Shown here: piece after piece, positions 1 to 64,000 of the stretch
Layout: each line of letters starts with the position of its first letter
How positions within the stretch are numbered: position 1 is the stretch's first letter
Assembly (NCBI GenBank): GCA_016841325.1
Contig: JAENZJ010000008.1
Coordinates: 1 to 64,000 of the forward strand
DNA: 64,000 bases
Direction of reading: 5' to 3'
DNA from: Thermincola carboxydiphila
GTDB lineage: Bacteria > Bacillota > Thermincolia > Thermincolales > UBA2595
Position numbers and translations under genes: made by a program
The notes under the pieces: model-generated
Seen by the model: only the letters and a program-made list of their open reading frames with translations
What the model was told of the DNA's origin: nothing
The model's database searches: none

Positions 1-160
1 CTGACCTAGAATCAACACGGGTACGCTTTTCTTAAGTCTACCATTGGTAGGCTTGGTTTGCTATGCCCTTTTAAAAGGACGAAAAATATTTTTTAAAAAA
101 CTCTTGACGTTTACTAGCTGGTTTAGGCGATGTTGTGCTTGTCTTTGCGAAAAATTTCCT

Positions 161-595
161 CTAATCTGTTTCTGTCTTTTCTAGAGAGTGAATTAAGATA
201 TATCCAAATACAGTTCCACCAGCAAAACAAAATTGCCATGGAGATGCGTTGAAAACAGTCATAAACCACATCGGCAATATATGACCCAGCGGTGTATAAA
301 AATAGTGAATCGGAAACATAGCTACTGTAATAGCAGGTAAACCAATAAATATAAATTTAACCCAATCATACTTCCAACTACCAGTTTTCTTGATTCTTCT
401 AATTAATTGAGGAATAGCCAAAACTAATCCAAATATCACAGGCAGAAACGCCATTCCCGCTAAATTATACATAACGTTGTACGAACGATCTGAAAGATGT
501 CTTAAATAAATCTGAGCCTTCCCTTCAAAATATAATAAAACAAGAACTCCTATAAAAATTGCCAAATATTTTACTCCGCGTTTTAAATTTGACAA
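161..595 (-). CDS. Hypothetical four-helix membrane protein
   Basis: I do not recognise the family. The 144-residue product has about four hydrophobic segments (near residues 8-25, 44-62, 77-96 and 105-137), with basic residues between the second and third (RRIKKTG), so it is probably an integral cytoplasmic-membrane protein. The start is TTG, 7 bases after a good GAGGTGA ribosome binding site. The gene is clearly more AT-rich than the rest of the window and stands alone, with no operon partner in view. That would fit recent acquisition, but nothing mobile is visible next to it. The function cannot be inferred from sequence. Confidence 0.6.
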   Translation of the reverse strand: MSNLKRGVKYLAIFIGVLVLLYFEGKAQIYLRHLSDRSYNVMYNLAGMAFLPVIFGLVLAIPQLIRRIKKTGSWKYDWVKFIFIGLPAITVAMFPIHYFYTPLGHILPMWFMTVFNASPWQFCFAGGTVFGYILIHSLEKTETD

Positions 596-847
596 AATAA
601 TTTCACCTCATATTAGTTTTTGTGACCCTAAAGAATACTCCGATAGCACAATTTCGCCTAACTCCCGCATTCACGTAAAAAACTTTCGTTTATGCCACAT
701 ATCAACAAAACTTCCCTCTCAGCGAAAATCCTCTAATAGGGAATTAAATTCCATAATTACAATAATGATTTCTAATTCTACATAAACCTATTTAATCCCT
801 TCTTTTTCCACCAATGTTACAATCTGATTTATTCTCCCTGAGATTAC

Positions 848-880
848 AAAAAGGAGAGGTTCTTGCGAACCCCTCCTTCA
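848..880 (-). terminator. Rho-independent terminator of the TauE/DUF1634 pair
   Basis: On the minus strand an AAGGAG-type stem closes on CTCCTT around a TTCGCAAGAA core and runs into TTTTTG. It lies directly after the DUF1634 stop codon. Confidence 0.8.
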
Positions 881-887
881 TCATAAT

Positions 888-1247
888 TTAGTGCAGCCCG
901 GGAACCAGCAGACTGAGTGCCATAATCAGCAGTACCCCAAAGGAAATCAGACTGTATTTGATATCCTTTTCAATCATGAGAAACGAAATAAATGCGCCGA
1001 TCACCCTGAGAAAAGGAGTAAATAACAGGACAAGGATGCCCAGTGTCATTATGGCCAGGGGATTTAATTCCATCACCCCGGTAATTACCTTGATGAATCC
1101 CAGACCCGCTGCCCGTTGTCCTTCCAGGCCTCCGACTGCTGCCAATGCAAGCATTAAGCCGGCGGCCATCAGGATCACGCTTAAAGCCGAACCGGCGCGC
1201 AGCAGCATTGCCAGTATCCTGTTAATATCAATACTCTTCTGATTCAT
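888..1247 (-). CDS. DUF1634 family membrane protein
   Basis: This 119-residue protein has three hydrophobic helices (about 12-38, 48-80 and 92-116). Both the layout and the position match DUF1634, a family repeatedly found next to TauE/SafE permeases and thought to be an accessory subunit. It starts at ATG behind GGGGG, three bases after the TauE stop, so the two genes are co-transcribed and probably translationally coupled. A terminator follows. The accessory role is inferred from the pairing; no catalytic motif is visible. Confidence 0.8.
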   Translation of the reverse strand: MNQKSIDINRILAMLLRAGSALSVILMAAGLMLALAAVGGLEGQRAAGLGFIKVITGVMELNPLAIMTLGILVLLFTPFLRVIGAFISFLMIEKDIKYSLISFGVLLIMALSLLVPGLH

Positions 1248-1250
1248 CTG

Positions 1251-2054
1251 CTACCCCCTGAAACCCTTGATAAACATCTGAACTGCAATATAAATAAACA
1301 CAAATATAAATACTTTTTTCAGGGATCGGGTGGAAATCCGCTCATTAATACGGGTCCCCACAGCTGCCCCGCCAAACACTCCCAGGGCTACCGGGACCGC
1401 TGCCACTGCATCAATGTTACCGTTCAGATAATATATAAAAGCACTGGCACTGGCAGTAACCCCAATCATAAAATTGCTGGTAGCGGCAGCCACCTTCAGG
1501 GGGACACCCATCAGCAAATACATTACCGGGATCTTTATCAGGCCCCCGCCAACCCCCAGGAGGCCCGACATAACGCCTGCCAGTGATGACAGGGAAACCC
1601 CAAGGGGGATATTGGTTACAGTATATTCGGCCCCTTCCCCCTCACCGGACGTATTATCACCTGTCTCCCGGGAATCTTCCTTAGCCTTGTCACTTTGGTC
1701 CTCCTTGCGGTACATCGTATAAGCATTATAGATTACCATCCCTGCGAACAAAAAATACAGCACCCTGGAGCTGACAAACCCGGCTACTACCGCACCGGCC
1801 ACAGCCCCAACAGTAGTCCCCAGTTCCAGGGTCATCCCCAGCTTAATATTGGCTTTTCCCTCGCGGACATAGACAACTGCAGCGCCGGTAGATGTAGCAA
1901 TAACCCCGACCAGGCTGACCCCGATAGCAGTATGAATGGGTAGCCCAAACAGTATAGTCAGTACCGGGATAACAATAATACCTCCCCCGAGGCCGAGGAG
2001 GGCTCCAAAGGTTCCCGCGAGCAATCCGGTTAAAAAGAGAAACAGAGTGGTCAC
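1251..2054 (-). CDS. TauE/SafE family sulfite/organosulfonate exporter-type permease
   Basis: This is an integral membrane permease of the TauE/SafE (DUF81) family, which exports or imports sulfite, sulfonates or related anions. It carries the two internal repeats typical of the family, each opening with a glycine-rich helix (GALLGLGGGIIVIPVL near the start and GLLGVGGGLIKIPVM in the second half). They are joined by a hydrophilic loop rich in Glu, Asp and Lys. The open frame runs further upstream, but I chose the GTG at 2054: it sits 7 bases after AAAGGAG and gives the normal N-terminus (267 residues). The substrate cannot be told from sequence. It forms an operon with DUF1634. Confidence 0.88.
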   Translation of the reverse strand: MTTLFLFLTGLLAGTFGALLGLGGGIIVIPVLTILFGLPIHTAIGVSLVGVIATSTGAAVVYVREGKANIKLGMTLELGTTVGAVAGAVVAGFVSSRVLYFLFAGMVIYNAYTMYRKEDQSDKAKEDSRETGDNTSGEGEGAEYTVTNIPLGVSLSSLAGVMSGLLGVGGGLIKIPVMYLLMGVPLKVAAATSNFMIGVTASASAFIYYLNGNIDAVAAVPVALGVFGGAAVGTRINERISTRSLKKVFIFVFIYIAVQMFIKGFRG

Positions 2055-2160
2055 AATAGAACTCCTTTTTTCTGTCAAATAAAAATATTTATGATCCCGT
2101 CTTTTAATTATAGCATACCCATATTGCCCATACACTAGAAAAGCGCGCTGTATTATCCGG

Positions 2161-2188
2161 AAACAAAAAAGCCCGGTTAAGGGCTTAT
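2161..2188 (-). terminator. Rho-independent terminator after the HD-GYP gene
   Basis: Minus-strand stem AAGCCC/GGGCTT with loop TTAACC, followed by TTTTTTG, just beyond the HD-GYP stop codon. Confidence 0.85.
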
Positions 2189-2193
2189 TGGCA

Positions 2194-2877
2194 CTAAAAT
2201 TGAGGGGTAATATACGTCTCTGAGGGTTCAGCTTCCTTCCTGCATTCATCATATATATTAAACAGTTTCTTATCTGCCAAATTCAGAAATGCCCGCAAAC
2301 ATACCGGGCAGAACTGAGTGCCGCTGCCTGCCTTCAACTCCCTGATGGCGCTTTGAATATCCATGGCACTACTGTAAGGCCGGACGCTGGTCATGGCGTC
2401 AAAAGCATCTGCAATTGCAAAAATCCTCGCCCCAAGCGGTATTTCCTCTCCAGTCAAGCCATCGGGATAACCCGTGCCGTTGTACCACTCATGGTGGTGC
2501 AGCACTATTGGAATAGCCGGCTGCAGTGGTTCAAAATCTGATATCATATCTGCCCCCAGACGGGGATGGGTCTTCATAATCACCCATTCGTCACTGGTCA
2601 AACTACCGGGTTTTTGTAAAATTGAATCCGGAACTGCTATTTTTCCGATGTCATGAAGCAGTGCCCCTAATCGGATATCTTCCAGCTTTCTTCCCTGTAT
2701 ACCCAATTCCTGTGCAATTGCCTCCGCATACCTGACCACCCTCAGGGAATGACCTCCGGTAGCGGTGTCACTTTTATTAAGCAATACCTCCAGGGCTTCC
2801 AGGGCAGTTCCGGTTTTGCCACCCCACAGGTTAAGACCATGCTGTTTTTGTGTATCAATTTTCGCGAGTTTATACAT
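2194..2877 (-). CDS. HD-GYP domain phosphohydrolase
   Basis: HD-GYP proteins are metal-dependent phosphodiesterases, usually acting on cyclic di-GMP. The 227-residue protein is almost entirely the catalytic domain. It shows the HSLRVVRYAEAI helix, the HDIGKIAVPDSIL metal-binding segment, HHHEWYNGTGYPDGL (the GYP signature) and the GSGTQFCP segment near the C-terminus. No receiver, membrane or sensory domain is fused, so its input must come from elsewhere. The ATG at 2877 is preferred over upstream codons because AAGGAAAG lies 9 bases before it. A 56-codon upstream ORF overlaps this start by 8 bases. A terminator follows the gene. Confidence 0.9.
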   Translation of the reverse strand: MYKLAKIDTQKQHGLNLWGGKTGTALEALEVLLNKSDTATGGHSLRVVRYAEAIAQELGIQGRKLEDIRLGALLHDIGKIAVPDSILQKPGSLTSDEWVIMKTHPRLGADMISDFEPLQPAIPIVLHHHEWYNGTGYPDGLTGEEIPLGARIFAIADAFDAMTSVRPYSSAMDIQSAIRELKAGSGTQFCPVCLRAFLNLADKKLFNIYDECRKEAEPSETYITPQF

Positions 2878-3040
2878 AGCATTCACTTTCCTTAGAAAAT
2901 TCCAATACAATTTTATGTTCGTTATGTATTTCACAATCACTTCCGGATAATAACTTAGTCTTTCTGAGAAGCGCTGAAAATTTTGTCCTTTTCCGGCACT
3001 GAATTGCCTTAAAATTCCGCTTTTTGACCTTATTTGCCAT
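2870..3040 (-). CDS. Possible small basic protein overlapping the HD-GYP start
   Basis: A 56-codon ORF starts at ATG just after AAAAGGGACAT and ends 8 bases inside the HD-GYP gene, an arrangement that could couple translation. The product is strongly basic in its first half (many Lys/Arg, two Cys overall) and more acidic at the end. I do not recognise it. It may be a real leader gene or a chance frame; the spacing of its weak ribosome binding site is short. Confidence 0.35.
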   Translation of the reverse strand: MANKVKKRNFKAIQCRKRTKFSALLRKTKLLSGSDCEIHNEHKIVLEFSKESECYV

Positions 3041-3111
3041 ATGTCCCTTTTTTCCTGCCTTGATTTGCTTATACCGGTATAGAAGTTTATTATGACCTGG
3101 GCTTAAGCGCT

Positions 3112-3152
3112 CCAAAAAAAACAAAAGCCAACCCGGTATTAACCTGGTTGGC
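3112..3152 (-). terminator. Rho-independent terminator closing the small-ORF unit
   Basis: Minus-strand stem GCCAACC/GGTTGGC with an inner AGGTT/AACC-type pairing, followed by TTTTGTTTTTTTT. It separates the two tiny upstream ORFs from the HD-GYP transcription unit. Confidence 0.85.
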
Positions 3153-3345
3153 ATAATTGTGCTTCATCCCTATGCTTTAATTTTTTTGGACAGTAGTTTT
3201 TTGGACAATAATTTTTTTGAACAAAAAAAATAAAGGCCCCAACGAACCTTTATCGATTTCCCATCTGTCTGTACCATCCCACTTCCGCTTCCAGTCATCA
3301 ACTTTTTGTGACCCCTTCGTCGTCCGGCTACCCGGCTACTTCCTC

Positions 3346-3477
3346 CTATAACAATCCTACCTTCACCTTATCACCCTCGTGAAACTCTGATTGAGTTCCC
3401 CCATTAAATGATACGATGCCGCTAGTCCTGCTATAGTAGTGATTCGCCAAATCCCTTCCGATATAGTGAATTTTCAT
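3346..3477 (-). CDS. Small ORF of 43 codons, second in a tiny operon
   Basis: The ORF begins with an ATG overlapping the TGA of the preceding 22-codon ORF (ATGA overlap), a classic sign of translational coupling. The product starts MKIHYIGRDL and ends EGDKVKVGLL. It looks like a small beta-rich protein, with no cysteine and no hydrophobic segment. I do not recognise a family. A promoter lies upstream and a terminator about 190 bases downstream. About 130 bases after the stop codon, before the terminator, hold no convincing further gene. Confidence 0.45.
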   Translation of the reverse strand: MKIHYIGRDLANHYYSRTSGIVSFNGGTQSEFHEGDKVKVGLL

Positions 3478-3542
3478 TCGCCGGCTTCACTGATTATGTC
3501 GATACATTCCGTTTCTGTGGTTCGGCCTTCCAGATATTCCAT
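3474..3542 (-). CDS. Micro-ORF of 22 codons, first in a tiny operon
   Basis: An ATG with AAGGA 9 bases upstream opens a 22-residue acidic peptide (MEYLEGRTTE...) that ends in the ATGA overlap with the next ORF. It could be a leader peptide or a genuine small protein. Support comes from the consensus-like promoter 28-56 bases upstream, not from any homology I can name. Confidence 0.4.
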   Translation of the reverse strand: MEYLEGRTTETECIDIISEAGE

Positions 3543-3569
3543 CTTAGGAATTCCTTGGAGCTTGATACA

Positions 3570-3598
3570 ATTTTACTAAATTATCCGCCTACAGTCAA
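3570..3598 (-). promoter_or_regulatory. Sigma-A-type promoter of the small-ORF unit
   Basis: On the minus strand TTGACT (3593-3598) is separated by exactly 17 bases from TAAAAT (3570-3575). The expected start site is near 3563, upstream of the 22-codon ORF. Confidence 0.7.
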
Positions 3599-3724
3599 AA
3601 CCTGAAAAGGTCCATATTTTTAATTTGCATCTACAAAACACCATATTATCTTCCTGTACTTGCCTGTAGCACCATTTTATCTTTTAGTGAAAAAATTTTG
3701 CCTGGGGCTTATTCGGCTGATTTC

Positions 3725-3733
3725 TGGTATAAT
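3725..3733 (+). promoter_or_regulatory. Extended -10 promoter of the kinase/hpt unit
   Basis: TGG directly followed by TATAAT forms an extended -10 (TGn) element; no good -35 is present at 17 bases. It lies 40 bases before the ATG at 3773. It therefore argues against the upstream in-frame start at 3698, which would precede the transcript. Confidence 0.65.
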
Positions 3734-3772
3734 ATTACTGAAACTGAGAATGCTGACTTACGGGGTGAAGAT

Positions 3773-4795
3773 ATGTTTTTTATTACCTGTTCCAGGCAGG
3801 CGGGAAGCCTGGGATATGAAATTATCCAGATGCTTGTAAAACGCCTTGGCCTTGAAGTAATCACCCATGATTTCGTTATGAACAACTGGCTTCCGGAAAT
3901 AGCAGATGACCATGAAATGCGAATGCTGGCTGAAAGTCCCCGGTTCTTTCTGAAACGGTCCGGTACAGGGATGACATTTGCCGAATATCTCGAGACCAGG
4001 CTCAGGGAGATGGTGACAAAACAATCCGTAATTATACAGGGTTTAGGGTCCCAGGTAATATTTGCAGGCGACCCTGATGCCCTGCATGTACGGATAATAG
4101 CATCTGATACTGTCCGTCTAAACAGGATTATGCAGACTCACGGGCTGGAAAAACAGGATGCCAGAAGGTTTCTTGAGCTAAGCGACCGGAAACGCAGGAG
4201 GTTTATTAGGACAGTATATGAGAAAGACTGGGCAGACCCCGGGCTTTACCATGTTACCCTGAATACAGATTATTTAGGTGTCACGGAATGCGTTTCCCTC
4301 CTGGCACACCTGGTTGAAGTCAAAACGACCGCTGCAGTCGGCCCCGGCGGACCCGACAGCACCGAAGAATCCGATAAGGCTTTTTCCTTCAGGCATTCTT
4401 CTGAAGAAGAATTTGCCAAAATTCTTGATATGTATAATATCGTCTGGGAGTATGAGCCCCGGACATTTCCCATTGAATGGGATGCCGAAGGGAATATTAC
4501 CAAAGCATTCTCCCCGGACTTTTACCTGCCCCGCTTTGACACTTATATCGAGCTTACAACTATGGAACAGAAGTATGTCACCGAAAAAAAGAAAAAAGTA
4601 CGTCTTCTCAAAGAATTATACCCGGGCACCAATATAAATATTGTTTTTAAGAATGACTTTTACTCACTGCTGAAGAGATTCGGACTCCGGGAACCTGGGC
4701 CCACAGTACATGCGGAAAGGCCGGAACGGAACGAGAAAGGGAATACACTGATGAAGGAGGAGCCAGGGAAGAATGAAAGAAACAGGAATAGGTAA
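3773..4795 (+). CDS. Cytidylate-kinase-like protein fused to a nuclease-fold-like domain
   Basis: The 340-residue protein has two parts. Residues 1-180 resemble the cytidylate-kinase-like family: an N-terminal SRQAGSLG segment in place of the P-loop and a central VIIQGLGSQVIF strand-loop where relatives usually have GRG. Residues 205-310 form a second domain with WEYEPRTFPIEW, SPDFYLPRFDTYIELTT and a lysine-rich helix. This recalls a PD-(D/E)XK nuclease core, but with Thr where the usual Lys of the E-x-K motif stands. The start at 3773 follows GGGGTGAAG and the promoter. The last 23 bases overlap the Hpt-like gene, so the two are co-translated. The fold assignments are inference and the function is unknown. 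Confidence 0.7.
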   Translation: MFFITCSRQAGSLGYEIIQMLVKRLGLEVITHDFVMNNWLPEIADDHEMRMLAESPRFFLKRSGTGMTFAEYLETRLREMVTKQSVIIQGLGSQVIFAGDPDALHVRIIASDTVRLNRIMQTHGLEKQDARRFLELSDRKRRRFIRTVYEKDWADPGLYHVTLNTDYLGVTECVSLLAHLVEVKTTAAVGPGGPDSTEESDKAFSFRHSSEEEFAKILDMYNIVWEYEPRTFPIEWDAEGNITKAFSPDFYLPRFDTYIELTTMEQKYVTEKKKKVRLLKELYPGTNINIVFKNDFYSLLKRFGLREPGPTVHAERPERNEKGNTLMKEEPGKNERNRNR

Positions 4796-5312
4796 AATAC
4801 TTTTCAGTGAAGAAGAAATCAGGCAGAGGGTTGCCGAAATGGGCCGCCGGATCAGCTCTGACTACCAGGGTAAAGATACTGTTATTGTCAGTGTCCTTAA
4901 AGGGTCACTGTATTTTGTGGCCGACCTTACCAGGCAGCTTACCATTCCACTCAGTATAGATTTTCTTTCAATCGGCCTTTATCCCGGCGTGACCAGTGAA
5001 ACAGGTATTGTGCGCATTACCAAGGACCTGGACATCTCCATAACCGGCCGCCATGTCCTGATGGTAGAGGATGTCATCGGGACCGGACTGACTCTTGGTT
5101 ATATCTGCCAATACCTGGAATCCAGCAGACCGGCCAGTTTGAAAATCTGCACCCTTCTTGACAACCCCTCGGAACGGCTCCTCAGCATTCCCATTGATTA
5201 CCGGGGATTTGTTCAGCCTGATACCTTTGTGGTCGGCTACGGCCTGGATTATGAAGAAAAATACCGTAATCTCCCGTACATTGCTGAGCTTTCACCAGGA
5301 GAAAAAACTTAG
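4773..5312 (+). CDS. Hypoxanthine phosphoribosyltransferase-like protein with altered active site
   Basis: The 179-residue length and overall sequence match bacterial Hpt, which joins PRPP to hypoxanthine or guanine. The PRPP-binding loop, however, reads VEDVIGTGLTL. The Asp that acts as catalytic base in Hpt enzymes (EDIVDTG in the second copy at 40342-40881) is Gly here. The flexible loop also differs: LYPGVTSETG replaces the usual SYGSST-type sequence. The start ATG follows AAGGAGG within the end of the preceding gene. It may be a regulatory or PRPP-sensing paralogue, or an enzyme with another acceptor base. Loss of normal Hpt activity is inferred from the one residue. Confidence 0.8.
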   Translation: MKETGIGKILFSEEEIRQRVAEMGRRISSDYQGKDTVIVSVLKGSLYFVADLTRQLTIPLSIDFLSIGLYPGVTSETGIVRITKDLDISITGRHVLMVEDVIGTGLTLGYICQYLESSRPASLKICTLLDNPSERLLSIPIDYRGFVQPDTFVVGYGLDYEEKYRNLPYIAELSPGEKT

Positions 5313-5334
5313 GACCTTCCGGTCAGGAAGGTCT
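5312..5334 (-). terminator. Probable terminator of the SHOCT gene
   Basis: Stem GACCTTCC/GGAAGGTC with a five-base loop. On the minus strand it is followed by CTAAGTTTTTT. It lies between convergent genes and may also stop plus-strand transcription weakly. Confidence 0.6.
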
Positions 5335-5340
5335 CAGGGA

Positions 5341-5586
5341 TTACTTCAGCAGTTCTTCTTTTATTTTTTCGTACTCCTCATAAGAAATTTCGCCTTTGGC
5401 AAGCCTTTCCTTGAGATACTCCATTGGCTCCCTGGATTTATTGATAAAGTGCCCTGTTTCGGATCTCCTGATTATTGCAATAAGCCCGTACAGAGCAAAG
5501 ATTATAACCACAGCCATTATTATCCAGCTTATCAGCATCCATATGCCCATTCCATAACCGGCCCCGGAACCCCAGCCGTACATCAT
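5341..5586 (-). CDS. SHOCT domain membrane protein
   Basis: An 81-residue protein with a glycine-rich start, one transmembrane helix (about 14-41) and a C-terminal SHOCT motif (MEYLKERLAKGEISYEEYEKIKEELLK). SHOCT is a short helical hairpin found at protein termini and thought to mediate oligomerisation. It begins at ATG behind GGAGGTGAAG. It stands alone, convergent with the Hpt-like gene. No specific function can be given. Confidence 0.85.
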   Translation of the reverse strand: MMYGWGSGAGYGMGIWMLISWIIMAVVIIFALYGLIAIIRRSETGHFINKSREPMEYLKERLAKGEISYEEYEKIKEELLK

Positions 5587-5693
5587 TTTTCTTCACCTCC
5601 ACCTATAGCATAAACCAAAATTATGACCAAAATGTGAAGAAAAAATGTACTTTTTCAAAAATTTCCGATTAACTTCTGTTCCCGACCTGGTGC

Positions 5694-6317
5694 CTATCTT
5701 CTGCCGGCCAGTTCCCGGTAGACTTCTTCCGGGTCTACACCCTGTTCAGCCAGCAGTACCAGAAGATGATAAATCAGGTCACCGACCTCATAAATAACCT
5801 CTTCCCTGTTCCTGTTTTTGGCCCCGATAATCACTTCAGCAGCCTCTTCCCCAACCTTCTTGCAAATCTTATCAATTCCCCTGGTAAAAAGGTAAGTGGT
5901 ATATGAACCCTCCGGCATTTCGCTCTTTCGGCTCATTATCACATCATAAACTTCTTTGAGTATGCCTGCTGAAACCGGGGCTCCTGCTTCACCTGTCATA
6001 ACCGGATTATGAAAACAGGTGCGCTCCCCGGTATGGCATGCCGCACCGGTCTGGACAACCCTCACCAGCAGTGAGTCAGCATCACAGTCATATCTTATCT
6101 CTTTTACCTCCTGGTAATGCCCGGAGGTAGCCCCTTTATTCCACAGTTCCTGCCTGCTCCGGCTCCAGAACCAGGTCCGCCCGGTTTCCAGAGTTCTTTG
6201 GAGTGATTCCCTGTTCATATATGCCATCATCAGTACTTCATTTGAATCCACATCCTGAATAATGGCAGGAATCAGCCCATGGGCATCAAATTTAAGCAAA
6301 TTCATGTCAAAATCCAT
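5694..6317 (-). CDS. hisI: HisIE, phosphoribosyl-AMP cyclohydrolase / phosphoribosyl-ATP pyrophosphatase
   Basis: This bifunctional enzyme catalyses the second and third steps of histidine biosynthesis. Residues 1-105 are the cyclohydrolase, with WNKGATSGH, the metal-binding DCDAD at 77-81 and [10 protein letters not shown]. Residues 120-207 are the MazG-like pyrophosphatase, with GEEAAEV and EVGDLIYH. The 207-residue length is normal for the fused form. The ATG overlaps the hisF stop by one base (TAATG), so it is co-translated. It is the last gene of the his operon. No strong hairpin was seen after it before the SHOCT gene. Confidence 0.97.
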
Positions 6318-7075
6318 TACCTGACCACCACCCCTTTTTCCCTCAGGTACTGCTTTGTTTCCCTGATTGAATATTCGCCGAAGTGGAAGATAGAAGCTGC
6401 CAGGGCGGCATCAGCCTTACCTTCGACAAGTCCTTCCCTGATATGTTCCAGATTGCCCACACCGCCTGAAGCAATCACAGGTATGTTAACCAGTTCGGCA
6501 ACTGTTCTGGTAAGTTCGATATCATAACCGTCTTTGGTCCCGTCGCCATCCATACTGGTAAGAAGTATTTCACCGGCTCCGAGCTCTTCAGCCTTTTTGA
6601 TCCATTCCATGACATCTATCCCGGTAGGAGTCCTCCCGCCGTGGATATACACTTCCCACTTCCCCGGGACACTTGTCCTTTTGGCATCAACCGCCAGGAC
6701 GATACACTGGGACCCAAACTTATTGGCCCCCTCTGCTATCAGCTCCGGGTTCTGTACTGCGGAAGTATTTACTGAGACCTTGTCTGCCCCGGCGGCCAGC
6801 ATCACTCTCATATCTTCAACCTTCCTGATCCCGCCGCCAACGGTAAAGGGGATAAAGACCTCCTCTGCAGTCCTCCTGACCACATCAAGCATTGTATCCC
6901 TGCCGTCCGATGAAGCGGTGATATCCAGGAACACCAGCTCATCAGCGCCTTCCCGGTCATAAAAAGCCGCCAGCTCCACCGGGTCGCCGGCATCCCTCAG
7001 GTCTATAAAATTTGTCCCTTTGACCACCCTGCCCCCGGTTACGTCAAGACAGGGTATTATCCTTTTTGCCAGCAT
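6317..7075 (-). CDS. hisF: Imidazole glycerol phosphate synthase, cyclase subunit
   Basis: HisF is the (beta/alpha)8-barrel subunit that uses ammonia from HisH to make imidazole glycerol phosphate and AICAR. The catalytic Asp11 and Asp130 are both in place (PCLDVTGG and VLAVDAKR), as are the phosphate-binding glycine loops (VGGGIRK and ASGGVGN). The 252-residue length is normal. It starts two bases after the hisA stop, behind AGGAGAGATAGG. The AICAR released here feeds the purine pathway encoded further along. Confidence 0.98.
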
Positions 7076-7077
7076 TC

Positions 7078-7818
7078 CTATCTCTCCTGTCCCTCACTGA
7101 TGCACAGTGCTTCTTTCAGGTCCAGCCTGCCGTCATAAAGGGCTTTTCCGGTAATCACCGCTTCCACACCCACCGGTTCCAGCTCTTTTACCGCCCTGAT
7201 GTCTTCAGGCCCCGAAATGCCTCCGGAAGCTATTATCTTCAGCCCTGTCTTAACGGCAATCTCCCTGGTGCTCTCAATATTGGGACCCTTAAGGGTCCCG
7301 TCACGCCTGATATCTGTATAAATGACCCGTGCGGCCCCCATCTGTTTCATTTCCAGGGCCAGGTCCACTGCTGTCTTGGTAACTGTGGAGTCCCAGCCGT
7401 GAATGGCAACCATCCCGTCCTTGGCATCAATTCCCAGCACAATTTGGTCTGCCCCGAACCACTTGACTGCATCCTCGACAAGTTTTGGGTTTGATATGGC
7501 CACCGTCCCCAGGATAACCCTGCTGACACCCATTTCCAGGTAATATGAAACTGTCTCCATATCCCTGATGCCACCACCCAGTTCTGTAGGAATAGACACG
7601 GCCCTGACAATATTGCGGACTGCCTCATCATTTTGCGGTTTCCCGGCAAAGGCGCCGTCCAGGTCAACCAGGTGCAGGAACTGTGCCCCCAGGGCTTCCC
7701 ACTTGCGCGCCATCTCTGCCGGGTCATCAGAATAGACTGTCTCGTTCTCGATTTTGCCTTCTACAAGCCGGACACATTTTCCGTTGCGCAGGTCGATTGC
7801 AGGTATTACAAGCATCAT
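7078..7818 (-). CDS. hisA: ProFAR isomerase
   Basis: HisA is the barrel enzyme that opens the ribose of ProFAR by an Amadori rearrangement. Asp9 (PAIDLRNG) and Asp131 (LGIDAKDG) are the expected catalytic pair, and the GGGIRD and ASGGIS loops bind the phosphates. It is 246 residues long. The ATG overlaps the hisH stop (AGATGATG), which couples their translation. Confidence 0.97.
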
Positions 7819-8417
7819 CTCATCTCCCCGAAATTCTTTAGAATCTGCAGCCCCAGTGAACTGCTTTTTTCCGGGTGGAACTGAATGCCAAAAACATTGT
7901 TCTTCCCGGCTATGGAAGTGAATTTTATCCCGTAATCCGTCACTGTTGTAATAATTTCGGGGTCACTGGGTTCGGCATAGTAAGAGTGTACAAAATAGAA
8001 GGAGGATCCTTCAGGAATACCTTTAAGCAGGGGAACCTCCTGCCGGATCTCTATCTGGTTCCAACCCATATGAGGGATTTTCAGCCCCGGTGGAAGCATC
8101 CTCACCCTCCCGGGGAATATTTTCAGGCCTTCATGAAAGCCAAATTCCTCACTGGAATCAAACATCAGGTGCAGGCCCAGGCATATCCCCAGGAAGGGTT
8201 TCCCGGCCTCTATGGTTTCGGCAATTACTTCTGTCATTCCGGCATTCCTCAGGTTTTCCATGGCATCACCAAAGGCCCCGACTCCGGGTAATACAACCTT
8301 ATCGGCTCTCCTGACCTCATCAGGGTCGGGGGTTACCACAGCATTAAACCCGGCATTTTCAAACCCCTTCTGCACACTCCGCAGATTCCCCATACCATAA
8401 TCAATTATAGCTATCAT
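7815..8417 (-). CDS. hisH: Imidazole glycerol phosphate synthase, glutaminase subunit
   Basis: A class I glutamine amidotransferase that supplies ammonia to HisF. The triad is visible as Cys79 (GICLGLH) with His181 and Glu183 (FHPEKS), and the oxyanion segment is PGVGAFGDA. It is 200 residues long. About 96 GC-rich bases separate it from hisB, the widest gap inside the downstream his operon; I see no further gene there. Confidence 0.97.
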   Translation of the reverse strand: MIAIIDYGMGNLRSVQKGFENAGFNAVVTPDPDEVRRADKVVLPGVGAFGDAMENLRNAGMTEVIAETIEAGKPFLGICLGLHLMFDSSEEFGFHEGLKIFPGRVRMLPPGLKIPHMGWNQIEIRQEVPLLKGIPEGSSFYFVHSYYAEPSDPEIITTVTDYGIKFTSIAGKNNVFGIQFHPEKSSSLGLQILKNFGEMR

Positions 8418-8513
8418 AATATTTTCCTATCCTCCGATTTTTCATGCTGCAAAGCTCCGGGCCGGCCTCCGGTGCAGCCGCTCCCATCCAGAGGCCCCTT
8501 TGGCCGGCCATTT

Positions 8514-9107
8514 TTACAGCTGCCCTTTGGTGGACATGATCCCCTCAATACGTTCATCAATGGAAACAGCCTCCTTAATGGCCCTGCCCAGAGCCTTGAA
8601 AACGGCCTCAATGACGTGGTGAGTGTTCTTACCCTGCAGCAGCCTGACATGGAGGGTGATCTCAGCATTGGTGGCCAGGGCCCGCAAAAATTCTTCAACC
8701 AGCTCGGTGTCAAAGTCTCCCACCTTTTGGGCCGGCATAGGTATATCCAGAGAGGTAAAGGCCCTGCCGCTGATATCGATTACGACCATGGCCAGGGACT
8801 CATCCATTGGTGCAAAAGCGGTCCCATATCGCCTGATCCCTATTTTGTCCCCCAGGGCCTGGGCAATAGCCTGCCCCAGGCAGATCCCGATATCTTCGAC
8901 CGTATGGTGGTCATCAATCCCGGTGTCACCCTGGGCCTCTACATCCAGGTCAAACATGCCGTGCCTGGACCATAATGCCAGCATGTGGTCCAGAAAAGGG
9001 ACTCCTGTATCCAGTTTGTAGCTTCCTTTGCCATCCAGGTTCAGTGAGATACTGATATCTGTCTCTGTTGTGGTCCTGGATACCTTACTTTTCCGTGCCT
9101 TAGCCAC
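8514..9107 (-). CDS. hisB: Imidazoleglycerol-phosphate dehydratase
   Basis: This manganese enzyme converts imidazole glycerol phosphate to imidazole acetol phosphate. The two characteristic metal-binding histidine clusters are present (DDHHTVED at 65-72 and a THHVIEAVFKA segment near residue 160). At 197 residues it is the monofunctional dehydratase, without the histidinol-phosphatase domain of enteric HisB. It starts at GTG behind GAGGAG. No histidinol phosphatase gene occurs in this window. Confidence 0.97.
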   Translation of the reverse strand: MAKARKSKVSRTTTETDISISLNLDGKGSYKLDTGVPFLDHMLALWSRHGMFDLDVEAQGDTGIDDHHTVEDIGICLGQAIAQALGDKIGIRRYGTAFAPMDESLAMVVIDISGRAFTSLDIPMPAQKVGDFDTELVEEFLRALATNAEITLHVRLLQGKNTHHVIEAVFKALGRAIKEAVSIDERIEGIMSTKGQL

Positions 9108-9123
9108 TTCGAATCACTCCTCA

Positions 9124-10191
9124 TCAAATCGGAATCAGTTTAGTTAGTTTCTCCAGAAAAAAGTCATTTTCCTGCCTGGTACCCACGGTTACACGCAGGC
9201 ACTGCTCCAGCCCGTGGGTAATGCCGGGATTTTTCCTTACCAGGACACCGCTTTCCAAAAGCGCGTCATGAAGTCCGGCCGCCGGGACCGGGACCCTGAA
9301 CAGGATAAAGTTGGCTTTTGAAGGAACTACATCAATCCCCTTTATTTTTCCCATTTCAGCCTCCAGTCTTTCCCGTTCTGCAACTATTTCCTCAATTTGA
9401 TCCCGGAAATACTGCCAGTTTCTCAGCACCGCACGGGCAGCTGCCTGGGAAAAGGCATTGACATTGTATGGCTGCTTTACCTTCAGGAGTTCCCTGACAA
9501 CGGCGGTATCTGCAGTCAGGTAGCCAAGCCGCAGCCCCGCCAGGGCAACCTTGGAAAAGGTCCTCAGGACTACCAGGTTGGGATATTCCCGGATAAGGGG
9601 CAGACATGTCTGCCCTCCAAAATCTATATATGCCTCATCAATTATCACCAGGGAATCCACCTGCTCCAGAATCCGGCGTACCTGTGCCACCGGCACGACG
9701 GTGCCTGTAGGATTATTGGGAGTGGCAATAAATGCCGTGGTAGTCCCTGCAACCTGCATTTCGGCCAGGAGCCGTTCTTCATCCAGGGTAAAATCACTGT
9801 TCCGGGGGATTTCCACAGGTTCAGTCCCGGTAATCTGTCCGTGTATCTTATACATTGAGAATGTAGGCGCCGGAATAACCACCCGCCGGCCCGGCCCGCC
9901 AAACGTCTGCAGCAGCAGCTGGATCAACTCATCAGAGCCGTTCCCCAGGATAATGTTTTCCGGGGACGCTCCCGTCACCTGACCAATGGCCTTCCTCAGT
10001 TCGTTACCCAAAGGATCCGGGTACCTGGTGAAAACGTCACCGGTAAGGGTTTCAAAAATTTCTTTAATTACAGGGGCAGGAAAGGTATGGGGATTTTCGT
10101 TGGCATCAAGTTTAATCACATCCCCATACGGATGGGGCTCATAGGGCACCAGGTTCCGGATATCTTCCCTGACCAGGTCTCTGATTTGCAT
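9124..10191 (-). CDS. hisC: Histidinol-phosphate aminotransferase
   Basis: A PLP-dependent fold-type I aminotransferase acting after HisB. It shows ATPNNPTGT, the VIIDEAYIDF strand with the PLP-contacting Asp, and RTFSKVALAGLRLGY with the Schiff-base Lys near residue 214. A GTG lies five codons upstream, but the ATG at 10191 is preferred because GAGGG stands 8 bases before it. The product is 355 residues long. Confidence 0.96.
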   Translation of the reverse strand: MQIRDLVREDIRNLVPYEPHPYGDVIKLDANENPHTFPAPVIKEIFETLTGDVFTRYPDPLGNELRKAIGQVTGASPENIILGNGSDELIQLLLQTFGGPGRRVVIPAPTFSMYKIHGQITGTEPVEIPRNSDFTLDEERLLAEMQVAGTTTAFIATPNNPTGTVVPVAQVRRILEQVDSLVIIDEAYIDFGGQTCLPLIREYPNLVVLRTFSKVALAGLRLGYLTADTAVVRELLKVKQPYNVNAFSQAAARAVLRNWQYFRDQIEEIVAERERLEAEMGKIKGIDVVPSKANFILFRVPVPAAGLHDALLESGVLVRKNPGITHGLEQCLRVTVGTRQENDFFLEKLTKLIPI

Positions 10192-10232
10192 AATATCTAC
10201 CCTCACTTTTCATCCGCAATATGTCCTTGGGA

Positions 10233-11516
10233 TTATTTTTTCAGCCTGACCCGCACCGAGTTGGCATGGGCATCCAGGCCTTCTGTCTCTGCCAGTTTGA
10301 TAATATCTTCACCGTGCCGCCTGAGCCTTTCAGGAGAATATGCAATCAGGCCCGATTTCTTCATAAATGTATCCACATTCAGAGGTGAATAGAATCTGGC
10401 TGTCCCACCGGTCGGAAGCACATGGTTGGGTCCTGCAAAATAGTCTCCCACAGGTTCAGGAGTATGGTGACCCATAAATATGGAACCGGCATTCCTGATT
10501 TTCCCCAGGATGTCAAAGGGCGCTGCCACAGCCAGCTCCAGGTGTTCGGGGGCGTAGCTGTTGGCCAGTTCCACAGCCTCTTCCAGGTCCCTGGTCACGA
10601 CTATGGCACTGTAATCCCTCAGTGATGCTGTCATGATTTCCTTACGGGACAGGTAACCGACCTGCCGGGGAATCTCTTCCCTGACAGCTTCAGCCAGCCT
10701 CCTGGAGGGAGTCAGCAACACAGCCGAAGCCAGCACATCATGCTCAGCCTGGGAAAGCAGGTCTGCCGCCACATAAACCGGGTCGGCGGTATCATCGGCA
10801 ATCACCAGTATCTCACTGGGCCCGGCCAGCATATCTATATTTACCACACCATAGACCATCTTTTTTGCCAGGGTTACATATATATTGCCCGGCCCGGTAA
10901 TCAGATCAACAGGCTTTACGGTTGCGCTACCATAAGCCAGTGCCGCCACCGCCTGGGCTCCCCCAAGCTTATATATTTCCGTAACTCCGGCCTCTGCGGC
11001 AGCTACCAGGGTAGAAGCCTGCAGCTTACCGTCACCCCCGGGAGGGGCTACCATTACTATCTGACGTACCCCGGCAACACTGGCCGGAACCGCATTCATC
11101 AGCACCGAAGAAGGGTAGTTGGCTGTGCCTCCGGGGACATAGATACCGGCCCGCTCCACCGGCCTGATTATCTGTCCGAGAATTGTACCGTCCGCACTGG
11201 TTTCCATCCAGGATTTACCCAGCTGTTTGCGGTGAAAAGCGGCAATGTTGTCCCTGGCCCGCCGGATGGCAGCCACAAACTCGTCATCTACCCCTCTGTA
11301 CGCTTCTTCAATTTCCCAGGCAGAAACCCTTAGGGTCTCAGGGGTAAGTTCAGCCCGGTCAAACCTGGCGGTATATTCAATAAGGGCCTCATCACCGCGT
11401 TCCCTGACGTTTTGGAGGATTTCCCGGACACGTTCCTCATAAACCGCCTGGTCAGGATACTCTTTTTTAATAATATCTGCAATGGCAGTATCACCGGATT
11501 CCAGTAATCTTATCAT
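10233..11516 (-). CDS. hisD: Histidinol dehydrogenase
   Basis: A zinc- and NAD-dependent enzyme that carries out the last two oxidations to histidine. It is 427 residues long, with the signatures AGIYVPGGTANYPSSVLM, ITGPGNIYVTLAKK, the LAGPSEILVIAD strand, LLSQAEHD and HTPEPVGDYFAGPNHVLPT. The ATG overlaps the hisG stop by four bases (ATGA), behind GGGGGG. Confidence 0.98.
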   Translation of the reverse strand: MIRLLESGDTAIADIIKKEYPDQAVYEERVREILQNVRERGDEALIEYTARFDRAELTPETLRVSAWEIEEAYRGVDDEFVAAIRRARDNIAAFHRKQLGKSWMETSADGTILGQIIRPVERAGIYVPGGTANYPSSVLMNAVPASVAGVRQIVMVAPPGGDGKLQASTLVAAAEAGVTEIYKLGGAQAVAALAYGSATVKPVDLITGPGNIYVTLAKKMVYGVVNIDMLAGPSEILVIADDTADPVYVAADLLSQAEHDVLASAVLLTPSRRLAEAVREEIPRQVGYLSRKEIMTASLRDYSAIVVTRDLEEAVELANSYAPEHLELAVAAPFDILGKIRNAGSIFMGHHTPEPVGDYFAGPNHVLPTGGTARFYSPLNVDTFMKKSGLIAYSPERLRRHGEDIIKLAETEGLDAHANSVRVRLKK

Positions 11517-12172
11517 TCAGGTATCCCCCCGTTTTCCACAATTTCTCTTATCTTCCTGACGATTGGGTTAATCCTGCCGTTAAGCATCCGGTGACTAACC
11601 CTGTTAGCAATCAGCCTGGTGGTGGAATTGAAAATCTGAGCCACCTCCACCAGCCTGTTTTCCCGCAGTGTCCTTCCTGTGGAGACAATATCCACTATCA
11701 AGTCAGATAGGCCAACCATAGGGGCCAGCTCAATATTGCCGTGGAGTTTGATGATTTCCATCTGTTTACCCCTGCTCATGAAAAACTCCTCAGCAACCCT
11801 GGGAAATTTGGTGGCCACCCTGGCATGATTGAGCTGTTCCCAGTCCTTTTCCCGGGCCGCCTCCTCAGGCATGGCCACAACGAAGCGGCAGAAACCGTAC
11901 TTTAGGTCGAGCAGCTCAAAGACCTCTTTTTTCTGTTCCACTATGGTATCCTTACCGACAAAGCCCAGGTCTGCCGCGCCATACTCCACAAAAGTAGGGA
12001 TATCGGTTGGCCGGCAGACGATATACTGGACTTTCTGTTCCTCATCTGTAAACAGCAGTTTCCGGGTATCTGTCTCCATGTCACTGCAGCTGAATCCCGC
12101 TTTTTTGAGTAAAGCTACAGTCGGTTTATACAGCGTCCCCTTGGGAACCGCCAGGACAAGATTTGACCTCAT
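11513..12172 (-). CDS. hisG: ATP phosphoribosyltransferase, short form
   Basis: HisG commits PRPP and ATP to histidine. At 219 residues this is the short form, without the C-terminal allosteric domain, and it needs HisZ to be active and feedback-regulated; hisZ is present at 12610-13833. Landmarks are LAVPKGTLY, CRPTDIPTFVEYGAADLGFVGKD and the PRPP-binding DIVSTGRTLRE. I prefer the ATG at 12172, eight bases after AAGAGGTG, over the GTG three codons upstream that overlaps that site. It is the first gene of the hisGDCBHAF-IE operon, behind a consensus promoter. Confidence 0.97.
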   Translation of the reverse strand: MRSNLVLAVPKGTLYKPTVALLKKAGFSCSDMETDTRKLLFTDEEQKVQYIVCRPTDIPTFVEYGAADLGFVGKDTIVEQKKEVFELLDLKYGFCRFVVAMPEEAAREKDWEQLNHARVATKFPRVAEEFFMSRGKQMEIIKLHGNIELAPMVGLSDLIVDIVSTGRTLRENRLVEVAQIFNSTTRLIANRVSHRMLNGRINPIVRKIREIVENGGIPE

Positions 12173-12183
12173 TCTCTGCACCT

Positions 12184-12198
12184 CTTTACTACGTTAAA
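12184..12198. promoter_or_regulatory. Candidate operator between the hisG promoter and start
   Basis: CTTTA-N5-TTAAA lies between the -10 box and the ribosome binding site of hisG. The same spaced half-sites occur at the matching place before hisZ (13856-13870). This could be the binding site of the adjacent YerC-like regulator; that link is inference. Confidence 0.35.
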
Positions 12199-12213
12199 AT
12201 GCTAACACGTTAA

Positions 12214-12243
12214 ATTATACCACCCGTCATATTTAGGTGTCAA
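12214..12243 (-). promoter_or_regulatory. Consensus sigma-A promoter of the hisG operon
   Basis: On the minus strand a perfect TTGACA (12238-12243) and a perfect TATAAT (12214-12219) are separated by 18 bases, 42 bases before the hisG start. Such a strong promoter suggests control by repression or attenuation rather than activation. Confidence 0.88.
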
Positions 12244-12336
12244 TCAAAATGTAAACCAAAACATCAAACCATATTTTTTCTAAATTATATAAAGATTTTT
12301 TCAGGTTTGCCGATATTTAAAATGTATGATAAACAA

Positions 12337-12354
12337 GTACAAGTCAAGTTGTAC
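12337..12354. promoter_or_regulatory. Operator-like palindrome before the zinc-ribbon gene
   Basis: GTACAA-N6-TTGTAC is a perfect interrupted inverted repeat, 34 bases before the ATG at 12389. It is a likely protein-binding site, but I cannot name the regulator. Confidence 0.4.
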
Positions 12355-12388
12355 AAATTTTTACATGCCTTACTGAGGTGATCTGTAT

Positions 12389-12589
12389 ATGTTAAAAAAG
12401 ATCTGTCCATACTGCGGCGCCGCTTCGTTTAGCTCCACAACCCTTGGCGAACCGTGGTTATGCCCAAAATGCCAGGAGGATATCAGCCATGTTCCTGTTG
12501 AGACCCATACCCCCGAACCCGTGGCAGATGTCCCGGCAAAACCCGAAAAATCCTGGCTGGCAAACATTAAAAACTTTTTCCGAAGCTGA
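12389..12589 (+). CDS. Small zinc-ribbon protein
   Basis: The 66-residue protein opens with KKICPYCGAASF and continues with LCPKCQEDI, a CxxC...CxxC pair expected to hold one zinc. A Pro/Glu-rich linker and an amphipathic, basic C-terminal helix (KSWLANIKNFFRS) follow. It begins at ATG behind GAGGTGATC. It is transcribed opposite to the his genes and sits exactly between hisZ and hisG, so it interrupts the his cluster. I know no specific function; nucleic-acid or protein binding is the usual role of such modules. Confidence 0.75.
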   Translation: MLKKICPYCGAASFSSTTLGEPWLCPKCQEDISHVPVETHTPEPVADVPAKPEKSWLANIKNFFRS

Positions 12590-12609
12590 TTTTAAACTGC
12601 CTGTTATCG

Positions 12610-13833
12610 TCATTTCCCTGTATCATCATTAATGAATATAACCCCTCTGGCGGGAATCTCCCGGCAGTCCGGGGCTGTGCCTGACATCCCTGGCGGACAT
12701 GACGGGTTTTCCATGTCAGCCCGGAGGGTTACCACAACCTGTCCCAATTCCCGCAGTTCCCGTGCTTTTTTAAATGCCGCATCAGCCTTGGAGGGTTTGT
12801 AAATAATCAGGCAGTCGGCATCAGGAGCCGGACCGGTTTCATTCCCTTCTTTTTCCAGAGAAAGCAGCAGTCTTTCCATTCCCAGGGCAAATCCGGTAGC
12901 CGTACAATCGAAACCAAACCGCCCCAACAGGTTGTCATACCTCCCACCCCCCAGAATGGGGAATCCCAGGTATGCCGAATACCCTTCAAAAACTATTCCT
13001 GTGTAATAGTCCAGGCCGCGGAGTACCCCCAGGTCGATTTCCACATGTGAGGTCACCTCATATGCCCTGAGGGCATCATACACATTTTCCAGTGCTGCCA
13101 GAGCTGCAGCCGTTTTTGCGTTTTCCGCAAGACGTCCGGCCTCGGCAGTTGCCTCCCGGCCTCCCCTTGCGGTAATCACATGCATGAATTTTTCCTTTCC
13201 GGTATCACTTACCTTAAACTCATCTAACAGCTCTTCGAGGCCGACATAGTTTTTGTTGCTCAGGGCTGCTTTTATTCTCCCTTTATGTGCTTCAGGAAGG
13301 CCCAGTTCCTCCATCATACCATAAAGTATGTCAACATGACCGATACTCACTTTAAAATTCTGCAAACCCGAAGCCTTTAATATTTCCACCGCTATCGCTA
13401 TTGCTTCAGCATCGGCAAAGGGGCTGCTGTCACCGATTAGTTCTATTCCTGACTGGTAGAATTCCCGCTGCCGTCCGGCCTGGGGGTCTTCAAAACTAAA
13501 CCCGTTTGCCATATAAAAAAGCCTTAGCGGAAATGCCTCATCCCGCATCCGAGTACTTACCAGGCGGGCTATAGGTGTGGTCATATCAGGACGCAGTGTG
13601 AGGATATGGCCCTGGCGGTCAATAAACTTGTACATCCTGGAATCCTCTTCGGCGCCTCTTCCCGTGGACAGGGCATCATAATATTCGAAGGTAGGTGTAA
13701 CCACTTCCCGGTAGCCCCAGAGCCTGAAGGTCTTTTCAAAAGTATTTTCCAGGCTTCTCTTGCGCATGGCCTCACCAGGCAACAGGTCCCGCACCCCGGC
13801 AGGGACCTGTAATCTTAAATGACTGTTGGTCAT
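12610..13833 (-). CDS. hisZ: ATP phosphoribosyltransferase regulatory subunit
   Basis: HisZ is a histidyl-tRNA-synthetase paralogue that activates short HisG and carries histidine feedback inhibition. The 407-residue protein keeps the class II motif 1 region (PAGVRDLLPGEA), LRPDMTTPIARL in motif 2 and the GLDYYTGIVFEGY and LGGGRYDNLLGRFG loops. The C-terminal region, though present, does not look like a full HisRS anticodon-binding domain. Synteny with short hisG makes HisZ far more likely than HisS. It has its own promoter and is separated from hisG by a convergent zinc-ribbon gene. Confidence 0.93.
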   Translation of the reverse strand: MTNSHLRLQVPAGVRDLLPGEAMRKRSLENTFEKTFRLWGYREVVTPTFEYYDALSTGRGAEEDSRMYKFIDRQGHILTLRPDMTTPIARLVSTRMRDEAFPLRLFYMANGFSFEDPQAGRQREFYQSGIELIGDSSPFADAEAIAIAVEILKASGLQNFKVSIGHVDILYGMMEELGLPEAHKGRIKAALSNKNYVGLEELLDEFKVSDTGKEKFMHVITARGGREATAEAGRLAENAKTAAALAALENVYDALRAYEVTSHVEIDLGVLRGLDYYTGIVFEGYSAYLGFPILGGGRYDNLLGRFGFDCTATGFALGMERLLLSLEKEGNETGPAPDADCLIIYKPSKADAAFKKARELRELGQVVVTLRADMENPSCPPGMSGTAPDCREIPARGVIFINDDTGK

Positions 13834-13855
13834 AATAACAGCTCCTTCTTTCGTG

Positions 13856-13870
13856 CTTTAACTAATTAAA
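13856..13870. promoter_or_regulatory. Candidate operator before hisZ
   Basis: CTTTAACTAATTAAAG (13856-13871) is a near-palindrome lying between the hisZ promoter and its ribosome binding site. It shares CTTTA-N5-TTAAA with the hisG leader. Confidence 0.35.
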
Positions 13871-13881
13871 GTAATAAAGAT

Positions 13882-13910
13882 ATACTATCATACCCTGCTG
13901 CCCCTGTCAA
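13882..13910 (-). promoter_or_regulatory. Promoter of hisZ
   Basis: Minus-strand TTGACA (13905-13910), 17 bases, then TAGTAT (13882-13887). It lies downstream of the yerC-like terminator, so hisZ is transcribed separately. Confidence 0.7.
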
Positions 13911-13935
13911 TATACAGGGCCAACATCCTTTTTGT

Positions 13936-13960
13936 TCAAAAAAAACCAACCCATTGGTTA
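13936..13960 (-). terminator. Terminator between the yerC-like gene and hisZ
   Basis: Minus-strand stem AACCAA/TTGGTT with loop TGGG, followed by TTTTTTTG. Confidence 0.7.
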
Positions 13961-13984
13961 TGAGTCGGTCCTCTGGTTTATATT

Positions 13985-14272
13985 TCACTTTTTCAGTCGT
14001 TCAAGTACCAGCTTATACCCGTCAGCCCCATAGTTGAGACACCTTTTCACCCGGCTTATGGTCGCAGTACTGGCTCCCGTTTTCTCGGCAATTTCGCCAT
14101 AGGTGCGGTTGGCTTCCAGCATTTTGGCCACTTCCAGCCTCTGTGCCAGAGACTTCAGTTCAGCCACGGTACAGATATCTTCAAAAAAACGATAGCACTC
14201 ATCAGAGTCTTTCAGGCAGAGTACAGCCTCGAAAAGTCTGTCAATAAGCGGGTCTTTTAATCTGCTGGTCAC
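13985..14272 (-). CDS. YerC/YecD family TrpR-related regulator
   Basis: A 95-residue all-helical DNA-binding protein of the YerC/YecD branch of the TrpR superfamily. The segment TYGEIAEKTGASTATISRVKRCLNYG is a clear helix-turn-helix. It starts at GTG behind AGAGGGG. Members of this family have been proposed as histidine-biosynthesis regulators in Bacillota, and here the gene is directly upstream of hisZ and the his operon. I infer that it represses the his promoters, perhaps through the CTTTA-N5-TTAAA sites; the effector is not shown by the sequence. Confidence 0.88.
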   Translation of the reverse strand: MTSRLKDPLIDRLFEAVLCLKDSDECYRFFEDICTVAELKSLAQRLEVAKMLEANRTYGEIAEKTGASTATISRVKRCLNYGADGYKLVLERLKK

Positions 14273-14445
14273 TCAAAACCCCTCTTTCCTTATGCTCCCG
14301 ATAACCGTTCAATGTCGGTATATATTCTCTGTCTTCAGGAAAATTCCTCCTTTAATTTTCCCACCGTGGTCCTGTGTTTAAACAAAGAAATATTTTTTTC
14401 TTTGGAAAAACAAAAAAAGCCGCTTTACATGAATAAAGAGTGTAG

Positions 14446-14489
14446 AACAGGGAACAATAAAAACAACAGCCGACAACGATGTCGGCTGT
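14446..14489 (-). terminator. Rho-independent terminator of the purine operon
   Basis: A perfect 10-bp stem (ACAGCCGACA/TGTCGGCTGT, four-base loop) followed on the minus strand by TGTTTTTATTG. It lies about 90 bases after purD. Confidence 0.88.
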
Positions 14490-14576
14490 CTAATAACTCC
14501 TTAGCTTTAGGATACGAGGGAAGCCCTTTGGGGGCTTTTCTCGTTTTCCGGCATTTAATACGCATATCCCTGCCCG

Positions 14577-15857
14577 CTATAGGTGTTTGAGGGCCTTCCG
14601 CCCAATATCCTTCCGGTACTGTACCCCTTCCCAGGTGATTTTCTCCACAGCCCGGTAAACATTTGCAATTGCTTCAGGTATTGTGCTGCCCAGAGCTGTG
14701 ACCCCCAGCACCCGGCCGCCGGAATTTACTATCTGCCCGTCCCTGGCAGCAGTCCCGGCATGAAATACAAGGGCCCCTTCTGCCTTTGCCTCATCGAGCC
14801 CGAAAATAACCTTCCCCTTTTCATAGCTCCCCGGATAGCCTCCTGATGCCATGACAACACACACAGCGGCATCATCGGACCACTTGATTTGGATATCGGC
14901 AAGTCTTTTCTCCAGGACAGCATCAATAATATCCACCAGGTCGGTTTCCAGCCTGGCAAGAACGGCCTGGGTCTCCGGGTCGCCAAAGCGTGCATTGTAT
15001 TCGAGGACCTTGGGGCCATCTTTGGTCATAATCAGCCCGGCATAGATAACCCCTTCATAGGTGCGCCCTTCTGCCTTCATACCCTGAATGGTCGGCACCA
15101 GGATCCGGTCATAGACAAAAGGCTCAATATCACGGGTATACACCGGAGCCGGGGAATACGCCCCCATACCGCCGGTATTGGGACCTTCATCATTGTCAAA
15201 AATGCGTTTGTGGTCCTGTGAAGAAACCATAGGGACAACTTTGTTCCCGTCTGTAAAGGCAAGGATACTGACTTCCTCTCCTTCCAGGAATTCCTCAATA
15301 ACCACCCTGTTGCCGGAATCGCCAAAAGCGCGGTCTTCCATAATGCTCTTCACGGCATCGACGGCTGTCTGCTCATCCATAGCCACAATGACACCCTTCC
15401 CTGCCGCCAGGCCGTCAGCCTTAACAACAATAGGGGCCCCGACTTCCCTTATATAGGCAATGGCTTTGTCAGGGTCAGTAAAATCCGCATATTTTGCTGT
15501 CGGGATGTTATACTTATACATGATCTCCTTGGCCAGAACCTTGCTGCCCTCAATCTCGGCAGCCTTTTGGGCAGGCCCGAAAATTCTGAGCCCTTTTTCC
15601 CTGAACCTGTCCACTATTCCAAGGGTCAGCGGGGCTTCCGGGCCGACCACCGTAAGGTCAATCCCCTGTTCCAGGGCAAAAGCCAGCAGGGCATCAATAT
15701 CATCTGCCGCAATATCAACACAGGCAGCATCAATGGCAATCCCGGCATTTCCGGGAGTACAGTAGATTTCGCTGACCCGCGGGCTCTGTTTCAGTTTCCA
15801 GACCAGTGTATGTTCACGGCCTCCACCGCCTACCACAAGTACCTTCAATTGATTCAC
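14577..15857 (-). CDS. purD: Phosphoribosylamine-glycine ligase (GARS)
   Basis: An ATP-grasp enzyme that makes GAR in the second step of purine synthesis. It is 426 residues long, with VLVVGGGGREHTLVWKL at the N-terminus, IVVKADGLAAGKGVIVA and EYNARFGDPETQAVLARL. The start is GTG, three bases after the purH stop, with AAGGGGAATAGGG upstream. It is the last gene of the operon, before a strong terminator. Confidence 0.97.
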   Translation of the reverse strand: MNQLKVLVVGGGGREHTLVWKLKQSPRVSEIYCTPGNAGIAIDAACVDIAADDIDALLAFALEQGIDLTVVGPEAPLTLGIVDRFREKGLRIFGPAQKAAEIEGSKVLAKEIMYKYNIPTAKYADFTDPDKAIAYIREVGAPIVVKADGLAAGKGVIVAMDEQTAVDAVKSIMEDRAFGDSGNRVVIEEFLEGEEVSILAFTDGNKVVPMVSSQDHKRIFDNDEGPNTGGMGAYSPAPVYTRDIEPFVYDRILVPTIQGMKAEGRTYEGVIYAGLIMTKDGPKVLEYNARFGDPETQAVLARLETDLVDIIDAVLEKRLADIQIKWSDDAAVCVVMASGGYPGSYEKGKVIFGLDEAKAEGALVFHAGTAARDGQIVNSGGRVLGVTALGSTIPEAIANVYRAVEKITWEGVQYRKDIGRKALKHL

Positions 15858-15859
15858 CC

Positions 15860-16450
15860 CTATTCCCCTTTTACCAGTTTGTTGAGGTAAGTACTGATAT
15901 ATGAGTCATATTCGGCTGTATGGGTAAAGGCCTCTGCAGCCAGCTTAAGCCTCTTTTCCGGAGAAACCTCACCCTTTTCCTTCAGTTCAGCTATTACTTC
16001 ATCATACCTGGCAGGGTTTACAATGATGGTAACACTCTCACAGTTTTTGGCTGCAGCCCTTACCATGGTCGGCCCGCCAATATCAATGTTTTCGATGGCC
16101 TCCTCGAGGGTTACATCAGGTTTTGCAATAGTTTCCTTAAATGGGTACAGGTTAACGGCAACCAGGTCAATTGTGCCGATATTGTGTTCTTCCAGCTGGG
16201 CCAGGTGGTCAGGAGTCCTCCGGGCCAGAATGCCCCCGTGAATATACGGGTTCAGAGTCTTAACCCTGCCGTCAAGGATTTCCGGAAAACCGGTAATTTC
16301 AGTCACATACCTGACCGGGATCCCGCCCTCTTTAATCGTTTTATAGGTCCCCCCGGTGGATATGATCTCAAAACCCAGTTCATGGAGCGCCCGGGCAAAC
16401 TCAACACAGCCCGTCTTGTCGGAAACACTGACAAGTGCACGTCTTTTCAA
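15860..16450 (-). CDS. purH: IMP cyclohydrolase, stand-alone domain (PurH N-terminal half)
   Basis: Only the IMP cyclohydrolase domain is encoded: 196 residues, with [48 protein letters not shown] and [16 protein letters not shown]. The AICAR transformylase domain of normal PurH (about 300 more residues) is missing. This is not a frameshift, because purD begins three bases after the stop. The transformylase must come from another locus (a separate formyltransferase or PurP). The start is TTG, 8 bases after GGGGGG. Free-standing cyclohydrolases are known in some Bacillota and archaea. Confidence 0.93.
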
Positions 16451-16468
16451 AATAAATACCCCCCTTTT

Positions 16469-17080
16469 TTATTGACTGATAATTACCCTTCTGCCTTCAA
16501 CCCGCAGCTTCCCTTCAGCAAAGAGCTGAATTGCCCGGGAATAGACCTTATGTTCTTCTTTAAGGATACGTGCCGCCAGGCTGTCTTCATCATCATCGGG
16601 CAGCACCGGGACAACCTCCTGCAGGATAATCGGCCCTGTATCCATCCCGCTGTCCACGAAGTGTACCGTACATCCCGAATACCTGACCCCATACTCAACC
16701 GCATCCCTTTGTCCGTGAGCCCCCGGGAAGGAGGGCAGGAGTGCAGGGTGGATGTTCATAATACGGTTAGGGTATGCATCCAGGAGAACCCTTCCCACCA
16801 AACGCATATACCCGGCCAGAACCACAAGTTCCGCCCGGTTTTCCCTGAGGCAGTCAACTGCTGCCTGTTCATATTCTTCTTTTCCCCGGTAATCCGCTGG
16901 TTTGATATGTACAGCCGGGATACCGTGGTTCCGGGCCCGTTCCAGGGCAAAGGCATCTGGTTTGTCACTTATAACTACAGCAACTTCAGCATTAAGTTTT
17001 CCGGCTTCGATGTTATCAATAATGGCCTGCAGGTTTGAACCACGCCCTGATGCCAGGACCCCCAGGCGTAATTTTGACAC
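16469..17080 (-). CDS. purN: Phosphoribosylglycinamide formyltransferase
   Basis: PurN moves a formyl group from 10-formyl-THF to GAR. It shows LGVLASGRGSNLQAI, the catalytic Asn-His pair in IMNIHPALLPSFPG and the Asp in SGMDTGPII. The frame is open further upstream, but I chose the GTG at 17080. It lies nine bases after AGGAGG and four bases after the purM stop, giving a 203-residue protein that starts in the usual place. Confidence 0.96.
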   Translation of the reverse strand: MSKLRLGVLASGRGSNLQAIIDNIEAGKLNAEVAVVISDKPDAFALERARNHGIPAVHIKPADYRGKEEYEQAAVDCLRENRAELVVLAGYMRLVGRVLLDAYPNRIMNIHPALLPSFPGAHGQRDAVEYGVRYSGCTVHFVDSGMDTGPIILQEVVPVLPDDDEDSLAARILKEEHKVYSRAIQLFAEGKLRVEGRRVIISQ

Positions 17081-17084
17081 CGTC

Positions 17085-18143
17085 TCACACCTCCTCAGGT
17101 CTGTATTCGACCTGCCTCTCACCTTCAGCCACTGCTCCTATCAGGTATGCCGTCTCACCGGCCGCACCCAGTTCCGCCATTACTGCATCTGCCTGGCCGG
17201 ATGGGACAATTATCGCCATTCCGATACCCATATTAAAAGTCCGGTACATTTCTTCAGTCTCTATCCCGCCGGTCCTCTTGATAAGGCTAAAGACAGGTTT
17301 TTCCGGCCATGCCTTGGGATCAAGCACGACCTTGGTGCCTTCCGGCAGAATCCTTGGGATATTTTCTGTGAGCCCACCTCCCGTTATATGGGCCATGCCC
17401 CTGATATCGTATTTTTCCAGAAGGGGGAGGATCTGCCGGGCATATATCCGGGTAGGTTCCAGCATTTCCTCACCAACAGTCCTGCCCAGTTCATCAAGGT
17501 AAGTGTCGGCCTTAAACCCTCCCACTTCCAGGAGCGCCTTCCGGGCCAGTGAATACCCGTTACTGTGGAGCCCTGAAGACGGCAGCCCGATTACCGAGTC
17601 TCCGGGAACAATCCGGCTCCCGTCAATAATGCGCTGCCTGTCGGCTACCCCGACAACAAATCCGGCAATATCGTATTCATCTTCACCGTAAAAACCGGGC
17701 ATCTCGGCAGTTTCCCCGCCAATCAGGGCACAACCCGCCTGGCGGCATCCTTCTGCAATACCCTTAACAACATCTGCTACCCTTTCAGGGACAAGCCTGC
17801 CCACTGCCAGGTAGTCAAGGAAAAAAAGGGGTTCAGCGCCCTGTACCAGTATATCATTGGCACACATGGCCACAGCATCTATGCCTACTGTATCATGTTT
17901 ATCCATCATAAATGCCACCATAAGTTTGGTCCCTACACCGTCAGTACCGGAAACCAGAACAGGTTCCTTATACTTTGCAGTATTCAGGGCAAAAAGACCC
18001 CCGAAACCGCCCAGGTCAGCCAGCACTTCCGGCCTGAAAGTCTTTTTTACATGCTCTTTCATCAGCTCTACTGCCTCGGTGCCGGCATTTATATCCACAC
18101 CGGCATCGGCATAAGTGAGGCCCTTCCTGTTGCTTTCATTCAT
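17085..18143 (-). CDS. purM: Phosphoribosylformylglycinamidine cyclo-ligase (AIRS)
   Basis: PurM closes the imidazole ring to AIR using ATP. The 352-residue protein shows [51 protein letters not shown] and [11 protein letters not shown]. The ATG at 18143 overlaps the purF stop as ATGA with GGAGG eight bases away, so I prefer it over an ATG two codons upstream. Confidence 0.97.
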
Positions 18144-19588
18144 ACGCATTTCCTCCCGTTTTCTAGGCAGAACTTACCTGCCTGCCCGGCAACCTTTATC
18201 GGGTAATCACCGTCAAAACACGCGGTACAGAAGAAATTCCGCGGACTGCCAAATACCTTCAGGAGACCTTCCATACTGAGGTAATGCAGCCCGTCGGCCC
18301 CGATGTGTTTCCTTATTTCATCGACCGGAAGCCTTGCCGCAATCAGCTCATCCCTGTCAGACGTGTCTATCCCATAGTAGCAGGGCCACTCTATCGGGGG
18401 GGAACTGATACACATATGGACCTCCCGCACACCCGCATCCCGCACCATTTTAATCATTTTCCCGCTGGTAGTGCCCCTGACAATGGAGTCATCTATCATC
18501 AGGACCCTCTTGCCTTTGAGGACATTCCTCAGGGGATTCAGCTTTAACCTCACTGCCAGGTCCCTCATGGCCTGGTTCGGCTGGATAAATGTCCTCCCGA
18601 TGTACCGGTTTTTCATCAGGCCGTCTTCAAATGGTATCCCGCTCTCCAGGGCATACCCCCGGGCAGCGGCATTACCCGAATCGGGTATCGGAATCACCAT
18701 GTCGACATCAGCGGGATATTCACGGGCCAGCTGTCTTCCCATCTCACGCCTGACCTCACTGACATGAAAACCGTCAATTATACTGTCCGGACGGGCAAAG
18801 TAAATATATTCAAAAATACACATCCCTTTGCGTTCCTCAGTTTCTGTCCTATGTGACACCAGACCGGCTTCACTGATAATGACAATTTCCCCTGGCTCCA
18901 CATCACGGACCAGTTCAGCGCCAACAGTATCCAGGGCACATGATTCGGATGCCAGGATATAAGCGTCACCAAGTCTTCCGATACAGAGCGGTCTTACCCC
19001 CCAGGGGTCGCGGACCCCGATAAGTTTGTCCTCAGTCATGACGGCCAGGGAATAAGCTCCCCTGATCTGTTTCATGGTCATTTTGATGCCGTCTTCGATA
19101 GACCCCTGGCTGTAGCGGGCAATCAGGTTAACAATAACCTCACTGTCGATGGTGGACTGAAATACCGAGCCCTCCAGGGCCAGTCGCTCCCTGAGGTCAG
19201 CGGTATTGGTCAGGTTCCCGTTATGGGCCAGGGCAATCATTCCCTTGGAATAATAACACACCAGGGGCTGAGCATTCAGCACCAGACTGGAACCCGTTGT
19301 GGAATAACGGACGTGTCCGAGTGCCATCCTGCCCTGCAGCTTCTGAAGTATTTCATCAGAGAAGACTTCCGGGACCAGGCCCATATCTTTATGCAGGCTG
19401 ATAACTGAACCGTCGGATACGGCTATCCCGGCACTTTCCTGACCGCGGTGCTGCAGTGCATACAGCCCGTAATAGGTGAGGCTGGATACATCCAGTCCCG
19501 GTCCGTAAATGCCAAAAATACCGCATTCCTCTTCAGGTTTGTCAATGTCACTGTTCTTCCTGTTAAACCGGTCAGTTTGAAATAACAT
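18140..19588 (-). CDS. purF: Amidophosphoribosyltransferase
   Basis: The committing enzyme of purine synthesis, making phosphoribosylamine from PRPP and glutamine. The catalytic Cys is residue 22 ([11 protein letters not shown]), so a 21-residue propeptide must be removed. Cysteines in [16 protein letters not shown] and FFCTACF match the four ligands of the iron-sulfur cluster in the Bacillus-type enzyme, which suggests oxygen-sensitive stability. The PRPP loop is [17 protein letters not shown]. The product is 482 residues, starting behind GGAGGAATAAAA. Confidence 0.97.
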
Positions 19589-19632
19589 TTTTATTCCTCC
19601 GCCATTTATTCTTCTGGCCCGGGGTATATCTG

Positions 19633-20352
19633 TTACAGGGTTTCCCCGGTCAGTCTCCTGAGAACTTCCCGGTAGGCTTCCTCAACATTCCCCATGTCTC
19701 TGCGGAAACGGTCTTTATCCAGTTTTTCCCTGGTCTCCATATCCCAGAAACGGCAGGTATCGGGAGATATCTCATCAGCCAGGATAACCTCCCCTTTGTG
19801 GGTACCGAATTCAAGTTTAAAATCAATCAGGTCGATTTTCTTGTCCTTAAGGTAATCCCTGAGAATATCATTGATTTTAAGCGCCATTTCAGACATTGCC
19901 TTTATCTGACCCGGAGTTGCCAGGTCAAGTACCGCAATGTGATAGTCATTAATCAGCGGATCACCCAGGGCATCGTCCTTATAGTAAAATTCCAGCACCG
20001 TTTTAGGCAGCATGGTCCCTTCCGGCAGCCCGATCCTCTTGGATAACGACCCGGCTGCAATATTCCTGACCACAACCTCAACCATGATGATATCAACTGC
20101 TTTGACGATCTGCTCCCTGTCATTGACCTGGTTCACCAGGTGAGTGACAATCCCCTTATCTTCCAGCAGGTTAAAGAAGTGTATCGATATCCTGTTGTTA
20201 AGGATTCCTTTGTTCATGATGGTCCCTTTTTTCTTGCCATCAAAGGCTGTGGCATCATCCTTGTACTCTATCCAGTACAGGTCCGGGTCATTGGTCTTAT
20301 AAACCTTTTTGGCTTTGCCCTCGTGCAGCTGTTCCAGTTTTTGAATATCCAT
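19633..20352 (-). CDS. purC: SAICAR synthase
   Basis: PurC ligates aspartate to CAIR. The 239-residue protein shows [50 protein letters not shown] and [29 protein letters not shown] (partly quoted landmarks). It begins at ATG behind AAAGGAGGTAAGAG. It is separated from purB upstream by 329 bases containing a large palindromic element. Confidence 0.96.
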
Positions 20353-20416
20353 ATTCTCTTACCTCCTTTTACTCTTCAACAAGTTTCTTTTAACAATTTA
20401 CTTTTTAAACAAACTT

Positions 20417-20624
20417 CACTGCCGCCGTTATGAGTCTTGCTGTAAGCTCACCGGCATCAAGGCAGGGAGTCCCCGCATGTCCGAAGATGGCGAAGGCCGC
20501 CGGGAAGTTTTGGCTCGCCAAAACGAGAGGCGGCCATCATGTAAGACAGGCCCCATGAGCCATCGAGTTCGGGGACGCTGCCTTGATGCCGGGGGGTGGC
20601 AGCTTAGACTCATAGGCGGCAGTG
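20417..20624. repeat. 208-bp palindrome-rich structured element between purB and purC
   Basis: The ends pair as CACTGCCGCC/GGCGGCAGTG, followed inward by ATGAGTCT/AGACTCAT, a 15-bp pairing CCGGCATCAAGGCAG/CTGCCTTGATGCCGG and TCCCCG/CGGGGA. The centre holds GGCCGCC/GGCGGCC enclosing a perfect GTTTTGGC-TC-GCCAAAAC hairpin. No open frame fits and no transposase is present. It lies inside the transcribed pur operon. It may be a MITE-like insertion or a structured RNA that affects mRNA processing between purB and purC. Confidence 0.75.
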
Positions 20625-20681
20625 CGGAAAATCGTCACAATGCCTCACCACACTCTATTCCCGGTCATTTCCGGGAACCCA

Positions 20682-21974
20682 CTACAGTCCAAACCTCTGA
20701 AAAACCGTATCCACATGCCTGAGGAACCAATTATAGTCAAACAGGCTGCGGAGTTCTTCTGCAGGAATCAATTCGACCACATCAGCATCCTTCAGCAGCA
20801 GGTCGAGGAAGTCCTGCTTGGTCCGCCAGACCTCCATGGCATTTCTCTGGACCAGTTCATAGGCCGTTTCCCGCAAAACCCCTTTATCCACCAGTGCCAG
20901 CAGGACTCTCTGGGAATAAATAAGCCCTTTGGTCTTATTGAGATTTTCCATCATGGCATCCGGATAAACAAGGAGGTTGCTGACGATCTTTATGGTAAGG
21001 TGCAGCATGTAGTCAAGAAGGATGGTGCTGTCAGGGATAATTACCCGCTCCACTGATGAGTGTGAGATATCCCGTTCATGCCAGAGGGCCACATTTTCCA
21101 TGGCAGCAAGGGCATTACCCCGCAAAATACGCGCCAGGCCGCTGATGCGTTCACCGGTAATGGGGTTTCGTTTATGCGGCATTGCCGAGGACCCTTTCTG
21201 GCCCCTGGCGAAATACTCTTCAGCTTCCCTTATATCAGTACGCTGCAGGTTGCGCAGCTCAGTGGCAATCTTCTCCAGTGAACAGCCTATTACCGCCAGG
21301 GTTGACATATACTCGGCATGCCGGTCCCGCTGGATTACCTGTGTGGCAATCGCGGCCGGCTGCAGGCCCAGTTTCTCACACACCCTTCGTTCAACTTCAG
21401 GGTCAATGTTGGCATAAGTCCCTACAGCCCCGGACAGTTTACCCACACTAATGGTTTCCACTGCCCTTTTGAGTCGTTCAATATTGCGGTCGGTCTCAGC
21501 GATCCACAACAGCATCTTCATACCAAAGGTCATGGGTTCGGCATGTATTCCGTGTGTCCGCCCTATCATCGGTGTGTACTTGTACTCTGCGGCCTTTTCC
21601 ACCAGCTTTTCCCTCAGGGCTGCCAGTTTAGGGAGCAGGTGCTCTGCCGCCTCTTTCATCAGCAGGCACAGGGCCGTGTCACCTACATCTGATGAGGTCA
21701 TTCCCATATGGATATACTTGGACTCCTCACCGACATTTTCGGCCACATTAGTCAGGAATGCAATCACATCATGATTGGTGACCTTTTCAATTTCATCAAT
21801 CCGTTTTACATCAAAAGCGGCCTTTTCCCTGATGACCCTGACGGCTTCGGCAGGTATCTGCCCCAGCTCGGCCATGGCTTCACAGGCAGCAATTTCAACA
21901 TCAAGCCACTTCTGAAACTTGTTCTCCAGAGTCCATATTTTCCCCATTTCAGGCAGGGTATATCGTTCAATCAT
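20682..21974 (-). CDS. purB: Adenylosuccinate lyase
   Basis: PurB cleaves SAICAR to AICAR and adenylosuccinate to AMP. It belongs to the fumarase/aspartase superfamily. The signature [17 protein letters not shown] carries the mobile catalytic-loop Ser, and the [13 protein letters not shown] and [15 protein letters not shown] segments supply the catalytic His residues. It is 430 residues long and starts at ATG behind GGAGG (11-base spacing). Confidence 0.97.
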
Positions 21975-22037
21975 TTTGCGTGGTACCTCCGTACATTTTT
22001 TCAGTATTTCAGAGTAATATCGAATAATAATCAGTGC

Positions 22038-22559
22038 TTATTTGCTGTTTTCCAGATAGCCGTCTATCCCCAGTTCTGCCAGCCTGGCAGCCTTGGCCTG
22101 AACCTCTTTTTCCATTCTGGCCTTGTATTCTTTGATGTTATCCCTGATTTGGGGATATTTAACGCTCAGGATCTGGGCCGCCAGGATACCGGCATTCTTG
22201 GCGCCGTTGACGGCAACTGTGGCCACAGGGATTCCCGGAGGCATCTGTACTATAGCATAAAGGGCATCAACTCCCGACAGGGCCCCTGACTGGATAGGTA
22301 CTCCGATAACCGGCAGGGGAGTCATGGCAGCTATTACCCCAGGCAGGTGGGCAGCCATGCCGGCCCCGGCTATGATAACCTCCAGGCCGCGGGATTCGGC
22401 AGTTCTGGCATATTGAGCCGTCTGTTCCGGCACCCGGTGTGCCGAGGAAATAATGACTTCACTTTCGGCGCCCAGTTCAGCAAGGATTTTGGCAGCCTCC
22501 TTCATTATTTTTAAATCAGAATCACTTCCCATAACTATGCCTACCAATGGTTTAGCCAT
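22038..22559 (-). CDS. purE: N5-carboxyaminoimidazole ribonucleotide mutase
   Basis: Class I PurE converts N5-CAIR to CAIR. The 173-residue protein shows GIVMGSDSDLKIMKEAAKIL, ISSAHRVPEQT with the catalytic His, and GAGMAAHLPGVIAAMTPLPVIGVP. Class I PurE needs PurK upstream in the pathway; purK is not in this window. It starts behind GGAGGGACAG. Confidence 0.96.
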   Translation of the reverse strand: MAKPLVGIVMGSDSDLKIMKEAAKILAELGAESEVIISSAHRVPEQTAQYARTAESRGLEVIIAGAGMAAHLPGVIAAMTPLPVIGVPIQSGALSGVDALYAIVQMPPGIPVATVAVNGAKNAGILAAQILSVKYPQIRDNIKEYKARMEKEVQAKAARLAELGIDGYLENSK

Positions 22560-22661
22560 AATCTGTCCCTCCGTTTTCAGAAAATTGATAGTACTCTTTT
22601 CAACAAATTATCTTATAATCCTCTTATTAATAAGGGTAAATCCGGCGTATTTCACTGTATT

Positions 22662-24035
22662 TCATTCTCCTCCCAGGAATGCATAGCGGAGAGCTATCAG
22701 TACAAAAAGTATGTACATCAGCCAGTGGACCTCCCTGGGCCTGCCGGTAGTTACCTTTAAAAAGACGTAAGTAACGATGCCTGCCGATATGCCATTGGCG
22801 ATATTGGCTGTAAAGGGCATGAAAACGATCGTGAGGAATGCCGGAATAGCATCAGCCATATTGTCAAAATCGATGTCCCTGATAGCAGAGACCATCAGCA
22901 GCCCTACCAGTATTAGGGCCGGTGCGGTAGCCGCACTGGGGATCAGGATGAAAAACGGTGCCAGGAGTATTGCCAGGAGAAACATGACTCCTGTGGTCAC
23001 TGCCGTAAGACCGCTTCTACCCCCTTCACTGATACCCGCGGCACTCTCGATATATGCGGTAACGGTACTTGTCCCCATCAGGGCCCCGAAACTGACGCCA
23101 AAGGCGTCCACCAGCATGGCCCGCCCGATTCTGGGATTATTGCCCCTTTCATCCAGCAGGCCCGCTTTTCCGGCAGTACCGATAAGTGTCCCAAAGGTAT
23201 CGAAGAGTTCCACAAAAGTAAATGTCAGGATAACTGTCAGGAGTCCCGCTCCCAGGGCGCCCATGATGTCCAATTTGCCTATGGCCAGATTTTGAAATGA
23301 AGGCAGGCTGTAACTAAAGCCCTTAATATCGGTGACCCCTAATGGGATCCCCGCCAGTGTGGTGATAATGATTCCCCAGAGCAGAGACCCTTTAACCCGT
23401 TTGGCCAGCAGGAGTCCTGAAAGCAGCAGTCCTATCACAGCCAGCAGGGCAGGTCCCTCTGAAATGATACCCAGTTTTGCTGCCCATTCACTGGGTGTAA
23501 TGACCCCCTTGCCGGACTCTGCAATACTCTCAAAACTGCCGCCAAACTCTCCGGGAAGCAGCTCGATAAATACCACCGCCAGCCCTGACAGTTTCAGACC
23601 GATAGAGGTAATGAACAGCCCAATACCTACTGTAATAGCCCTTTTCAGTGAGTTGGGCACAGCATCAACCAAAATCTGGCGTATATTGGTAACAGTCAGC
23701 ACAATAAAAATGATACCTGACAGGAACACAGCCCCCAGGGCCACCTGCCATGACATCTGCCCTGAGGCCACAACTGCCGCAAAGTAAGCGTTAAGGCCCA
23801 TTCCCGGGGCAAGGGCTATCGGAAAGTTCACAAAAAGCCCCATGGCAATCGTGACTACCCCTGCCGCCAGAGCGGTGGCAATAAATACTGCATTATAGTC
23901 CATCCCGGCGCCTGACAGGATAATCGGGTTAACTGCCAGGATATATGCCATTGTCATAAATGTGGTCAAACCTGCAATAACTTCAGTCTTGGTATCTGTC
24001 CCGAGCTCCCGGAACCTGAATAACCTCTCTAACAA
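22662..24035 (-). CDS. NCS2 family purine (xanthine/guanine/hypoxanthine-type) permease
   Basis: A 457-residue permease with about 13 membrane segments, of the AzgA/PbuG-like branch of the NCS2 nucleobase transporters. Landmarks are TTFMTMAYILAVNP near residue 30, NFPIALAPGMGLNAYFA near 70-90 and TFVELFDTFGTLIGTAGKAG in the second repeat. The start is TTG behind AAAGGGG. It is the first gene behind the ykkC-type riboswitch and heads the pur operon, so salvage uptake and de novo synthesis are co-regulated. Confidence 0.92.
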   Translation of the reverse strand: MLERLFRFRELGTDTKTEVIAGLTTFMTMAYILAVNPIILSGAGMDYNAVFIATALAAGVVTIAMGLFVNFPIALAPGMGLNAYFAAVVASGQMSWQVALGAVFLSGIIFIVLTVTNIRQILVDAVPNSLKRAITVGIGLFITSIGLKLSGLAVVFIELLPGEFGGSFESIAESGKGVITPSEWAAKLGIISEGPALLAVIGLLLSGLLLAKRVKGSLLWGIIITTLAGIPLGVTDIKGFSYSLPSFQNLAIGKLDIMGALGAGLLTVILTFTFVELFDTFGTLIGTAGKAGLLDERGNNPRIGRAMLVDAFGVSFGALMGTSTVTAYIESAAGISEGGRSGLTAVTTGVMFLLAILLAPFFILIPSAATAPALILVGLLMVSAIRDIDFDNMADAIPAFLTIVFMPFTANIANGISAGIVTYVFLKVTTGRPREVHWLMYILFVLIALRYAFLGGE

Positions 24036-24141
24036 CTTAATACAGCCCCTTTCTTTTTTATGCTGGCTGTATTAAGTTTGCCACCTTTCAAATTAATTTA
24101 TAATAAATAATAAAGCCCGGGCGAGCAGATTATCACAATCG

Positions 24142-24249
24142 AGTGAAACCTACCCGTCTGGGCTTTTATCCCGTCGGTGTGGCGCATACTGGCGCCTGTA
24201 CCACTTGGACCTGGCCTGATACTAAAATCAGCGGAACCCTAGGTACACT
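24142..24249 (-). ncRNA. ykkC-family riboswitch, probably the PRPP class
   Basis: The minus-strand leader holds the ykkC hallmarks: CTAGGGTTCCG, a hairpin, CCAGGTCCAAG, and the 3' block CGACGGGATAAAAGCCC. It is closed by a P1 helix, AGTGTACCTA pairing with TAGGTTTCACT. The 3' AAAGCCC can instead pair with GGGCTTT at about 24112-24119, followed by ATTATTTATT, giving a terminator that competes with the aptamer, as expected for an ON switch. Guanidine, ppGpp and PRPP classes share this core; the purine genes downstream favour PRPP. No guanine aptamer is visible in tandem. Confidence 0.82.
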
Positions 24250-24308
24250 TTCTCTCGTGTCCCCGGTAATGTCCCGGAACCTACGAAGATTCAGTTTGTT
24301 ACAGTTAT

Positions 24309-24337
24309 ATCTTAACAAGGGCAGGAAGCAATGTCAA
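24309..24337 (-). promoter_or_regulatory. Promoter of the riboswitch-controlled purine operon
   Basis: Minus-strand TTGACA (24332-24337), 17 bases, then TAAGAT (24309-24314). The transcript would begin about 50 bases before the riboswitch core. Confidence 0.7.
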
Positions 24338-24352
24338 GCAAAACAGCCTGGT

Positions 24353-24511
24353 TCATTTTTCGCCTGGTTTAGTCTTAATTTTTAGTTTATGTTCCTTTTT
24401 ATTTTTGGAAACCACTTTCTTCCTCACAGATGCCCCCTGTGGATGCGAATCCTTTAGTTCCTCCCTGGTCTTCCGGAAAACCCTGTTAAAAATCTGGTGG
24501 TAAAAAACCAT
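24353..24511 (-). CDS. Small basic protein of 52 residues
   Basis: AGGAGG lies eight bases before an ATG opening a 52-codon frame (MVFYHQIFNRVFRK...). The C-terminal half is extremely rich in Lys, Arg and Ser, with no hydrophobic segment and no cysteine. It follows the CPA2 antiporter gene by 60 bases on the same strand and could be co-transcribed with it. I do not recognise it; a small nucleic-acid-binding protein is only a guess from charge. Confidence 0.5.
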   Translation of the reverse strand: MVFYHQIFNRVFRKTREELKDSHPQGASVRKKVVSKNKKEHKLKIKTKPGEK

Positions 24512-24571
24512 TTCCACGGCCTCCTAGGTAAATTTTAGGGACTTTCGTCAGGTACGGTAAAATTCCTCATC

Positions 24572-26566
24572 TCATCCGATTTGCTGACCCGCACCGAACA
24601 GATCGGCAGCGTTAGCCAGCCTGTCACGGGGCCCGACAACCACGGCCACATCCCCCGGGAGCAGTTGAGCTTCCCCGTGGGGGTTTGCCCTGAATTTCCC
24701 GTCACGCCCTATTGCCAGCATGGTGATGCCATACTTCTTCCTGAGCGCTATTTGCTGCAGGTTCTTCCCTGCCGCTTTTGAATTCTCCTCTACCCGGAAT
24801 GAACCGATTTCGTAATCAGGCATTTGGAGTTTCAGTTCCGTCAAATGCACCGGTCTCCGTGAATAGCTGCGAAACATCTCATAGGTGTCAGCCCGCACTT
24901 CAGAGATAAACCTCTCAATTTCCGCCCTTGGCACCAGATACTTATTGAGCACCCGGGTAAAAATCTCCACAGAGGTTTCAAACTCTTCGGGAATAACCTC
25001 ACTGGCCCCCAGTTCATGCAGGGCCTCTAACTCCTGAATATAACGGGTCCTGACAATAATACACAGTCTTTTGTTGAGCCTGCGGACGACTTCAATAATC
25101 CTCCGGGTGGCCGCCGGGTCGGAAATGGCCACCACAGCAACCTTTGCCTGTTTAATATGGACATGTTCCAGAACTGCTTCATGAGTGGCATCACCGTAAT
25201 AAATGGGTTCATCATTTTCACGTTCATCCCGGACCGTGTCAGGATTCATTTCAATGACCACATAAGGTATATTGACAGCCGCAGCGGCTCTGGCCACATT
25301 GCGGCCATTGATGCCAAAACCGATTATGACCAGGTGGTCCTTCAGATCCTCGGCAATCTCCCGTGTCGAATATCCCCTTCCGGAAACCAGCTTTTCGGGG
25401 AGAGGCAGTCTGACAACCCGGTCCGCCAGCCTGTGAGCAATAGCCAGGACAAAGGGAGACCCGGCCATGGTAAGTATGGAGACAGCAAGGAACAACTGGT
25501 AGTTATCCCCACTGAGCAGACCATATTCCACACCGCTGCGTGAGAGTATGAAAGAAAACTCCCCCACCTGGCTGATGGCAAGCCCCGTAAGCACCGTACT
25601 CCGAATAGGGAAACCCATCATGAGGGCTGTAAAACCCGCCATAACAGCCTTCAGGAGGACCACTCCCGTAACTGCGGCAGCAACCAGCAGGGGATGCTGC
25701 ATCAGGTAACCTACATCCAGCAGCATTCCTATGGAGACAAAAAAGAAGCTGGTAAACACATCACGAAACGGCAGGATGCTGCCCAGGGCCTGATGGCTAT
25801 AATCTGATTCCGATATGATAAGCCCTGCCAGAAAGGCGCCCAGGGCCAGGGACAGGCCGGCGCTGGAAGTCAGCCAGGCCACCGCCAGACAGATTACTAC
25901 AATGCTTAACAGAAAAATTTCCCGGTTTCGCGTCCGGGCAGCCTGGTGCAAGGCATAGGGTACAACCCACCTGGCGCTTACAATTACCAGGATAAATATA
26001 ATCATGCCCTTAGCAGCCAGTTCAATCATGGATTCGGCAAGGTTGCCGCCCTGTCCGGAAAGCAGAGGGGTTAACAGTATCATCGGGACAATGGCGAAAT
26101 CCTGGAAAATAAGGATCCCCAGGGTCGCGCGCCCGTGAGGGCTGTCAATCTCAGCCCTCTCCTGGAGCAGCCTGAGGACAATTGCCGTACTGCTTAAGGA
26201 TATCAGGAAACCGATAAACAAGGACTTTTCCGGTGAGAATCCTATGGAGGCAGATATTCCAAAGGCAACCGCCGTAGTAAGAAACACCTGAAGGGAACCG
26301 CCCATGAGCACAGGTTTTCTAATCTGCAGCAGTTCATCAAAAGAGAATTCTATACCAATGGTAAAGAGGAGCAGGACTATCCCAATCTCAGCCAGCATCT
26401 CAACCTCATGGACTTCATTTACCAGCTCAAACCCGTGTGGTCCTGCAAGTATCCCGGTCAGGAGGAAACCGACAACTGCCGGAATCCTCAACCGGTGGAA
26501 GATGAACAAAACCACTACTGACAGTGCAAATATAATTGTGATCCCCTTTAATATCGGTATCTCCAT
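24572..26566 (-). CDS. CPA2-family cation:proton antiporter with RCK domains (KefB-like)
   Basis: This 664-residue protein starts with a 12-13-helix Na+/H+ or K+/H+ exchanger domain (to about residue 385, including GILAGPHGFELV and SSTAIVLRLL). An RCK/TrkA-N Rossmann domain follows (HLVIIGFGINGRNVARAA) with a bound-nucleotide acid at VVIEMNP. A TrkA-C domain ends the protein near 575-655. It probably extrudes K+ under control of nucleotide binding. It begins at ATG behind GGTGAAGGA and has its own promoter. No KefF/KefG ancillary subunit is nearby. Confidence 0.92.
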   Translation of the reverse strand: MEIPILKGITIIFALSVVVLFIFHRLRIPAVVGFLLTGILAGPHGFELVNEVHEVEMLAEIGIVLLLFTIGIEFSFDELLQIRKPVLMGGSLQVFLTTAVAFGISASIGFSPEKSLFIGFLISLSSTAIVLRLLQERAEIDSPHGRATLGILIFQDFAIVPMILLTPLLSGQGGNLAESMIELAAKGMIIFILVIVSARWVVPYALHQAARTRNREIFLLSIVVICLAVAWLTSSAGLSLALGAFLAGLIISESDYSHQALGSILPFRDVFTSFFFVSIGMLLDVGYLMQHPLLVAAAVTGVVLLKAVMAGFTALMMGFPIRSTVLTGLAISQVGEFSFILSRSGVEYGLLSGDNYQLFLAVSILTMAGSPFVLAIAHRLADRVVRLPLPEKLVSGRGYSTREIAEDLKDHLVIIGFGINGRNVARAAAAVNIPYVVIEMNPDTVRDERENDEPIYYGDATHEAVLEHVHIKQAKVAVVAISDPAATRRIIEVVRRLNKRLCIIVRTRYIQELEALHELGASEVIPEEFETSVEIFTRVLNKYLVPRAEIERFISEVRADTYEMFRSYSRRPVHLTELKLQMPDYEIGSFRVEENSKAAGKNLQQIALRKKYGITMLAIGRDGKFRANPHGEAQLLPGDVAVVVGPRDRLANAADLFGAGQQIG

Positions 26567-26688
26567 TCCTTCACCTCACCGGATAAATATTCAAAAATAG
26601 CAGATTTCACAAGTAACATTTGCTTTCAGCCAATTCAACGTTAATTAATCTATGTTTCTCCAGTTATCACCTTTTTTTGCTTATTTTT

Positions 26689-26718
26689 ATTATATCATAA
26701 CATACAAATTTCATTCAA
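26689..26718 (-). promoter_or_regulatory. Promoter of the antiporter gene
   Basis: Minus-strand TTGAAT (26713-26718), 18 bases, then a perfect TATAAT (26689-26694). Confidence 0.65.
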
Positions 26719-26749
26719 CCAATAGTCTTACAATCTCCCAATAAAAATC

Positions 26750-29700
26750 TTACCTGAAATAGGCCACACCGGCCTCAAATATCTTCTGGTCTTTCTCTCC
26801 CGGCACATTTATGGCAACATGGGAACCGATCCGCTCCGAATGACCCATCTTGCCCAGGACCCTGCCATCAGGACTGGTAATACCTTCAATGGCATGCAGT
26901 GACCCATTAGGATTATAAGCAATATCATAAGTGGGTTTGCCGTCAGAATCAACATACTGGGTAGCCACCTGGCCATTTTCAATCATCTGTCTGATTTGCT
27001 CCTCACCGGCGACAAACCTGCCTTCACCGTGAGAAATAGGAATTGTGTGCACATCACCTACATTGGCATTGGCAAACCACGGTGAAAGGGTGGAAACCAC
27101 CTTTGTCCGCACCATACAGGAGGCATGTCGGCCAATGGTATTAAAGGTCAGTGTGGGGCACTCTGCAGTGATTTCAGTGATTTCCCCATATGGCACCAGT
27201 CCCAGCTTGATCAGCGCCTGGAAGCCGTTACAGATCCCCAGTATCAGTCCATCCCTGTTTTTCAGGAGGTTCATCACCGCATCCCTGACCCTGGGATTCC
27301 TGAAAGCAGTGGCAATAAATTTTCCCGAACCGTCAGGCTCGTCGCCGGCGCTGAAACCACCCGGAATCATGATTATCTGGGCTTTGTCTATACCCCTGGC
27401 CATGGCGTCAACAGACAGCTCTATTTCTTCCGGGGACAGGTTCCGGATAACCAGGGTTTCCACTGTGCCTCCGGCTCTTTCAAATGCTCTGGTGGTATCA
27501 TATTCACAATTGGTCCCCGGAAACACGGGAATAAAGACCCTGGGCCGGGCCAGAGTCAGCCTGGGCCGGGCGGTATTTCTCCGGTTACAGGACACCTGTG
27601 CCGGTTTTTGGGAATCCCATTCAGCAGCCACCCGGGTGGGGAAAATCCTCTCCAGGGGAGCAGTCCAGTTTTCAATTGCTTCATCAAGACTGATTTCAAC
27701 ATCATGAAGGCTTTTTTCAACAGTACTTATCCTGATGACAGGCTGTTCCAGTGTCCGGCCCAGTTCCCTGAAGGGGACGTCGCCAAACAGGTCATCCAGA
27801 TCAACACCTGCATTAATTTCCAGGACTATAGAGCCATAATCAGGGGCAAACAGTTCCCGGGTGGTTACCGGTCCGTCAAATTCAATACCTATCTTATTCC
27901 CGAAACACATTTTGCTTACAGCCTCAGCCAGGCCGCCGCCCCGTACCGAGTGTGAAGCCAGCACATGCCCCTGCCGAATCAGCTGGTGGATTTTGGTATA
28001 GTTTTCTTTCAGCCTGTCAAAGCAGGGGACCTCATTTTCATCCCTGGGTGCCGGAATCAGGACCAAACGGCTGCCCGGTTTCTTGAATTCCTGGGAAACC
28101 ACCTGTTCCACGTTGACGGTATCCACGGCAAAAGCAACCAGGGTGGGCGGGACATTCAGGTCCTTAAAGGTCCCTGACATGCTGTCCTTACCGCCTATCG
28201 CCGCAATGCCCAGCTTCTTCTGGGCATAAAAGGCCCCCAGGAGCGCACTGAAGGGTTTCCCCCATTTGACCGGGTCTGTGCCCAGTTTTTCAAAGTATTC
28301 CTGCAGGGTAAGCCTGACCCTGCTGTAATCCCCGCCAAGGGCGACAATCCTGGCAACAGCCTCCACAACAGCATATAAAGCCCCGTGGAACGGGCTCCAG
28401 CAGGCCAGTTTCGGGTTATAGCCAAAGGCCATCAAAGTACCGGTTCTGGTTTCACCCGACACCAGGGGAATCTTGGCAGCCATTCCCTCAGCCGGGGTCA
28501 ACTGGTACCTGCCCCCAAAGGGGAGCAGCACCGAACCTGCGCCGATGGTACTGTCAAACATCTCCACAAGGCCCTTCTGCCCGCAAACATTAAGCTCCCT
28601 GAGGTTTGCCAGCCACGCCTTCTTCAGGTTTCCGGCTTCCCGGGCAACTGTTTCGGGAATAATATTAAAGAAATTCCTGCCTGCATCAGGTGCAGCCACC
28701 CCGACAGTAGTGTTTTGTTTCACACCGTTTGTATTCAGAAAATCCCTGCTTATATCTACAATATTCCGGCCCCTCCAGGACATCCTCAGCCTCCGGTCTG
28801 CGGTAACCCTGGCCACAACCGTTGCCTCCAGGTTTTCCCGGCGCGCCCTGTCTATGAAGGTTTCTGCATCAGCAGCTGCCACTACCACTGCCATCCGCTC
28901 CTGAGACTCGGAGATGGCCAGCTCTGTCCCATCAAGCCCTTCATACTTTTTCGGTACGGCATCAAGGTCTATTTCCAGGCCGTCAGTCAGTTCACCTATG
29001 GCCACAGATACTCCACCGGCTCCGAAATCATTACACCTCTTAATCATGGTACTGACCTCAGGGTCCCTGAAGAGCCTCTGAATTTTCCGCTCCTCAGGCG
29101 GGTTCCCCTTCTGCACCTCGGCCCCGCAGGTCAGGATAGATTCTTCATCATGTTCCTTGGAGGAACCGGTAGCCCCTCCGCACCCGTCACGGCCTGTCCT
29201 GCCGCCTACAAGGATGACCAGGTCACCTTCTGCCGGGGCCTTCCTGACCACATTTCTCCTGGGCGCAGCGCCGATGACCGCTCCAATTTCCATCCTCTTG
29301 GCAATAAACCCCTCATCATAAACTTCAGCCACCTGACCGGTAGCCAGCCCTATCTGGTTGCCATAAGAGCTGTAGCCTGCAGCTGCTTCGGTGGTAATCT
29401 TCCGCTGGGGCAGTTTCCCCGGCAGGGTGTCTTCTATTCCGGCCCTGGGGTCGCCGCTGCCGGTAACCCTCATTGCCTGGTATACGTAAGACCTGCCTGA
29501 CAGCGGGTCCCTGATAGCCCCTCCCAGGCACGTTGCCGCACCTCCGAAAGGCTCAATTTCAGTGGGGTGGTTATGGGTTTCATTCTTGAACATTACCAGC
29601 CATTCTTCGTCTTTTCCGTCTACATCAACAGTCACAGCTATACTGCATGCATTTATCTCATCTGACTCGTCCAGGTCATTGAGTTTCCCGCTCTTCTTGA

Positions 29701-30571
29701 GCTCCTTCATTGCCATCAGGGCCAGGTCCATCAGGCAGAAGTCTTTCTCTCCCTGTTCAGCCCCTCCGCCATAGACATATTCCCTTGACTGCAAATACTC
29801 CCTGTAAGCGGTCTCCACCGGAACCGTAAAGTCTCCCTGTTCGACTGCCACCTCACGGATTTCTGTAAGAAAAGTAGTATGCCTGCAGTGGTCTGACCAG
29901 TAGGTGTCAATAACACGCAGTTCGGTGACGGTCGGGTCCCTTTGCTCAGTGTCCCGGAAATAATCCCTGAGAAACCTGAGGTCATCAAAGCTCATAGCAA
30001 AGCCCATGCTGTCAAAAAACTCCTGCAGCTCTGATTCAGTTTTCGAAATAAACCCGGTAATCACCGCAACATCTGAAGGCACCGCACACTCAATATCCAG
30101 GCTTTCCGGTTTGTCCAGAGAGGCCTCCCTGGAGTCAACCGGGTTGATGCAATAGCTTTTTATCCTGGCAAAATCAGCATCAGATATTTCCCCTTCCAGG
30201 ATGACCACCCTGGCGGAGCTTACAGCCGGTTTTTCCCTTTGGCTCAGGAGCTGCAGGCACTGGGCAGCAGAATCTGCTCTCTGGTCATACTGTCCCGGCA
30301 GGTATTCCATGGCAAATACCCTGCTGCCTGCAACCGGTGCCGGCAGAATTTCATCATATACATAATCAACGGGCGGCTCTGAAAAAATGGTGGTTCGCGC
30401 CTCCCGGTATTCTTCACCGGTAATTCCACATACGTCATAACGGTTAATCATCCTTACCGCTTTCAGGCCTTTAAGGCCGAGGTTTTGCCTGAGGTCGGCC
30501 AGAAGGTTGCGGGCTTCAATATCAAAGCCCTGCTTCTTTTCCACATAAATACGTCTTACACCGGAATTCAT
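26750..30571 (-). CDS. purL: Phosphoribosylformylglycinamidine synthase, single-chain form
   Basis: FGAM synthase in one 1273-residue chain: an N-terminal PurS-like region, a linker and the double AIRS-like synthetase core (KNETHNHPTEIEPFGGAATC is a landmark), with a C-terminal glutaminase holding the nucleophile in GICNGFQALIKLGL and the His of SHGEGRF. This large form replaces separate purS, purQ and purL, none of which occurs in the main operon. The ATG at 30571 follows GGGAGGTAATAC; upstream in-frame codons overlap that site. It is transcribed apart from the other pur genes and divergently from a LysR regulator. Confidence 0.96.
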   Translation of the reverse strand: MNSGVRRIYVEKKQGFDIEARNLLADLRQNLGLKGLKAVRMINRYDVCGITGEEYREARTTIFSEPPVDYVYDEILPAPVAGSRVFAMEYLPGQYDQRADSAAQCLQLLSQREKPAVSSARVVILEGEISDADFARIKSYCINPVDSREASLDKPESLDIECAVPSDVAVITGFISKTESELQEFFDSMGFAMSFDDLRFLRDYFRDTEQRDPTVTELRVIDTYWSDHCRHTTFLTEIREVAVEQGDFTVPVETAYREYLQSREYVYGGGAEQGEKDFCLMDLALMAMKELKKSGKLNDLDESDEINACSIAVTVDVDGKDEEWLVMFKNETHNHPTEIEPFGGAATCLGGAIRDPLSGRSYVYQAMRVTGSGDPRAGIEDTLPGKLPQRKITTEAAAGYSSYGNQIGLATGQVAEVYDEGFIAKRMEIGAVIGAAPRRNVVRKAPAEGDLVILVGGRTGRDGCGGATGSSKEHDEESILTCGAEVQKGNPPEERKIQRLFRDPEVSTMIKRCNDFGAGGVSVAIGELTDGLEIDLDAVPKKYEGLDGTELAISESQERMAVVVAAADAETFIDRARRENLEATVVARVTADRRLRMSWRGRNIVDISRDFLNTNGVKQNTTVGVAAPDAGRNFFNIIPETVAREAGNLKKAWLANLRELNVCGQKGLVEMFDSTIGAGSVLLPFGGRYQLTPAEGMAAKIPLVSGETRTGTLMAFGYNPKLACWSPFHGALYAVVEAVARIVALGGDYSRVRLTLQEYFEKLGTDPVKWGKPFSALLGAFYAQKKLGIAAIGGKDSMSGTFKDLNVPPTLVAFAVDTVNVEQVVSQEFKKPGSRLVLIPAPRDENEVPCFDRLKENYTKIHQLIRQGHVLASHSVRGGGLAEAVSKMCFGNKIGIEFDGPVTTRELFAPDYGSIVLEINAGVDLDDLFGDVPFRELGRTLEQPVIRISTVEKSLHDVEISLDEAIENWTAPLERIFPTRVAAEWDSQKPAQVSCNRRNTARPRLTLARPRVFIPVFPGTNCEYDTTRAFERAGGTVETLVIRNLSPEEIELSVDAMARGIDKAQIIMIPGGFSAGDEPDGSGKFIATAFRNPRVRDAVMNLLKNRDGLILGICNGFQALIKLGLVPYGEITEITAECPTLTFNTIGRHASCMVRTKVVSTLSPWFANANVGDVHTIPISHGEGRFVAGEEQIRQMIENGQVATQYVDSDGKPTYDIAYNPNGSLHAIEGITSPDGRVLGKMGHSERIGSHVAINVPGEKDQKIFEAGVAYFR

Positions 30572-30691
30572 CAGTATTACCTCCCGCAATTTGTTCTTTA
30601 CAAATACAATTGTAACATAATAAAATTAATAAGAATAGTTAATAATTCTAATGTATTTTATTAGCTCAGTTAATATATGGAGGCGGTTAGC

Positions 30692-31576
30692 GTGGATGTG
30701 AATTTTGAGCTGTACAAGGTGTTTTATTATGTGGCCCGGGACCTGAGCTTTTCTTCGGCCTCAGACCGGCTGTATATCTCCCAGTCGGCGGTCAGCCAGT
30801 CAGTTAAACTCCTTGAAGAGAAAATGAACTGCAGGCTCTTTATAAGGAATACCAAGCGGGTCAGGCTGACCCGGGAAGGTGAAATGCTGTTTGAGTATAT
30901 CTCTCAGGCTTTTAATTTTATCAGGGCCGGGGAACGGCGGGTCAGTGAACTGCGTTCCCTGGAAAGCGGTGAAGTCAGGATAGGGGCCAGTGACACCATC
31001 TGCAAATACTACCTTTTGCCATATTTCAAAAAATTCATCAGCCTATATCCCAATATCAATATCCAGGTCACTAACCGCACCTCACCTATGTGTATTGAAC
31101 TGCTGAATAATGGGGCAGTGGATGTTATAGTTGTCAACATTCCGCAAAAAATGGATAAGAATCATAATATCCGGGAATTAAAAGAGATTCAGGATGTTTT
31201 TATTGCCGGAAACAATTTCGCCCAACTTCAAGACAGGGTACTGCAGCTTGAAGAACTCGCTGCTTATCCCCTCCTGATGCTGGAGAAAAATACTATTACC
31301 AGGGAATTCATCGACTCCTATCTTAAGCAAAAGGGCATCAGCCTGACTCCCGAGATAGAGCTGGGAAGTGTCGACCTGCTGGTGGAACTGGCAAAAATCG
31401 GCCTCGGCATATCTTTTGTAGTCAGGGATTATATTGCCAGGGAACTGGCCAATGGAGAAGTCTTTGTACTCAACATCAAAGAAACCATACCCCAGAGGAA
31501 ACTGGGTATCATCACCCACCGGAGAATCCCGGTATCTCTGGCCGCCCAGAAGTTTGTCCAATTATTCCATAAATAG
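30692..31576 (+). CDS. LysR family transcriptional regulator
   Basis: The N-terminal winged helix-turn-helix (LSFSSASDRLYISQSAVSQSVKLLEEKM) and the C-terminal periplasmic-binding-like effector domain from about residue 90 are typical. The 294-residue length is normal. I placed the start at the GTG at 30692, eight bases after GGAGG, rather than the ATG that overlaps this site. It is divergent from purL across about 120 AT-rich bases and followed by a hairpin. The ligand is unknown; control of purL is possible from position only. Confidence 0.88.
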   Translation: MDVNFELYKVFYYVARDLSFSSASDRLYISQSAVSQSVKLLEEKMNCRLFIRNTKRVRLTREGEMLFEYISQAFNFIRAGERRVSELRSLESGEVRIGASDTICKYYLLPYFKKFISLYPNINIQVTNRTSPMCIELLNNGAVDVIVVNIPQKMDKNHNIRELKEIQDVFIAGNNFAQLQDRVLQLEELAAYPLLMLEKNTITREFIDSYLKQKGISLTPEIELGSVDLLVELAKIGLGISFVVRDYIARELANGEVFVLNIKETIPQRKLGIITHRRIPVSLAAQKFVQLFHK

Positions 31577-31594
31577 ATATTCTGTTATATGTAA

Positions 31595-31622
31595 GGGGCC
31601 GCTCATTAATTAAGCGGCCCCT
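31595..31622. terminator. Hairpin between the convergent LysR and DUF421 genes
   Basis: GGGGCCGCT pairs with AGCGGCCCC around CATTAATTA. No long T-run follows on either strand, so termination strength is uncertain. Confidence 0.5.
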
Positions 31623-32329
31623 CATTCAATCCCGTGTTTTCCTTCATGCTCCCCCTGCCGGTACTTTTCCGACACATGCAGGTTCCCTACCGTATCCAGA
31701 CCGGCATAAACCACGTTTTTAACATCCCTGACCCCCTGTTCTTTGAGCCTGTCAAGGAGCCAGCTTTCATCCAGATAAGCATCATAAAGGTTATCATACA
31801 TAATGTGTCCATCTATGATAATATCCCGTGTCAGGCCTTTATAAGCTGTGGGAATCCCTAAATCCGAGGGGGTCAGGGGCTGCTTCTGGGACCTGGGAAG
31901 CACAGATACCTTGCCATTGGTTTCAATGACTGCAAATTCAACATCTCCTATATTGAACACATTTTTCTGCCTCAGCTGCATCTGGAGTTCATCCAAAGAA
32001 AGCCGTGTCTTTCGGAGATTCTGGTCAATTATCTTACCATTTTCAATCAGGACCAGAGGTTCTGAGTCTAACAGTTTCCTCATGGCAAAACTCTTAATGT
32101 GCAGATAATCCACCGCCACGGTAAGCAGGCTGAATACTGTCAGCGACAGCAGGGCTGAAATACGGTCGGGCCCCAGAACCACATTTGCTGTTAAGGTACC
32201 GAGTGTCACCCCAAGGATGAAATCAAAAAACGTCAGTTGTGACATTGTTTTTCTGCCGACCACCCTGACTAAAAAGAGCACATAACAGTAAGCTGCAAAG
32301 GCAATAAATACTGTTTTTATTAACACCAC
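31622..32329 (-). CDS. DUF421 (YetF/YdfS-type) membrane protein
   Basis: DUF421 proteins have three N-terminal membrane helices and a conserved soluble C-terminal domain. Here RVVGRKTMSQLTFFDFILGVTLGTL (about residues 22-46) and GDVEFAVIETNGKVSVLPRSQKQPLTPSDL are the hallmarks in 235 residues. Relatives in Bacillus are spore inner-membrane proteins linked to wet-heat resistance, but the biochemical role is not settled. The start is GTG, seven bases after GGGAGG. It follows a DUF4363 gene on the minus strand and is one of three DUF421 copies here. Confidence 0.9.
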   Translation of the reverse strand: MVLIKTVFIAFAAYCYVLFLVRVVGRKTMSQLTFFDFILGVTLGTLTANVVLGPDRISALLSLTVFSLLTVAVDYLHIKSFAMRKLLDSEPLVLIENGKIIDQNLRKTRLSLDELQMQLRQKNVFNIGDVEFAVIETNGKVSVLPRSQKQPLTPSDLGIPTAYKGLTRDIIIDGHIMYDNLYDAYLDESWLLDRLKEQGVRDVKNVVYAGLDTVGNLHVSEKYRQGEHEGKHGIE

Positions 32330-32371
32330 CGGAATTCCTCCCTGTCAGAAAGGCGCGGGCCTTTCTTTTTT

Positions 32372-32767
32372 TTAATTTCCCAGTTCCCTCCAGTGCCCTC
32401 TGGCTTCATAAAGCTCACCCAGGGCGCCTTTTTCGTCATTGGCCTGAATGTATCCCTCGATACGGTCCAGGTTAATTATCAGGTCTGCCATTTCATCCAG
32501 TTCCACACTGTAGCGGAGGATTTTAAATGACTCATTCAGTGAAGACCTCAAAATATGGGTATTGGCCGCTGCCCCGGACCAGTTTTTTTCCTTCAGGTCT
32601 TTTTCAATTACGGCAAAAGTCTGCGAGATATGATGCCTGGTATCAAGCGGTCCTTTCAGGACGGGACCCGAAACCATAACTGCCAGGAAAATGCCCAGTA
32701 ACATTATAGGCAGCAAGTAGGACGAAATTTTTTGTGATTTGGCATTTTTTCTTTTAGTTAAACCCAT
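32372..32767 (-). CDS. DUF4363 family protein
   Basis: A 131-residue protein with one N-terminal membrane anchor (about 14-38) followed by a helical extracytoplasmic domain (WSGAAANTHILRSSLNESFK...). DUF4363 genes typically sit next to DUF421 genes, as this one does on both sides. The ATG at 32767 lies one base after the upstream DUF421 stop; a GTG three codons earlier is the alternative. Function unknown. Confidence 0.78.
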   Translation of the reverse strand: MGLTKRKNAKSQKISSYLLPIMLLGIFLAVMVSGPVLKGPLDTRHHISQTFAVIEKDLKEKNWSGAAANTHILRSSLNESFKILRYSVELDEMADLIINLDRIEGYIQANDEKGALGELYEARGHWRELGN

Positions 32768-32768
32768 T

Positions 32769-33488
32769 CTAATCACTCAAGTCGTTCAATTTTACCAGGT
32801 GGTCCCTGTATTTGTCCACATAGAGCGTCCCCTGGGTATCCAGTGATGCCAGCAGGACCTGAGAAACATCACTGACCCCGTGTCTGGTGAGTTCGCTTTG
32901 CAGCCAAACCCTGTCGAGATTAAGATGCTTCAGGTTCTGCTCCAGTACCTTTCCGTCATAAATGATTACTGTTTGCAGCCCGTCATATTTTGTATTTAGG
33001 TTAAGGTCATTTGGGGTTACCGGCTGGTATTGTGATTTCTTCAGCACAGAAATCTCTCCACTGCGCTCCAGAACAGCAAACTCAACCTGCTTGATATCAA
33101 AAATATCCTTGCTTCTCAGTTGTTCCAACAGGTCAGAAACAGTATACCGCATCTTTCGCATGGTATCTTCCATGATCATGCCATTCATAATAACTACCGA
33201 CGGCTCTCCGTCAACTAACTTGGAGGCTTTACGCCACTTAACACTTGCCAGCTGCATTAAAAAAGCAAATCCTACCCATGTTAAAAGTCCCACCCAATGG
33301 GGTAAAACACTGCTGGTCAGGTCGGTTGTTAATGAAGATGCCGTTGAACCGATTGTGATGCCTAAAATATAATCAAAAACAGTCAATTCACTTACCTGCT
33401 GTTTCCCCAAAACCCGCGTGAATATCAGGAGGGTGAAAAACCCAATAGCTGCTCTCACAACCTCAACATAGACTTCACTGATTAACAT
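32769..33488 (-). CDS. DUF421 membrane protein
   Basis: Second DUF421 copy, about 239 residues, with LGKQQVSELTVFDYILGITIGSTAS and VEFAVLERSGEISVLKKSQYQPVTPNDL. It heads the minus-strand arm of the cluster (DUF421, DUF4363, DUF421). The start is uncertain: GTG, ATG and ATG lie within five codons; I chose the ATG at 33488 because AGGTGGGG then has a usable distance. Confidence 0.88.
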   Translation of the reverse strand: MLISEVYVEVVRAAIGFFTLLIFTRVLGKQQVSELTVFDYILGITIGSTASSLTTDLTSSVLPHWVGLLTWVGFAFLMQLASVKWRKASKLVDGEPSVVIMNGMIMEDTMRKMRYTVSDLLEQLRSKDIFDIKQVEFAVLERSGEISVLKKSQYQPVTPNDLNLNTKYDGLQTVIIYDGKVLEQNLKHLNLDRVWLQSELTRHGVSDVSQVLLASLDTQGTLYVDKYRDHLVKLNDLSD

Positions 33489-33707
33489 TTGCATCCCCAC
33501 CTGGAATTATTGTTAGCATTTGACACCAAAATTATTTGCCTGACAAATATTCCGATGTGAATTAAAGAATATTTTGGCCCCTGTCAGAAAACAATATTTA
33601 GGAATAAATCTTTAATCAGGAAGAAACAGCTAATGCCAACAATGGCAGGCTGGAGGCAGCAGAATGAAATAGATTAACACTAAGGCAGCAGAGGAGGAGG
33701 TGAATAA

Positions 33708-34067
33708 ATGAAGCATGCTTTAGCTCTTGTAATTAAATTTGCCATGATAGCCGTGGTATTGGAAGTCGTCCTGGGATATTTAACTGACCTCTCCATAGTA
33801 AATATCCTGTATGTTGCCCTGGCAGTAACCCTGTTAGCCTATCTTATAGGGGATTTGTTTGTCCTCGACAAGACTAACAATACTGTCGCCACAATTGCTG
33901 ATGCCGGACTGGCATTATTCACAATCTGGGCATTCAACTGGATCATGCCTGATGCTGATATTTCCTTTACTGATGCCCTTATTGCAGCTGCAGTCCTGGC
34001 AGTTGGAGAATGGATTTATCATAAGTATGTCAGGCGGGCGGTATTTCCTCCGGTCGAAGGAGCATGA
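33708..34067 (+). CDS. DUF2512 (YndM-type) membrane protein
   Basis: A 119-residue protein with four hydrophobic helices covering most of its length (about 5-24, 30-50, 60-80 and 87-105), matching DUF2512, a family of small membrane proteins in spore-forming Bacillota. A strong GGAGGAGGTGAA site precedes the ATG. It heads the plus-strand arm of the DUF421 cluster and is followed by a terminator hairpin. Function unknown. Confidence 0.85.
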   Translation: MKHALALVIKFAMIAVVLEVVLGYLTDLSIVNILYVALAVTLLAYLIGDLFVLDKTNNTVATIADAGLALFTIWAFNWIMPDADISFTDALIAAAVLAVGEWIYHKYVRRAVFPPVEGA

Positions 34068-34086
34068 GAATTATCAGCAAACAAAC

Positions 34087-34116
34087 AAGCAGACCATTTC
34101 AGGTCTGCTTAATTTT
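34087..34116 (+). terminator. Terminator after the DUF2512 gene
   Basis: AAGCAGACC pairs with GGTCTGCTT around ATTTCA, followed by AATTTTAC. Its short T-run may allow read-through into the next genes. Confidence 0.65.
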
Positions 34117-34141
34117 ACACACTATTCAGAGGTGAATAACA

Positions 34142-34513
34142 ATGTTTGATAGATTTACCATTCGGACATGGATATCTGTGACTTTACTGTTTGCTTTTGT
34201 TCTGCTGTGGGTCCTTTTTGAAGTTTCAATCCCGAAACAACAAATGCTCAGTACAGTAAACCGCCTGGAGTCGGCAGTTGAGTCTGAAAACTGGAGTGCT
34301 GCCGAGGCATCCATGTCCCAATTGGAATCCCAGTGGAAAGGATCTAAACTTGTAATTCAGATGGCAAACGGGAGTGAAGAAGTACTGGTGGCAGATAATC
34401 TGATAGGTCAGGCTAAAGCGCTGGTTGAACATCAGGAAGACGATGTTATTGAACACATCGGGGCTCTGAAATCGGCATTACAATCTACGACAGTTGCCTT
34501 TCCCGGTCCTTAG
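34142..34513 (+). CDS. DUF4363 family protein
   Basis: Second DUF4363 copy, 123 residues: one membrane anchor (about 9-29) and a helical outer domain including ENWSAAEASMSQLESQWK, similar in pattern to the copy at 32372-32767. It starts at ATG behind GAGGTGAA. Its stop overlaps the AGGAGGG site of the following DUF421 gene, so translation of the two is probably linked. Confidence 0.8.
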   Translation: MFDRFTIRTWISVTLLFAFVLLWVLFEVSIPKQQMLSTVNRLESAVESENWSAAEASMSQLESQWKGSKLVIQMANGSEEVLVADNLIGQAKALVEHQEDDVIEHIGALKSALQSTTVAFPGP

Positions 34514-34524
34514 GAGGGTAAAAA

Positions 34525-35202
34525 ACGGAGAACTTTCTTTCTTATTCATTCAGAGTATTAATCATCTTCTTTTTCACTTATTTATCAGCAAGGGCTTTAT
34601 CCAAAAAAGCAATTGCAGAAATGACATCCTATGAAATGGCTGGAATAATACTTTTATCAACAGTTGCGGCTGAGCCTTTGGTAACCAAGGTAACCACAAA
34701 AGCAATTTGGGGTACCGGATTACTTGTCTTTTTAATTATTGTTGTATCCCGATTATCATTGGTAAAAAAATTAACACCGATATTGGAACATACTCCAACA
34801 GTAGTGATTCAAAACGGGCAAATAGACATGAATGCCTTAAAACATAATACTTTAAGCCTCAACCAACTTATGGGGCTGTTAAGACAAAAAGGGTATGACA
34901 AAGTTTCTGATGTGGAGTTTGCCATTTTTGAACCACAGGGAAATATATCTGCATTTCCCAGGTCGCAAAAGCGCCCTGTCCAGCCAAGTGACTTAAACAT
35001 CGCCACCAAGTATGAGGGGTTGACAATTCCCTTGATCATGGATGGGGAAATAATGAGGAAAAACCTGAAACACGTGAATCTCGATGAGACATGGTTAATG
35101 CAGGAAATCCAAAAACAGGGTATTACTGATTATAAGAATCAGGTTGGACTTGCCCAGTTAGATACTCAGGGGAATTTATTGATCTCCAAAAAAGCTACCT
35201 AA
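34525..35202 (+). CDS. DUF421 membrane protein with apparent ACG start
   Basis: The reading frame is open back to a TAA at 34519, and the residues before the first ATG (34621) encode the family's first membrane helix (FRVLIIFFFTYLSARALSKK). The natural start position, seven bases after AGGAGG, reads ACG-GAG-AAC, one transition from ATG-GAG-AAC. From ACG the product is 225 residues, a full-length DUF421 protein with SDVEFAIFEPQGNISAFPRS. Starting at 34621 would delete a helix. It is either a rare ACG start with low output or a gene disabled by one base change. Confidence 0.7.
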   Translation, partial: TENFLSYSFRVLIIFFFTYLSARALSKKAIAEMTSYEMAGIILLSTVAAEPLVTKVTTKAIWGTGLLVFLIIVVSRLSLVKKLTPILEHTPTVVIQNGQIDMNALKHNTLSLNQLMGLLRQKGYDKVSDVEFAIFEPQGNISAFPRSQKRPVQPSDLNIATKYEGLTIPLIMDGEIMRKNLKHVNLDETWLMQEIQKQGITDYKNQVGLAQLDTQGNLLISKKAT

Positions 35203-35214
35203 ATGAACCTTCCT

Positions 35215-35245
35215 GAATAAAAAATACCCCCCGGGAAGAGGGGTA
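35215..35245 (-). terminator. Terminator after cydB
   Basis: Minus-strand stem TACCCC/GGGGTA followed by TTTTTTATTC, just beyond the cydB stop. Confidence 0.7.
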
Positions 35246-35252
35246 AAATGAA

Positions 35253-36269
35253 TTAATATCCGTCCTGGTCCGGGGAGACCTTGCCGCCAAATACTCTGTA
35301 GACATAAACAGTATAAAAGAGTACGATTGGAACCCCGGTCAGGGCAATAACCAGCATAGTCTTCAGGGTTAACGGCGAAGAAGCCGCATTATAGATGTTA
35401 AGGCTTAAATCCGGATTCAGGCCTGGCACCAGGTTGGGGAACATCCCCAGGGCCAGGGTAAGAATCATGGTCCCGAAAACTACAGCTGAAGCCAGGAAGG
35501 CCAAACCTTCCTTTCCCTGCTTAACCAGTATGGGCAGACTTACTATACCGGTAACTGTCAACAGGGGAACCAGGTATAAAGCCGGATATGCTGCATAGTT
35601 AGCAAAAAGACCAGGTGCTGTCAGGTAAGTATAACCCGTTACCACTGCATAAAGAATAGCAAAGGTGAGCCAGACTTTGGGGAAGAGTCTTTGAGACCTT
35701 ACCCTCAGGTCTCCGTCCTGTTTCAAAATTGTATAAACCGAACCGTGCATAATAAAGGCTGCCAGCCCCAACAAGCCGGTTAGCAGGGCATAGGGGTTTA
35801 ACAGGGCCCAGAAACCGCCTGTATAATGGTAGCCTGCATCCAGGGGTAAACCCCTGGCAACATTACCCACAGCTACTCCAAAAAGGAGGGCAGGTATCAG
35901 GCTTCCGGCAAAAAACAGTATATCCAGTCTGCCATACCATTCCGGGCCTGACTTGCTTCTGTATTCCAGGGCTGCTGCGCGCATTATAAGTCCAACCACA
36001 ACAAGAATCATTGCCAGGTAAAAACCACTGAAAACAGAGGCGTAAACCATCGGAAAAGCAGCAAACAGGGCGCCGCCGCCGGTGAGCAGCCAAACCTCGT
36101 TTCCATCCCAGAAAGGCCCTATGGAATTAATCAGGGCTTTTTTGTCCCTCTCACTCCTGCTGAGGAAAGGATACAGAATGCCCACCCCCAGGTCGAAACC
36201 GTCCAGAATGGCATAACCGATTATCAATACTCCAACTAGCAAAAACCAGATTGTGTTTAAATCCATCAT
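35253..36269 (-). CDS. cydB: Cytochrome bd ubiquinol/menaquinol oxidase subunit II
   Basis: The 338-residue membrane protein matches CydB (DGFDLGVGILYPFLSRSERDKKALINSIGPFWDGNEVWLL spans residues from about 22; quoted only as a landmark region). It starts at ATG behind GGAGGTG, which lies in the last codons of cydA, so the two subunits are translated together. The bd oxidase reduces O2 at high affinity and would protect an anaerobe or allow microaerobic respiration. No cydCD or cydX is visible. Confidence 0.95.
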   Translation of the reverse strand: MMDLNTIWFLLVGVLIIGYAILDGFDLGVGILYPFLSRSERDKKALINSIGPFWDGNEVWLLTGGGALFAAFPMVYASVFSGFYLAMILVVVGLIMRAAALEYRSKSGPEWYGRLDILFFAGSLIPALLFGVAVGNVARGLPLDAGYHYTGGFWALLNPYALLTGLLGLAAFIMHGSVYTILKQDGDLRVRSQRLFPKVWLTFAILYAVVTGYTYLTAPGLFANYAAYPALYLVPLLTVTGIVSLPILVKQGKEGLAFLASAVVFGTMILTLALGMFPNLVPGLNPDLSLNIYNAASSPLTLKTMLVIALTGVPIVLFYTVYVYRVFGGKVSPDQDGY

Positions 36270-36270
36270 A

Positions 36271-37647
36271 TTACACCTCCACATTAACAGCCATGTCCGG
36301 GGATTCCATGGGTCCAACAGCTTCAGTCTGCCCCATGGCTGTTCTTATCTCTTTACGAATCAGATAGACCACCCCTGCTGCCAAAAGGCTGTAAACCAGA
36401 GTAAAAATGATAATGCTCAGAAGTATCTGGTACGCCGGAAGCGGTGAAACGCCTTCCGCAGTTTTCAGCAAGCCGTAGACCGCCCATGGCTGGCGCCCGA
36501 TCTCTGCAGCCATCCAGCCAAACATGTTCACCATCATGGGCACAAACATTGAGTAAAGGGCCAGTTTCAGGAATAACGTATGGTTATAAATCCTGCCCCG
36601 CCATGCCAGCCAGCCGCCCCACAAACCCAGCAGTATCAGCCAGCCAGCCCCAAATATCATGGCCCGGTAAGACCAGTATGTAGCAGCTACAGGGGGCCTT
36701 TCATCTGTTTTAAACTCTTTAAGTCCCTTGATTTCTGCCCCGGTATCTCCCGCAACAAGCCAGCTGAGAAGGCCGGGAATCCCCACTTCCAGACTCGTTT
36801 TTTCCTCTGCCGCACTGGGGAAGCCGATCAGGTTAAGAGGGGCATTGCTCCTGGTCTCCCAGGCCCCTTCAAATGCAGCCAGCTTTGCCGGCTGGGTATG
36901 GGCAACCTGTTTGGCATGAATATCTCCCAGGACCCCTTGCAGTAACAGGGCAGCCAGTACAAAGAGAACAGAAATTTTCATGGATGGTTTGGCAATCTCC
37001 AGATTTTTTTTCTTCAGCAGGAAGTAAGCACTGATACCCATCACAAAGAAAGCTCCGGTAATATAAGCGGCATCAACTGTATGGAGATACCTGGGTATAG
37101 TTGATGGATTGAAGACGGCCCCAAAAAAGTCTGTCAAAACTGCCCTTCCCCCTTCGATTTTAAAACCGGTGGGAGTTTGCTGCCAGGAGTTGGCCACGAT
37201 AATCCAAAAAGCTGACAGAGTGCTGCCCAGAGTCACCAGAAATGTGGCCAAAAACCTCATATTTCGGCCGATCCTGTCCCGGCCAAAGACCAGCAGGCCC
37301 AAAAAAGTTGACTCCAAAAAGAAGGCAAAGACCCCCTCAGCCGCCAGGGGAGCCCCAAATATATCACCTACAAACCTGGAATACTCAGACCAGTTGGTGC
37401 CAAACTGGAACTCCATGGTTATCCCGCTGGCAACACCGGCAACAAAAATAATGGTAAACAGCTTAAACCAGAACCGGGCCATCTTGTCGTAAACCTCTTT
37501 ACCGGTACGCCAGTACATGCCCTCCATAATAGTCAGAATAGTAGCCAGGCCAATTGAGACTGGCGGAAAAAAGAAGTGAAAAAAGGCAGTCAAACCAAAC
37601 TGAAATCGGGAAAGAAACAATGCATCCAACACGTAAAAACCCTCCAT
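36271..37647 (-). CDS. cydA: Cytochrome bd oxidase subunit I
   Basis: CydA carries the haems b558, b595 and d and the quinol site. The 458-residue protein shows SRFQFGLTAFFHFFFPPVSIGLA with the haem-ligand His, and the GRQPWAVYG segment. The quinol loop is of the short type usual in Bacillota. The start lies 24 codons before the SRFQF-type conserved helix or less. An interrupted inverted repeat at 37725-37763 lies upstream and may be an operator. Confidence 0.95.
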   Translation of the reverse strand: MEGFYVLDALFLSRFQFGLTAFFHFFFPPVSIGLATILTIMEGMYWRTGKEVYDKMARFWFKLFTIIFVAGVASGITMEFQFGTNWSEYSRFVGDIFGAPLAAEGVFAFFLESTFLGLLVFGRDRIGRNMRFLATFLVTLGSTLSAFWIIVANSWQQTPTGFKIEGGRAVLTDFFGAVFNPSTIPRYLHTVDAAYITGAFFVMGISAYFLLKKKNLEIAKPSMKISVLFVLAALLLQGVLGDIHAKQVAHTQPAKLAAFEGAWETRSNAPLNLIGFPSAAEEKTSLEVGIPGLLSWLVAGDTGAEIKGLKEFKTDERPPVAATYWSYRAMIFGAGWLILLGLWGGWLAWRGRIYNHTLFLKLALYSMFVPMMVNMFGWMAAEIGRQPWAVYGLLKTAEGVSPLPAYQILLSIIIFTLVYSLLAAGVVYLIRKEIRTAMGQTEAVGPMESPDMAVNVEV

Positions 37648-37724
37648 TCAATATTGTTTACCATCGGAGTATACTTTGTCCCTAAAAAAAATCTCCACCA
37701 CCTTTCCTGCCGCTTTATTTGGCC

Positions 37725-37763
37725 AAATCAGGCATACTATGATAGCATACCGATACCTGATTT
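37725..37763. promoter_or_regulatory. Interrupted inverted repeat upstream of cydA
   Basis: AAATCAGGCAT and ATACCTGATTT form an 11-base repeat pair with one mismatch, 17 bases apart, about 80 bases before the cydA start. It could be an operator for oxygen or redox control; it does not match the Rex consensus. No gene occupies 37648-37883. Confidence 0.35.
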
Positions 37764-37883
37764 GTGTGCATATTAGTTACCGTAATGTTTACTCATTTAG
37801 TATACTTTTATTTTAGACTATTTTTTACCTGATGTCAACAGGTCCTGTCTGTATTATCACAGTTTTTTGGGTTTCACTGCTGC

Positions 37884-38348
37884 TTATTTGCCTTTCCCCT
37901 TTATCGCCTTTAAATAGACCCAGGCAACCGAACACTCCCAGGGAAGGTAAATGATAAGCAGGTGCAGGACGGGACTTCCGTAATTCCACCTGAAAATACC
38001 CATTTCCTGTAAGACATATGAAAAATATAAACTAAAGCATCCCGCAGTTACCGGGAAAATGTACTTCCAGGGTTTATTCTGAGGCATGATATATAAAAAC
38101 ATAATATAATAGGCTGTCCAGGCCATTGGCGGAAACAAAGGTATTCCAAAGGCTCCGAAATATTTAAAATTTATGTATCCACCCATACCAAGGACTTTTG
38201 TAAAAAGCAGAATTGCCAAAACATCGGCTATCCCGCCAAAAACTATTGCGTAAATTGCCAGGCGGCGGATTTCCTTTCTTGGAACAAGGGCAAAAGCCAA
38301 AAGTGCCAGTATACCCGTATAAATTGGATATATCAAATGTTTGGACAT
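37884..38348 (-). CDS. Hypothetical integral membrane protein
   Basis: A 154-residue protein with about five hydrophobic helices, a short basic loop (PRKEIRR) after the first, and aromatic-rich ends (PMAWTAYYIMFLYIMP, YLPWECSVAWVY). It resembles many unnamed small membrane proteins of Bacillota. No motif allows a functional call. It stands alone downstream of a possible gene remnant on the same strand. Confidence 0.65.
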   Translation of the reverse strand: MSKHLIYPIYTGILALLAFALVPRKEIRRLAIYAIVFGGIADVLAILLFTKVLGMGGYINFKYFGAFGIPLFPPMAWTAYYIMFLYIMPQNKPWKYIFPVTAGCFSLYFSYVLQEMGIFRWNYGSPVLHLLIIYLPWECSVAWVYLKAIKGKGK

Positions 38349-38375
38349 GGTTAAATCCCCTTTATAATATTAATC

Positions 38376-38543
38376 TTATAGTTTCCCCATTTTCTCAATT
38401 CTAACCTTTAAAACATTATTACACCACTGAGTTTCAGACATTATTTTAAACATCGGTGGATTAGACAACCACCCCTTGACCTTCCCATACTTGCAGAGGT
38501 TATCAAAAACATCCAATTCCTGATGGAGGAACTTGACAAACAT
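38376..38543 (-). pseudogene. Possible remnant of a coat-protein-like gene
   Basis: A 55-codon frame (from ATG 38543; weak ribosome site) includes LHQELDVFDNLCKYGKVKGWLSNPP, a pattern resembling the C-terminal part of CotF/DUF3231-type coat proteins. The same frame is open upstream of the ATG to a TGA near 38583, and sense-like coding continues before that TGA. This suggests a decayed longer gene, although the small ORF could be intact. Both the family resemblance and the decay are inference. Confidence 0.3.
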
Positions 38544-38653
38544 CTTTCTCAATAGGTCATTAGTCGTTATTGAACGAATTGTTCATTCCACGGTCATACA
38601 CTCAAACCCAATAAATTTGGACAGAAAATAGCCGCTGATGAAGTGTAAACAAA

Positions 38654-38703
38654 AGTGGGGGTAATGATTTCCTCGAAAATACGAGGAAATCATTACCCCC
38701 ACT
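38654..38703 (-). terminator. Long perfect terminator after guaA
   Basis: A 22-bp perfect stem (starting AGTGGGGGTAATG) around a six-base loop, followed on the minus strand by TTTTGTTT, about 55 bases after the guaA stop. Confidence 0.85.
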
Positions 38704-38757
38704 CCAAATCTTAAACTCTCGTAAACCCCGCCAAACTTGATTTTCCTGACTCTTCCC

Positions 38758-40299
38758 CTACTCCCACTCAATAGTTGCCGGAGGTTTCGAGGTAATGTCA
38801 TACACAACACGGTTGATATCTTTTATCTCATTCACAATCCTTGATGAAATGCTCTCCAGCACATCATAGGGTATCCTGGCCCAGTCGGCCGTCATCCCGT
38901 CATGGCTGGTCACAGCACGCAGCACACAGGTATAGCTGTAGGTCCGCTCATCACCCATCACACCAACGGAACGCATGGAGGGCAGGACTGCGAAGAACTG
39001 CCAGATTTCGCGGTAGAGGCCGGCCTTAATTATTTCTTCATGAAGGATGGCATCTGCCTCTCTTAAAGTATCCAGCTTGTCTTTTGTGATGTCCCCCAGT
39101 ATCCTAATGGCAAGACCGGGTCCGGGGAACGGCTGCCTCCAGACAACTCGTTCCGGCAGCCCCAATTGCTCTCCGACAAGGCGGACCTCATCTTTAAATA
39201 ACCACTTCAGTGGTTCGATAAGTTCCAGTTCCATGTCCTCTGGGAGCCCGCCCACATTATGGTGGGATTTAATAACGGCAGCGGTGTCTGTACCGCTTTC
39301 AACAACATCAGGGTACAGGGTCCCCTGGACAAGGAAGTCTATTTCGCCGAGTTTACGGGCCTCTTCCTCAAATACGCGGATAAACTCATTTCCAATGATC
39401 TTTCTTTTCCGTTCCGGGTCAGTTACCCCGGCAAGCTTGTCCAGAAACCTTTCAGAAGCATCAACAGCAATAAGATTGATATGGAACTGGTTGCGGAAGG
39501 TCTCAATTACCTGCTTGGCTTCATCCTTCCTCAGCAGTCCATGGTCAACAAAGACACAGGTCAGCTGGTCCCCAATAGCCTTATGGACCAGCGCGGCAGC
39601 CACCGATGAATCCACCCCGCCGCTTAAAGCACAGAGCACCTTCTTATCACCTACGGCTTCCCTGACTTCCTTTACAGTCTGGTCAATAAAGGACTCCATT
39701 GTCCAGTTTCCTGAACAGCGGCAGACATCAAAAAGGTAAAACTCCAGCATTCGCTGGCCCTCAGGAGTATGAACCACTTCCGGGTGAAACTGCACTCCAT
39801 ACAGTTTCTTTTCATCACTGCCCAGTGCCGCCACTGGGGTATTACCGGTACGGCCTATTGCCTTAAATCCCGGCGGCGGTGCTGCTACAAAGTCACCGTG
39901 ACTCATCCATACCTGAAGGGTTTCAGGAAGTCCCTTAAAGAGAGGGCTGTCCTTTTCAAGAACCTGCAGCTTTGTCTTCCCGTATTCACGGTTATCAGCC
40001 CTGCTGACATTGCCGCCCAGGACCTGGGCCATAAGCTGCATGCCGTAACAAATCCCTAAGACAGGTATTCCCAGGTTAAAAATCTTCTGATCACATACAG
40101 GGGCATTTTCGGCATAAACACTTGAAGGCCCCCCGGAAAGAACAATACCCTTGGGTTCCATTGCTGCAATTTCCGCAGCAGGGGTGCGGTAAGAAATTAT
40201 CTCACAATACACCCTGCACTCCCTGATGCGCCGGGCAATCAGCTGAGTGTACTGCCCACCGAAATCGACGACCAGTATAAGTTCTTTATCTCTTGCCAT
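38758..40299 (-). CDS. guaA: GMP synthase (glutamine-hydrolysing)
   Basis: GuaA aminates XMP to GMP. The 513-residue protein has the glutaminase domain (GICYGMQ nucleophile, FHPEVVHT), the ATP pyrophosphatase domain ([11 protein letters not shown]) and the C-terminal dimerisation domain ending in KPPATIEWE. It begins at ATG behind GAGGGGG. hpt lies 42 bases upstream on the same strand, so the two form a guanine salvage/synthesis unit. Confidence 0.98.
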
Positions 40300-40341
40300 C
40301 CCTGTTTATCCCCCTCAATACCTTTTTGTTTTATTTTCCCT

Positions 40342-40881
40342 TTAACCGGAGTATACTTCTTTTTTTAGCACATAAATTCCCGGAAGATTGCGGTACTTAT
40401 TGTTATAATCAAGACCATAACCAACCGCAAATTCATCCGGAATTACGAAACCGTTATAGTCTATGTCAATCTTAACCTTTCTCCGGGCAGGCTTCTCCAG
40501 AAGTGTACAGACCCTGACCGAAGCAGCCTTTCTGTTTTTCAGGTTCTCCACAAGGTATTTGAGAGTCAGACCGGTGTCCACTATATCCTCAACGATGAGC
40601 ACATCCATCCCCTCAATGCTCATGTCAAGGTCATTGAGTATCCTGACCACTCCTGAAGACTCAGTGGAGGATCCGTAACTGGAAACAGCCATAAAATCAA
40701 TATGCAGAGGTATAGAAATCTCCCTGACCAGGTCAGCTAAAAATACCACCGCACCTTTTAGGATTCCCACCACAACAAGGTCCTTACCCCTGTAATCCCC
40801 GGATATCTGCTGTCCCAGCTGGGCAACCTTCTCAGCAATCTGTTCCCTGGAGATCAGGCACTTTTCCACATCGTTTACCAT
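40342..40881 (-). CDS. hpt: Hypoxanthine-guanine phosphoribosyltransferase
   Basis: A canonical 179-residue Hpt. The PRPP loop [14 protein letters not shown] keeps the catalytic Asp, and the flexible loop [12 protein letters not shown] is normal. It salvages hypoxanthine and guanine. It starts at ATG behind GGAGGTAAG and precedes guaA. It provides the direct comparison showing that the paralogue at 4773-5312 has lost the catalytic Asp. Confidence 0.96.
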
Positions 40882-40947
40882 TGACTTACCTCCAAAGTAA
40901 TCTGCATATACTACATATCAAAGCATAGCAGAGTCACTTACCTGTTG

Positions 40948-43068
40948 TCAATCCCCGGGCTTTTCGGTCCACTTATTTACCAGAGCCCGCCAAACCGACC
41001 TGACCTCCTCAAACTCCTCTCTGCTCAGCTCCCTTTTCCCATATTTATCAGCAAGGTATGCATTGGTAACAGCACAAATACCCGCATAGTCATCTTCAGG
41101 AACCTTACCGTACAACTCCTGCACATATTCAAAGGGGGTCTGGTCGGATGTCCGCGGGAATCCCCTCCGGCTCAGCAGTTCCACAAGAGAAATGTACATA
41201 TCCCTGATTCGGTCCCCGGTGCCAATTCTAAATATACCCCTGGTGCGCCATAAATAGTACCCGAACCCGGCACCCACAATTATAAAGCCGGAAACAAGCG
41301 CCGCCCCCCAGGAAAATCCATCATCTTCTATATCCAGAATCTCCTCCGGAGAGAGCCCCTGTAAATCTTCTCCCGGTCCGGAATTTTTTGTCGTAACCGC
41401 AGTCTCACCGGGTGCAGTACCTGCTCCGATAAGGGCAAAAGTCGGAGTCGGCTCAAAAGGCACCCATCCATAATCAGCAAAATAAACCTCCACCCAGGAA
41501 TGGGCATCACCCATGGTTACCTCATAAACCCCTGATTCAGGTTCAAATGTTCCTGGTGTAAAACCCTTGACCCATCTTGCCGGAATCCCTATTGACCTCA
41601 GCATTACCACCATCGCCGTAGAGTGATATGTGCAATATCCTTTTTTCAGGTCAAAGAGAAAATAGTCAGTGACATCACGGGAACCGGAAGCAGGCTTTAC
41701 TGAAAGGTTGTAGGCATAATTTGACGAAATGTAGTCTTCAAGGATGACCGCCTTGTCATAGGAGTTCCGGGCATGCATGGTGAGCTTTTCAGCAAGTCTG
41801 CCGACCCGTTCCGGGAGGTTCTGGGGAAGCTGGAGGTAATACTGTTTTATTTCCAGGGGATACTCTGCAGTACCCCGCCTGAGTCTGGCCTCGTCACGTT
41901 CCGGGATATAGGACACAACCCTGTATGTGCCTCCTGAAGTTAAGCCTGATGTATATATGTTGCCCCCGGCGTCAGTCATGATGTCTTCCCCGTGCAATTC
42001 CACCTTTGCCGGAAGCCCGGGACTGAAAATTACCTGTGAGCTGACCCCCGGCGCCAGGACAAAAACCTGTTCTACCTTATCCACAGCCACATTCCGTGAG
42101 TAGGGATTAGAAATTTCGTCATTACCCAGGCTGCGGGGCACAAGGGTATTTCGCCAGCCCTTTCCGGTATAGAAATCCGCAGTGTCACCGCGCCAGTAAA
42201 ACGGCTGTGTCGACTTGACATACATAACAGGCCTGTTATCAGCTGCCACCTCACCTTTTAAATCAAAATTCTCCAGCCTCTTCCAGAATAAATCATAACT
42301 CCCGGCAGCTGCCTGTCTTACCGCTGCAGAATTACCGGTTACCTGCATGGCAATCCTGTTCCCGGTGGCAGCCAGGTCTATCCTTGGTTTTCCTGCCGGC
42401 AGCATTGATGTAACCATGACAACTGCAGTTATGAATACCAGACTGACCCAGCTCCATGACCTGATATTGAGCCCGGCTCCCCGAACCTGCCTCACCCGGA
42501 AATCACTTTCCATCTCCAGCAGCCAGACCTGGCTCCTTAGTCCGACACTGCAGCAGACATTTAAAGCCACATATCCCATAATGCCTTTCCCTGAAACAAT
42601 AACCGCCACACCCTGGAGAAGCATACCGAAAAACAACATCTCTGTCAGGTTCTTCTTTTCAATAATATATCCTGTTATCAGGAAAACCAGGAGGGCATAA
42701 AATGAAACCACAAAAAAACAGAATGCCCCGTAATACTCGGGACTAATGGACCCCAATCCGAAATCAGGCAGGCCAAAAAGAACCTCCCCTGCCCTGGAAA
42801 TTTCCCCGGGTCCGTTAGAACGGTTAACATACCAGACCATACCGGCGTAAAGGACGGCAGCTGAACCGGTAACCTTCCTCCTGACTCCCGAGGGGTAAAA
42901 GTAATCCGTGAACTGGTAAAGCAAAACTATCAATACACTTATTGTCAGGGCCTGTCCGCTGCCGGCCCAGCCAAAGGCATGAAAAACTGCCTGGCGCAAA
43001 GTCTCCAGGTACCCGAAAATCAATACCGGTAGCAGCATTGTTCCTTTAGTTCCCTTAGCAGCTGCCAT
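40948..43068 (-). CDS. Transglutaminase-like membrane protein (TgpA type)
   Basis: A 706-residue protein with about six N-terminal membrane helices (to about residue 235), an extracytoplasmic region, and a transglutaminase-like domain with the Cys-His-Asp triad in KKGYCTYHSTAMVVMLRSIGIPARWV, GDAHSWVEVYF and the downstream Asp/Pro segment. A further helix near 590 and a C-terminal DUF4129-like cytoplasmic tail follow. Such genes normally sit with DUF58 and MoxR genes, as here. It probably modifies or processes cell-envelope proteins. Its start overlaps the DUF58 gene by 14 bases. Confidence 0.9.
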   Translation of the reverse strand: MAAAKGTKGTMLLPVLIFGYLETLRQAVFHAFGWAGSGQALTISVLIVLLYQFTDYFYPSGVRRKVTGSAAVLYAGMVWYVNRSNGPGEISRAGEVLFGLPDFGLGSISPEYYGAFCFFVVSFYALLVFLITGYIIEKKNLTEMLFFGMLLQGVAVIVSGKGIMGYVALNVCCSVGLRSQVWLLEMESDFRVRQVRGAGLNIRSWSWVSLVFITAVVMVTSMLPAGKPRIDLAATGNRIAMQVTGNSAAVRQAAAGSYDLFWKRLENFDLKGEVAADNRPVMYVKSTQPFYWRGDTADFYTGKGWRNTLVPRSLGNDEISNPYSRNVAVDKVEQVFVLAPGVSSQVIFSPGLPAKVELHGEDIMTDAGGNIYTSGLTSGGTYRVVSYIPERDEARLRRGTAEYPLEIKQYYLQLPQNLPERVGRLAEKLTMHARNSYDKAVILEDYISSNYAYNLSVKPASGSRDVTDYFLFDLKKGYCTYHSTAMVVMLRSIGIPARWVKGFTPGTFEPESGVYEVTMGDAHSWVEVYFADYGWVPFEPTPTFALIGAGTAPGETAVTTKNSGPGEDLQGLSPEEILDIEDDGFSWGAALVSGFIIVGAGFGYYLWRTRGIFRIGTGDRIRDMYISLVELLSRRGFPRTSDQTPFEYVQELYGKVPEDDYAGICAVTNAYLADKYGKRELSREEFEEVRSVWRALVNKWTEKPGD

Positions 43069-44314
43069 ACTCCAGCCCCCTAAACAGCAACCGCAGGTCA
43101 GTATCCCGGTCTGCCATAACCACAGATATGCCCCCCGCCCTCAAACGGAGCACTTCCTTTTGCCTGCTCTCAGCTTGCCTGCTCTCAGCTTGCCTGCTCT
43201 CAGCCCTGATTTCCCAATCACCGAAGGTCTCCGTTTTTAGGAGGAAGACAACTATTTCCCAGCCCCGGTTCTTCATCCTGACCAGCCTGTCCCCAAAATT
43301 GCTGTCAATGAAACCTGTTATCACATATATGCCGCATTTCTTTCCGGCAAAAACGGACTCACTGAACCTTTCCCAGGAGTCAGGACCAGCTTGTGCCCTG
43401 ACGCCCACCAAAGTTTCCAAAATCAGGTTAAAATGGCTTTTGCCATATCCTATGGGTATATGGGCACTTTCTCCCCCAGAGACAGCAATACCTGTTCCGT
43501 AATTGTTTCGTGTTCCCATTGCTGCCAGTGAGGCCGCCAGGGTTACCCCTTTTTCCAGACTGCTTTCGGGTCCGCTCCCGGCGTGATGCCTCTCATCTGC
43601 ATCAAGAATTATCATGAAACCGTAACTGTTGTTTTCCTGAAACTCCTTTACCAGGAGGTTCTGGGACTTTGCTGAAGCCTTCCAGTGAATTCTGGAGATC
43701 CCGTCACCGGTATCATATTTCCTTACTCCGATAAATTCGCTGCCACTGCGTCCCTTTCTTACCGAACCGGGAATTATGCCCAACCCCTGGGAGTAGATTT
43801 TGCTCAGGTCATCACCCAGGTCATATATTTCGGGCAAAACCGCTATTTCTCTGATTTCCCCTATATGCTGCGAACTGGTAAAAAGGCCAAATATGTCACC
43901 GGTACGCACCAGCATGTTACCCCAGCCAAACCGGCCCCGCTGCCGGCACTCAAGCTCCTCATGGAGGACTTTCTTTTCATGGGGCCTCAGGGAAACAGTA
44001 TAGCACCCCAGATTATCTGGAAGACAGAATGTCCCTGGCATCCGGACCCAGCACTGAACCCAGGGCACAGGCCACCCGGAACGATTCTCCACTTCAAGGA
44101 TAACTTTTACCTTTGACCCGACCTGAGTACTCTGGGTTTCTGTATAGCAGTTTGCAGTTACCCTGCGGTTTATTGATGCCCATACAAAACCGACCGCAAA
44201 AATAATCAGGCTGGTGTAAAAAAGAAAATAGGGCACCTTTCCCCCGGCCATATAGGCATAAAGGAACACCAGCCCCAACCAGATTACAGCTTTTATAATT
44301 GCACCAACTTCCAT
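43055..44314 (-). CDS. DUF58 domain protein
   Basis: A 419-residue protein with two N-terminal membrane helices, a beta-rich middle, and the DUF58 (VWA-like) core with DGISRIHWKASAKSQNLLVKEF. DUF58 proteins partner MoxR AAA ATPases. I chose the ATG at 44314 behind GCGGGGG, 16 bases after the MoxR stop. Near the C-terminus three 15-bp repeats encode the peptide ESRQA three times (43161-43205), an unusual low-complexity insertion between beta-strands. Confidence 0.88.
   Translation of the reverse strand: MEVGAIIKAVIWLGLVFLYAYMAGGKVPYFLFYTSLIIFAVGFVWASINRRVTANCYTETQSTQVGSKVKVILEVENRSGWPVPWVQCWVRMPGTFCLPDNLGCYTVSLRPHEKKVLHEELECRQRGRFGWGNMLVRTGDIFGLFTSSQHIGEIREIAVLPEIYDLGDDLSKIYSQGLGIIPGSVRKGRSGSEFIGVRKYDTGDGISRIHWKASAKSQNLLVKEFQENNSYGFMIILDADERHHAGSGPESSLEKGVTLAASLAAMGTRNNYGTGIAVSGGESAHIPIGYGKSHFNLILETLVGVRAQAGPDSWERFSESVFAGKKCGIYVITGFIDSNFGDRLVRMKNRGWEIVVFLLKTETFGDWEIRAESRQAESRQAESRQKEVLRLRAGGISVVMADRDTDLRLLFRGLEYGSC
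43161..43205. repeat. Three 15-bp tandem repeats inside the DUF58 gene
   Basis: The plus-strand unit TGCCTGCTCTCAGCT occurs three times head to tail; the third copy differs only in its last base. The repeat keeps the reading frame, so copy-number change would lengthen or shorten the protein by five residues without disrupting it. Confidence 0.95.
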
Positions 44315-44329
44315 ATGCAACCCCCGCAC

Positions 44330-45265
44330 TTATATATCCAAAGGAACCTGTGCCAGCACCTCTTTTATTATATCCTCAGAGTTCTTCCCCTTAAGATGCG
44401 CCTCAGGCTTTAGTACTACCCTGTGTGCCAGCGTGGGCCCTGCCAGGGACTTGACATCATCAGGAATGACAAACTCCCTCCCGGCAAGCCCTGCCTTGGC
44501 TTTGCTGGTTTTCATCAGCGCCAGGGACCCCCGTGGGCTGGCCCCCAGAGCCACATCAGGGTGGTGTCTGGTAACCTGCACGATTTTGACAATATAATCC
44601 TTAAGTGACTGTTCTATGTGTACATTTGCCACCTTCTCCTGGAGGTTTAACAACTCACTGAGGTCAAAGACCTGTTTAATATCAGTGATCGGATGTCTTT
44701 TCTCCAGGCGGTCAAGGATTTCCATTTCCTCGTCATACGAGGGATACCCCAGGTGGGCCTTGATGAGGAACCTGTCCAGCTGGGCTTCCGGAAGGGGAAA
44801 TGTCCCTTCATATTCGATAGGGTTCTGTGTCGCCAGGATTAAAAACGGTTTAGGCAGTTTGTAGCCCACCCCGTCAATGGTAATCTGGTCTTCCTCCATA
44901 CACTCCAGAAGGCTTGCCTGGGTCCGCGGCGAGGTCCGGTTTATTTCATCTGCCAGTACTATCTGGGCCATTACCGGTCCCGGCCTGAATTCAAATTCAT
45001 GAGTCTTTTGGTTATACACCGAGACGCCAAGAATATCTGAAGGCAGCAGGTCAGGAGTGAACTGGATCCGCTTAAAGGCACACCCCAGGGACTTGGCCAG
45101 GGTCCTTACCAACATTGTCTTACCCATCCCTGGCACATCCTCAAGAAGCATATGCCCGCGACATAGAAGAGAAATCATTATCAATTCAACTACTTCGGTT
45201 TTACCCACAATGACAGTATGAATGTTCTGCCTCAGTTTTTCTAATAGTTCCTGAATTGCCTTCAT
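44330..45265 (-). CDS. MoxR family AAA ATPase
   Basis: A 311-residue AAA+ ATPase with Walker A (VPGMGKTMLVRTL), Walker B (IVLADEINRTSP) and sensor 1 (LILATQNPIEYEG). MoxR proteins act as chaperones for DUF58/VWA partners and enzyme maturation. It begins at ATG behind GGAGGTAC and is the first gene of the MoxR-DUF58-transglutaminase operon. Confidence 0.94.
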   Translation of the reverse strand: MKAIQELLEKLRQNIHTVIVGKTEVVELIMISLLCRGHMLLEDVPGMGKTMLVRTLAKSLGCAFKRIQFTPDLLPSDILGVSVYNQKTHEFEFRPGPVMAQIVLADEINRTSPRTQASLLECMEEDQITIDGVGYKLPKPFLILATQNPIEYEGTFPLPEAQLDRFLIKAHLGYPSYDEEMEILDRLEKRHPITDIKQVFDLSELLNLQEKVANVHIEQSLKDYIVKIVQVTRHHPDVALGASPRGSLALMKTSKAKAGLAGREFVIPDDVKSLAGPTLAHRVVLKPEAHLKGKNSEDIIKEVLAQVPLDI

Positions 45266-45409
45266 ATAGTACCTCCGGTGAAATTATGCAGTAGAGCTAA
45301 TGTAATGGAGTTCATAAAATAAAATTTCGACACATTCCATCAAATTCCTCTAGAGTTTAGATATTCCTTTTACAAAAATACTTATGTTTCATTTCCCTGT
45401 CCCATGGCA

Positions 45410-45436
45410 AAAAAAATCCGCCCCAACCAGGCGGTT
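45410..45436 (-). terminator. Terminator of the LolA-like gene
   Basis: Minus-strand stem CCGCC/GGCGG with a seven-base loop followed by ATTTTTTTT; it overlaps the stop codon. Confidence 0.85.
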
Positions 45437-46142
45437 ATTGGTTCCTGACTTCAGGAGGCTTTATCTTAATATTACTGTCATAATTGCGTAATTCTACCAC
45501 AAGTCGCAGTTTATTATCCGGATCGTTTTTACTGACTGCGGTAACCTCTCCCTTAACCAGTCGTAAGCTTCGGGGTTCCAGCCAGAATTTATACCTGAAA
45601 TCCTTCCAGAGTATCTCCATATATGGATTATCAATAACAGGAACAGCTGAATAGATCAGCAATTTTGAGGTTCCGTCCCCTTCGGTCCCCTGGAATTCTG
45701 CTTCCTTCAGTTCCCTGTAAGTAAAACTGGCCAGGGGGTTAAGCTCAGCCATAAAGATCTCCTGCTGGTTAACCTGATTTCCGGTAAGCCTGACCCAATC
45801 ACCGCTCAACTGGTCTTTGGTATAAGTACTGTCATCAAACAGATAAAATTCAACTTCAGAATCAAAAATACGGCCACTGATGTGTATGCGTTCCGGGCTT
45901 TCGCGACGTCCCTCAACATGGCTGACCTGCTTTTCGCTGCCGTCAATAGTGGTGGACATTTTGATCGTATATTCGTACTGTTTTGCTTTTTCCGTGTTTC
46001 TCAGGGATTTGCCGATTACTTCCCGGGGAGGGCTGTCAGGTGCAGCCGGGAACAGGTAATATCCTGCCATGACCAGGCAGATAATGAGCAGTAAAGCTGC
46101 AACAAGCCACCTGGCGGAAATATCTTTTCCGATGATACGCAC
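45435..46142 (-). CDS. Membrane-anchored protein with a lipoprotein-type beta domain
   Basis: A 235-residue protein with one N-terminal anchor helix (about 13-33) and a secreted beta-rich domain. The domain contains repeated strand pairs such as YEYTIKMSTTIDG, RIHISGRIFDSEVEFYLFDDSTY and KFWLEPRSLRLVKGEV, resembling the LolA/LppX-like fold that binds lipid. No lipobox Cys is present. I placed the start at the GTG at 46142, six bases after AAGGAGGG. Lipid binding is inference from pattern only. Confidence 0.65.
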   Translation of the reverse strand: MRIIGKDISARWLVAALLLIICLVMAGYYLFPAAPDSPPREVIGKSLRNTEKAKQYEYTIKMSTTIDGSEKQVSHVEGRRESPERIHISGRIFDSEVEFYLFDDSTYTKDQLSGDWVRLTGNQVNQQEIFMAELNPLASFTYRELKEAEFQGTEGDGTSKLLIYSAVPVIDNPYMEILWKDFRYKFWLEPRSLRLVKGEVTAVSKNDPDNKLRLVVELRNYDSNIKIKPPEVRNQ

Positions 46143-46190
46143 CCTTATCCCTCCTTCCACTCGTATGACAGAGTCCTGCATTTCATACAA

Positions 46191-46510
46191 TATATTGTTA
46201 CGTATATAAAAAATAATTTATGCCTGTTCCATTAACATTTCATATCAGGCTTTTATCAGCCGATATGTTAAACATTGTAGTACCGTTCCACTTTATACTC
46301 TACCATATATCAATCAATTAGTGAATACCATTACATACCTCATATACTACACTTGTAGTTGATTCGGCACCTGATTTCGACCGGTGAACCTTTAAATTCT
46401 GCATTTCGCCGAAAAACTAATTACTACAGGTGTAGGTTTTGATAAACTTGATAACAAGAAAGCCCTCTCCCCCCAAGGATTAAGGGCAGACTAGAAAAAA
46501 TACACACATA
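46191..46510. other. Intergenic stretch without a gene
   Basis: About 320 AT-rich bases with no supported ORF. It holds the 89-bp inverted-repeat element (46347-46435) and a GCCCT/AGGGC hairpin near 46460-46490. Nothing else was recognised. Confidence 0.6.
46347..46435. repeat. 89-bp inverted-repeat element with TACA-NN-TGTA ends
   Basis: CTACACTTGTAGT at the left end matches the reverse complement of the right end (CTACACCTGTAGT), and TTCGGC/GCCGAA pair further in. Each end is itself a CTACA-NN-TGTAG palindrome, the form of CopY/BlaI-family operators. No such regulator and no transposase is nearby. Confidence 0.6.
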
Positions 46511-46542
46511 GAAAACAAGGGACAGCAATGTCCCTTGTTTTC
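46511..46542 (-). terminator. Terminator of the ogt gene
   Basis: Perfect 14-bp stem (GAAAACAAGGGACA) around a four-base loop, 14 bases beyond the ogt stop; the T-rich end of the stem supplies the U-run. Confidence 0.8.
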
Positions 46543-46555
46543 TTGCAATTTATGT

Positions 46556-47110
46556 TTAAATTCTTTCCAGCTTAACTCCCTCCATCCCCAGCATCTGTGC
46601 TTTTAACTGCAGCCCGGCCCCGGTAAACCCGCCAAGCCGGCCCCGGGCACCGATAAGCCGGTGACAGGGAATAATAACAGGTACCCGGTTGGCTGCCAAT
46701 GCTCCTCCCACGGCCCGGGCACCTTTGGGTTTCCCTATCCGGGAAGCCAGCTCCCCATATGTCAGACAGGTCCCCCGGGGAATCAGGGCTGTGGTTTCCA
46801 GAACCCTTCTCTGAAACGGAGTGGCCCAGGACCAGTCCAGGTCACACTTAAAACATACATCTTCCCCTCTGAAATAGGCCTGGAGCAGCTTTTCTATTTC
46901 TATAAATGCGCGGCCCGAGAAATCAGGGATGAATCCCACCAGGGAAAAAATCTCGTCCCGGGCTTCAGTTTCCGTCTCCCTGGGCAGCACAGCAGCGCAG
47001 ATTCCCCTGTCATTGCCGGCCAGCCCCATCCACCCCATCGCGGTGGAAAAAACAGTATATTTCCCGGACGGATATTCGTTTGTCCGGTTTTTTCCGGCCT
47101 GTGCTCTCAT
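46556..47110 (-). CDS. ogt: Methylated-DNA--protein-cysteine methyltransferase
   Basis: This suicide enzyme removes alkyl groups from O6-guanine. The 184-residue protein has the C-terminal helix-turn-helix (LTYGELASRIGKPKGARAVGGALAANRVPV), the acceptor motif IPCHRLIG and GGFTGAGLQLKAQML. It begins with an ATGA overlap of the upstream HD gene. Its N-terminal domain is short and divergent, as usual for Ogt. Confidence 0.94.
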   Translation of the reverse strand: MRAQAGKNRTNEYPSGKYTVFSTAMGWMGLAGNDRGICAAVLPRETETEARDEIFSLVGFIPDFSGRAFIEIEKLLQAYFRGEDVCFKCDLDWSWATPFQRRVLETTALIPRGTCLTYGELASRIGKPKGARAVGGALAANRVPVIIPCHRLIGARGRLGGFTGAGLQLKAQMLGMEGVKLERI

Positions 47111-47766
47111 AAAAACCTGGCCTCATTAATAAGGAGTTCAAACTCACACCCCAGGTGACCGGCAGCCCGCCGGCACAAAACCATCCGGGTAAGGAAAATC
47201 TCAAAATACTCCATCACTGAGCTGATTTCCAGGTCAATAGTAAGTTCCATGGTAATCTTCCTCAGGTCTGGGTCTATCTTGAGCAGGCTGTGCTCCACAG
47301 CAAAATTCACCCTGTCCCTGGTGGTAAATGTGGAAAAATCGGTTTTCCTGACCCTCACCCGGTGTACATCTGCCTTATCGGAAATAATAACCGCGGCAGC
47401 CACACTGCTCACCGGACTACCGGTCTGTTCCTCATGGTTTCCTATGGCAGACACAACTACTGCTATTTCCTCGGGGTCCATACCCATGCGCAGCAAAAAA
47501 GAAAATACCAGGGCAGCCCCAACCCGACCATGGTCATACCTGTTGATTACATTCCCGATATCATGCAGGTATCCGGCAATTTCCGCCAGTTCTGTTTCCC
47601 GTTTGGGATATCCCAGGGCCTCCAGGATCCGCCTGCTGTTTTCAGCCACGGTATTGGAATGCTCATAGTCGTGCACAATGGCCCCCATTTGGCCAAGGTA
47701 AACATTAGTGGCCTGGAAATATGAATCTATTTCGGTATCCTTCTTTATATCATCAAAACTTATCAC
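47107..47766 (-). CDS. HD domain phosphohydrolase
   Basis: A 219-residue metal-dependent phosphohydrolase of the HD superfamily, with VHDYEHSNTVAENS, GYLHDIGNVINRYDHG, SAIGNHEEQTG and ISDKADVHRVRV as the metal-binding segments. The substrate cannot be assigned. The C-terminal third is a separate, less conserved region. It is coupled to ogt by a four-base overlap, a pairing that may mean a role in nucleotide or repair metabolism, but this is only context. Confidence 0.88.
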   Translation of the reverse strand: MISFDDIKKDTEIDSYFQATNVYLGQMGAIVHDYEHSNTVAENSRRILEALGYPKRETELAEIAGYLHDIGNVINRYDHGRVGAALVFSFLLRMGMDPEEIAVVVSAIGNHEEQTGSPVSSVAAAVIISDKADVHRVRVRKTDFSTFTTRDRVNFAVEHSLLKIDPDLRKITMELTIDLEISSVMEYFEIFLTRMVLCRRAAGHLGCEFELLINEARFL

Positions 47767-47942
47767 CGGAAGACCTCCTGTAATCCGCAGCCATGCTGCT
47801 CACTTTGGGCATTGATCCTTTTAGATATATGACCTTAAAGAAAAACAGCACAGTTGTATGCTGTCCTGTTTACATTTTATCATACAACTATAAATGAGAA
47901 AAACCAATTAACAGGGAAAAACCAAATAATTGCCAACAATGT

Positions 47943-48794
47943 TCAGATAATATTTTTAACTGATTCCATCAGGTTAGAGGACATTTTCTTCAGTTCATCT
48001 ATAGTGGCAAAGGTCTCCTCTGTCATCGCCATCTGGGCATGGGCAACACTGTTAAATTCACCGACCTTGGAAACAAACATTTCTATGGTATTTTGAATAT
48101 TTCCCAGGGTCTTTTCGATTTGTTTGACAGATTTAAGGCTGTTAGCCGAAAGTTTCTGAATTTCCTTGGCCACCACTCCAAATCCCAGGCCATAATTTCC
48201 GGCCCTGGCAGCTTCAATGGATGCATTGATCCCCAGGACTTTTGTTTCATCAGCAATATCTTTGATATATTCAATCACTTCATTAGTATTGGCAACCTCC
48301 TCCTGAGTCCGGGCCGAAAATCCAAGCAGTTCATCATTGAGGGCTGAAAATTTCTCTGTTTCCCGTACCAGGTCATTTGCGGCCGCATTTATCTGTTCTA
48401 TTGCAGAAGCCAGGGCGCCGGATGTTTCCTTGATCAGTGTCTCCTTTTCAGTAGTGGTCCCTGTGGCTATAGCACCAACCACCCTGCCGTCTGCTGCAAT
48501 AACCGGGCAGGCCGTGATTATGTATGGAATGCCAATGACCTCACTGGGTATGTTCTTCATAACCCGCCGTCTTTCCCGCATGGCAACTTCCGCCGGAGAA
48601 CCGGGCCTTACCGGATCCCCTACCTTGATCCCAAGGTCCAGATACGTCCCTTTATAATATGCAATGAACTTTTCCGTATCGGTAATTCCCGTGGATATTT
48701 CATTAAACGTAATCTGTCCCATGTATGGGGCCACTTTTTGGTAGGCTTCCATTACCTCCAAAGGTATTTGTGCTTTGCCTTCTTTCAATGTCAT
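47943..48794 (-). CDS. Soluble methyl-accepting chemotaxis-type receptor
   Basis: A 283-residue protein without membrane segments. Residues 1-115 form a small sensor-like domain (IPYIITACPVIAADGRVVGAIATG is a Cache/PAS-like strand set). The rest is a coiled-coil MCP signalling domain with the hairpin tip region IKDIADETKVLGINASIEAARAG. The start at 48794 follows GGGGTGG; upstream codons lack a site. It likely signals to CheA from the cytoplasm. No che genes lie in this window. Confidence 0.85.
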   Translation of the reverse strand: MTLKEGKAQIPLEVMEAYQKVAPYMGQITFNEISTGITDTEKFIAYYKGTYLDLGIKVGDPVRPGSPAEVAMRERRRVMKNIPSEVIGIPYIITACPVIAADGRVVGAIATGTTTEKETLIKETSGALASAIEQINAAANDLVRETEKFSALNDELLGFSARTQEEVANTNEVIEYIKDIADETKVLGINASIEAARAGNYGLGFGVVAKEIQKLSANSLKSVKQIEKTLGNIQNTIEMFVSKVGEFNSVAHAQMAMTEETFATIDELKKMSSNLMESVKNII

Positions 48795-49061
48795 ACATTC
48801 CACCCCACTTAATAATCGGATCAAATTCAGTAATGTCACATTTTTCTACATTTTTCTACATTTCCCTGCTTATATTTGGTAAAATGCCTGTTTTGGGGGT
48901 TAAAATGTACTAAGACACCCTCGAATGGTAGCCCCTTTATCCGCCTTGTATAAAAGCAGGTATTAATTTCTCTCAGGTGCTTCAAATATCCTGGGGAGTC
49001 GCGGGAACCTCGCCACAAATCTCTGTCGAAAAAAAGATCGGTTTTTTTATTCTTAAAAAGC

Positions 49062-49084
49062 AAAAAACCGCAATCACTTGCGGT
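49062..49084 (-). terminator. Terminator after tRNA-Thr
   Basis: Minus-strand stem ACCGCAA/TTGCGGT with loop GTGA, followed by TTTTTTG, 16 bases past the tRNA 3' end. Confidence 0.85.
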
Positions 49085-49099
49085 TGTAAGTCTAAAAAC

Positions 49100-49174
49100 T
49101 GGAGCCGAAGATGGGATTTGAACCCACGACCTACGCATTACGAGTGCGTTGCTCTACCACTGAGCTACTTCGGC
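49100..49174 (-). tRNA. tRNA-Thr(CGT)
   Basis: The minus strand folds as a full cloverleaf: acceptor GCCGAAG/CTTCGGC, D-loop AGCTCAGTGGTAGAGC, anticodon stem ACGCA/TGCGT with loop CTCGTAA (anticodon CGT), T-arm GTGGGTTCAAATCCCAT, discriminator T and an encoded CCA. It reads ACG codons. Confidence 0.96.
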
Positions 49175-49306
49175 ATAATTTGCTGTAACAAATATTATAG
49201 CAAACTACTCCCCCAAAGGCAACAGGGACAATTTTCTGTTGGATTGGGCGGTGGGGTTATGTTAATATTAAGGTGGCAATACATAAAAAATTCAGGAGGT
49301 CTGTAA

Positions 49307-49837
49307 GTGACTGCTGCTAAGAACAAAAACACCTCAAATAAACCGTCCCGCAAAAAAATCAGTGATAAAAACTGGTCCCGGTTCAGTATTGTGTCCCTGG
49401 CGATTGTCGGTATCATCACTCTTATACTGATAGCATTAAGCTGGATAAATGCCCCCGCAGGGCAGCCGGTTTCCGGTAACCCGCCGGTATCCGAAACCGG
49501 GCAGAAATCGCCGGGCAATGAGCCGTCTCAAAATCAACCGCAGGAAAATGAGCCTTCCGGTAATGAGCCCTTACCTGCTGATACAGAGCTGGACAAAATT
49601 CCGGGACAGACCGATGGCAAAGCCTGGCTGGCCATGTCGGACAAAGAGAAACAGGATGTTGTCAAAAGGGCTATGTCTAACTGGGAAATTACCGGGGTTC
49701 AGGTATACCGTGATGTGGACTGGTTTGTTGCAGCTCTGGACATGTTTTATGAAGACAAACACGCAGACACATCACAGGTTAAGGTAAGTGATGCCATGTC
49801 AGTACTCGGCCTGAGCGGCGGCGCCTTCAGCAAATAA
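49307..49837 (+). CDS. Hypothetical membrane-anchored protein with Asn/Pro/Glu-rich linker
   Basis: 176 residues: a basic N-terminus, one membrane helix (about 27-47), a low-complexity linker rich in N, E, P, S and Q (residues 48-95, with repeated NEP units) and a compact C-terminal domain (KAWLAMSDKEKQDVVKRAMSNWEITG...). It starts at GTG behind GGAGGTCTG. The end overlaps the convergent HD-GYP gene by 11 bases. I do not recognise the C-terminal domain; an envelope-facing role is likely from the topology. Confidence 0.7.
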   Translation: MTAAKNKNTSNKPSRKKISDKNWSRFSIVSLAIVGIITLILIALSWINAPAGQPVSGNPPVSETGQKSPGNEPSQNQPQENEPSGNEPLPADTELDKIPGQTDGKAWLAMSDKEKQDVVKRAMSNWEITGVQVYRDVDWFVAALDMFYEDKHADTSQVKVSDAMSVLGLSGGAFSK

Positions 49838-50918
49838 TGTTTTCGACCTGTTCTTCCCTGAGTACTCTTGTTATAAAGGTCTCCGGGTTCTTGGACAGGT
49901 CAATTTCAATGATAGACTGGATTTTGGCGGCATTGGAATCATACATTACCCGCACCACCGGCCGGGTCTGCTGCCCTTTGTTTACATCCACAACTACCCC
50001 GGTTTCCCCGGTATTCAGCGAAACCACACTGCCAACCGGGTAGATGGCGACATTTTCTATAAATACCCTGAGGACCTCCGGGTCAAACTGACCGCTTGAA
50101 TTGCTGATAATATCCACTGCCTGGTGAGGAAAAAAGGCCTCCCTGAAGGGCCGGTCGGCCAGGAGGGCATCAAAAACGTCCGCTACCGCCAGTATCCGGG
50201 CAAACAGCCCAATCTCATCTCCCCTGAGCCCTCCCGGATACCCGGAACCGTCCAGCCGCTCATGGTGCTGCAGGACAGCCTGGGTCACCTGCTCAGGCAG
50301 GTGGTCACACTCCCTGATGATTTCATATCCATAGGCCGAATGTTTTTTGACTTCAGCAAACTCCTTCACTGTCAGCGGACTGGGCTTGTACAAAATGTGC
50401 CTTGGTACCCTGGCCCGTCCCACATCGTGGAGCAGTGCAGCTATGCCAAGGTCCTTCAACTCCCCTCTCTTTAGTTTAAGAAACAGCCCCAGTATCAGGG
50501 AAAGCATACAGACATTAAGGGAATGACTGAATATGTATGTATCCACTTCCCTGACTTCGGTAAGGTGCAGCAGCACTGCCCTGTCTTTCAACACCATCCG
50601 CAGCATATTATCCACTGTGCGCTTAATTGTACCCTTGTCCAGCTGGCTGGAGAGGGTGATTTCCCTGAAAATGCACTGTACCGTCCGGGTGATCTCTGTC
50701 CTGGTCAACTCATCATCTGCTGCTGCAAAGACTGGGGGTGCCACCATACTGTCTGTATCGACTATTTCAACACACTTAATCTGGGAGTCAGCTAACTGTT
50801 TTAAATGATATTCATTAATCACAGTGCCCGGAGTAAGCAAAACAGAACCGTCGGCAGCACAAACGGCCTTGCCTATAACCATTCCTTTTTCAGCCTTTTC
50901 AACTGGCAGTCTCTTCAT
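49827..50918 (-). CDS. HD-GYP domain protein with N-terminal DUF3391-like region
   Basis: A 363-residue protein. Residues 1-65 are a small beta region (GMVIGKAVCAADGSVLLTPGTVI); the HD-GYP domain from about 120 to 290 has FSHSLNVCML, LLHDVGRARVPRHIL, LQHHERLDGSGYPGGL and DVFDALLADRPFR. A C-terminal PilZ-like or SH3-like tail (YPVGSVVSLNTGETGVVVDV) follows. It is a likely cyclic di-GMP phosphodiesterase. The ATG at 50918 follows GTGAGGGAT; the upstream frame lacks a ribosome site. Confidence 0.92.
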   Translation of the reverse strand: MKRLPVEKAEKGMVIGKAVCAADGSVLLTPGTVINEYHLKQLADSQIKCVEIVDTDSMVAPPVFAAADDELTRTEITRTVQCIFREITLSSQLDKGTIKRTVDNMLRMVLKDRAVLLHLTEVREVDTYIFSHSLNVCMLSLILGLFLKLKRGELKDLGIAALLHDVGRARVPRHILYKPSPLTVKEFAEVKKHSAYGYEIIRECDHLPEQVTQAVLQHHERLDGSGYPGGLRGDEIGLFARILAVADVFDALLADRPFREAFFPHQAVDIISNSSGQFDPEVLRVFIENVAIYPVGSVVSLNTGETGVVVDVNKGQQTRPVVRVMYDSNAAKIQSIIEIDLSKNPETFITRVLREEQVENIIC

Positions 50919-51115
50919 ATCCCTCACCCAGTCGGACAAATTATATAAATGTTACTAATTTCTGCTAAATCCCCCCGAAATCCTGCCTGAATTATAATTA
51001 TTAGTTTAAACCACTATAAAGAAGGCCTGAAATAAGAAAAATAACTTTAATATGGAAGGTGAAAAGGAATAATCTGCCGAAATAGTATATAAAGTTGAGT
51101 CAGGAGGAGATTTAT

Positions 51116-52534
51116 TTGGCTAAATACCGAAAAATGCTGCGGTCATTTAAGAATTATCTTGATAACTTAAGTTCTCTTGACTATGCAGAGTTAAAAGACT
51201 GTATTAATTCCGATGTGGTTTGGGATGACGGGTTCACCAGGCGCAACCCGACTGCATATGAACTCTTTGCCACACATGAACACCTCGATTTTGCCAAAGA
51301 GGATATATTCAAATTTTCCGGGATTACGCTGGACCTGGAAGCCTTTGAAGCCTCTGCAGCCAAGGTTGCTGAAATCTGGCAAAAGAGGCTGCCCGAATTG
51401 TTTCCCGGATATGAATTTATTATTTACAAAGACCGGCACCACAGGCAGGTGGCCTTTTGCCGAAAAAGGACCGGAGTTACCGGGGATCCCGAAGAAATAA
51501 TCAAACACCTGACATATGAGCACCATAATATCAGATGGAATGCGCTGTTATCAGCAACTCTCCATCCTGACCCGCAGCTGGTCCCCCACATCCTGAAACG
51601 GCTGGATGATGATGACTTATATAATGTACTCAAGGCAATCATTGCCCTCGGGGAATCAAAAGACGAAAGTGTAATCCCTGTCCTCAAAAAACGCTTTCTC
51701 ATTCTGGAGAACGGTCCTGACGGGAAACAGTTCATTAATGACTTTTTTGCCTATGACCTCTTCCGCACCCTGATTAAACTGGGTGACAAAGGTTATAAAG
51801 AAGTCTTCAGGCTTTTCAAAAAGTATAAGTCTCTGGATATACATACCCTGGAACACCTGTGTGAACTCCTTGGCAAGACCGGCAAAAAAGAGGTCCTGGA
51901 GATACTCCTGGATATTTATTTCACCGAACCTGAAGCATGTGAATGTGCCCTTACCGGACTCCTCAGTATGGAAGAAGCTGCCCTTCCGGAAATTATCCCG
52001 AAGCTTGCTCATCCAGACGCGGAAATACGTAAAAAAGCCATGCTGTTTATGGCTAACTGTTATCAAACTGAAGCCAGGGGCTACCTCCTGAAAGGCCTGA
52101 AAGACACCAACCAAAATGTGCGGGAAGCATCTGTCCAGGGCATAGGACGATTCTATCACAGGACCCGGAAGACCATCCTCAGGAAGTGCCTGGATGACAG
52201 GGCAACCGTCGTCAGGGTCCGGGCCGTAGAAGCACTGGGATCTCTGTTTGACCCAAAACTGCTGCCCACATTTCAGATGCTGTGCCTGGACAAAAACCCC
52301 CGGGTCAGGCATGAGGCCATGAGAGCCGTAGCAGCGCTGGACTCAAAAGAGGCAGTCAACTTCCTTACAGAACTATATGACCAGGTTCCCAGGAAGGATA
52401 AAATTCGGATTATAGACTCCCTGTATGCCTATACCGGTAACCCCTCCTACCTGAATCTGATTGTCTCCAAGGCTCTCTCCAGCAATGACAATCAGCTGGT
52501 CCGGGAAGCAACAGAATTAATGGAAATGTTATAA
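51116..52534 (+). CDS. HEAT-repeat protein
   Basis: 472 residues: an N-terminal region (1-130) of unknown type, then about eight helical HEAT-like repeats to the end (for example DTNQNVREASVQGIGRF and DRATVVRVRAVEALGSL and KNPRVRHEAMRAVAAL). HEAT repeats form protein-binding superhelices. The start is TTG at 51116, eight bases after AGGAGG; an upstream TTG overlaps that site. It stands alone with a shared terminator at its 3' end. Confidence 0.85.
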   Translation: MAKYRKMLRSFKNYLDNLSSLDYAELKDCINSDVVWDDGFTRRNPTAYELFATHEHLDFAKEDIFKFSGITLDLEAFEASAAKVAEIWQKRLPELFPGYEFIIYKDRHHRQVAFCRKRTGVTGDPEEIIKHLTYEHHNIRWNALLSATLHPDPQLVPHILKRLDDDDLYNVLKAIIALGESKDESVIPVLKKRFLILENGPDGKQFINDFFAYDLFRTLIKLGDKGYKEVFRLFKKYKSLDIHTLEHLCELLGKTGKKEVLEILLDIYFTEPEACECALTGLLSMEEAALPEIIPKLAHPDAEIRKKAMLFMANCYQTEARGYLLKGLKDTNQNVREASVQGIGRFYHRTRKTILRKCLDDRATVVRVRAVEALGSLFDPKLLPTFQMLCLDKNPRVRHEAMRAVAALDSKEAVNFLTELYDQVPRKDKIRIIDSLYAYTGNPSYLNLIVSKALSSNDNQLVREATELMEML

Positions 52535-52539
52535 TACAA

Positions 52540-52565
52540 AAGACCCCTGAATTAACAGGGGTCTT
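52540..52565. terminator. Bidirectional terminator between the HEAT-repeat gene and groEL
   Basis: AAGACCCCTG/CAGGGGTCTT around six bases. The minus strand continues TTTGTATT and the plus strand GGTTTATTC, so it can serve both convergent genes. Confidence 0.85.
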
Positions 52566-52574
52566 GGTTTATTC

Positions 52575-54206
<1,632 letters not shown>

Positions 54207-54230
54207 TCAACCTCCCTGAACTTGGATTCT

Positions 54231-54285
54231 TGATTACTTAACTGAGTTTGTGATACTTAACTGAGTTCGTGATTACTTGACTTGA
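54231..54285. repeat. Imperfect 19-20 bp direct repeats in the groES-groEL gap
   Basis: TGATTACTTAACTGAGTTTG, then a copy lacking one T, then a third diverged copy starting TGATTACTTGACTTG. They fill most of the 100-base gap. Confidence 0.75.
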
Positions 54286-54300
54286 CAATCGGCCTGACTG

Positions 54301-54588
54301 TTACTCAATAATTGCCAGAATGTCTCTTTCGTTCATGATCATGCATTCTTCGCCATCAATCTTGATTTCATTGCCGGCGTACTTGGAATAAATGACCTTG
54401 TCACCGACCTTAACCTCCAGGTCTACCTTCTGGCCGTTTTCAAGAAGTTTGCCGCTGCCTACTGCCAGGACCTCTCCCTGCTGCGGCTTTTCCTTTGCCG
54501 TATCGGGAAGTACAATACCGCTTGCGGTCTTCTCCTCAGCAGCCAAAGGCTTTACTAAAATTCTGTCACCCAAAGGTTTTACATTCAT
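54301..54588 (-). CDS. groS: Co-chaperonin GroES
   Basis: The 95-residue lid protein of GroEL, with the N-terminal strand [11 protein letters not shown], the mobile loop [19 protein letters not shown] and the [14 protein letters not shown] segment. It starts at ATG behind AAAGGAGG. It is the first gene behind the CIRCE element. Confidence 0.98.
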
Positions 54589-54630
54589 GACGACCCCTCC
54601 TTTATTGGATTTAAGAAGTTTCTTTTATTG

Positions 54631-54657
54631 TTAGCACTCAACAGAGTTGAGTGCTAA
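54631..54657. promoter_or_regulatory. CIRCE operator (HrcA site)
   Basis: TTAGCACTC-N9-GAGTGCTAA is the exact CIRCE consensus, 43 bases upstream of groES. It indicates heat-inducible repression by HrcA; hrcA is not in this window. Confidence 0.97.
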
Positions 54658-54667
54658 TACACTATTT

Positions 54668-54696
54668 ATAATATAAAATGAGAATTGGAAAATCAA
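54668..54696 (-). promoter_or_regulatory. Promoter of groESL
   Basis: Minus-strand TTGATT (54691-54696), 17 bases, then TATTAT (54668-54673), directly upstream of CIRCE so that bound HrcA would block initiation. Confidence 0.82.
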
Positions 54697-54919
54697 CTGC
54701 CTGTAATCAGCAAAATTACAGGGTTTTAGTCCAAAATCTCATTTTACATTAATCTTACCTTATTTTTCTTCTATTATCATCTTATTTCTTTATATTAAGC
54801 ATCTCCTTAAAATGCAATTAAATCCCTACAAAATAATAATTTCCATTTTGAGATAAATATATACATTTTATTCCCTGCTTTTCAGGTTTTTTTGTGGCCC
54901 GTTTTTTCAGTAATCCAGC

Positions 54920-55408
54920 CTACCTGGCACACTCCGAATCTGTCCCTTTGAGGATATCCAGTCCGTGGGGCAGGGCCTCCAGTATCCAGCCCAGGTTTTC
55001 CCGGACAGCCCTGGGACTTCCGGGGAGATTAATAATCAGGGTCTGTTTTCTGATCCCGGCAGCCGCTCTTGAGAGTATTGCCCTTGGAGTTACCTTATAC
55101 CCTTCCCGGCGCATCAGTTCAGGTATTCCCGGCACCAACCGGTCAACCACGGCCAGGGTTGCTTCAGGCGTAACATCCCTGGGACTGAAACCTGTTCCCC
55201 CTGTGGTAAAAACAAGGTCCAGCTTTTTCACATCAACAAATTCAATTAATTTGTCCTTTATGATATCCCGTTCATCGGGAACTACCACATATTCCAGGAC
55301 CTCTCCGTTTATTTTGGCAACTTCTTCCCGGATCACGCCGGCGCTTATATCTTCCCGCTCGCCCCGGCTGCCTTTGTCACTGGCTGTAATAATTCCAACT
55401 TTGTACAT
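54920..55408 (-). CDS. Molybdopterin adenylyltransferase (MogA/MoaB type)
   Basis: Adenylylates molybdopterin before molybdate insertion. The 162-residue protein shows VGIITASDKGSRGEREDISAG, FTTGGTGFSPRDVTPEAT and NLPGSPRAVRENL. It starts at ATG behind GGGGGACTGG. It is the last gene of the Moco operon. MogA and MoaB cannot be separated by eye. Confidence 0.92.
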   Translation of the reverse strand: MYKVGIITASDKGSRGEREDISAGVIREEVAKINGEVLEYVVVPDERDIIKDKLIEFVDVKKLDLVFTTGGTGFSPRDVTPEATLAVVDRLVPGIPELMRREGYKVTPRAILSRAAAGIRKQTLIINLPGSPRAVRENLGWILEALPHGLDILKGTDSECAR

Positions 55409-55424
55409 AAAACCAGTCCCCCTA

Positions 55425-55859
55425 TCATGCTAACTCCACCGTATCTCCTACTTTTACCGGGCCTCCCCGGAGGACCTTAATGAAAATTCCCTCCCTGGGC
55501 ATCACACAGTCACCGGCCTGGTAATAGATGGCACACCTGTCGTGGCATACTTTGCCTATCTGGGTGACTTCCCCCAGGGCCTTACTGCCAATCCTGAGTT
55601 TTGTCCCCACAGGCAGGTCAACAAGCACCAACCCTTCTGTGGTAAGGTTTTCGGCAAAGTCCCCGGGATTCACGTCAAGTCCCTTTGCCCTCATTTTTTC
55701 AATGCTTTCCAGGGCCAGCAGGCTGACCTGGCGGTGCCAGTCCCCTGCGTGGGCATCACCCTCAAGCCCGTGGTCAGGTTTTAATATTCCCTCACCGATA
55801 TTCTTTTTCCGCATGCCCTTTTTTTCACTGGTACAAACAGCTACAATTCTTCCACCCAT
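55425..55859 (-). CDS. MOSC domain protein
   Basis: A 144-residue stand-alone MOSC domain, related to the C-terminus of Moco sulfurase. Landmarks are [36 protein letters not shown] and a Cys in [12 protein letters not shown] that may carry a persulfide. MOSC proteins are thought to deliver sulfur to metal cofactors. Its start overlaps moaC by 19 bases, so it is firmly part of the operon. Confidence 0.9.
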
Positions 55860-56344
55860 TTCTCTTCACCTTCCCTTAAATACCGGCCGCTTTTGCCGCC
55901 GGATTTTTCCACCAGTCTGATTTCTCCGATTACCATATCCTTATCTATGGCTTTGCACATATCATAAATGGTCAGCCCGGCAGCGGAAACTGCTGTCAGG
56001 GCCTCCATTTCCACACCTGTTTTGCCGGTTGTCCGCACGGTAGCCTGAATCTCTATCCTGAAGCCGGCTTCATCAGGTCTAAACTCAAGGTCTGCCCCTG
56101 TAATAAACACTGGGTGGCACATAGGAATGAGGCCGCCCGTCTTTTTGGCAGCCATAATCCCGGCGACCTGGGCCACTGCCAGGACATCACCCTTGGCAAT
56201 CCCGCCATCCCTGACTGCTTTCAGGGTTTCCGGTTTCATCCTGATCTCCCCTCTGGCTACGGCAACCCGCACAGTCTCATTTTTGGCCGTCACATCTACC
56301 ATCCTGGCCCGCCCGTCCTTGTTGAAATGTGTCATTTCATTCAT
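55841..56344 (-). CDS. moaC: Cyclic pyranopterin monophosphate synthase MoaC
   Basis: Converts the MoaA product to cPMP. The 167-residue protein shows [34 protein letters not shown] and [27 protein letters not shown]. The ATG at 56344 follows AGGAGAGG; an upstream in-frame start lacks such a site. It follows moaA by 72 bases. Confidence 0.96.
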
Positions 56345-56416
56345 GGAATCCTCTCCTGTCAATACATCATAGAAATTTTACCCAGAGCTCGCATTACCTG
56401 TTAACTCGCAGCCTGC

Positions 56417-57394
56417 TTAGCCGCCTATCTGGGTCATGCAGCGCCGGTTCCCGGCCCAGCCCGCCTGTTCCATATTATGCTTTTCGGGTTTGCTGCTAAT
56501 GGCAAACCGGATGACCTGTGCCAGTTCCTCAGTTGAAGCCCCTTCCCTCAGGGGAGTCTTCATGTCAATCTCCTGCGGAGACTGCAGGCACGGGCGCAGC
56601 TGTCCTTCAGCAGTAAGGCGCAGCCTGTTGCAGGAAGCACAGAAATGATTGCTGATGGGGCTGATAAATCCTATGGTCCCCGGGGCGCCCGGTATTCGGT
56701 AAGATTTAGCGGGTCCGTTCCCGGCAACCTTTTCGGGGACCAGGCCATACCTGTCCTGTAACATTTCTGTTAATTCAGCAGTTGCTACAAACCCCCCCCC
56801 GTCCCCCAGATCACTTACCCCAATGGGCATTAATTCAATAAAACGGACATTGAGCGGTATTTTAGTGGTCAGCCGGGCAAAGTCATATATTTCATTGTCA
56901 TTGAAGCCGCGAATGATTACTGTATTTATTTTTACCGGGTCAAAGCCAACTTCACGGGCTGTCTCCACACCGAGCCAGGCCTCGCTAAGCCTGCCACCCC
57001 TGGTGATGCGGCGGAACTTCTCCGGCGAAAGGGTATCCAGACTGATATTCACCCTTCTCAGTCCCGCTTTTTTCAGCCCTACCGCCATTTTAGGCAGCAG
57101 TATTCCATTTGTGGTCAGGGCAATATCATCAATTTCGGAAATTTCGTTAACCCTCTCGATAAGTGATGTAATTCCCCTGCGCACCAGCGGTTCTCCACCG
57201 GTAAAACGGATTTTCCTGATTCCTGTGAGGACGGCACTCTTAATCACCCTGATAATTTCCTCATGGCTCAGGATTTCTTTATGATCTGTGAGGTCCACAC
57301 CTTCTTCAGGCATACAGTAAACACACCTGAGATTGCACCTGTCGGTAACAGATATCCTGAGATAATTAATTTTGCGTTGAAATGTATCATTCAT
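56417..57394 (-). CDS. moaA: GTP 3',8-cyclase MoaA
   Basis: A radical SAM enzyme that starts Moco synthesis from GTP. The N-terminal cluster is TDRCNLRCVYC (C-x3-C-x2-C), the second cluster lies in FCASCNRLRLTAEGQLRPCL, and the C-terminus ends in the essential GG (MTQIGG). The 325-residue product starts at ATG 57394, nine bases after AAGGAAGG; longer upstream frames run into the moeA-like gene. Confidence 0.97.
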   Translation of the reverse strand: MNDTFQRKINYLRISVTDRCNLRCVYCMPEEGVDLTDHKEILSHEEIIRVIKSAVLTGIRKIRFTGGEPLVRRGITSLIERVNEISEIDDIALTTNGILLPKMAVGLKKAGLRRVNISLDTLSPEKFRRITRGGRLSEAWLGVETAREVGFDPVKINTVIIRGFNDNEIYDFARLTTKIPLNVRFIELMPIGVSDLGDGGGFVATAELTEMLQDRYGLVPEKVAGNGPAKSYRIPGAPGTIGFISPISNHFCASCNRLRLTAEGQLRPCLQSPQEIDMKTPLREGASTEELAQVIRFAISSKPEKHNMEQAGWAGNRRCMTQIGG

Positions 57395-57428
57395 TCTAAT
57401 CATCCTTCCTTGCTCAGGTGAGGAACAC

Positions 57429-59357
57429 TTAGTTTCTCCGGAAGACCTCCTGCCCTGTGGCCCGGGTACTATATCCGCCAAGGCTCTCTACTGCGGTCCG
57501 GAAACCGGGGTCATTGAGGACACCCAGCAGGCTTTGTATATGGCCGGTATCCCAGTGGGCCTGTGGGATAACCAGGTCATACCTCTCCTCGGTTATAGGC
57601 ACAAAATCAAGCTTCAGGGCATTGGCAGCAGCCCTTATGCCAAGCCCCACGTCAGCGCTGCCCCCGGCAACGGCCGCAGCAACAGCCATATGGGTGTACT
57701 CCTCCCTGTCATATCCCTCAATGTCCTCAGGGTCAACACCCTCTTTTTTCAGGTAATAATCCAGCAAAATTCTGGTCCCTGCGCCTTTCTGCCGGTTAAT
57801 AAACCTCATATTTGGCCTGGCCAGGTCCACAAAGGTACGCACACTCCGCGGATTGCCGCGGGGCACCATAAAACCCTGTTCCCTGTAAACCAGATTAATC
57901 AGTACTACCGGGACCCCGGGCAGTAATTTGTCAACATAAGCGATGTTGTACTCCCCTGAATCCTCATCCAGGAGATGAACCCCTGCCAGGTGAGCTTCTC
58001 CCCGCCTTAGGGCCAAAAGGCCGCCAAGGCTGCCCACATGGGCTGAAGAGAGGCTCCGCCCCGGATACATCTGTCTTAGTAAATTACCTAGTATATCCAG
58101 GGAAACATCATGGCTGCCAATAATAACCAGGGTATTTTCAATTTCATTTTTATCCCTCAGGAGTTCAACTTCCACCTCAGCCCCGGCGTCATGTCCCTCC
58201 ACAAACCTGGGGATTTTCAGGATACCATCAGCCCTGATCAGTGAAGTTAGTACCCCTGCACCCCGGGAGATGGGGGTGGCAATGACTCTTTCACCAACCC
58301 GGCCGAGTTTTACCCGGACAAACTCATCCACTCCCTGGGGGGAAACAATTTTGCGTGACAGTGATGCAGTCAGCCCAGGCCTTGCAGCCGGGTAAATCCC
58401 GGCTTTGGCTGTTACCACCGGTTTTAGAAACAGCTCACAGTCCAGAATGGCTGACACCGGGTAGCCCGGAATACCTAACACCGGCTTATCGGCAATAACT
58501 CCAAGGACCACAGGCTTACCGGGTTTTATGGCAACCCCGTGGACCACAACTTCACCCAGTTCCCGCACAATGGCAGAGGTGTAATCCTCGGAGCCCGCGG
58601 AAGAACCTGCATTGACAACAACTATATCTGACTCTTCAACCGCATTCCAGATCTGTTCCTTCAGGTTATCGTATTTATCAGCGGTGATAGCAGACCGCAC
58701 GGCATGTCCGCCCCACTCCCGGACCAGACCCCAGATTACCCTGGAATTATACTCAATGATATCACCTTTTTTCAGTTCCGTCCCCGGCTGGACCAGCTCA
58801 GTGCCTGTTGGCATCACGGTAACCACCGGCTGCCTGCAGACCCTGATTTCGGTCACCCCTCCGGCAAGGAGCCCGCCTATATCCATGGGGCGGAGGAGAT
58901 GATTGGCCGGAACAATCATCTCAGTAGCCACGATATCCTCACCAAGGGGCCGGACATGCTGCCAGGGAGAGGCAGCGGCAATAATCTCAATTTCATTGTC
59001 GGCAGTTAAATGTACCTGTTCTATCATGATTACAGCATCACAGCCATCTGGCAGCGGGTCCCCGGTGTCCACCGGAAATGCCCCTGAACCGACCTTAAGC
59101 CTTACAGGGTTGGTTTCGGTGGCCTTAAAGGTGTTTTCAGCCTTTACTGCCATTCCGTCCATGGCACAGGCATGATAATGCGGTGATGACACCTGTGCAA
59201 AAACCGGTTCAGCCGTAACGCGCCCCAGTGCCTCATCCACCGGTATGAGTTCTCCGGACAGGGGTTTTAAGGCACCAATTTCCCTGAGCCTGTCCAGGTA
59301 CTTGCCGACAGCTTCTTCCAGAGGAGTGTTATCCAGATAAACATTTCGTTTCACCAA
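57429..59357 (-). CDS. MoeA-like molybdotransferase fused to a periplasmic-binding-like domain
   Basis: The 642-residue protein combines MoeA (residues 1 to about 400; VNAGSSAGSEDYTSA, KPGKPVVLGVI, VLGIPGYPVSAI) with a C-terminal PBP-like domain (about 420-642; IIGSHDVSLDILGNLLRQ, FINRQKGAGTRILLDYYL, DVGLGIRAAA). The latter resembles the ligand domain of molybdate/tungstate-responsive proteins and is found fused to MoeA in many archaea and Clostridia. It may bind the metal oxyanion or a Moco intermediate. Its classical SGG catalytic motif reads NAGSS. It lies between a standard moeA and moaA. Confidence 0.92.
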   Translation of the reverse strand: MVKRNVYLDNTPLEEAVGKYLDRLREIGALKPLSGELIPVDEALGRVTAEPVFAQVSSPHYHACAMDGMAVKAENTFKATETNPVRLKVGSGAFPVDTGDPLPDGCDAVIMIEQVHLTADNEIEIIAAASPWQHVRPLGEDIVATEMIVPANHLLRPMDIGGLLAGGVTEIRVCRQPVVTVMPTGTELVQPGTELKKGDIIEYNSRVIWGLVREWGGHAVRSAITADKYDNLKEQIWNAVEESDIVVVNAGSSAGSEDYTSAIVRELGEVVVHGVAIKPGKPVVLGVIADKPVLGIPGYPVSAILDCELFLKPVVTAKAGIYPAARPGLTASLSRKIVSPQGVDEFVRVKLGRVGERVIATPISRGAGVLTSLIRADGILKIPRFVEGHDAGAEVEVELLRDKNEIENTLVIIGSHDVSLDILGNLLRQMYPGRSLSSAHVGSLGGLLALRRGEAHLAGVHLLDEDSGEYNIAYVDKLLPGVPVVLINLVYREQGFMVPRGNPRSVRTFVDLARPNMRFINRQKGAGTRILLDYYLKKEGVDPEDIEGYDREEYTHMAVAAAVAGGSADVGLGIRAAANALKLDFVPITEERYDLVIPQAHWDTGHIQSLLGVLNDPGFRTAVESLGGYSTRATGQEVFRRN

Positions 59358-59405
59358 AATTACTCACCAACCCAAACAGATTTGGCAAAAAGGAACAGAA
59401 GTTTC

Positions 59406-60644
59406 CTAAAACAAAATTACTTCAATCTCTTCTCCTGCCTCAATTCCTTCTTTAGCCATAGGAATAATGACTACACCATCAGCCTTAACCATTGTCGTAA
59501 TCAGGCCGGATTTACCCAGTACAGGTTCAGCTCTCAGTTCCCCGCTTTCACCTTTCAGGGCCACCCTGATATAGTCCAGGCGCCCGCTGGTTGAAGCCAT
59601 GTTCCGGCCTATAACGGCCCTTACAGTCCTGCGCTCAGGGGAAGTAAAACCCAGTCCCAGCATCGCCCTGACCAGGGGAACAAGGAAGATATCAGCCAAA
59701 ACCATTGCTGATGCGGGATGACCGGGGAGTCCCAGAACCGGCTTATTGTTAACCACCCCAAGGATAGTCGGTTTACCGGGTTTGACCGAGACCCCGTGGA
59801 CCAGGACACCCGGCTTGCCGATGGAATCAAGCACCCTTGAAGTAACATCCCTTGTCCCGACTGAACTGCCCCCTGATACCACAACAATATCGGTTTCTGC
59901 CACCGCTTTTTTCACAGTCTCCTCAAGCCTGGTAAAATCGTCCCTGATAATCCCATAGTTTACGGCCTGTCCACCGGCTTCAGCCACAAGTCCGGAAATG
60001 GCATATGAATTAATATCCCTGATCTGTCCGGGACCCGGTTCCCTGTCAGGTGCCACAACCTCGTCACCTGTTGATAATATTCCTACCAGGGGCCTGCGGA
60101 CCACATTGCAGGATGTAATCCCAATGCCGGCCAGGGCGCCCATTTCCTGAGGCCTGATAACTGTCCCAACCTTTACCAGGACCTGGCCTTCACTAATGTC
60201 CTCTCCCTTTTGGACAACATTCTCTCCCGGGGCCACCGGCCGTACCACCAGTATTGTCTGACTGTCCAGTTCTTCAGTGTACTCCACCATCACAACGGCA
60301 TCGGCGCCTTCCGGCAGCATTCCCCCGGTAGATATCTTCACTGCATGTCCGGGTTCCAGGCAGCTGCCGGCCTCTTCCCCCATCATCACCTCACCGGAAA
60401 CCTCCAGCATGGCAGGCATGGCCTCTGAAGCCCCAAAGGTATCGGCTGCCCGGACAGCATAGCCATCCATGGTGGACCTGGTGAAACCCGGTACATCTAC
60501 CCCGGAAACAATATCCCGGGAAAGGACCCTGCCAAGGGAATCAAGTACAGGCACCTGTTCCTCAGCCGGGCCGTTGAGGGAAATATTATCCCTGAAGGCC
60601 TTCCAGGCTTCGGAAACACTTGTAAGTTTAAATAGTTCAGTCAT
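59406..60644 (-). CDS. moeA: Molybdopterin molybdenumtransferase
   Basis: The standard 412-residue MoeA, inserting molybdate into adenylylated molybdopterin. It shows FTRSTMDGYAVRAADTFGA, VVSGGSSVGTRDVT, KPGKPTILGVV and GLPGHPASAMV. It starts at ATG; the upstream spacing after GGAAACC is acceptable. It is the second gene of the Moco operon. Two MoeA types side by side suggest separate handling of molybdenum and tungsten, which is inference. Confidence 0.96.
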   Translation of the reverse strand: MTELFKLTSVSEAWKAFRDNISLNGPAEEQVPVLDSLGRVLSRDIVSGVDVPGFTRSTMDGYAVRAADTFGASEAMPAMLEVSGEVMMGEEAGSCLEPGHAVKISTGGMLPEGADAVVMVEYTEELDSQTILVVRPVAPGENVVQKGEDISEGQVLVKVGTVIRPQEMGALAGIGITSCNVVRRPLVGILSTGDEVVAPDREPGPGQIRDINSYAISGLVAEAGGQAVNYGIIRDDFTRLEETVKKAVAETDIVVVSGGSSVGTRDVTSRVLDSIGKPGVLVHGVSVKPGKPTILGVVNNKPVLGLPGHPASAMVLADIFLVPLVRAMLGLGFTSPERRTVRAVIGRNMASTSGRLDYIRVALKGESGELRAEPVLGKSGLITTMVKADGVVIIPMAKEGIEAGEEIEVILF

Positions 60645-60694
60645 TGGAAACCTCCGTTTTAAAAAAGGCTTGGATTTTTCACCGGTATATCATG

Positions 60695-60874
60695 CTAGAA
60701 ACAGCCTAACTGGCAGTTCTTTATTTTAATCTTCAGCTCGTCAGCTGCTTTTCCGATTAGAAGCAATTCAACACCCAGCCTTTTTGCCAGTTCATGGGCA
60801 TCGGCACAGCTTATCCTGCCTTCAGGAGCCGCTTCCTTTACCGCTTCCAAAACCCTTACAGGAATCTCATCCAT
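60695..60874 (-). CDS. Small conserved-looking Moco-operon protein ending in LGCF
   Basis: A 59-residue protein, first in the Moco operon. Residues 1-45 form a small helical, winged-helix-like unit (RISCADAHELAKRLGVELLLIGKAADEL), followed by KIKNCQLGCF with two Cys near the very end. It starts at ATG behind AAAGGAGG. I recall similar small genes in Moco loci of Clostridia but cannot name a function. The terminal Cys pair could bind a metal or carry sulfur; that is a guess. Confidence 0.7.
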   Translation of the reverse strand: MDEIPVRVLEAVKEAAPEGRISCADAHELAKRLGVELLLIGKAADELKIKIKNCQLGCF

Positions 60875-60895
60875 CTCTCTAACCTCCTTTATGCG

Positions 60896-60921
60896 CAAAA
60901 ACACCCCTGGGAAAGGGGTGT
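60896..60921 (-). terminator. Intrinsic terminator in the Moco operon leader
   Basis: Minus-strand stem ACACCCCT/AGGGGTGT with loop TTCCC, followed by TTTTTGCGC, upstream of the first gene. Its location between the structured leader and the start codon marks it as the expression platform of attenuation. Confidence 0.85.
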
Positions 60922-61050
60922 CCTGATACCGCTAATCTCCTTTCCAAATACGGGAGGCATCACAGTTTCCTGGGATACCCTTTGCCGGTCACCCGGCAAC
61001 GGTTGACCGGCCGTACCCTAAAGGTCTTAGGCCATGTCAACTCGGAGTTT
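60922..61050 (-). ncRNA. Structured leader, probable molybdenum-cofactor riboswitch
   Basis: The minus-strand leader contains a CCTAA/TTAGG hairpin, a perfect GCCGGTCA/TGACCGGC stem, a CAAAGGGTATCCC segment and GAAACTGTGATGCCTCCCG, then the terminator. It heads a complete Moco operon, which is where Moco riboswitches occur. I matched the overall layout, not a computed covariance model, so the class is probable rather than proven. Confidence 0.62.
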
Positions 61051-61067
61051 ATTTACCTTGTTTTTAT

Positions 61068-61096
61068 ATTATATCTTTTTTTAAGAAATTTCGCAA
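61068..61096 (-). promoter_or_regulatory. Promoter of the Moco operon
   Basis: Minus-strand TTGCGA (61091-61096), 17 bases, then a perfect TATAAT (61068-61073), just upstream of the structured leader. Confidence 0.75.
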
Positions 61097-61196
61097 TGAG
61101 CACAGGCTTTTCTACATACCTGACCTCTGATTATGGTAAAATAAAATATATCCGGAAAAAGTAAAAAAAAACTAAACGTGAGGAGGAGTGTTTAAT

Positions 61197-61517
61197 TTGA
61201 TTATTACAACCACACCCAATATTGAAGGACAAAAAATCACCCAATACCTCGGACTGGTCGCCGGTGAGGCCATCATGGGGGCCAATGTGGTCAGGGATTT
61301 GTTTGCCAGTATCACCGATATTGTCGGCGGCCGGTCCGGGGCTTATGAAACCAAGCTTGTTGATGCCCGGACAATCGCCATCAGGGAAATGTCCGATAAG
61401 GCGGAACGCATGGGAGCTAATGCCGTTGTCGGGGTTGACCTGGATTATGAAGTCATCAGGGAAGGTATGCTGATGGTTACTGTAAGCGGAACTGCTGTCG
61501 TCACTGAGCAGGCATAG
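61197..61517 (+). CDS. YbjQ family heavy-metal-binding-like protein
   Basis: The 106-residue protein matches the YbjQ (DUF74) family: [42 protein letters not shown] and [13 protein letters not shown]. The family forms pentamers of unknown function. I chose the TTG at 61197, nine bases after AGGAGG, which gives the normal N-terminus; the upstream GTG abuts the site. The 3' end overlaps the convergent amidase by 17 bases. Confidence 0.9.
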
Positions 61518-62217
61518 ACCTGTTGAACCTGTCCAGCAGTCTCGAGATTACTGCGGAGAATTCCCCCCAGGTGACCGGGGAATCAAGGTTATGGTCGCTG
61601 TTTACCAGACCCGCATCCCTGAGGTGCCTGAAGTAATCTGCAGCCCAGTGCGGCGGTTCTTCAGGCTGTTTCGGTGTCAGTTTCAGGGCTTTGATAATGC
61701 CGTATGCCGTTGCCGCAGCAATATTCTCCCGGAACAGAGGGTCCTGAAGACGGTCTGCATCCTCCCTTGTATCAATAAACAAATTTTCCATCAGAATCGC
61801 CGGCATCTCTGTTTCCCGCAGAACAGCATAATTGGCCTCTTTAAACCCCCTGTCAGGAAAACCTGCCGACAGGTAAAAGTCTGCCACTGCCTGGTAAATG
61901 TCCCTGGTAATGGACCTGGAGACAGCGGATGCATTGGGATAGATATAGCTTTCAAAACCTGTTCCACCGCCTGCGTTGACATGTATCGAAACAAACAGGT
62001 CCGTATCCTGCCTGTTGGCAAAGGCCGCCCTGTCGGAAAGGCTGACAAATACATCACTGTCTCTCGTCAGGCTTACATCAGCATAATTAAACAGCCTGTT
62101 CCTGATTTTCTGTGCAATATCCAGGGTAATATTTTTTTCCTGCAGACCATTACCCAGTGCACCCGGGTCATGCCCGCCATGTCCCGGGTCAATTACTATT
62201 CTGGGTGCCATCTTCAT
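61501..62217 (-). CDS. N-acetylmuramoyl-L-alanine amidase without signal peptide
   Basis: A 238-residue zinc amidase of the Amidase_3 family. Landmarks are [15 protein letters not shown] (first zinc His), [10 protein letters not shown] (second His) and [12 protein letters not shown] (catalytic Glu). A C-terminal stretch ([15 protein letters not shown]...[17 protein letters not shown]) resembles a single SLH-type domain. The protein begins directly with the catalytic domain and has no signal peptide, like CwlC-type mother-cell-lysis amidases of spore formers. Confidence 0.88.
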
Positions 62218-62288
62218 ACCCCTTTCTGTGTTACACCTTCTCTCTTTTACTGGTTTATTCTATTCCACAGCAATTCAAAAAGTTAAGA

Positions 62289-62328
62289 AAAATTAAGAAG
62301 TGGCAGATGTCTGCCACTTCTTAATTTT
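62289..62328 (-). terminator. Long terminator after the PhoH-like gene
   Basis: Perfect 19-bp stem around two bases (AAAATTAAGAAGTGGCAGA and its complement) followed by T-rich sequence, 12 bases after the stop. Confidence 0.85.
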
Positions 62329-62340
62329 CGTGCTCTAAAT

Positions 62341-63717
62341 CTAGATCAGTTCAGCCGCAATCTGGGCCAGTTCAGAACGCTCGCCCTTAACAAAGGTTAC
62401 GTGACCGGCCAGCTTAACCCCCTTGAATTTTTCCACAACATATGTCAACCCATTGCTGCTGGAATCAAGATAGGGGTGGTCAATCTGATATGGGTCGCCG
62501 GTAAGTACCACCTTGGAGCCTTCACCGGCCCTTGTCAGGATAGTCTTTACTTCATGCGGGGTAAGGTTCTGGGCCTCATCCACAATGATGTACTGCCGCG
62601 GCATGGTCCGGCCCCTGATATAGGTCAGGGCTTCCAGTTCGAGCTGACCCTTGTCTTTAAAGTAACGGATCATTGTATCAATATTGTTTGACTTGGGCTT
62701 ATCATGTTCACCCTTGTCGATTTTCTCCCTTTTGGTCTCTTTACCGATTCCGAAAATGTACTCCAGGTTGTCATAAATAGGGCTCATCCATGGCCGCATC
62801 TTTTCTTCCTTGTCACCGGGGAGGAAACCAATGTCACCCCCAAGAGGTATTACCGGCCTGGTAACCACCAGCTTCTTGTAACTTTCCGCATCAATGGTCT
62901 TTTCCAGTCCGGCCGCTACTGCCAGCAGGGTTTTTCCTGTACCGGCCTGGCCTACCAGGGTGACCAGCTTGATATTGTCATCCATCAGCAGTTCCATGGC
63001 ATAACGCTGTTCCTTATTCCGGGCCCTGATGCCCCAGGCCTCTGCACCTGCGTGAATTAACGGCACCAGGCCTTTCTTATCCGGGTTATAGCGGGCCAGG
63101 GCAGACTGACCGGTTTCATTGATATCCACCAGAGATACAAACTGGTTGGAAAACAGCTCCTCAGGGTCATCCTCAGGCCTCTCCCAGGGGAGGAAACTGT
63201 TGCTGTAAAACTGGTTGATCAGCTCAGGGACCACCTTTATTTCAAGGGCACCTGAATAGAGTTCCTCAATATTTACCTTATCTGTTTTGTAATCCTCTGC
63301 CTCAACTCCGGCAACATCAGCCTTGATCCTGAGGTAAGTGTCTTTGGTAACCAGAATGACCTTCCGGTCGGGAAACTCTTCCTTGTAGGCCATGGCAACA
63401 CAGAGTATCCGGTTATCTGCCTTAAATTGCTCTATGGGGCCACACATATTCTGGACCTTCTGGTGGTTTAACTCTACCTTCAGTGTCCCCCCTGTCTCTA
63501 ACAGGACCCCTTCAAATATTTTCCCTTTATGGCGGAGTTCATCAATCAACTTGGCGACACGGCGTGCATTCCTGCCTACCTCATCCTGCCTGCGTTTCTG
63601 GTTATCCATTTCCTCAATTGCTATCAATGGGATGACAACATCATTATCCTGGAATTTGAAAACTGCAAATGGGTCATGGAGCAAGACATTTGTGTCGATG
63701 ATAAATATCTTTTTCAA
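62341..63717 (-). CDS. PIN-PhoH ATPase (YlaK/PhoH2 type)
   Basis: 458 residues: an N-terminal PIN RNase domain (FIIDTNVLLHDPFAVF, IALEEMDNQKRR-like segment, VTKDTYLRIKAD) and a C-terminal PhoH ATPase (VGQAGTGKTLLAVAAG Walker A, YIIVDEAQNLTPHEVKTILTR Walker B). Such PhoH2 proteins are RNA helicase/nucleases with toxin-like or RNA-quality roles. I chose the TTG at 63717, seven bases after AAAGGCGG, which gives the family N-terminus KKIFIIDTN; the upstream ATG has no ribosome site. Confidence 0.92.
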   Translation of the reverse strand: MKKIFIIDTNVLLHDPFAVFKFQDNDVVIPLIAIEEMDNQKRRQDEVGRNARRVAKLIDELRHKGKIFEGVLLETGGTLKVELNHQKVQNMCGPIEQFKADNRILCVAMAYKEEFPDRKVILVTKDTYLRIKADVAGVEAEDYKTDKVNIEELYSGALEIKVVPELINQFYSNSFLPWERPEDDPEELFSNQFVSLVDINETGQSALARYNPDKKGLVPLIHAGAEAWGIRARNKEQRYAMELLMDDNIKLVTLVGQAGTGKTLLAVAAGLEKTIDAESYKKLVVTRPVIPLGGDIGFLPGDKEEKMRPWMSPIYDNLEYIFGIGKETKREKIDKGEHDKPKSNNIDTMIRYFKDKGQLELEALTYIRGRTMPRQYIIVDEAQNLTPHEVKTILTRAGEGSKVVLTGDPYQIDHPYLDSSSNGLTYVVEKFKGVKLAGHVTFVKGERSELAQIAAELI

Positions 63718-63831
63718 AACATCGCCGCCTTTCATGTCTTCTGTATAAAGATAGTATTCGACACTGCTGCCCTGTTTCCTCTATTTTTGCCCCCTGCTAA
63801 ATACCTTCCTTATTTTGCCCCTGGTATAATT

Positions 63832-64000
63832 TCAGGGAATGTAAACCAGTTTATGGTCATTATTGCCCAACAGCGGGAGTTCTGCCAGATCATTTATCAG
63901 GCCGGTCCCGTATTTGAACAGGTACGGAAAAATGTTAAAAACCCTCTCCTGCCAGTTGTTACGCGGGAACAGCTGGTTTTCCACAGCATTAAACCTGCTG
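63832..64000 (-). CDS. 3' end of an unidentified gene, cut by the window edge
   Basis: An uninterrupted minus-strand frame of 55 codons enters from the right edge and ends at TGA (63834-63832). The C-terminal sequence includes NQLFPRNNWQERVFNIFPYLF and ends HKLVYIP. It is well composed as coding sequence, but I do not recognise it. Confidence 0.6.
   Translation of the reverse strand, partial: SRFNAVENQLFPRNNWQERVFNIFPYLFKYGTGLINDLAELPLLGNNDHKLVYIP

Follow-up and report, generated by a model that had tools for sequence, protein, structure and literature searches.

A truncated copy of a dispersed palindromic repeat of the class around Thermincola lies between purB and purC of Thermincola carboxydiphila

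By its behavior, the closest bacterial counterpart of the repeat described here is ERIC, which in Yersinia alters the stability of the upstream mRNA in an orientation-dependent manner (PMC2229807). Small non-autonomous elements such as Correia/NEMIS and RUP-type MITEs end in terminal repeats that carry TA at their termini, and they are flanked by target duplications (PMC2229807). In Volvox organelle DNA, palindromes located inside palindromes give larger layered repeats (PMC2670323).

We analyzed a stretch of 64,000 nucleotides of Thermincola carboxydiphila (GenBank assembly GCA_016841325.1, contig JAENZJ010000008.1, positions 1 to 64,000 of the forward strand), designated here as the window, in which a sequence-only reading had pointed to a 208-bp nested palindrome between purB and purC. 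The spacer between these genes is 329 bp long (20353–20681), while neighboring pur genes lie approximately 20 to 65 bp apart or overlap, in agreement with the remark that neighboring genes of the operon are otherwise tightly spaced. Folding of positions 20417–20624 yielded a single long nested hairpin with −129.4 kcal/mol on the plus strand and −120.1 kcal/mol on the minus strand; the folding z-scores were −9.49 and −9.52 for the two strands, and none of 200 shuffled sequences folded as well. The reported nested pairings, the perfect 15-bp pairing (20451–20465 with 20578–20592), and the perfect central hairpin were all recovered along with several further layers. The palindrome is thus present where it was described, but the element itself is longer and extends to position 20681, where it directly adjoins the stop codon of purB, whereas position 20417 represents a truncation. 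The absence of an open reading frame was correct in substance only: an 81-codon frame exists at 20477–20722 (+), but it is not conserved and is interrupted by a stop (CGG TAA) in the copies of HGW-Firmicutes-8. In agreement with the view that no known riboswitch core is visible, no Rfam covariance model matched the palindrome at either of two thresholds, and no group II intron was found with the gathering cut-off or with E values of up to 5. No terminator-like site was detected within the window copy. Elsewhere in the window, a Moco (molybdenum cofactor) riboswitch (RF01055, 79.9 bits) was found at 60921–61059 (−) and a Guanidine-I riboswitch (RF00442, 63.4 bits with a cut-off of 63) at 24153–24253 (−), upstream of a permease-like gene at 22662–24035 (−). 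The features of the locus are listed in Table 1.

Table 1. Coordinates of the repeat copy and of its surroundings in the window.
Feature	Position	Strand	Basis or remark
Whole element as preserved	20417..20681	−	5′ end at 20681 by the purB stop codon; truncated at 20417, with loss of the 3′ outer arm and tail; alignment with full copies and with the purB-purC spacers of two congeners
5′ outer arm (TGGGTTCCCGGAAATGACCGGG..GTGGTGAGGCATTGTGACGATTTTCCGCACTGCCGCC..)	20594..20681	−	Common to core-A and core-B copies
Conserved core A, 140 positions	20453..20592	−	Covariance model R1, 162.4 bits, E 3.2e-41, the window copy itself being among the 27 sequences used to build R1
Perfect central hairpin GTTTTGGCTCGCCAAAAC	20507..20524	.	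Corresponds to helix 5 in the consensus structure
Inner part of the 3′ arm (GGTGAGCTTACAGCAAGACTCATAACGGCGGCAGTG)	20417..20452	−	Outer 3′ arm and tail missing
purB, upstream flanking gene	20682..21974	−	ORF translation
purC, downstream flanking gene	19633..20352	−	ORF translation; orthologues 90% identical in two congeners
purN-purH junction	16451..16476	−	Unoccupied in the window; copy in both congeners

The purB-purC hairpin belongs, as a damaged copy, to a dispersed repeat that had not been named before. BLAST search with the segment gave 34 matches in its own genome (3.43 Mb), many of them partial; five besides the window copy covered most or all of its length with 90–91% identity. Copies and fragments are therefore spread throughout the genome, as anticipated for a MITE-like insertion. 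According to these copies, a full unit is formed by approximately 310 bp of nested inverted repeats, the outer arms of which open with GTTGGCTCYCGGAAATGACCG..ATGGTGAG..TTGTACCGATTTTCCGCACTGCCGCC and come back on the opposite side. Inverted ends are present, their exact limits vary, and many copies are extended on one side by an A-rich tail of 60–100 nt with a small hairpin (CCAAGG..CCTTGG). This tail was missing at unoccupied sites in several comparisons. Coding frames are not conserved among the copies. The possibility that only a chance inverted repeat is present is negligible, since it is refuted by the z-scores of about −9.5 and by the tens of copies, and nothing was found in its favor.

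Ten genomes of the class were searched with the R1 model; 10, 23, 22, 24, and 31 core copies were detected in five of them and one in a sixth, with a few weak partial matches included in these counts. In genome G009, a copy lies no more than about 600 bp from the end of contigs C1, C8, C14, C17, C32, C34, and C40; the repeat thus seems to interrupt the assembly, and the counts for G009 are minimal. The five main carriers comprise three Thermincola and two representatives of other genera, one of which belongs to another family. No R1 copies were found with stricter filters in 388 other sampled genomes of the phylum, and none of the plasmids, phages, and viral contigs carried the repeat. Named records with the core pattern were those of Thermincola ferriacetica and HGW-Firmicutes-8 MAGs. 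The contig of one Desulfoscipio match was of Thermincola type and came from the same metagenome, being probably misbinned, and two Latescibacterota matches to the genome pattern appear to be chance hits in coding DNA. Within this sampling, the repeat is specific to the class around Thermincola. No description of it was found in the literature (open-licence full texts).

Comparison of orthologous sites revealed that occupancy depends on the species. The place taken by the truncated window copy at purB-purC is occupied by a full copy in one congener and by a coreless copy in the other, so that the three congeners display three forms; two other genera have no copy there. The purB-purC spacer of HGW-Firmicutes-8 (L104, upstream of purC) contains a different repeat, CCGCGGATGACGCGGATAAACGCGGATT, together with a related copy in inverted orientation. 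Further unoccupied orthologous sites are L058 (empty in two species), L110, L192, L194, and L120. Among the 35 analyzed insertions of the two congeners G001 and G002, eight are at shared sites and 27 are without a counterpart among the analyzed copies of the other species, the former number being an undercount of sharing, as a coreless relative occupies the orthologous site of several of the 27. A possible 7-bp target duplication (GTGTCTG) at L194 and, at L120, GCATTACTA standing twice in tandem in the relative without the insertion are suggestive of target duplication and insufficient as proof. From the species-dependent occupancy, including the purN-purH junction, the hairpin family is very likely a mobile non-autonomous palindromic repeat. 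Of the three readings proposed from the sequence, the MITE-like insertion was well supported by the many copies, the unoccupied orthologous sites, and the presence of the purB-purC element in two congeners but not in two other genera; a protein-binding cruciform is a conjecture.

The insertions are located between genes; many start within about 10–25 bp of the upstream stop codon and others just after a terminator. Between co-directional genes, 26 copies lie along the genes and seven against them, where some of the copies are orthologous and long open frames were taken as genes. This placement and orientation could result from target choice or from selection against harmful sites, and the orientation bias could hint at transcription. 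Complementarity of the flanks beyond the ends exceeded the 95% control level in 14 of 35 copies, often with terminator T-runs pairing with the A-rich tail.

In the stems of the nested structure, changes are paired. Within the core, both partners have changed in 17 of 36 pairs, and the covariation score is 0.285 compared to 0.103 in shuffled and at most 0.073 in slid alignments. In the near-full element, aligned across three genera, such double changes affect 41 of 86 pairs compared to 24.9 in shuffles and 2–12 when slid; none of 500 shuffles reached either count, although many of the copies are related and represent only three or four lineages, so that the events counted are not independent. 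In contrast to the rewritten stems, loops such as AACTYGA and TCTKCRRACAT hardly vary. The inner loop of core A (window about 20535–20556) is a hypervariable stretch of ~20 nt within an otherwise almost invariant core; a guide-like role for it was rejected, as matches to insertion flanks were not above the control.

If a transcript is under selection, G-U should outnumber A-C among non-Watson-Crick variants on its strand. The counts of distinct G-U and A-C variants were 65:67 in Thermincola, 10:14 in HGW-Firmicutes-8, and 31:39 in a second family. Since these mismatches are equally common, there is no sign of selection on a transcribed strand; the covariation looked for among homologues was recovered as paired stem change without a G-U preference that would point to an RNA strand. 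On the gene-sense strand of the cross-genera alignment, A-C (29) exceeded G-U (15), and the opposite strand folded slightly better in 39 of 44 copies; this is a weak hint toward the other strand. The balanced mismatches and the opposite-strand results thus favor a DNA hairpin. The chances of such a mechanism appear to us about even, and the DNA-level claim is weak because neutral decay of copies after insertion also yields equal numbers of G-U and A-C.

We regard the window copy as probably a truncated member of a dispersed family of mobile palindromic repeats that is non-autonomous and restricted to the class around Thermincola. The folded DNA hairpin, rather than a transcript, would be recognized by an enzyme supplied in trans, and its pairing may be renewed by the same mechanism or by arm-to-arm correction. 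The window copy would be a passenger that may alter the processing of pur mRNA. Two candidate partners were rejected: the ISL3 family, suggested by the look of the ends, was found in none of five genomes (PF01610, positive controls), and the Y1 transposase of REP/REPIN-RAYT systems (PF01797) was absent from carriers G000 and G004 and present in non-carriers. Descent as a classical MITE, i.e., a deletion derivative of a DDE-transposase insertion sequence whose parent was lost from these genomes, its terminal inverted repeats being the outermost GGCTCTCGGAAATGACC-like ends, would agree with the mobility, the conserved ends, and the suggestive duplications at L194 and L120. However, no autonomous or ORF-bearing version with these ends was seen in the sampled 1.64 Mb of the 3.43 Mb genome, and the absence of ISL3 also speaks against this origin. 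The ends are not uniform between copies, many of which carry the extra tail on one side only, and neither covariation across genera nor conserved internal loops is predicted for such a derivative. We consider this origin possible, though unlikely.

An ERIC-like regulatory insertion is slightly less probable still. In that case, the hairpin in the purB-purC transcript would be cut or would block ribosomes or RNases and thus set the purB:purC ratio, and copies would be kept for such effects. The location inside an operon in the transcribed direction, the 26:7 orientation bias, the very stable fold, and the effect of the Yersinia ERIC on mRNA stability (PMC2229807) are in line with it. Against it are the copies at unrelated loci, the lack of a copy in this operon in other genera, the full, coreless, and truncated forms in three congeners, and the lack of a G-U excess over A-C on the transcribed strand. 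For the same reasons, namely the unrelated genes beside the copies and a mismatch test that favors no RNA strand, the earlier suggestion of a structured RNA whose purpose is to control purC found no support; purC regulation is unlikely to be why the element is there, and a side effect on the pur transcript is possible. More improbable is a structured RNA gene, either a ribozyme or a retroelement RNA, mobilized by reverse transcription. Deep covariation, conserved loops, and the preferred orientation of insertions located behind terminators or stop codons fit this explanation, and class C group II introns insert after terminators. Nevertheless, Rfam gave no match, none of the groups displayed a gene-sense G-U excess, and both sides of the pairs nearly always change together, with few G-U intermediates.

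The mobile palindromic repeat loses and exchanges its center. At orthologous sites the arms are often kept while the center is gone, with the remains joined at the short homologies GGCAG, CAAGG, or AAG(G); in those cases such joins indicate deletion rather than an ancestral coreless state. At one site, core A is present in G001 and core B in G002, flanked by the same arms and tail. Evidence of core exchange came from L110 and L311, and several copies in the own genome carry core B within these arms. A third palindrome family has other arms around the core-B center and is near-identical at L238 (G000 C36:229358), L083 (C31:30631), and L084 (C11:54260). The core swap is most simply explained by recombination between shared arms. 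We tentatively suggest, as one of the less likely possibilities, a modular mobile element with separately exchangeable hairpin layers, in which the arms hold core A or B and the core-B center also sits inside unrelated arms. If this is true, a mechanism acting on folded DNA would insert or swap cores at palindrome centers.

Instability would be expected of long palindromes in bacteria, yet the Thermincola lineage maintains tens in a genome, with their pairing renewed from genus to genus and their cores swapped. Where coreless and full forms occupy the same site, they document palindrome deletion as it occurred in nature, and with the three Thermincola genomes it can be measured in which direction and how fast insertion, excision, and core exchange proceed. 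Among the described systems, the nested repeats of Volvox and the double-hairpin elements of Allomyces share palindromes within palindromes, but these are organellar elements with short units in which, unlike in this repeat, a conserved structured core has not been reported. REP/REPIN with RAYT (Y1) are likewise extragenic palindromic repeats moved in trans; their units are 20–40 bp compared to 310 bp here, and two of our carrier genomes have no Y1 transposases. With bacterial MITEs in general the repeat shares dispersed copies without coding capacity and orthologous sites that are occupied or unoccupied, and with Correia/NEMIS, RUP, and other such elements also the small size, the non-autonomous mobility, the long stem-loop, and the insertion between genes, from which it differs in variable ends, a one-sided tail, and only suggestive duplications. 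To our knowledge, an exchangeable core has not been reported for ERIC (IRU). The repeat nevertheless resembles it as a palindromic sequence occurring in many copies in intergenic co-transcribed regions of several genera, and it is set apart by length and range, with 127 bp in another phylum for ERIC and about 310 bp plus the tail for the repeat of the class around Thermincola.
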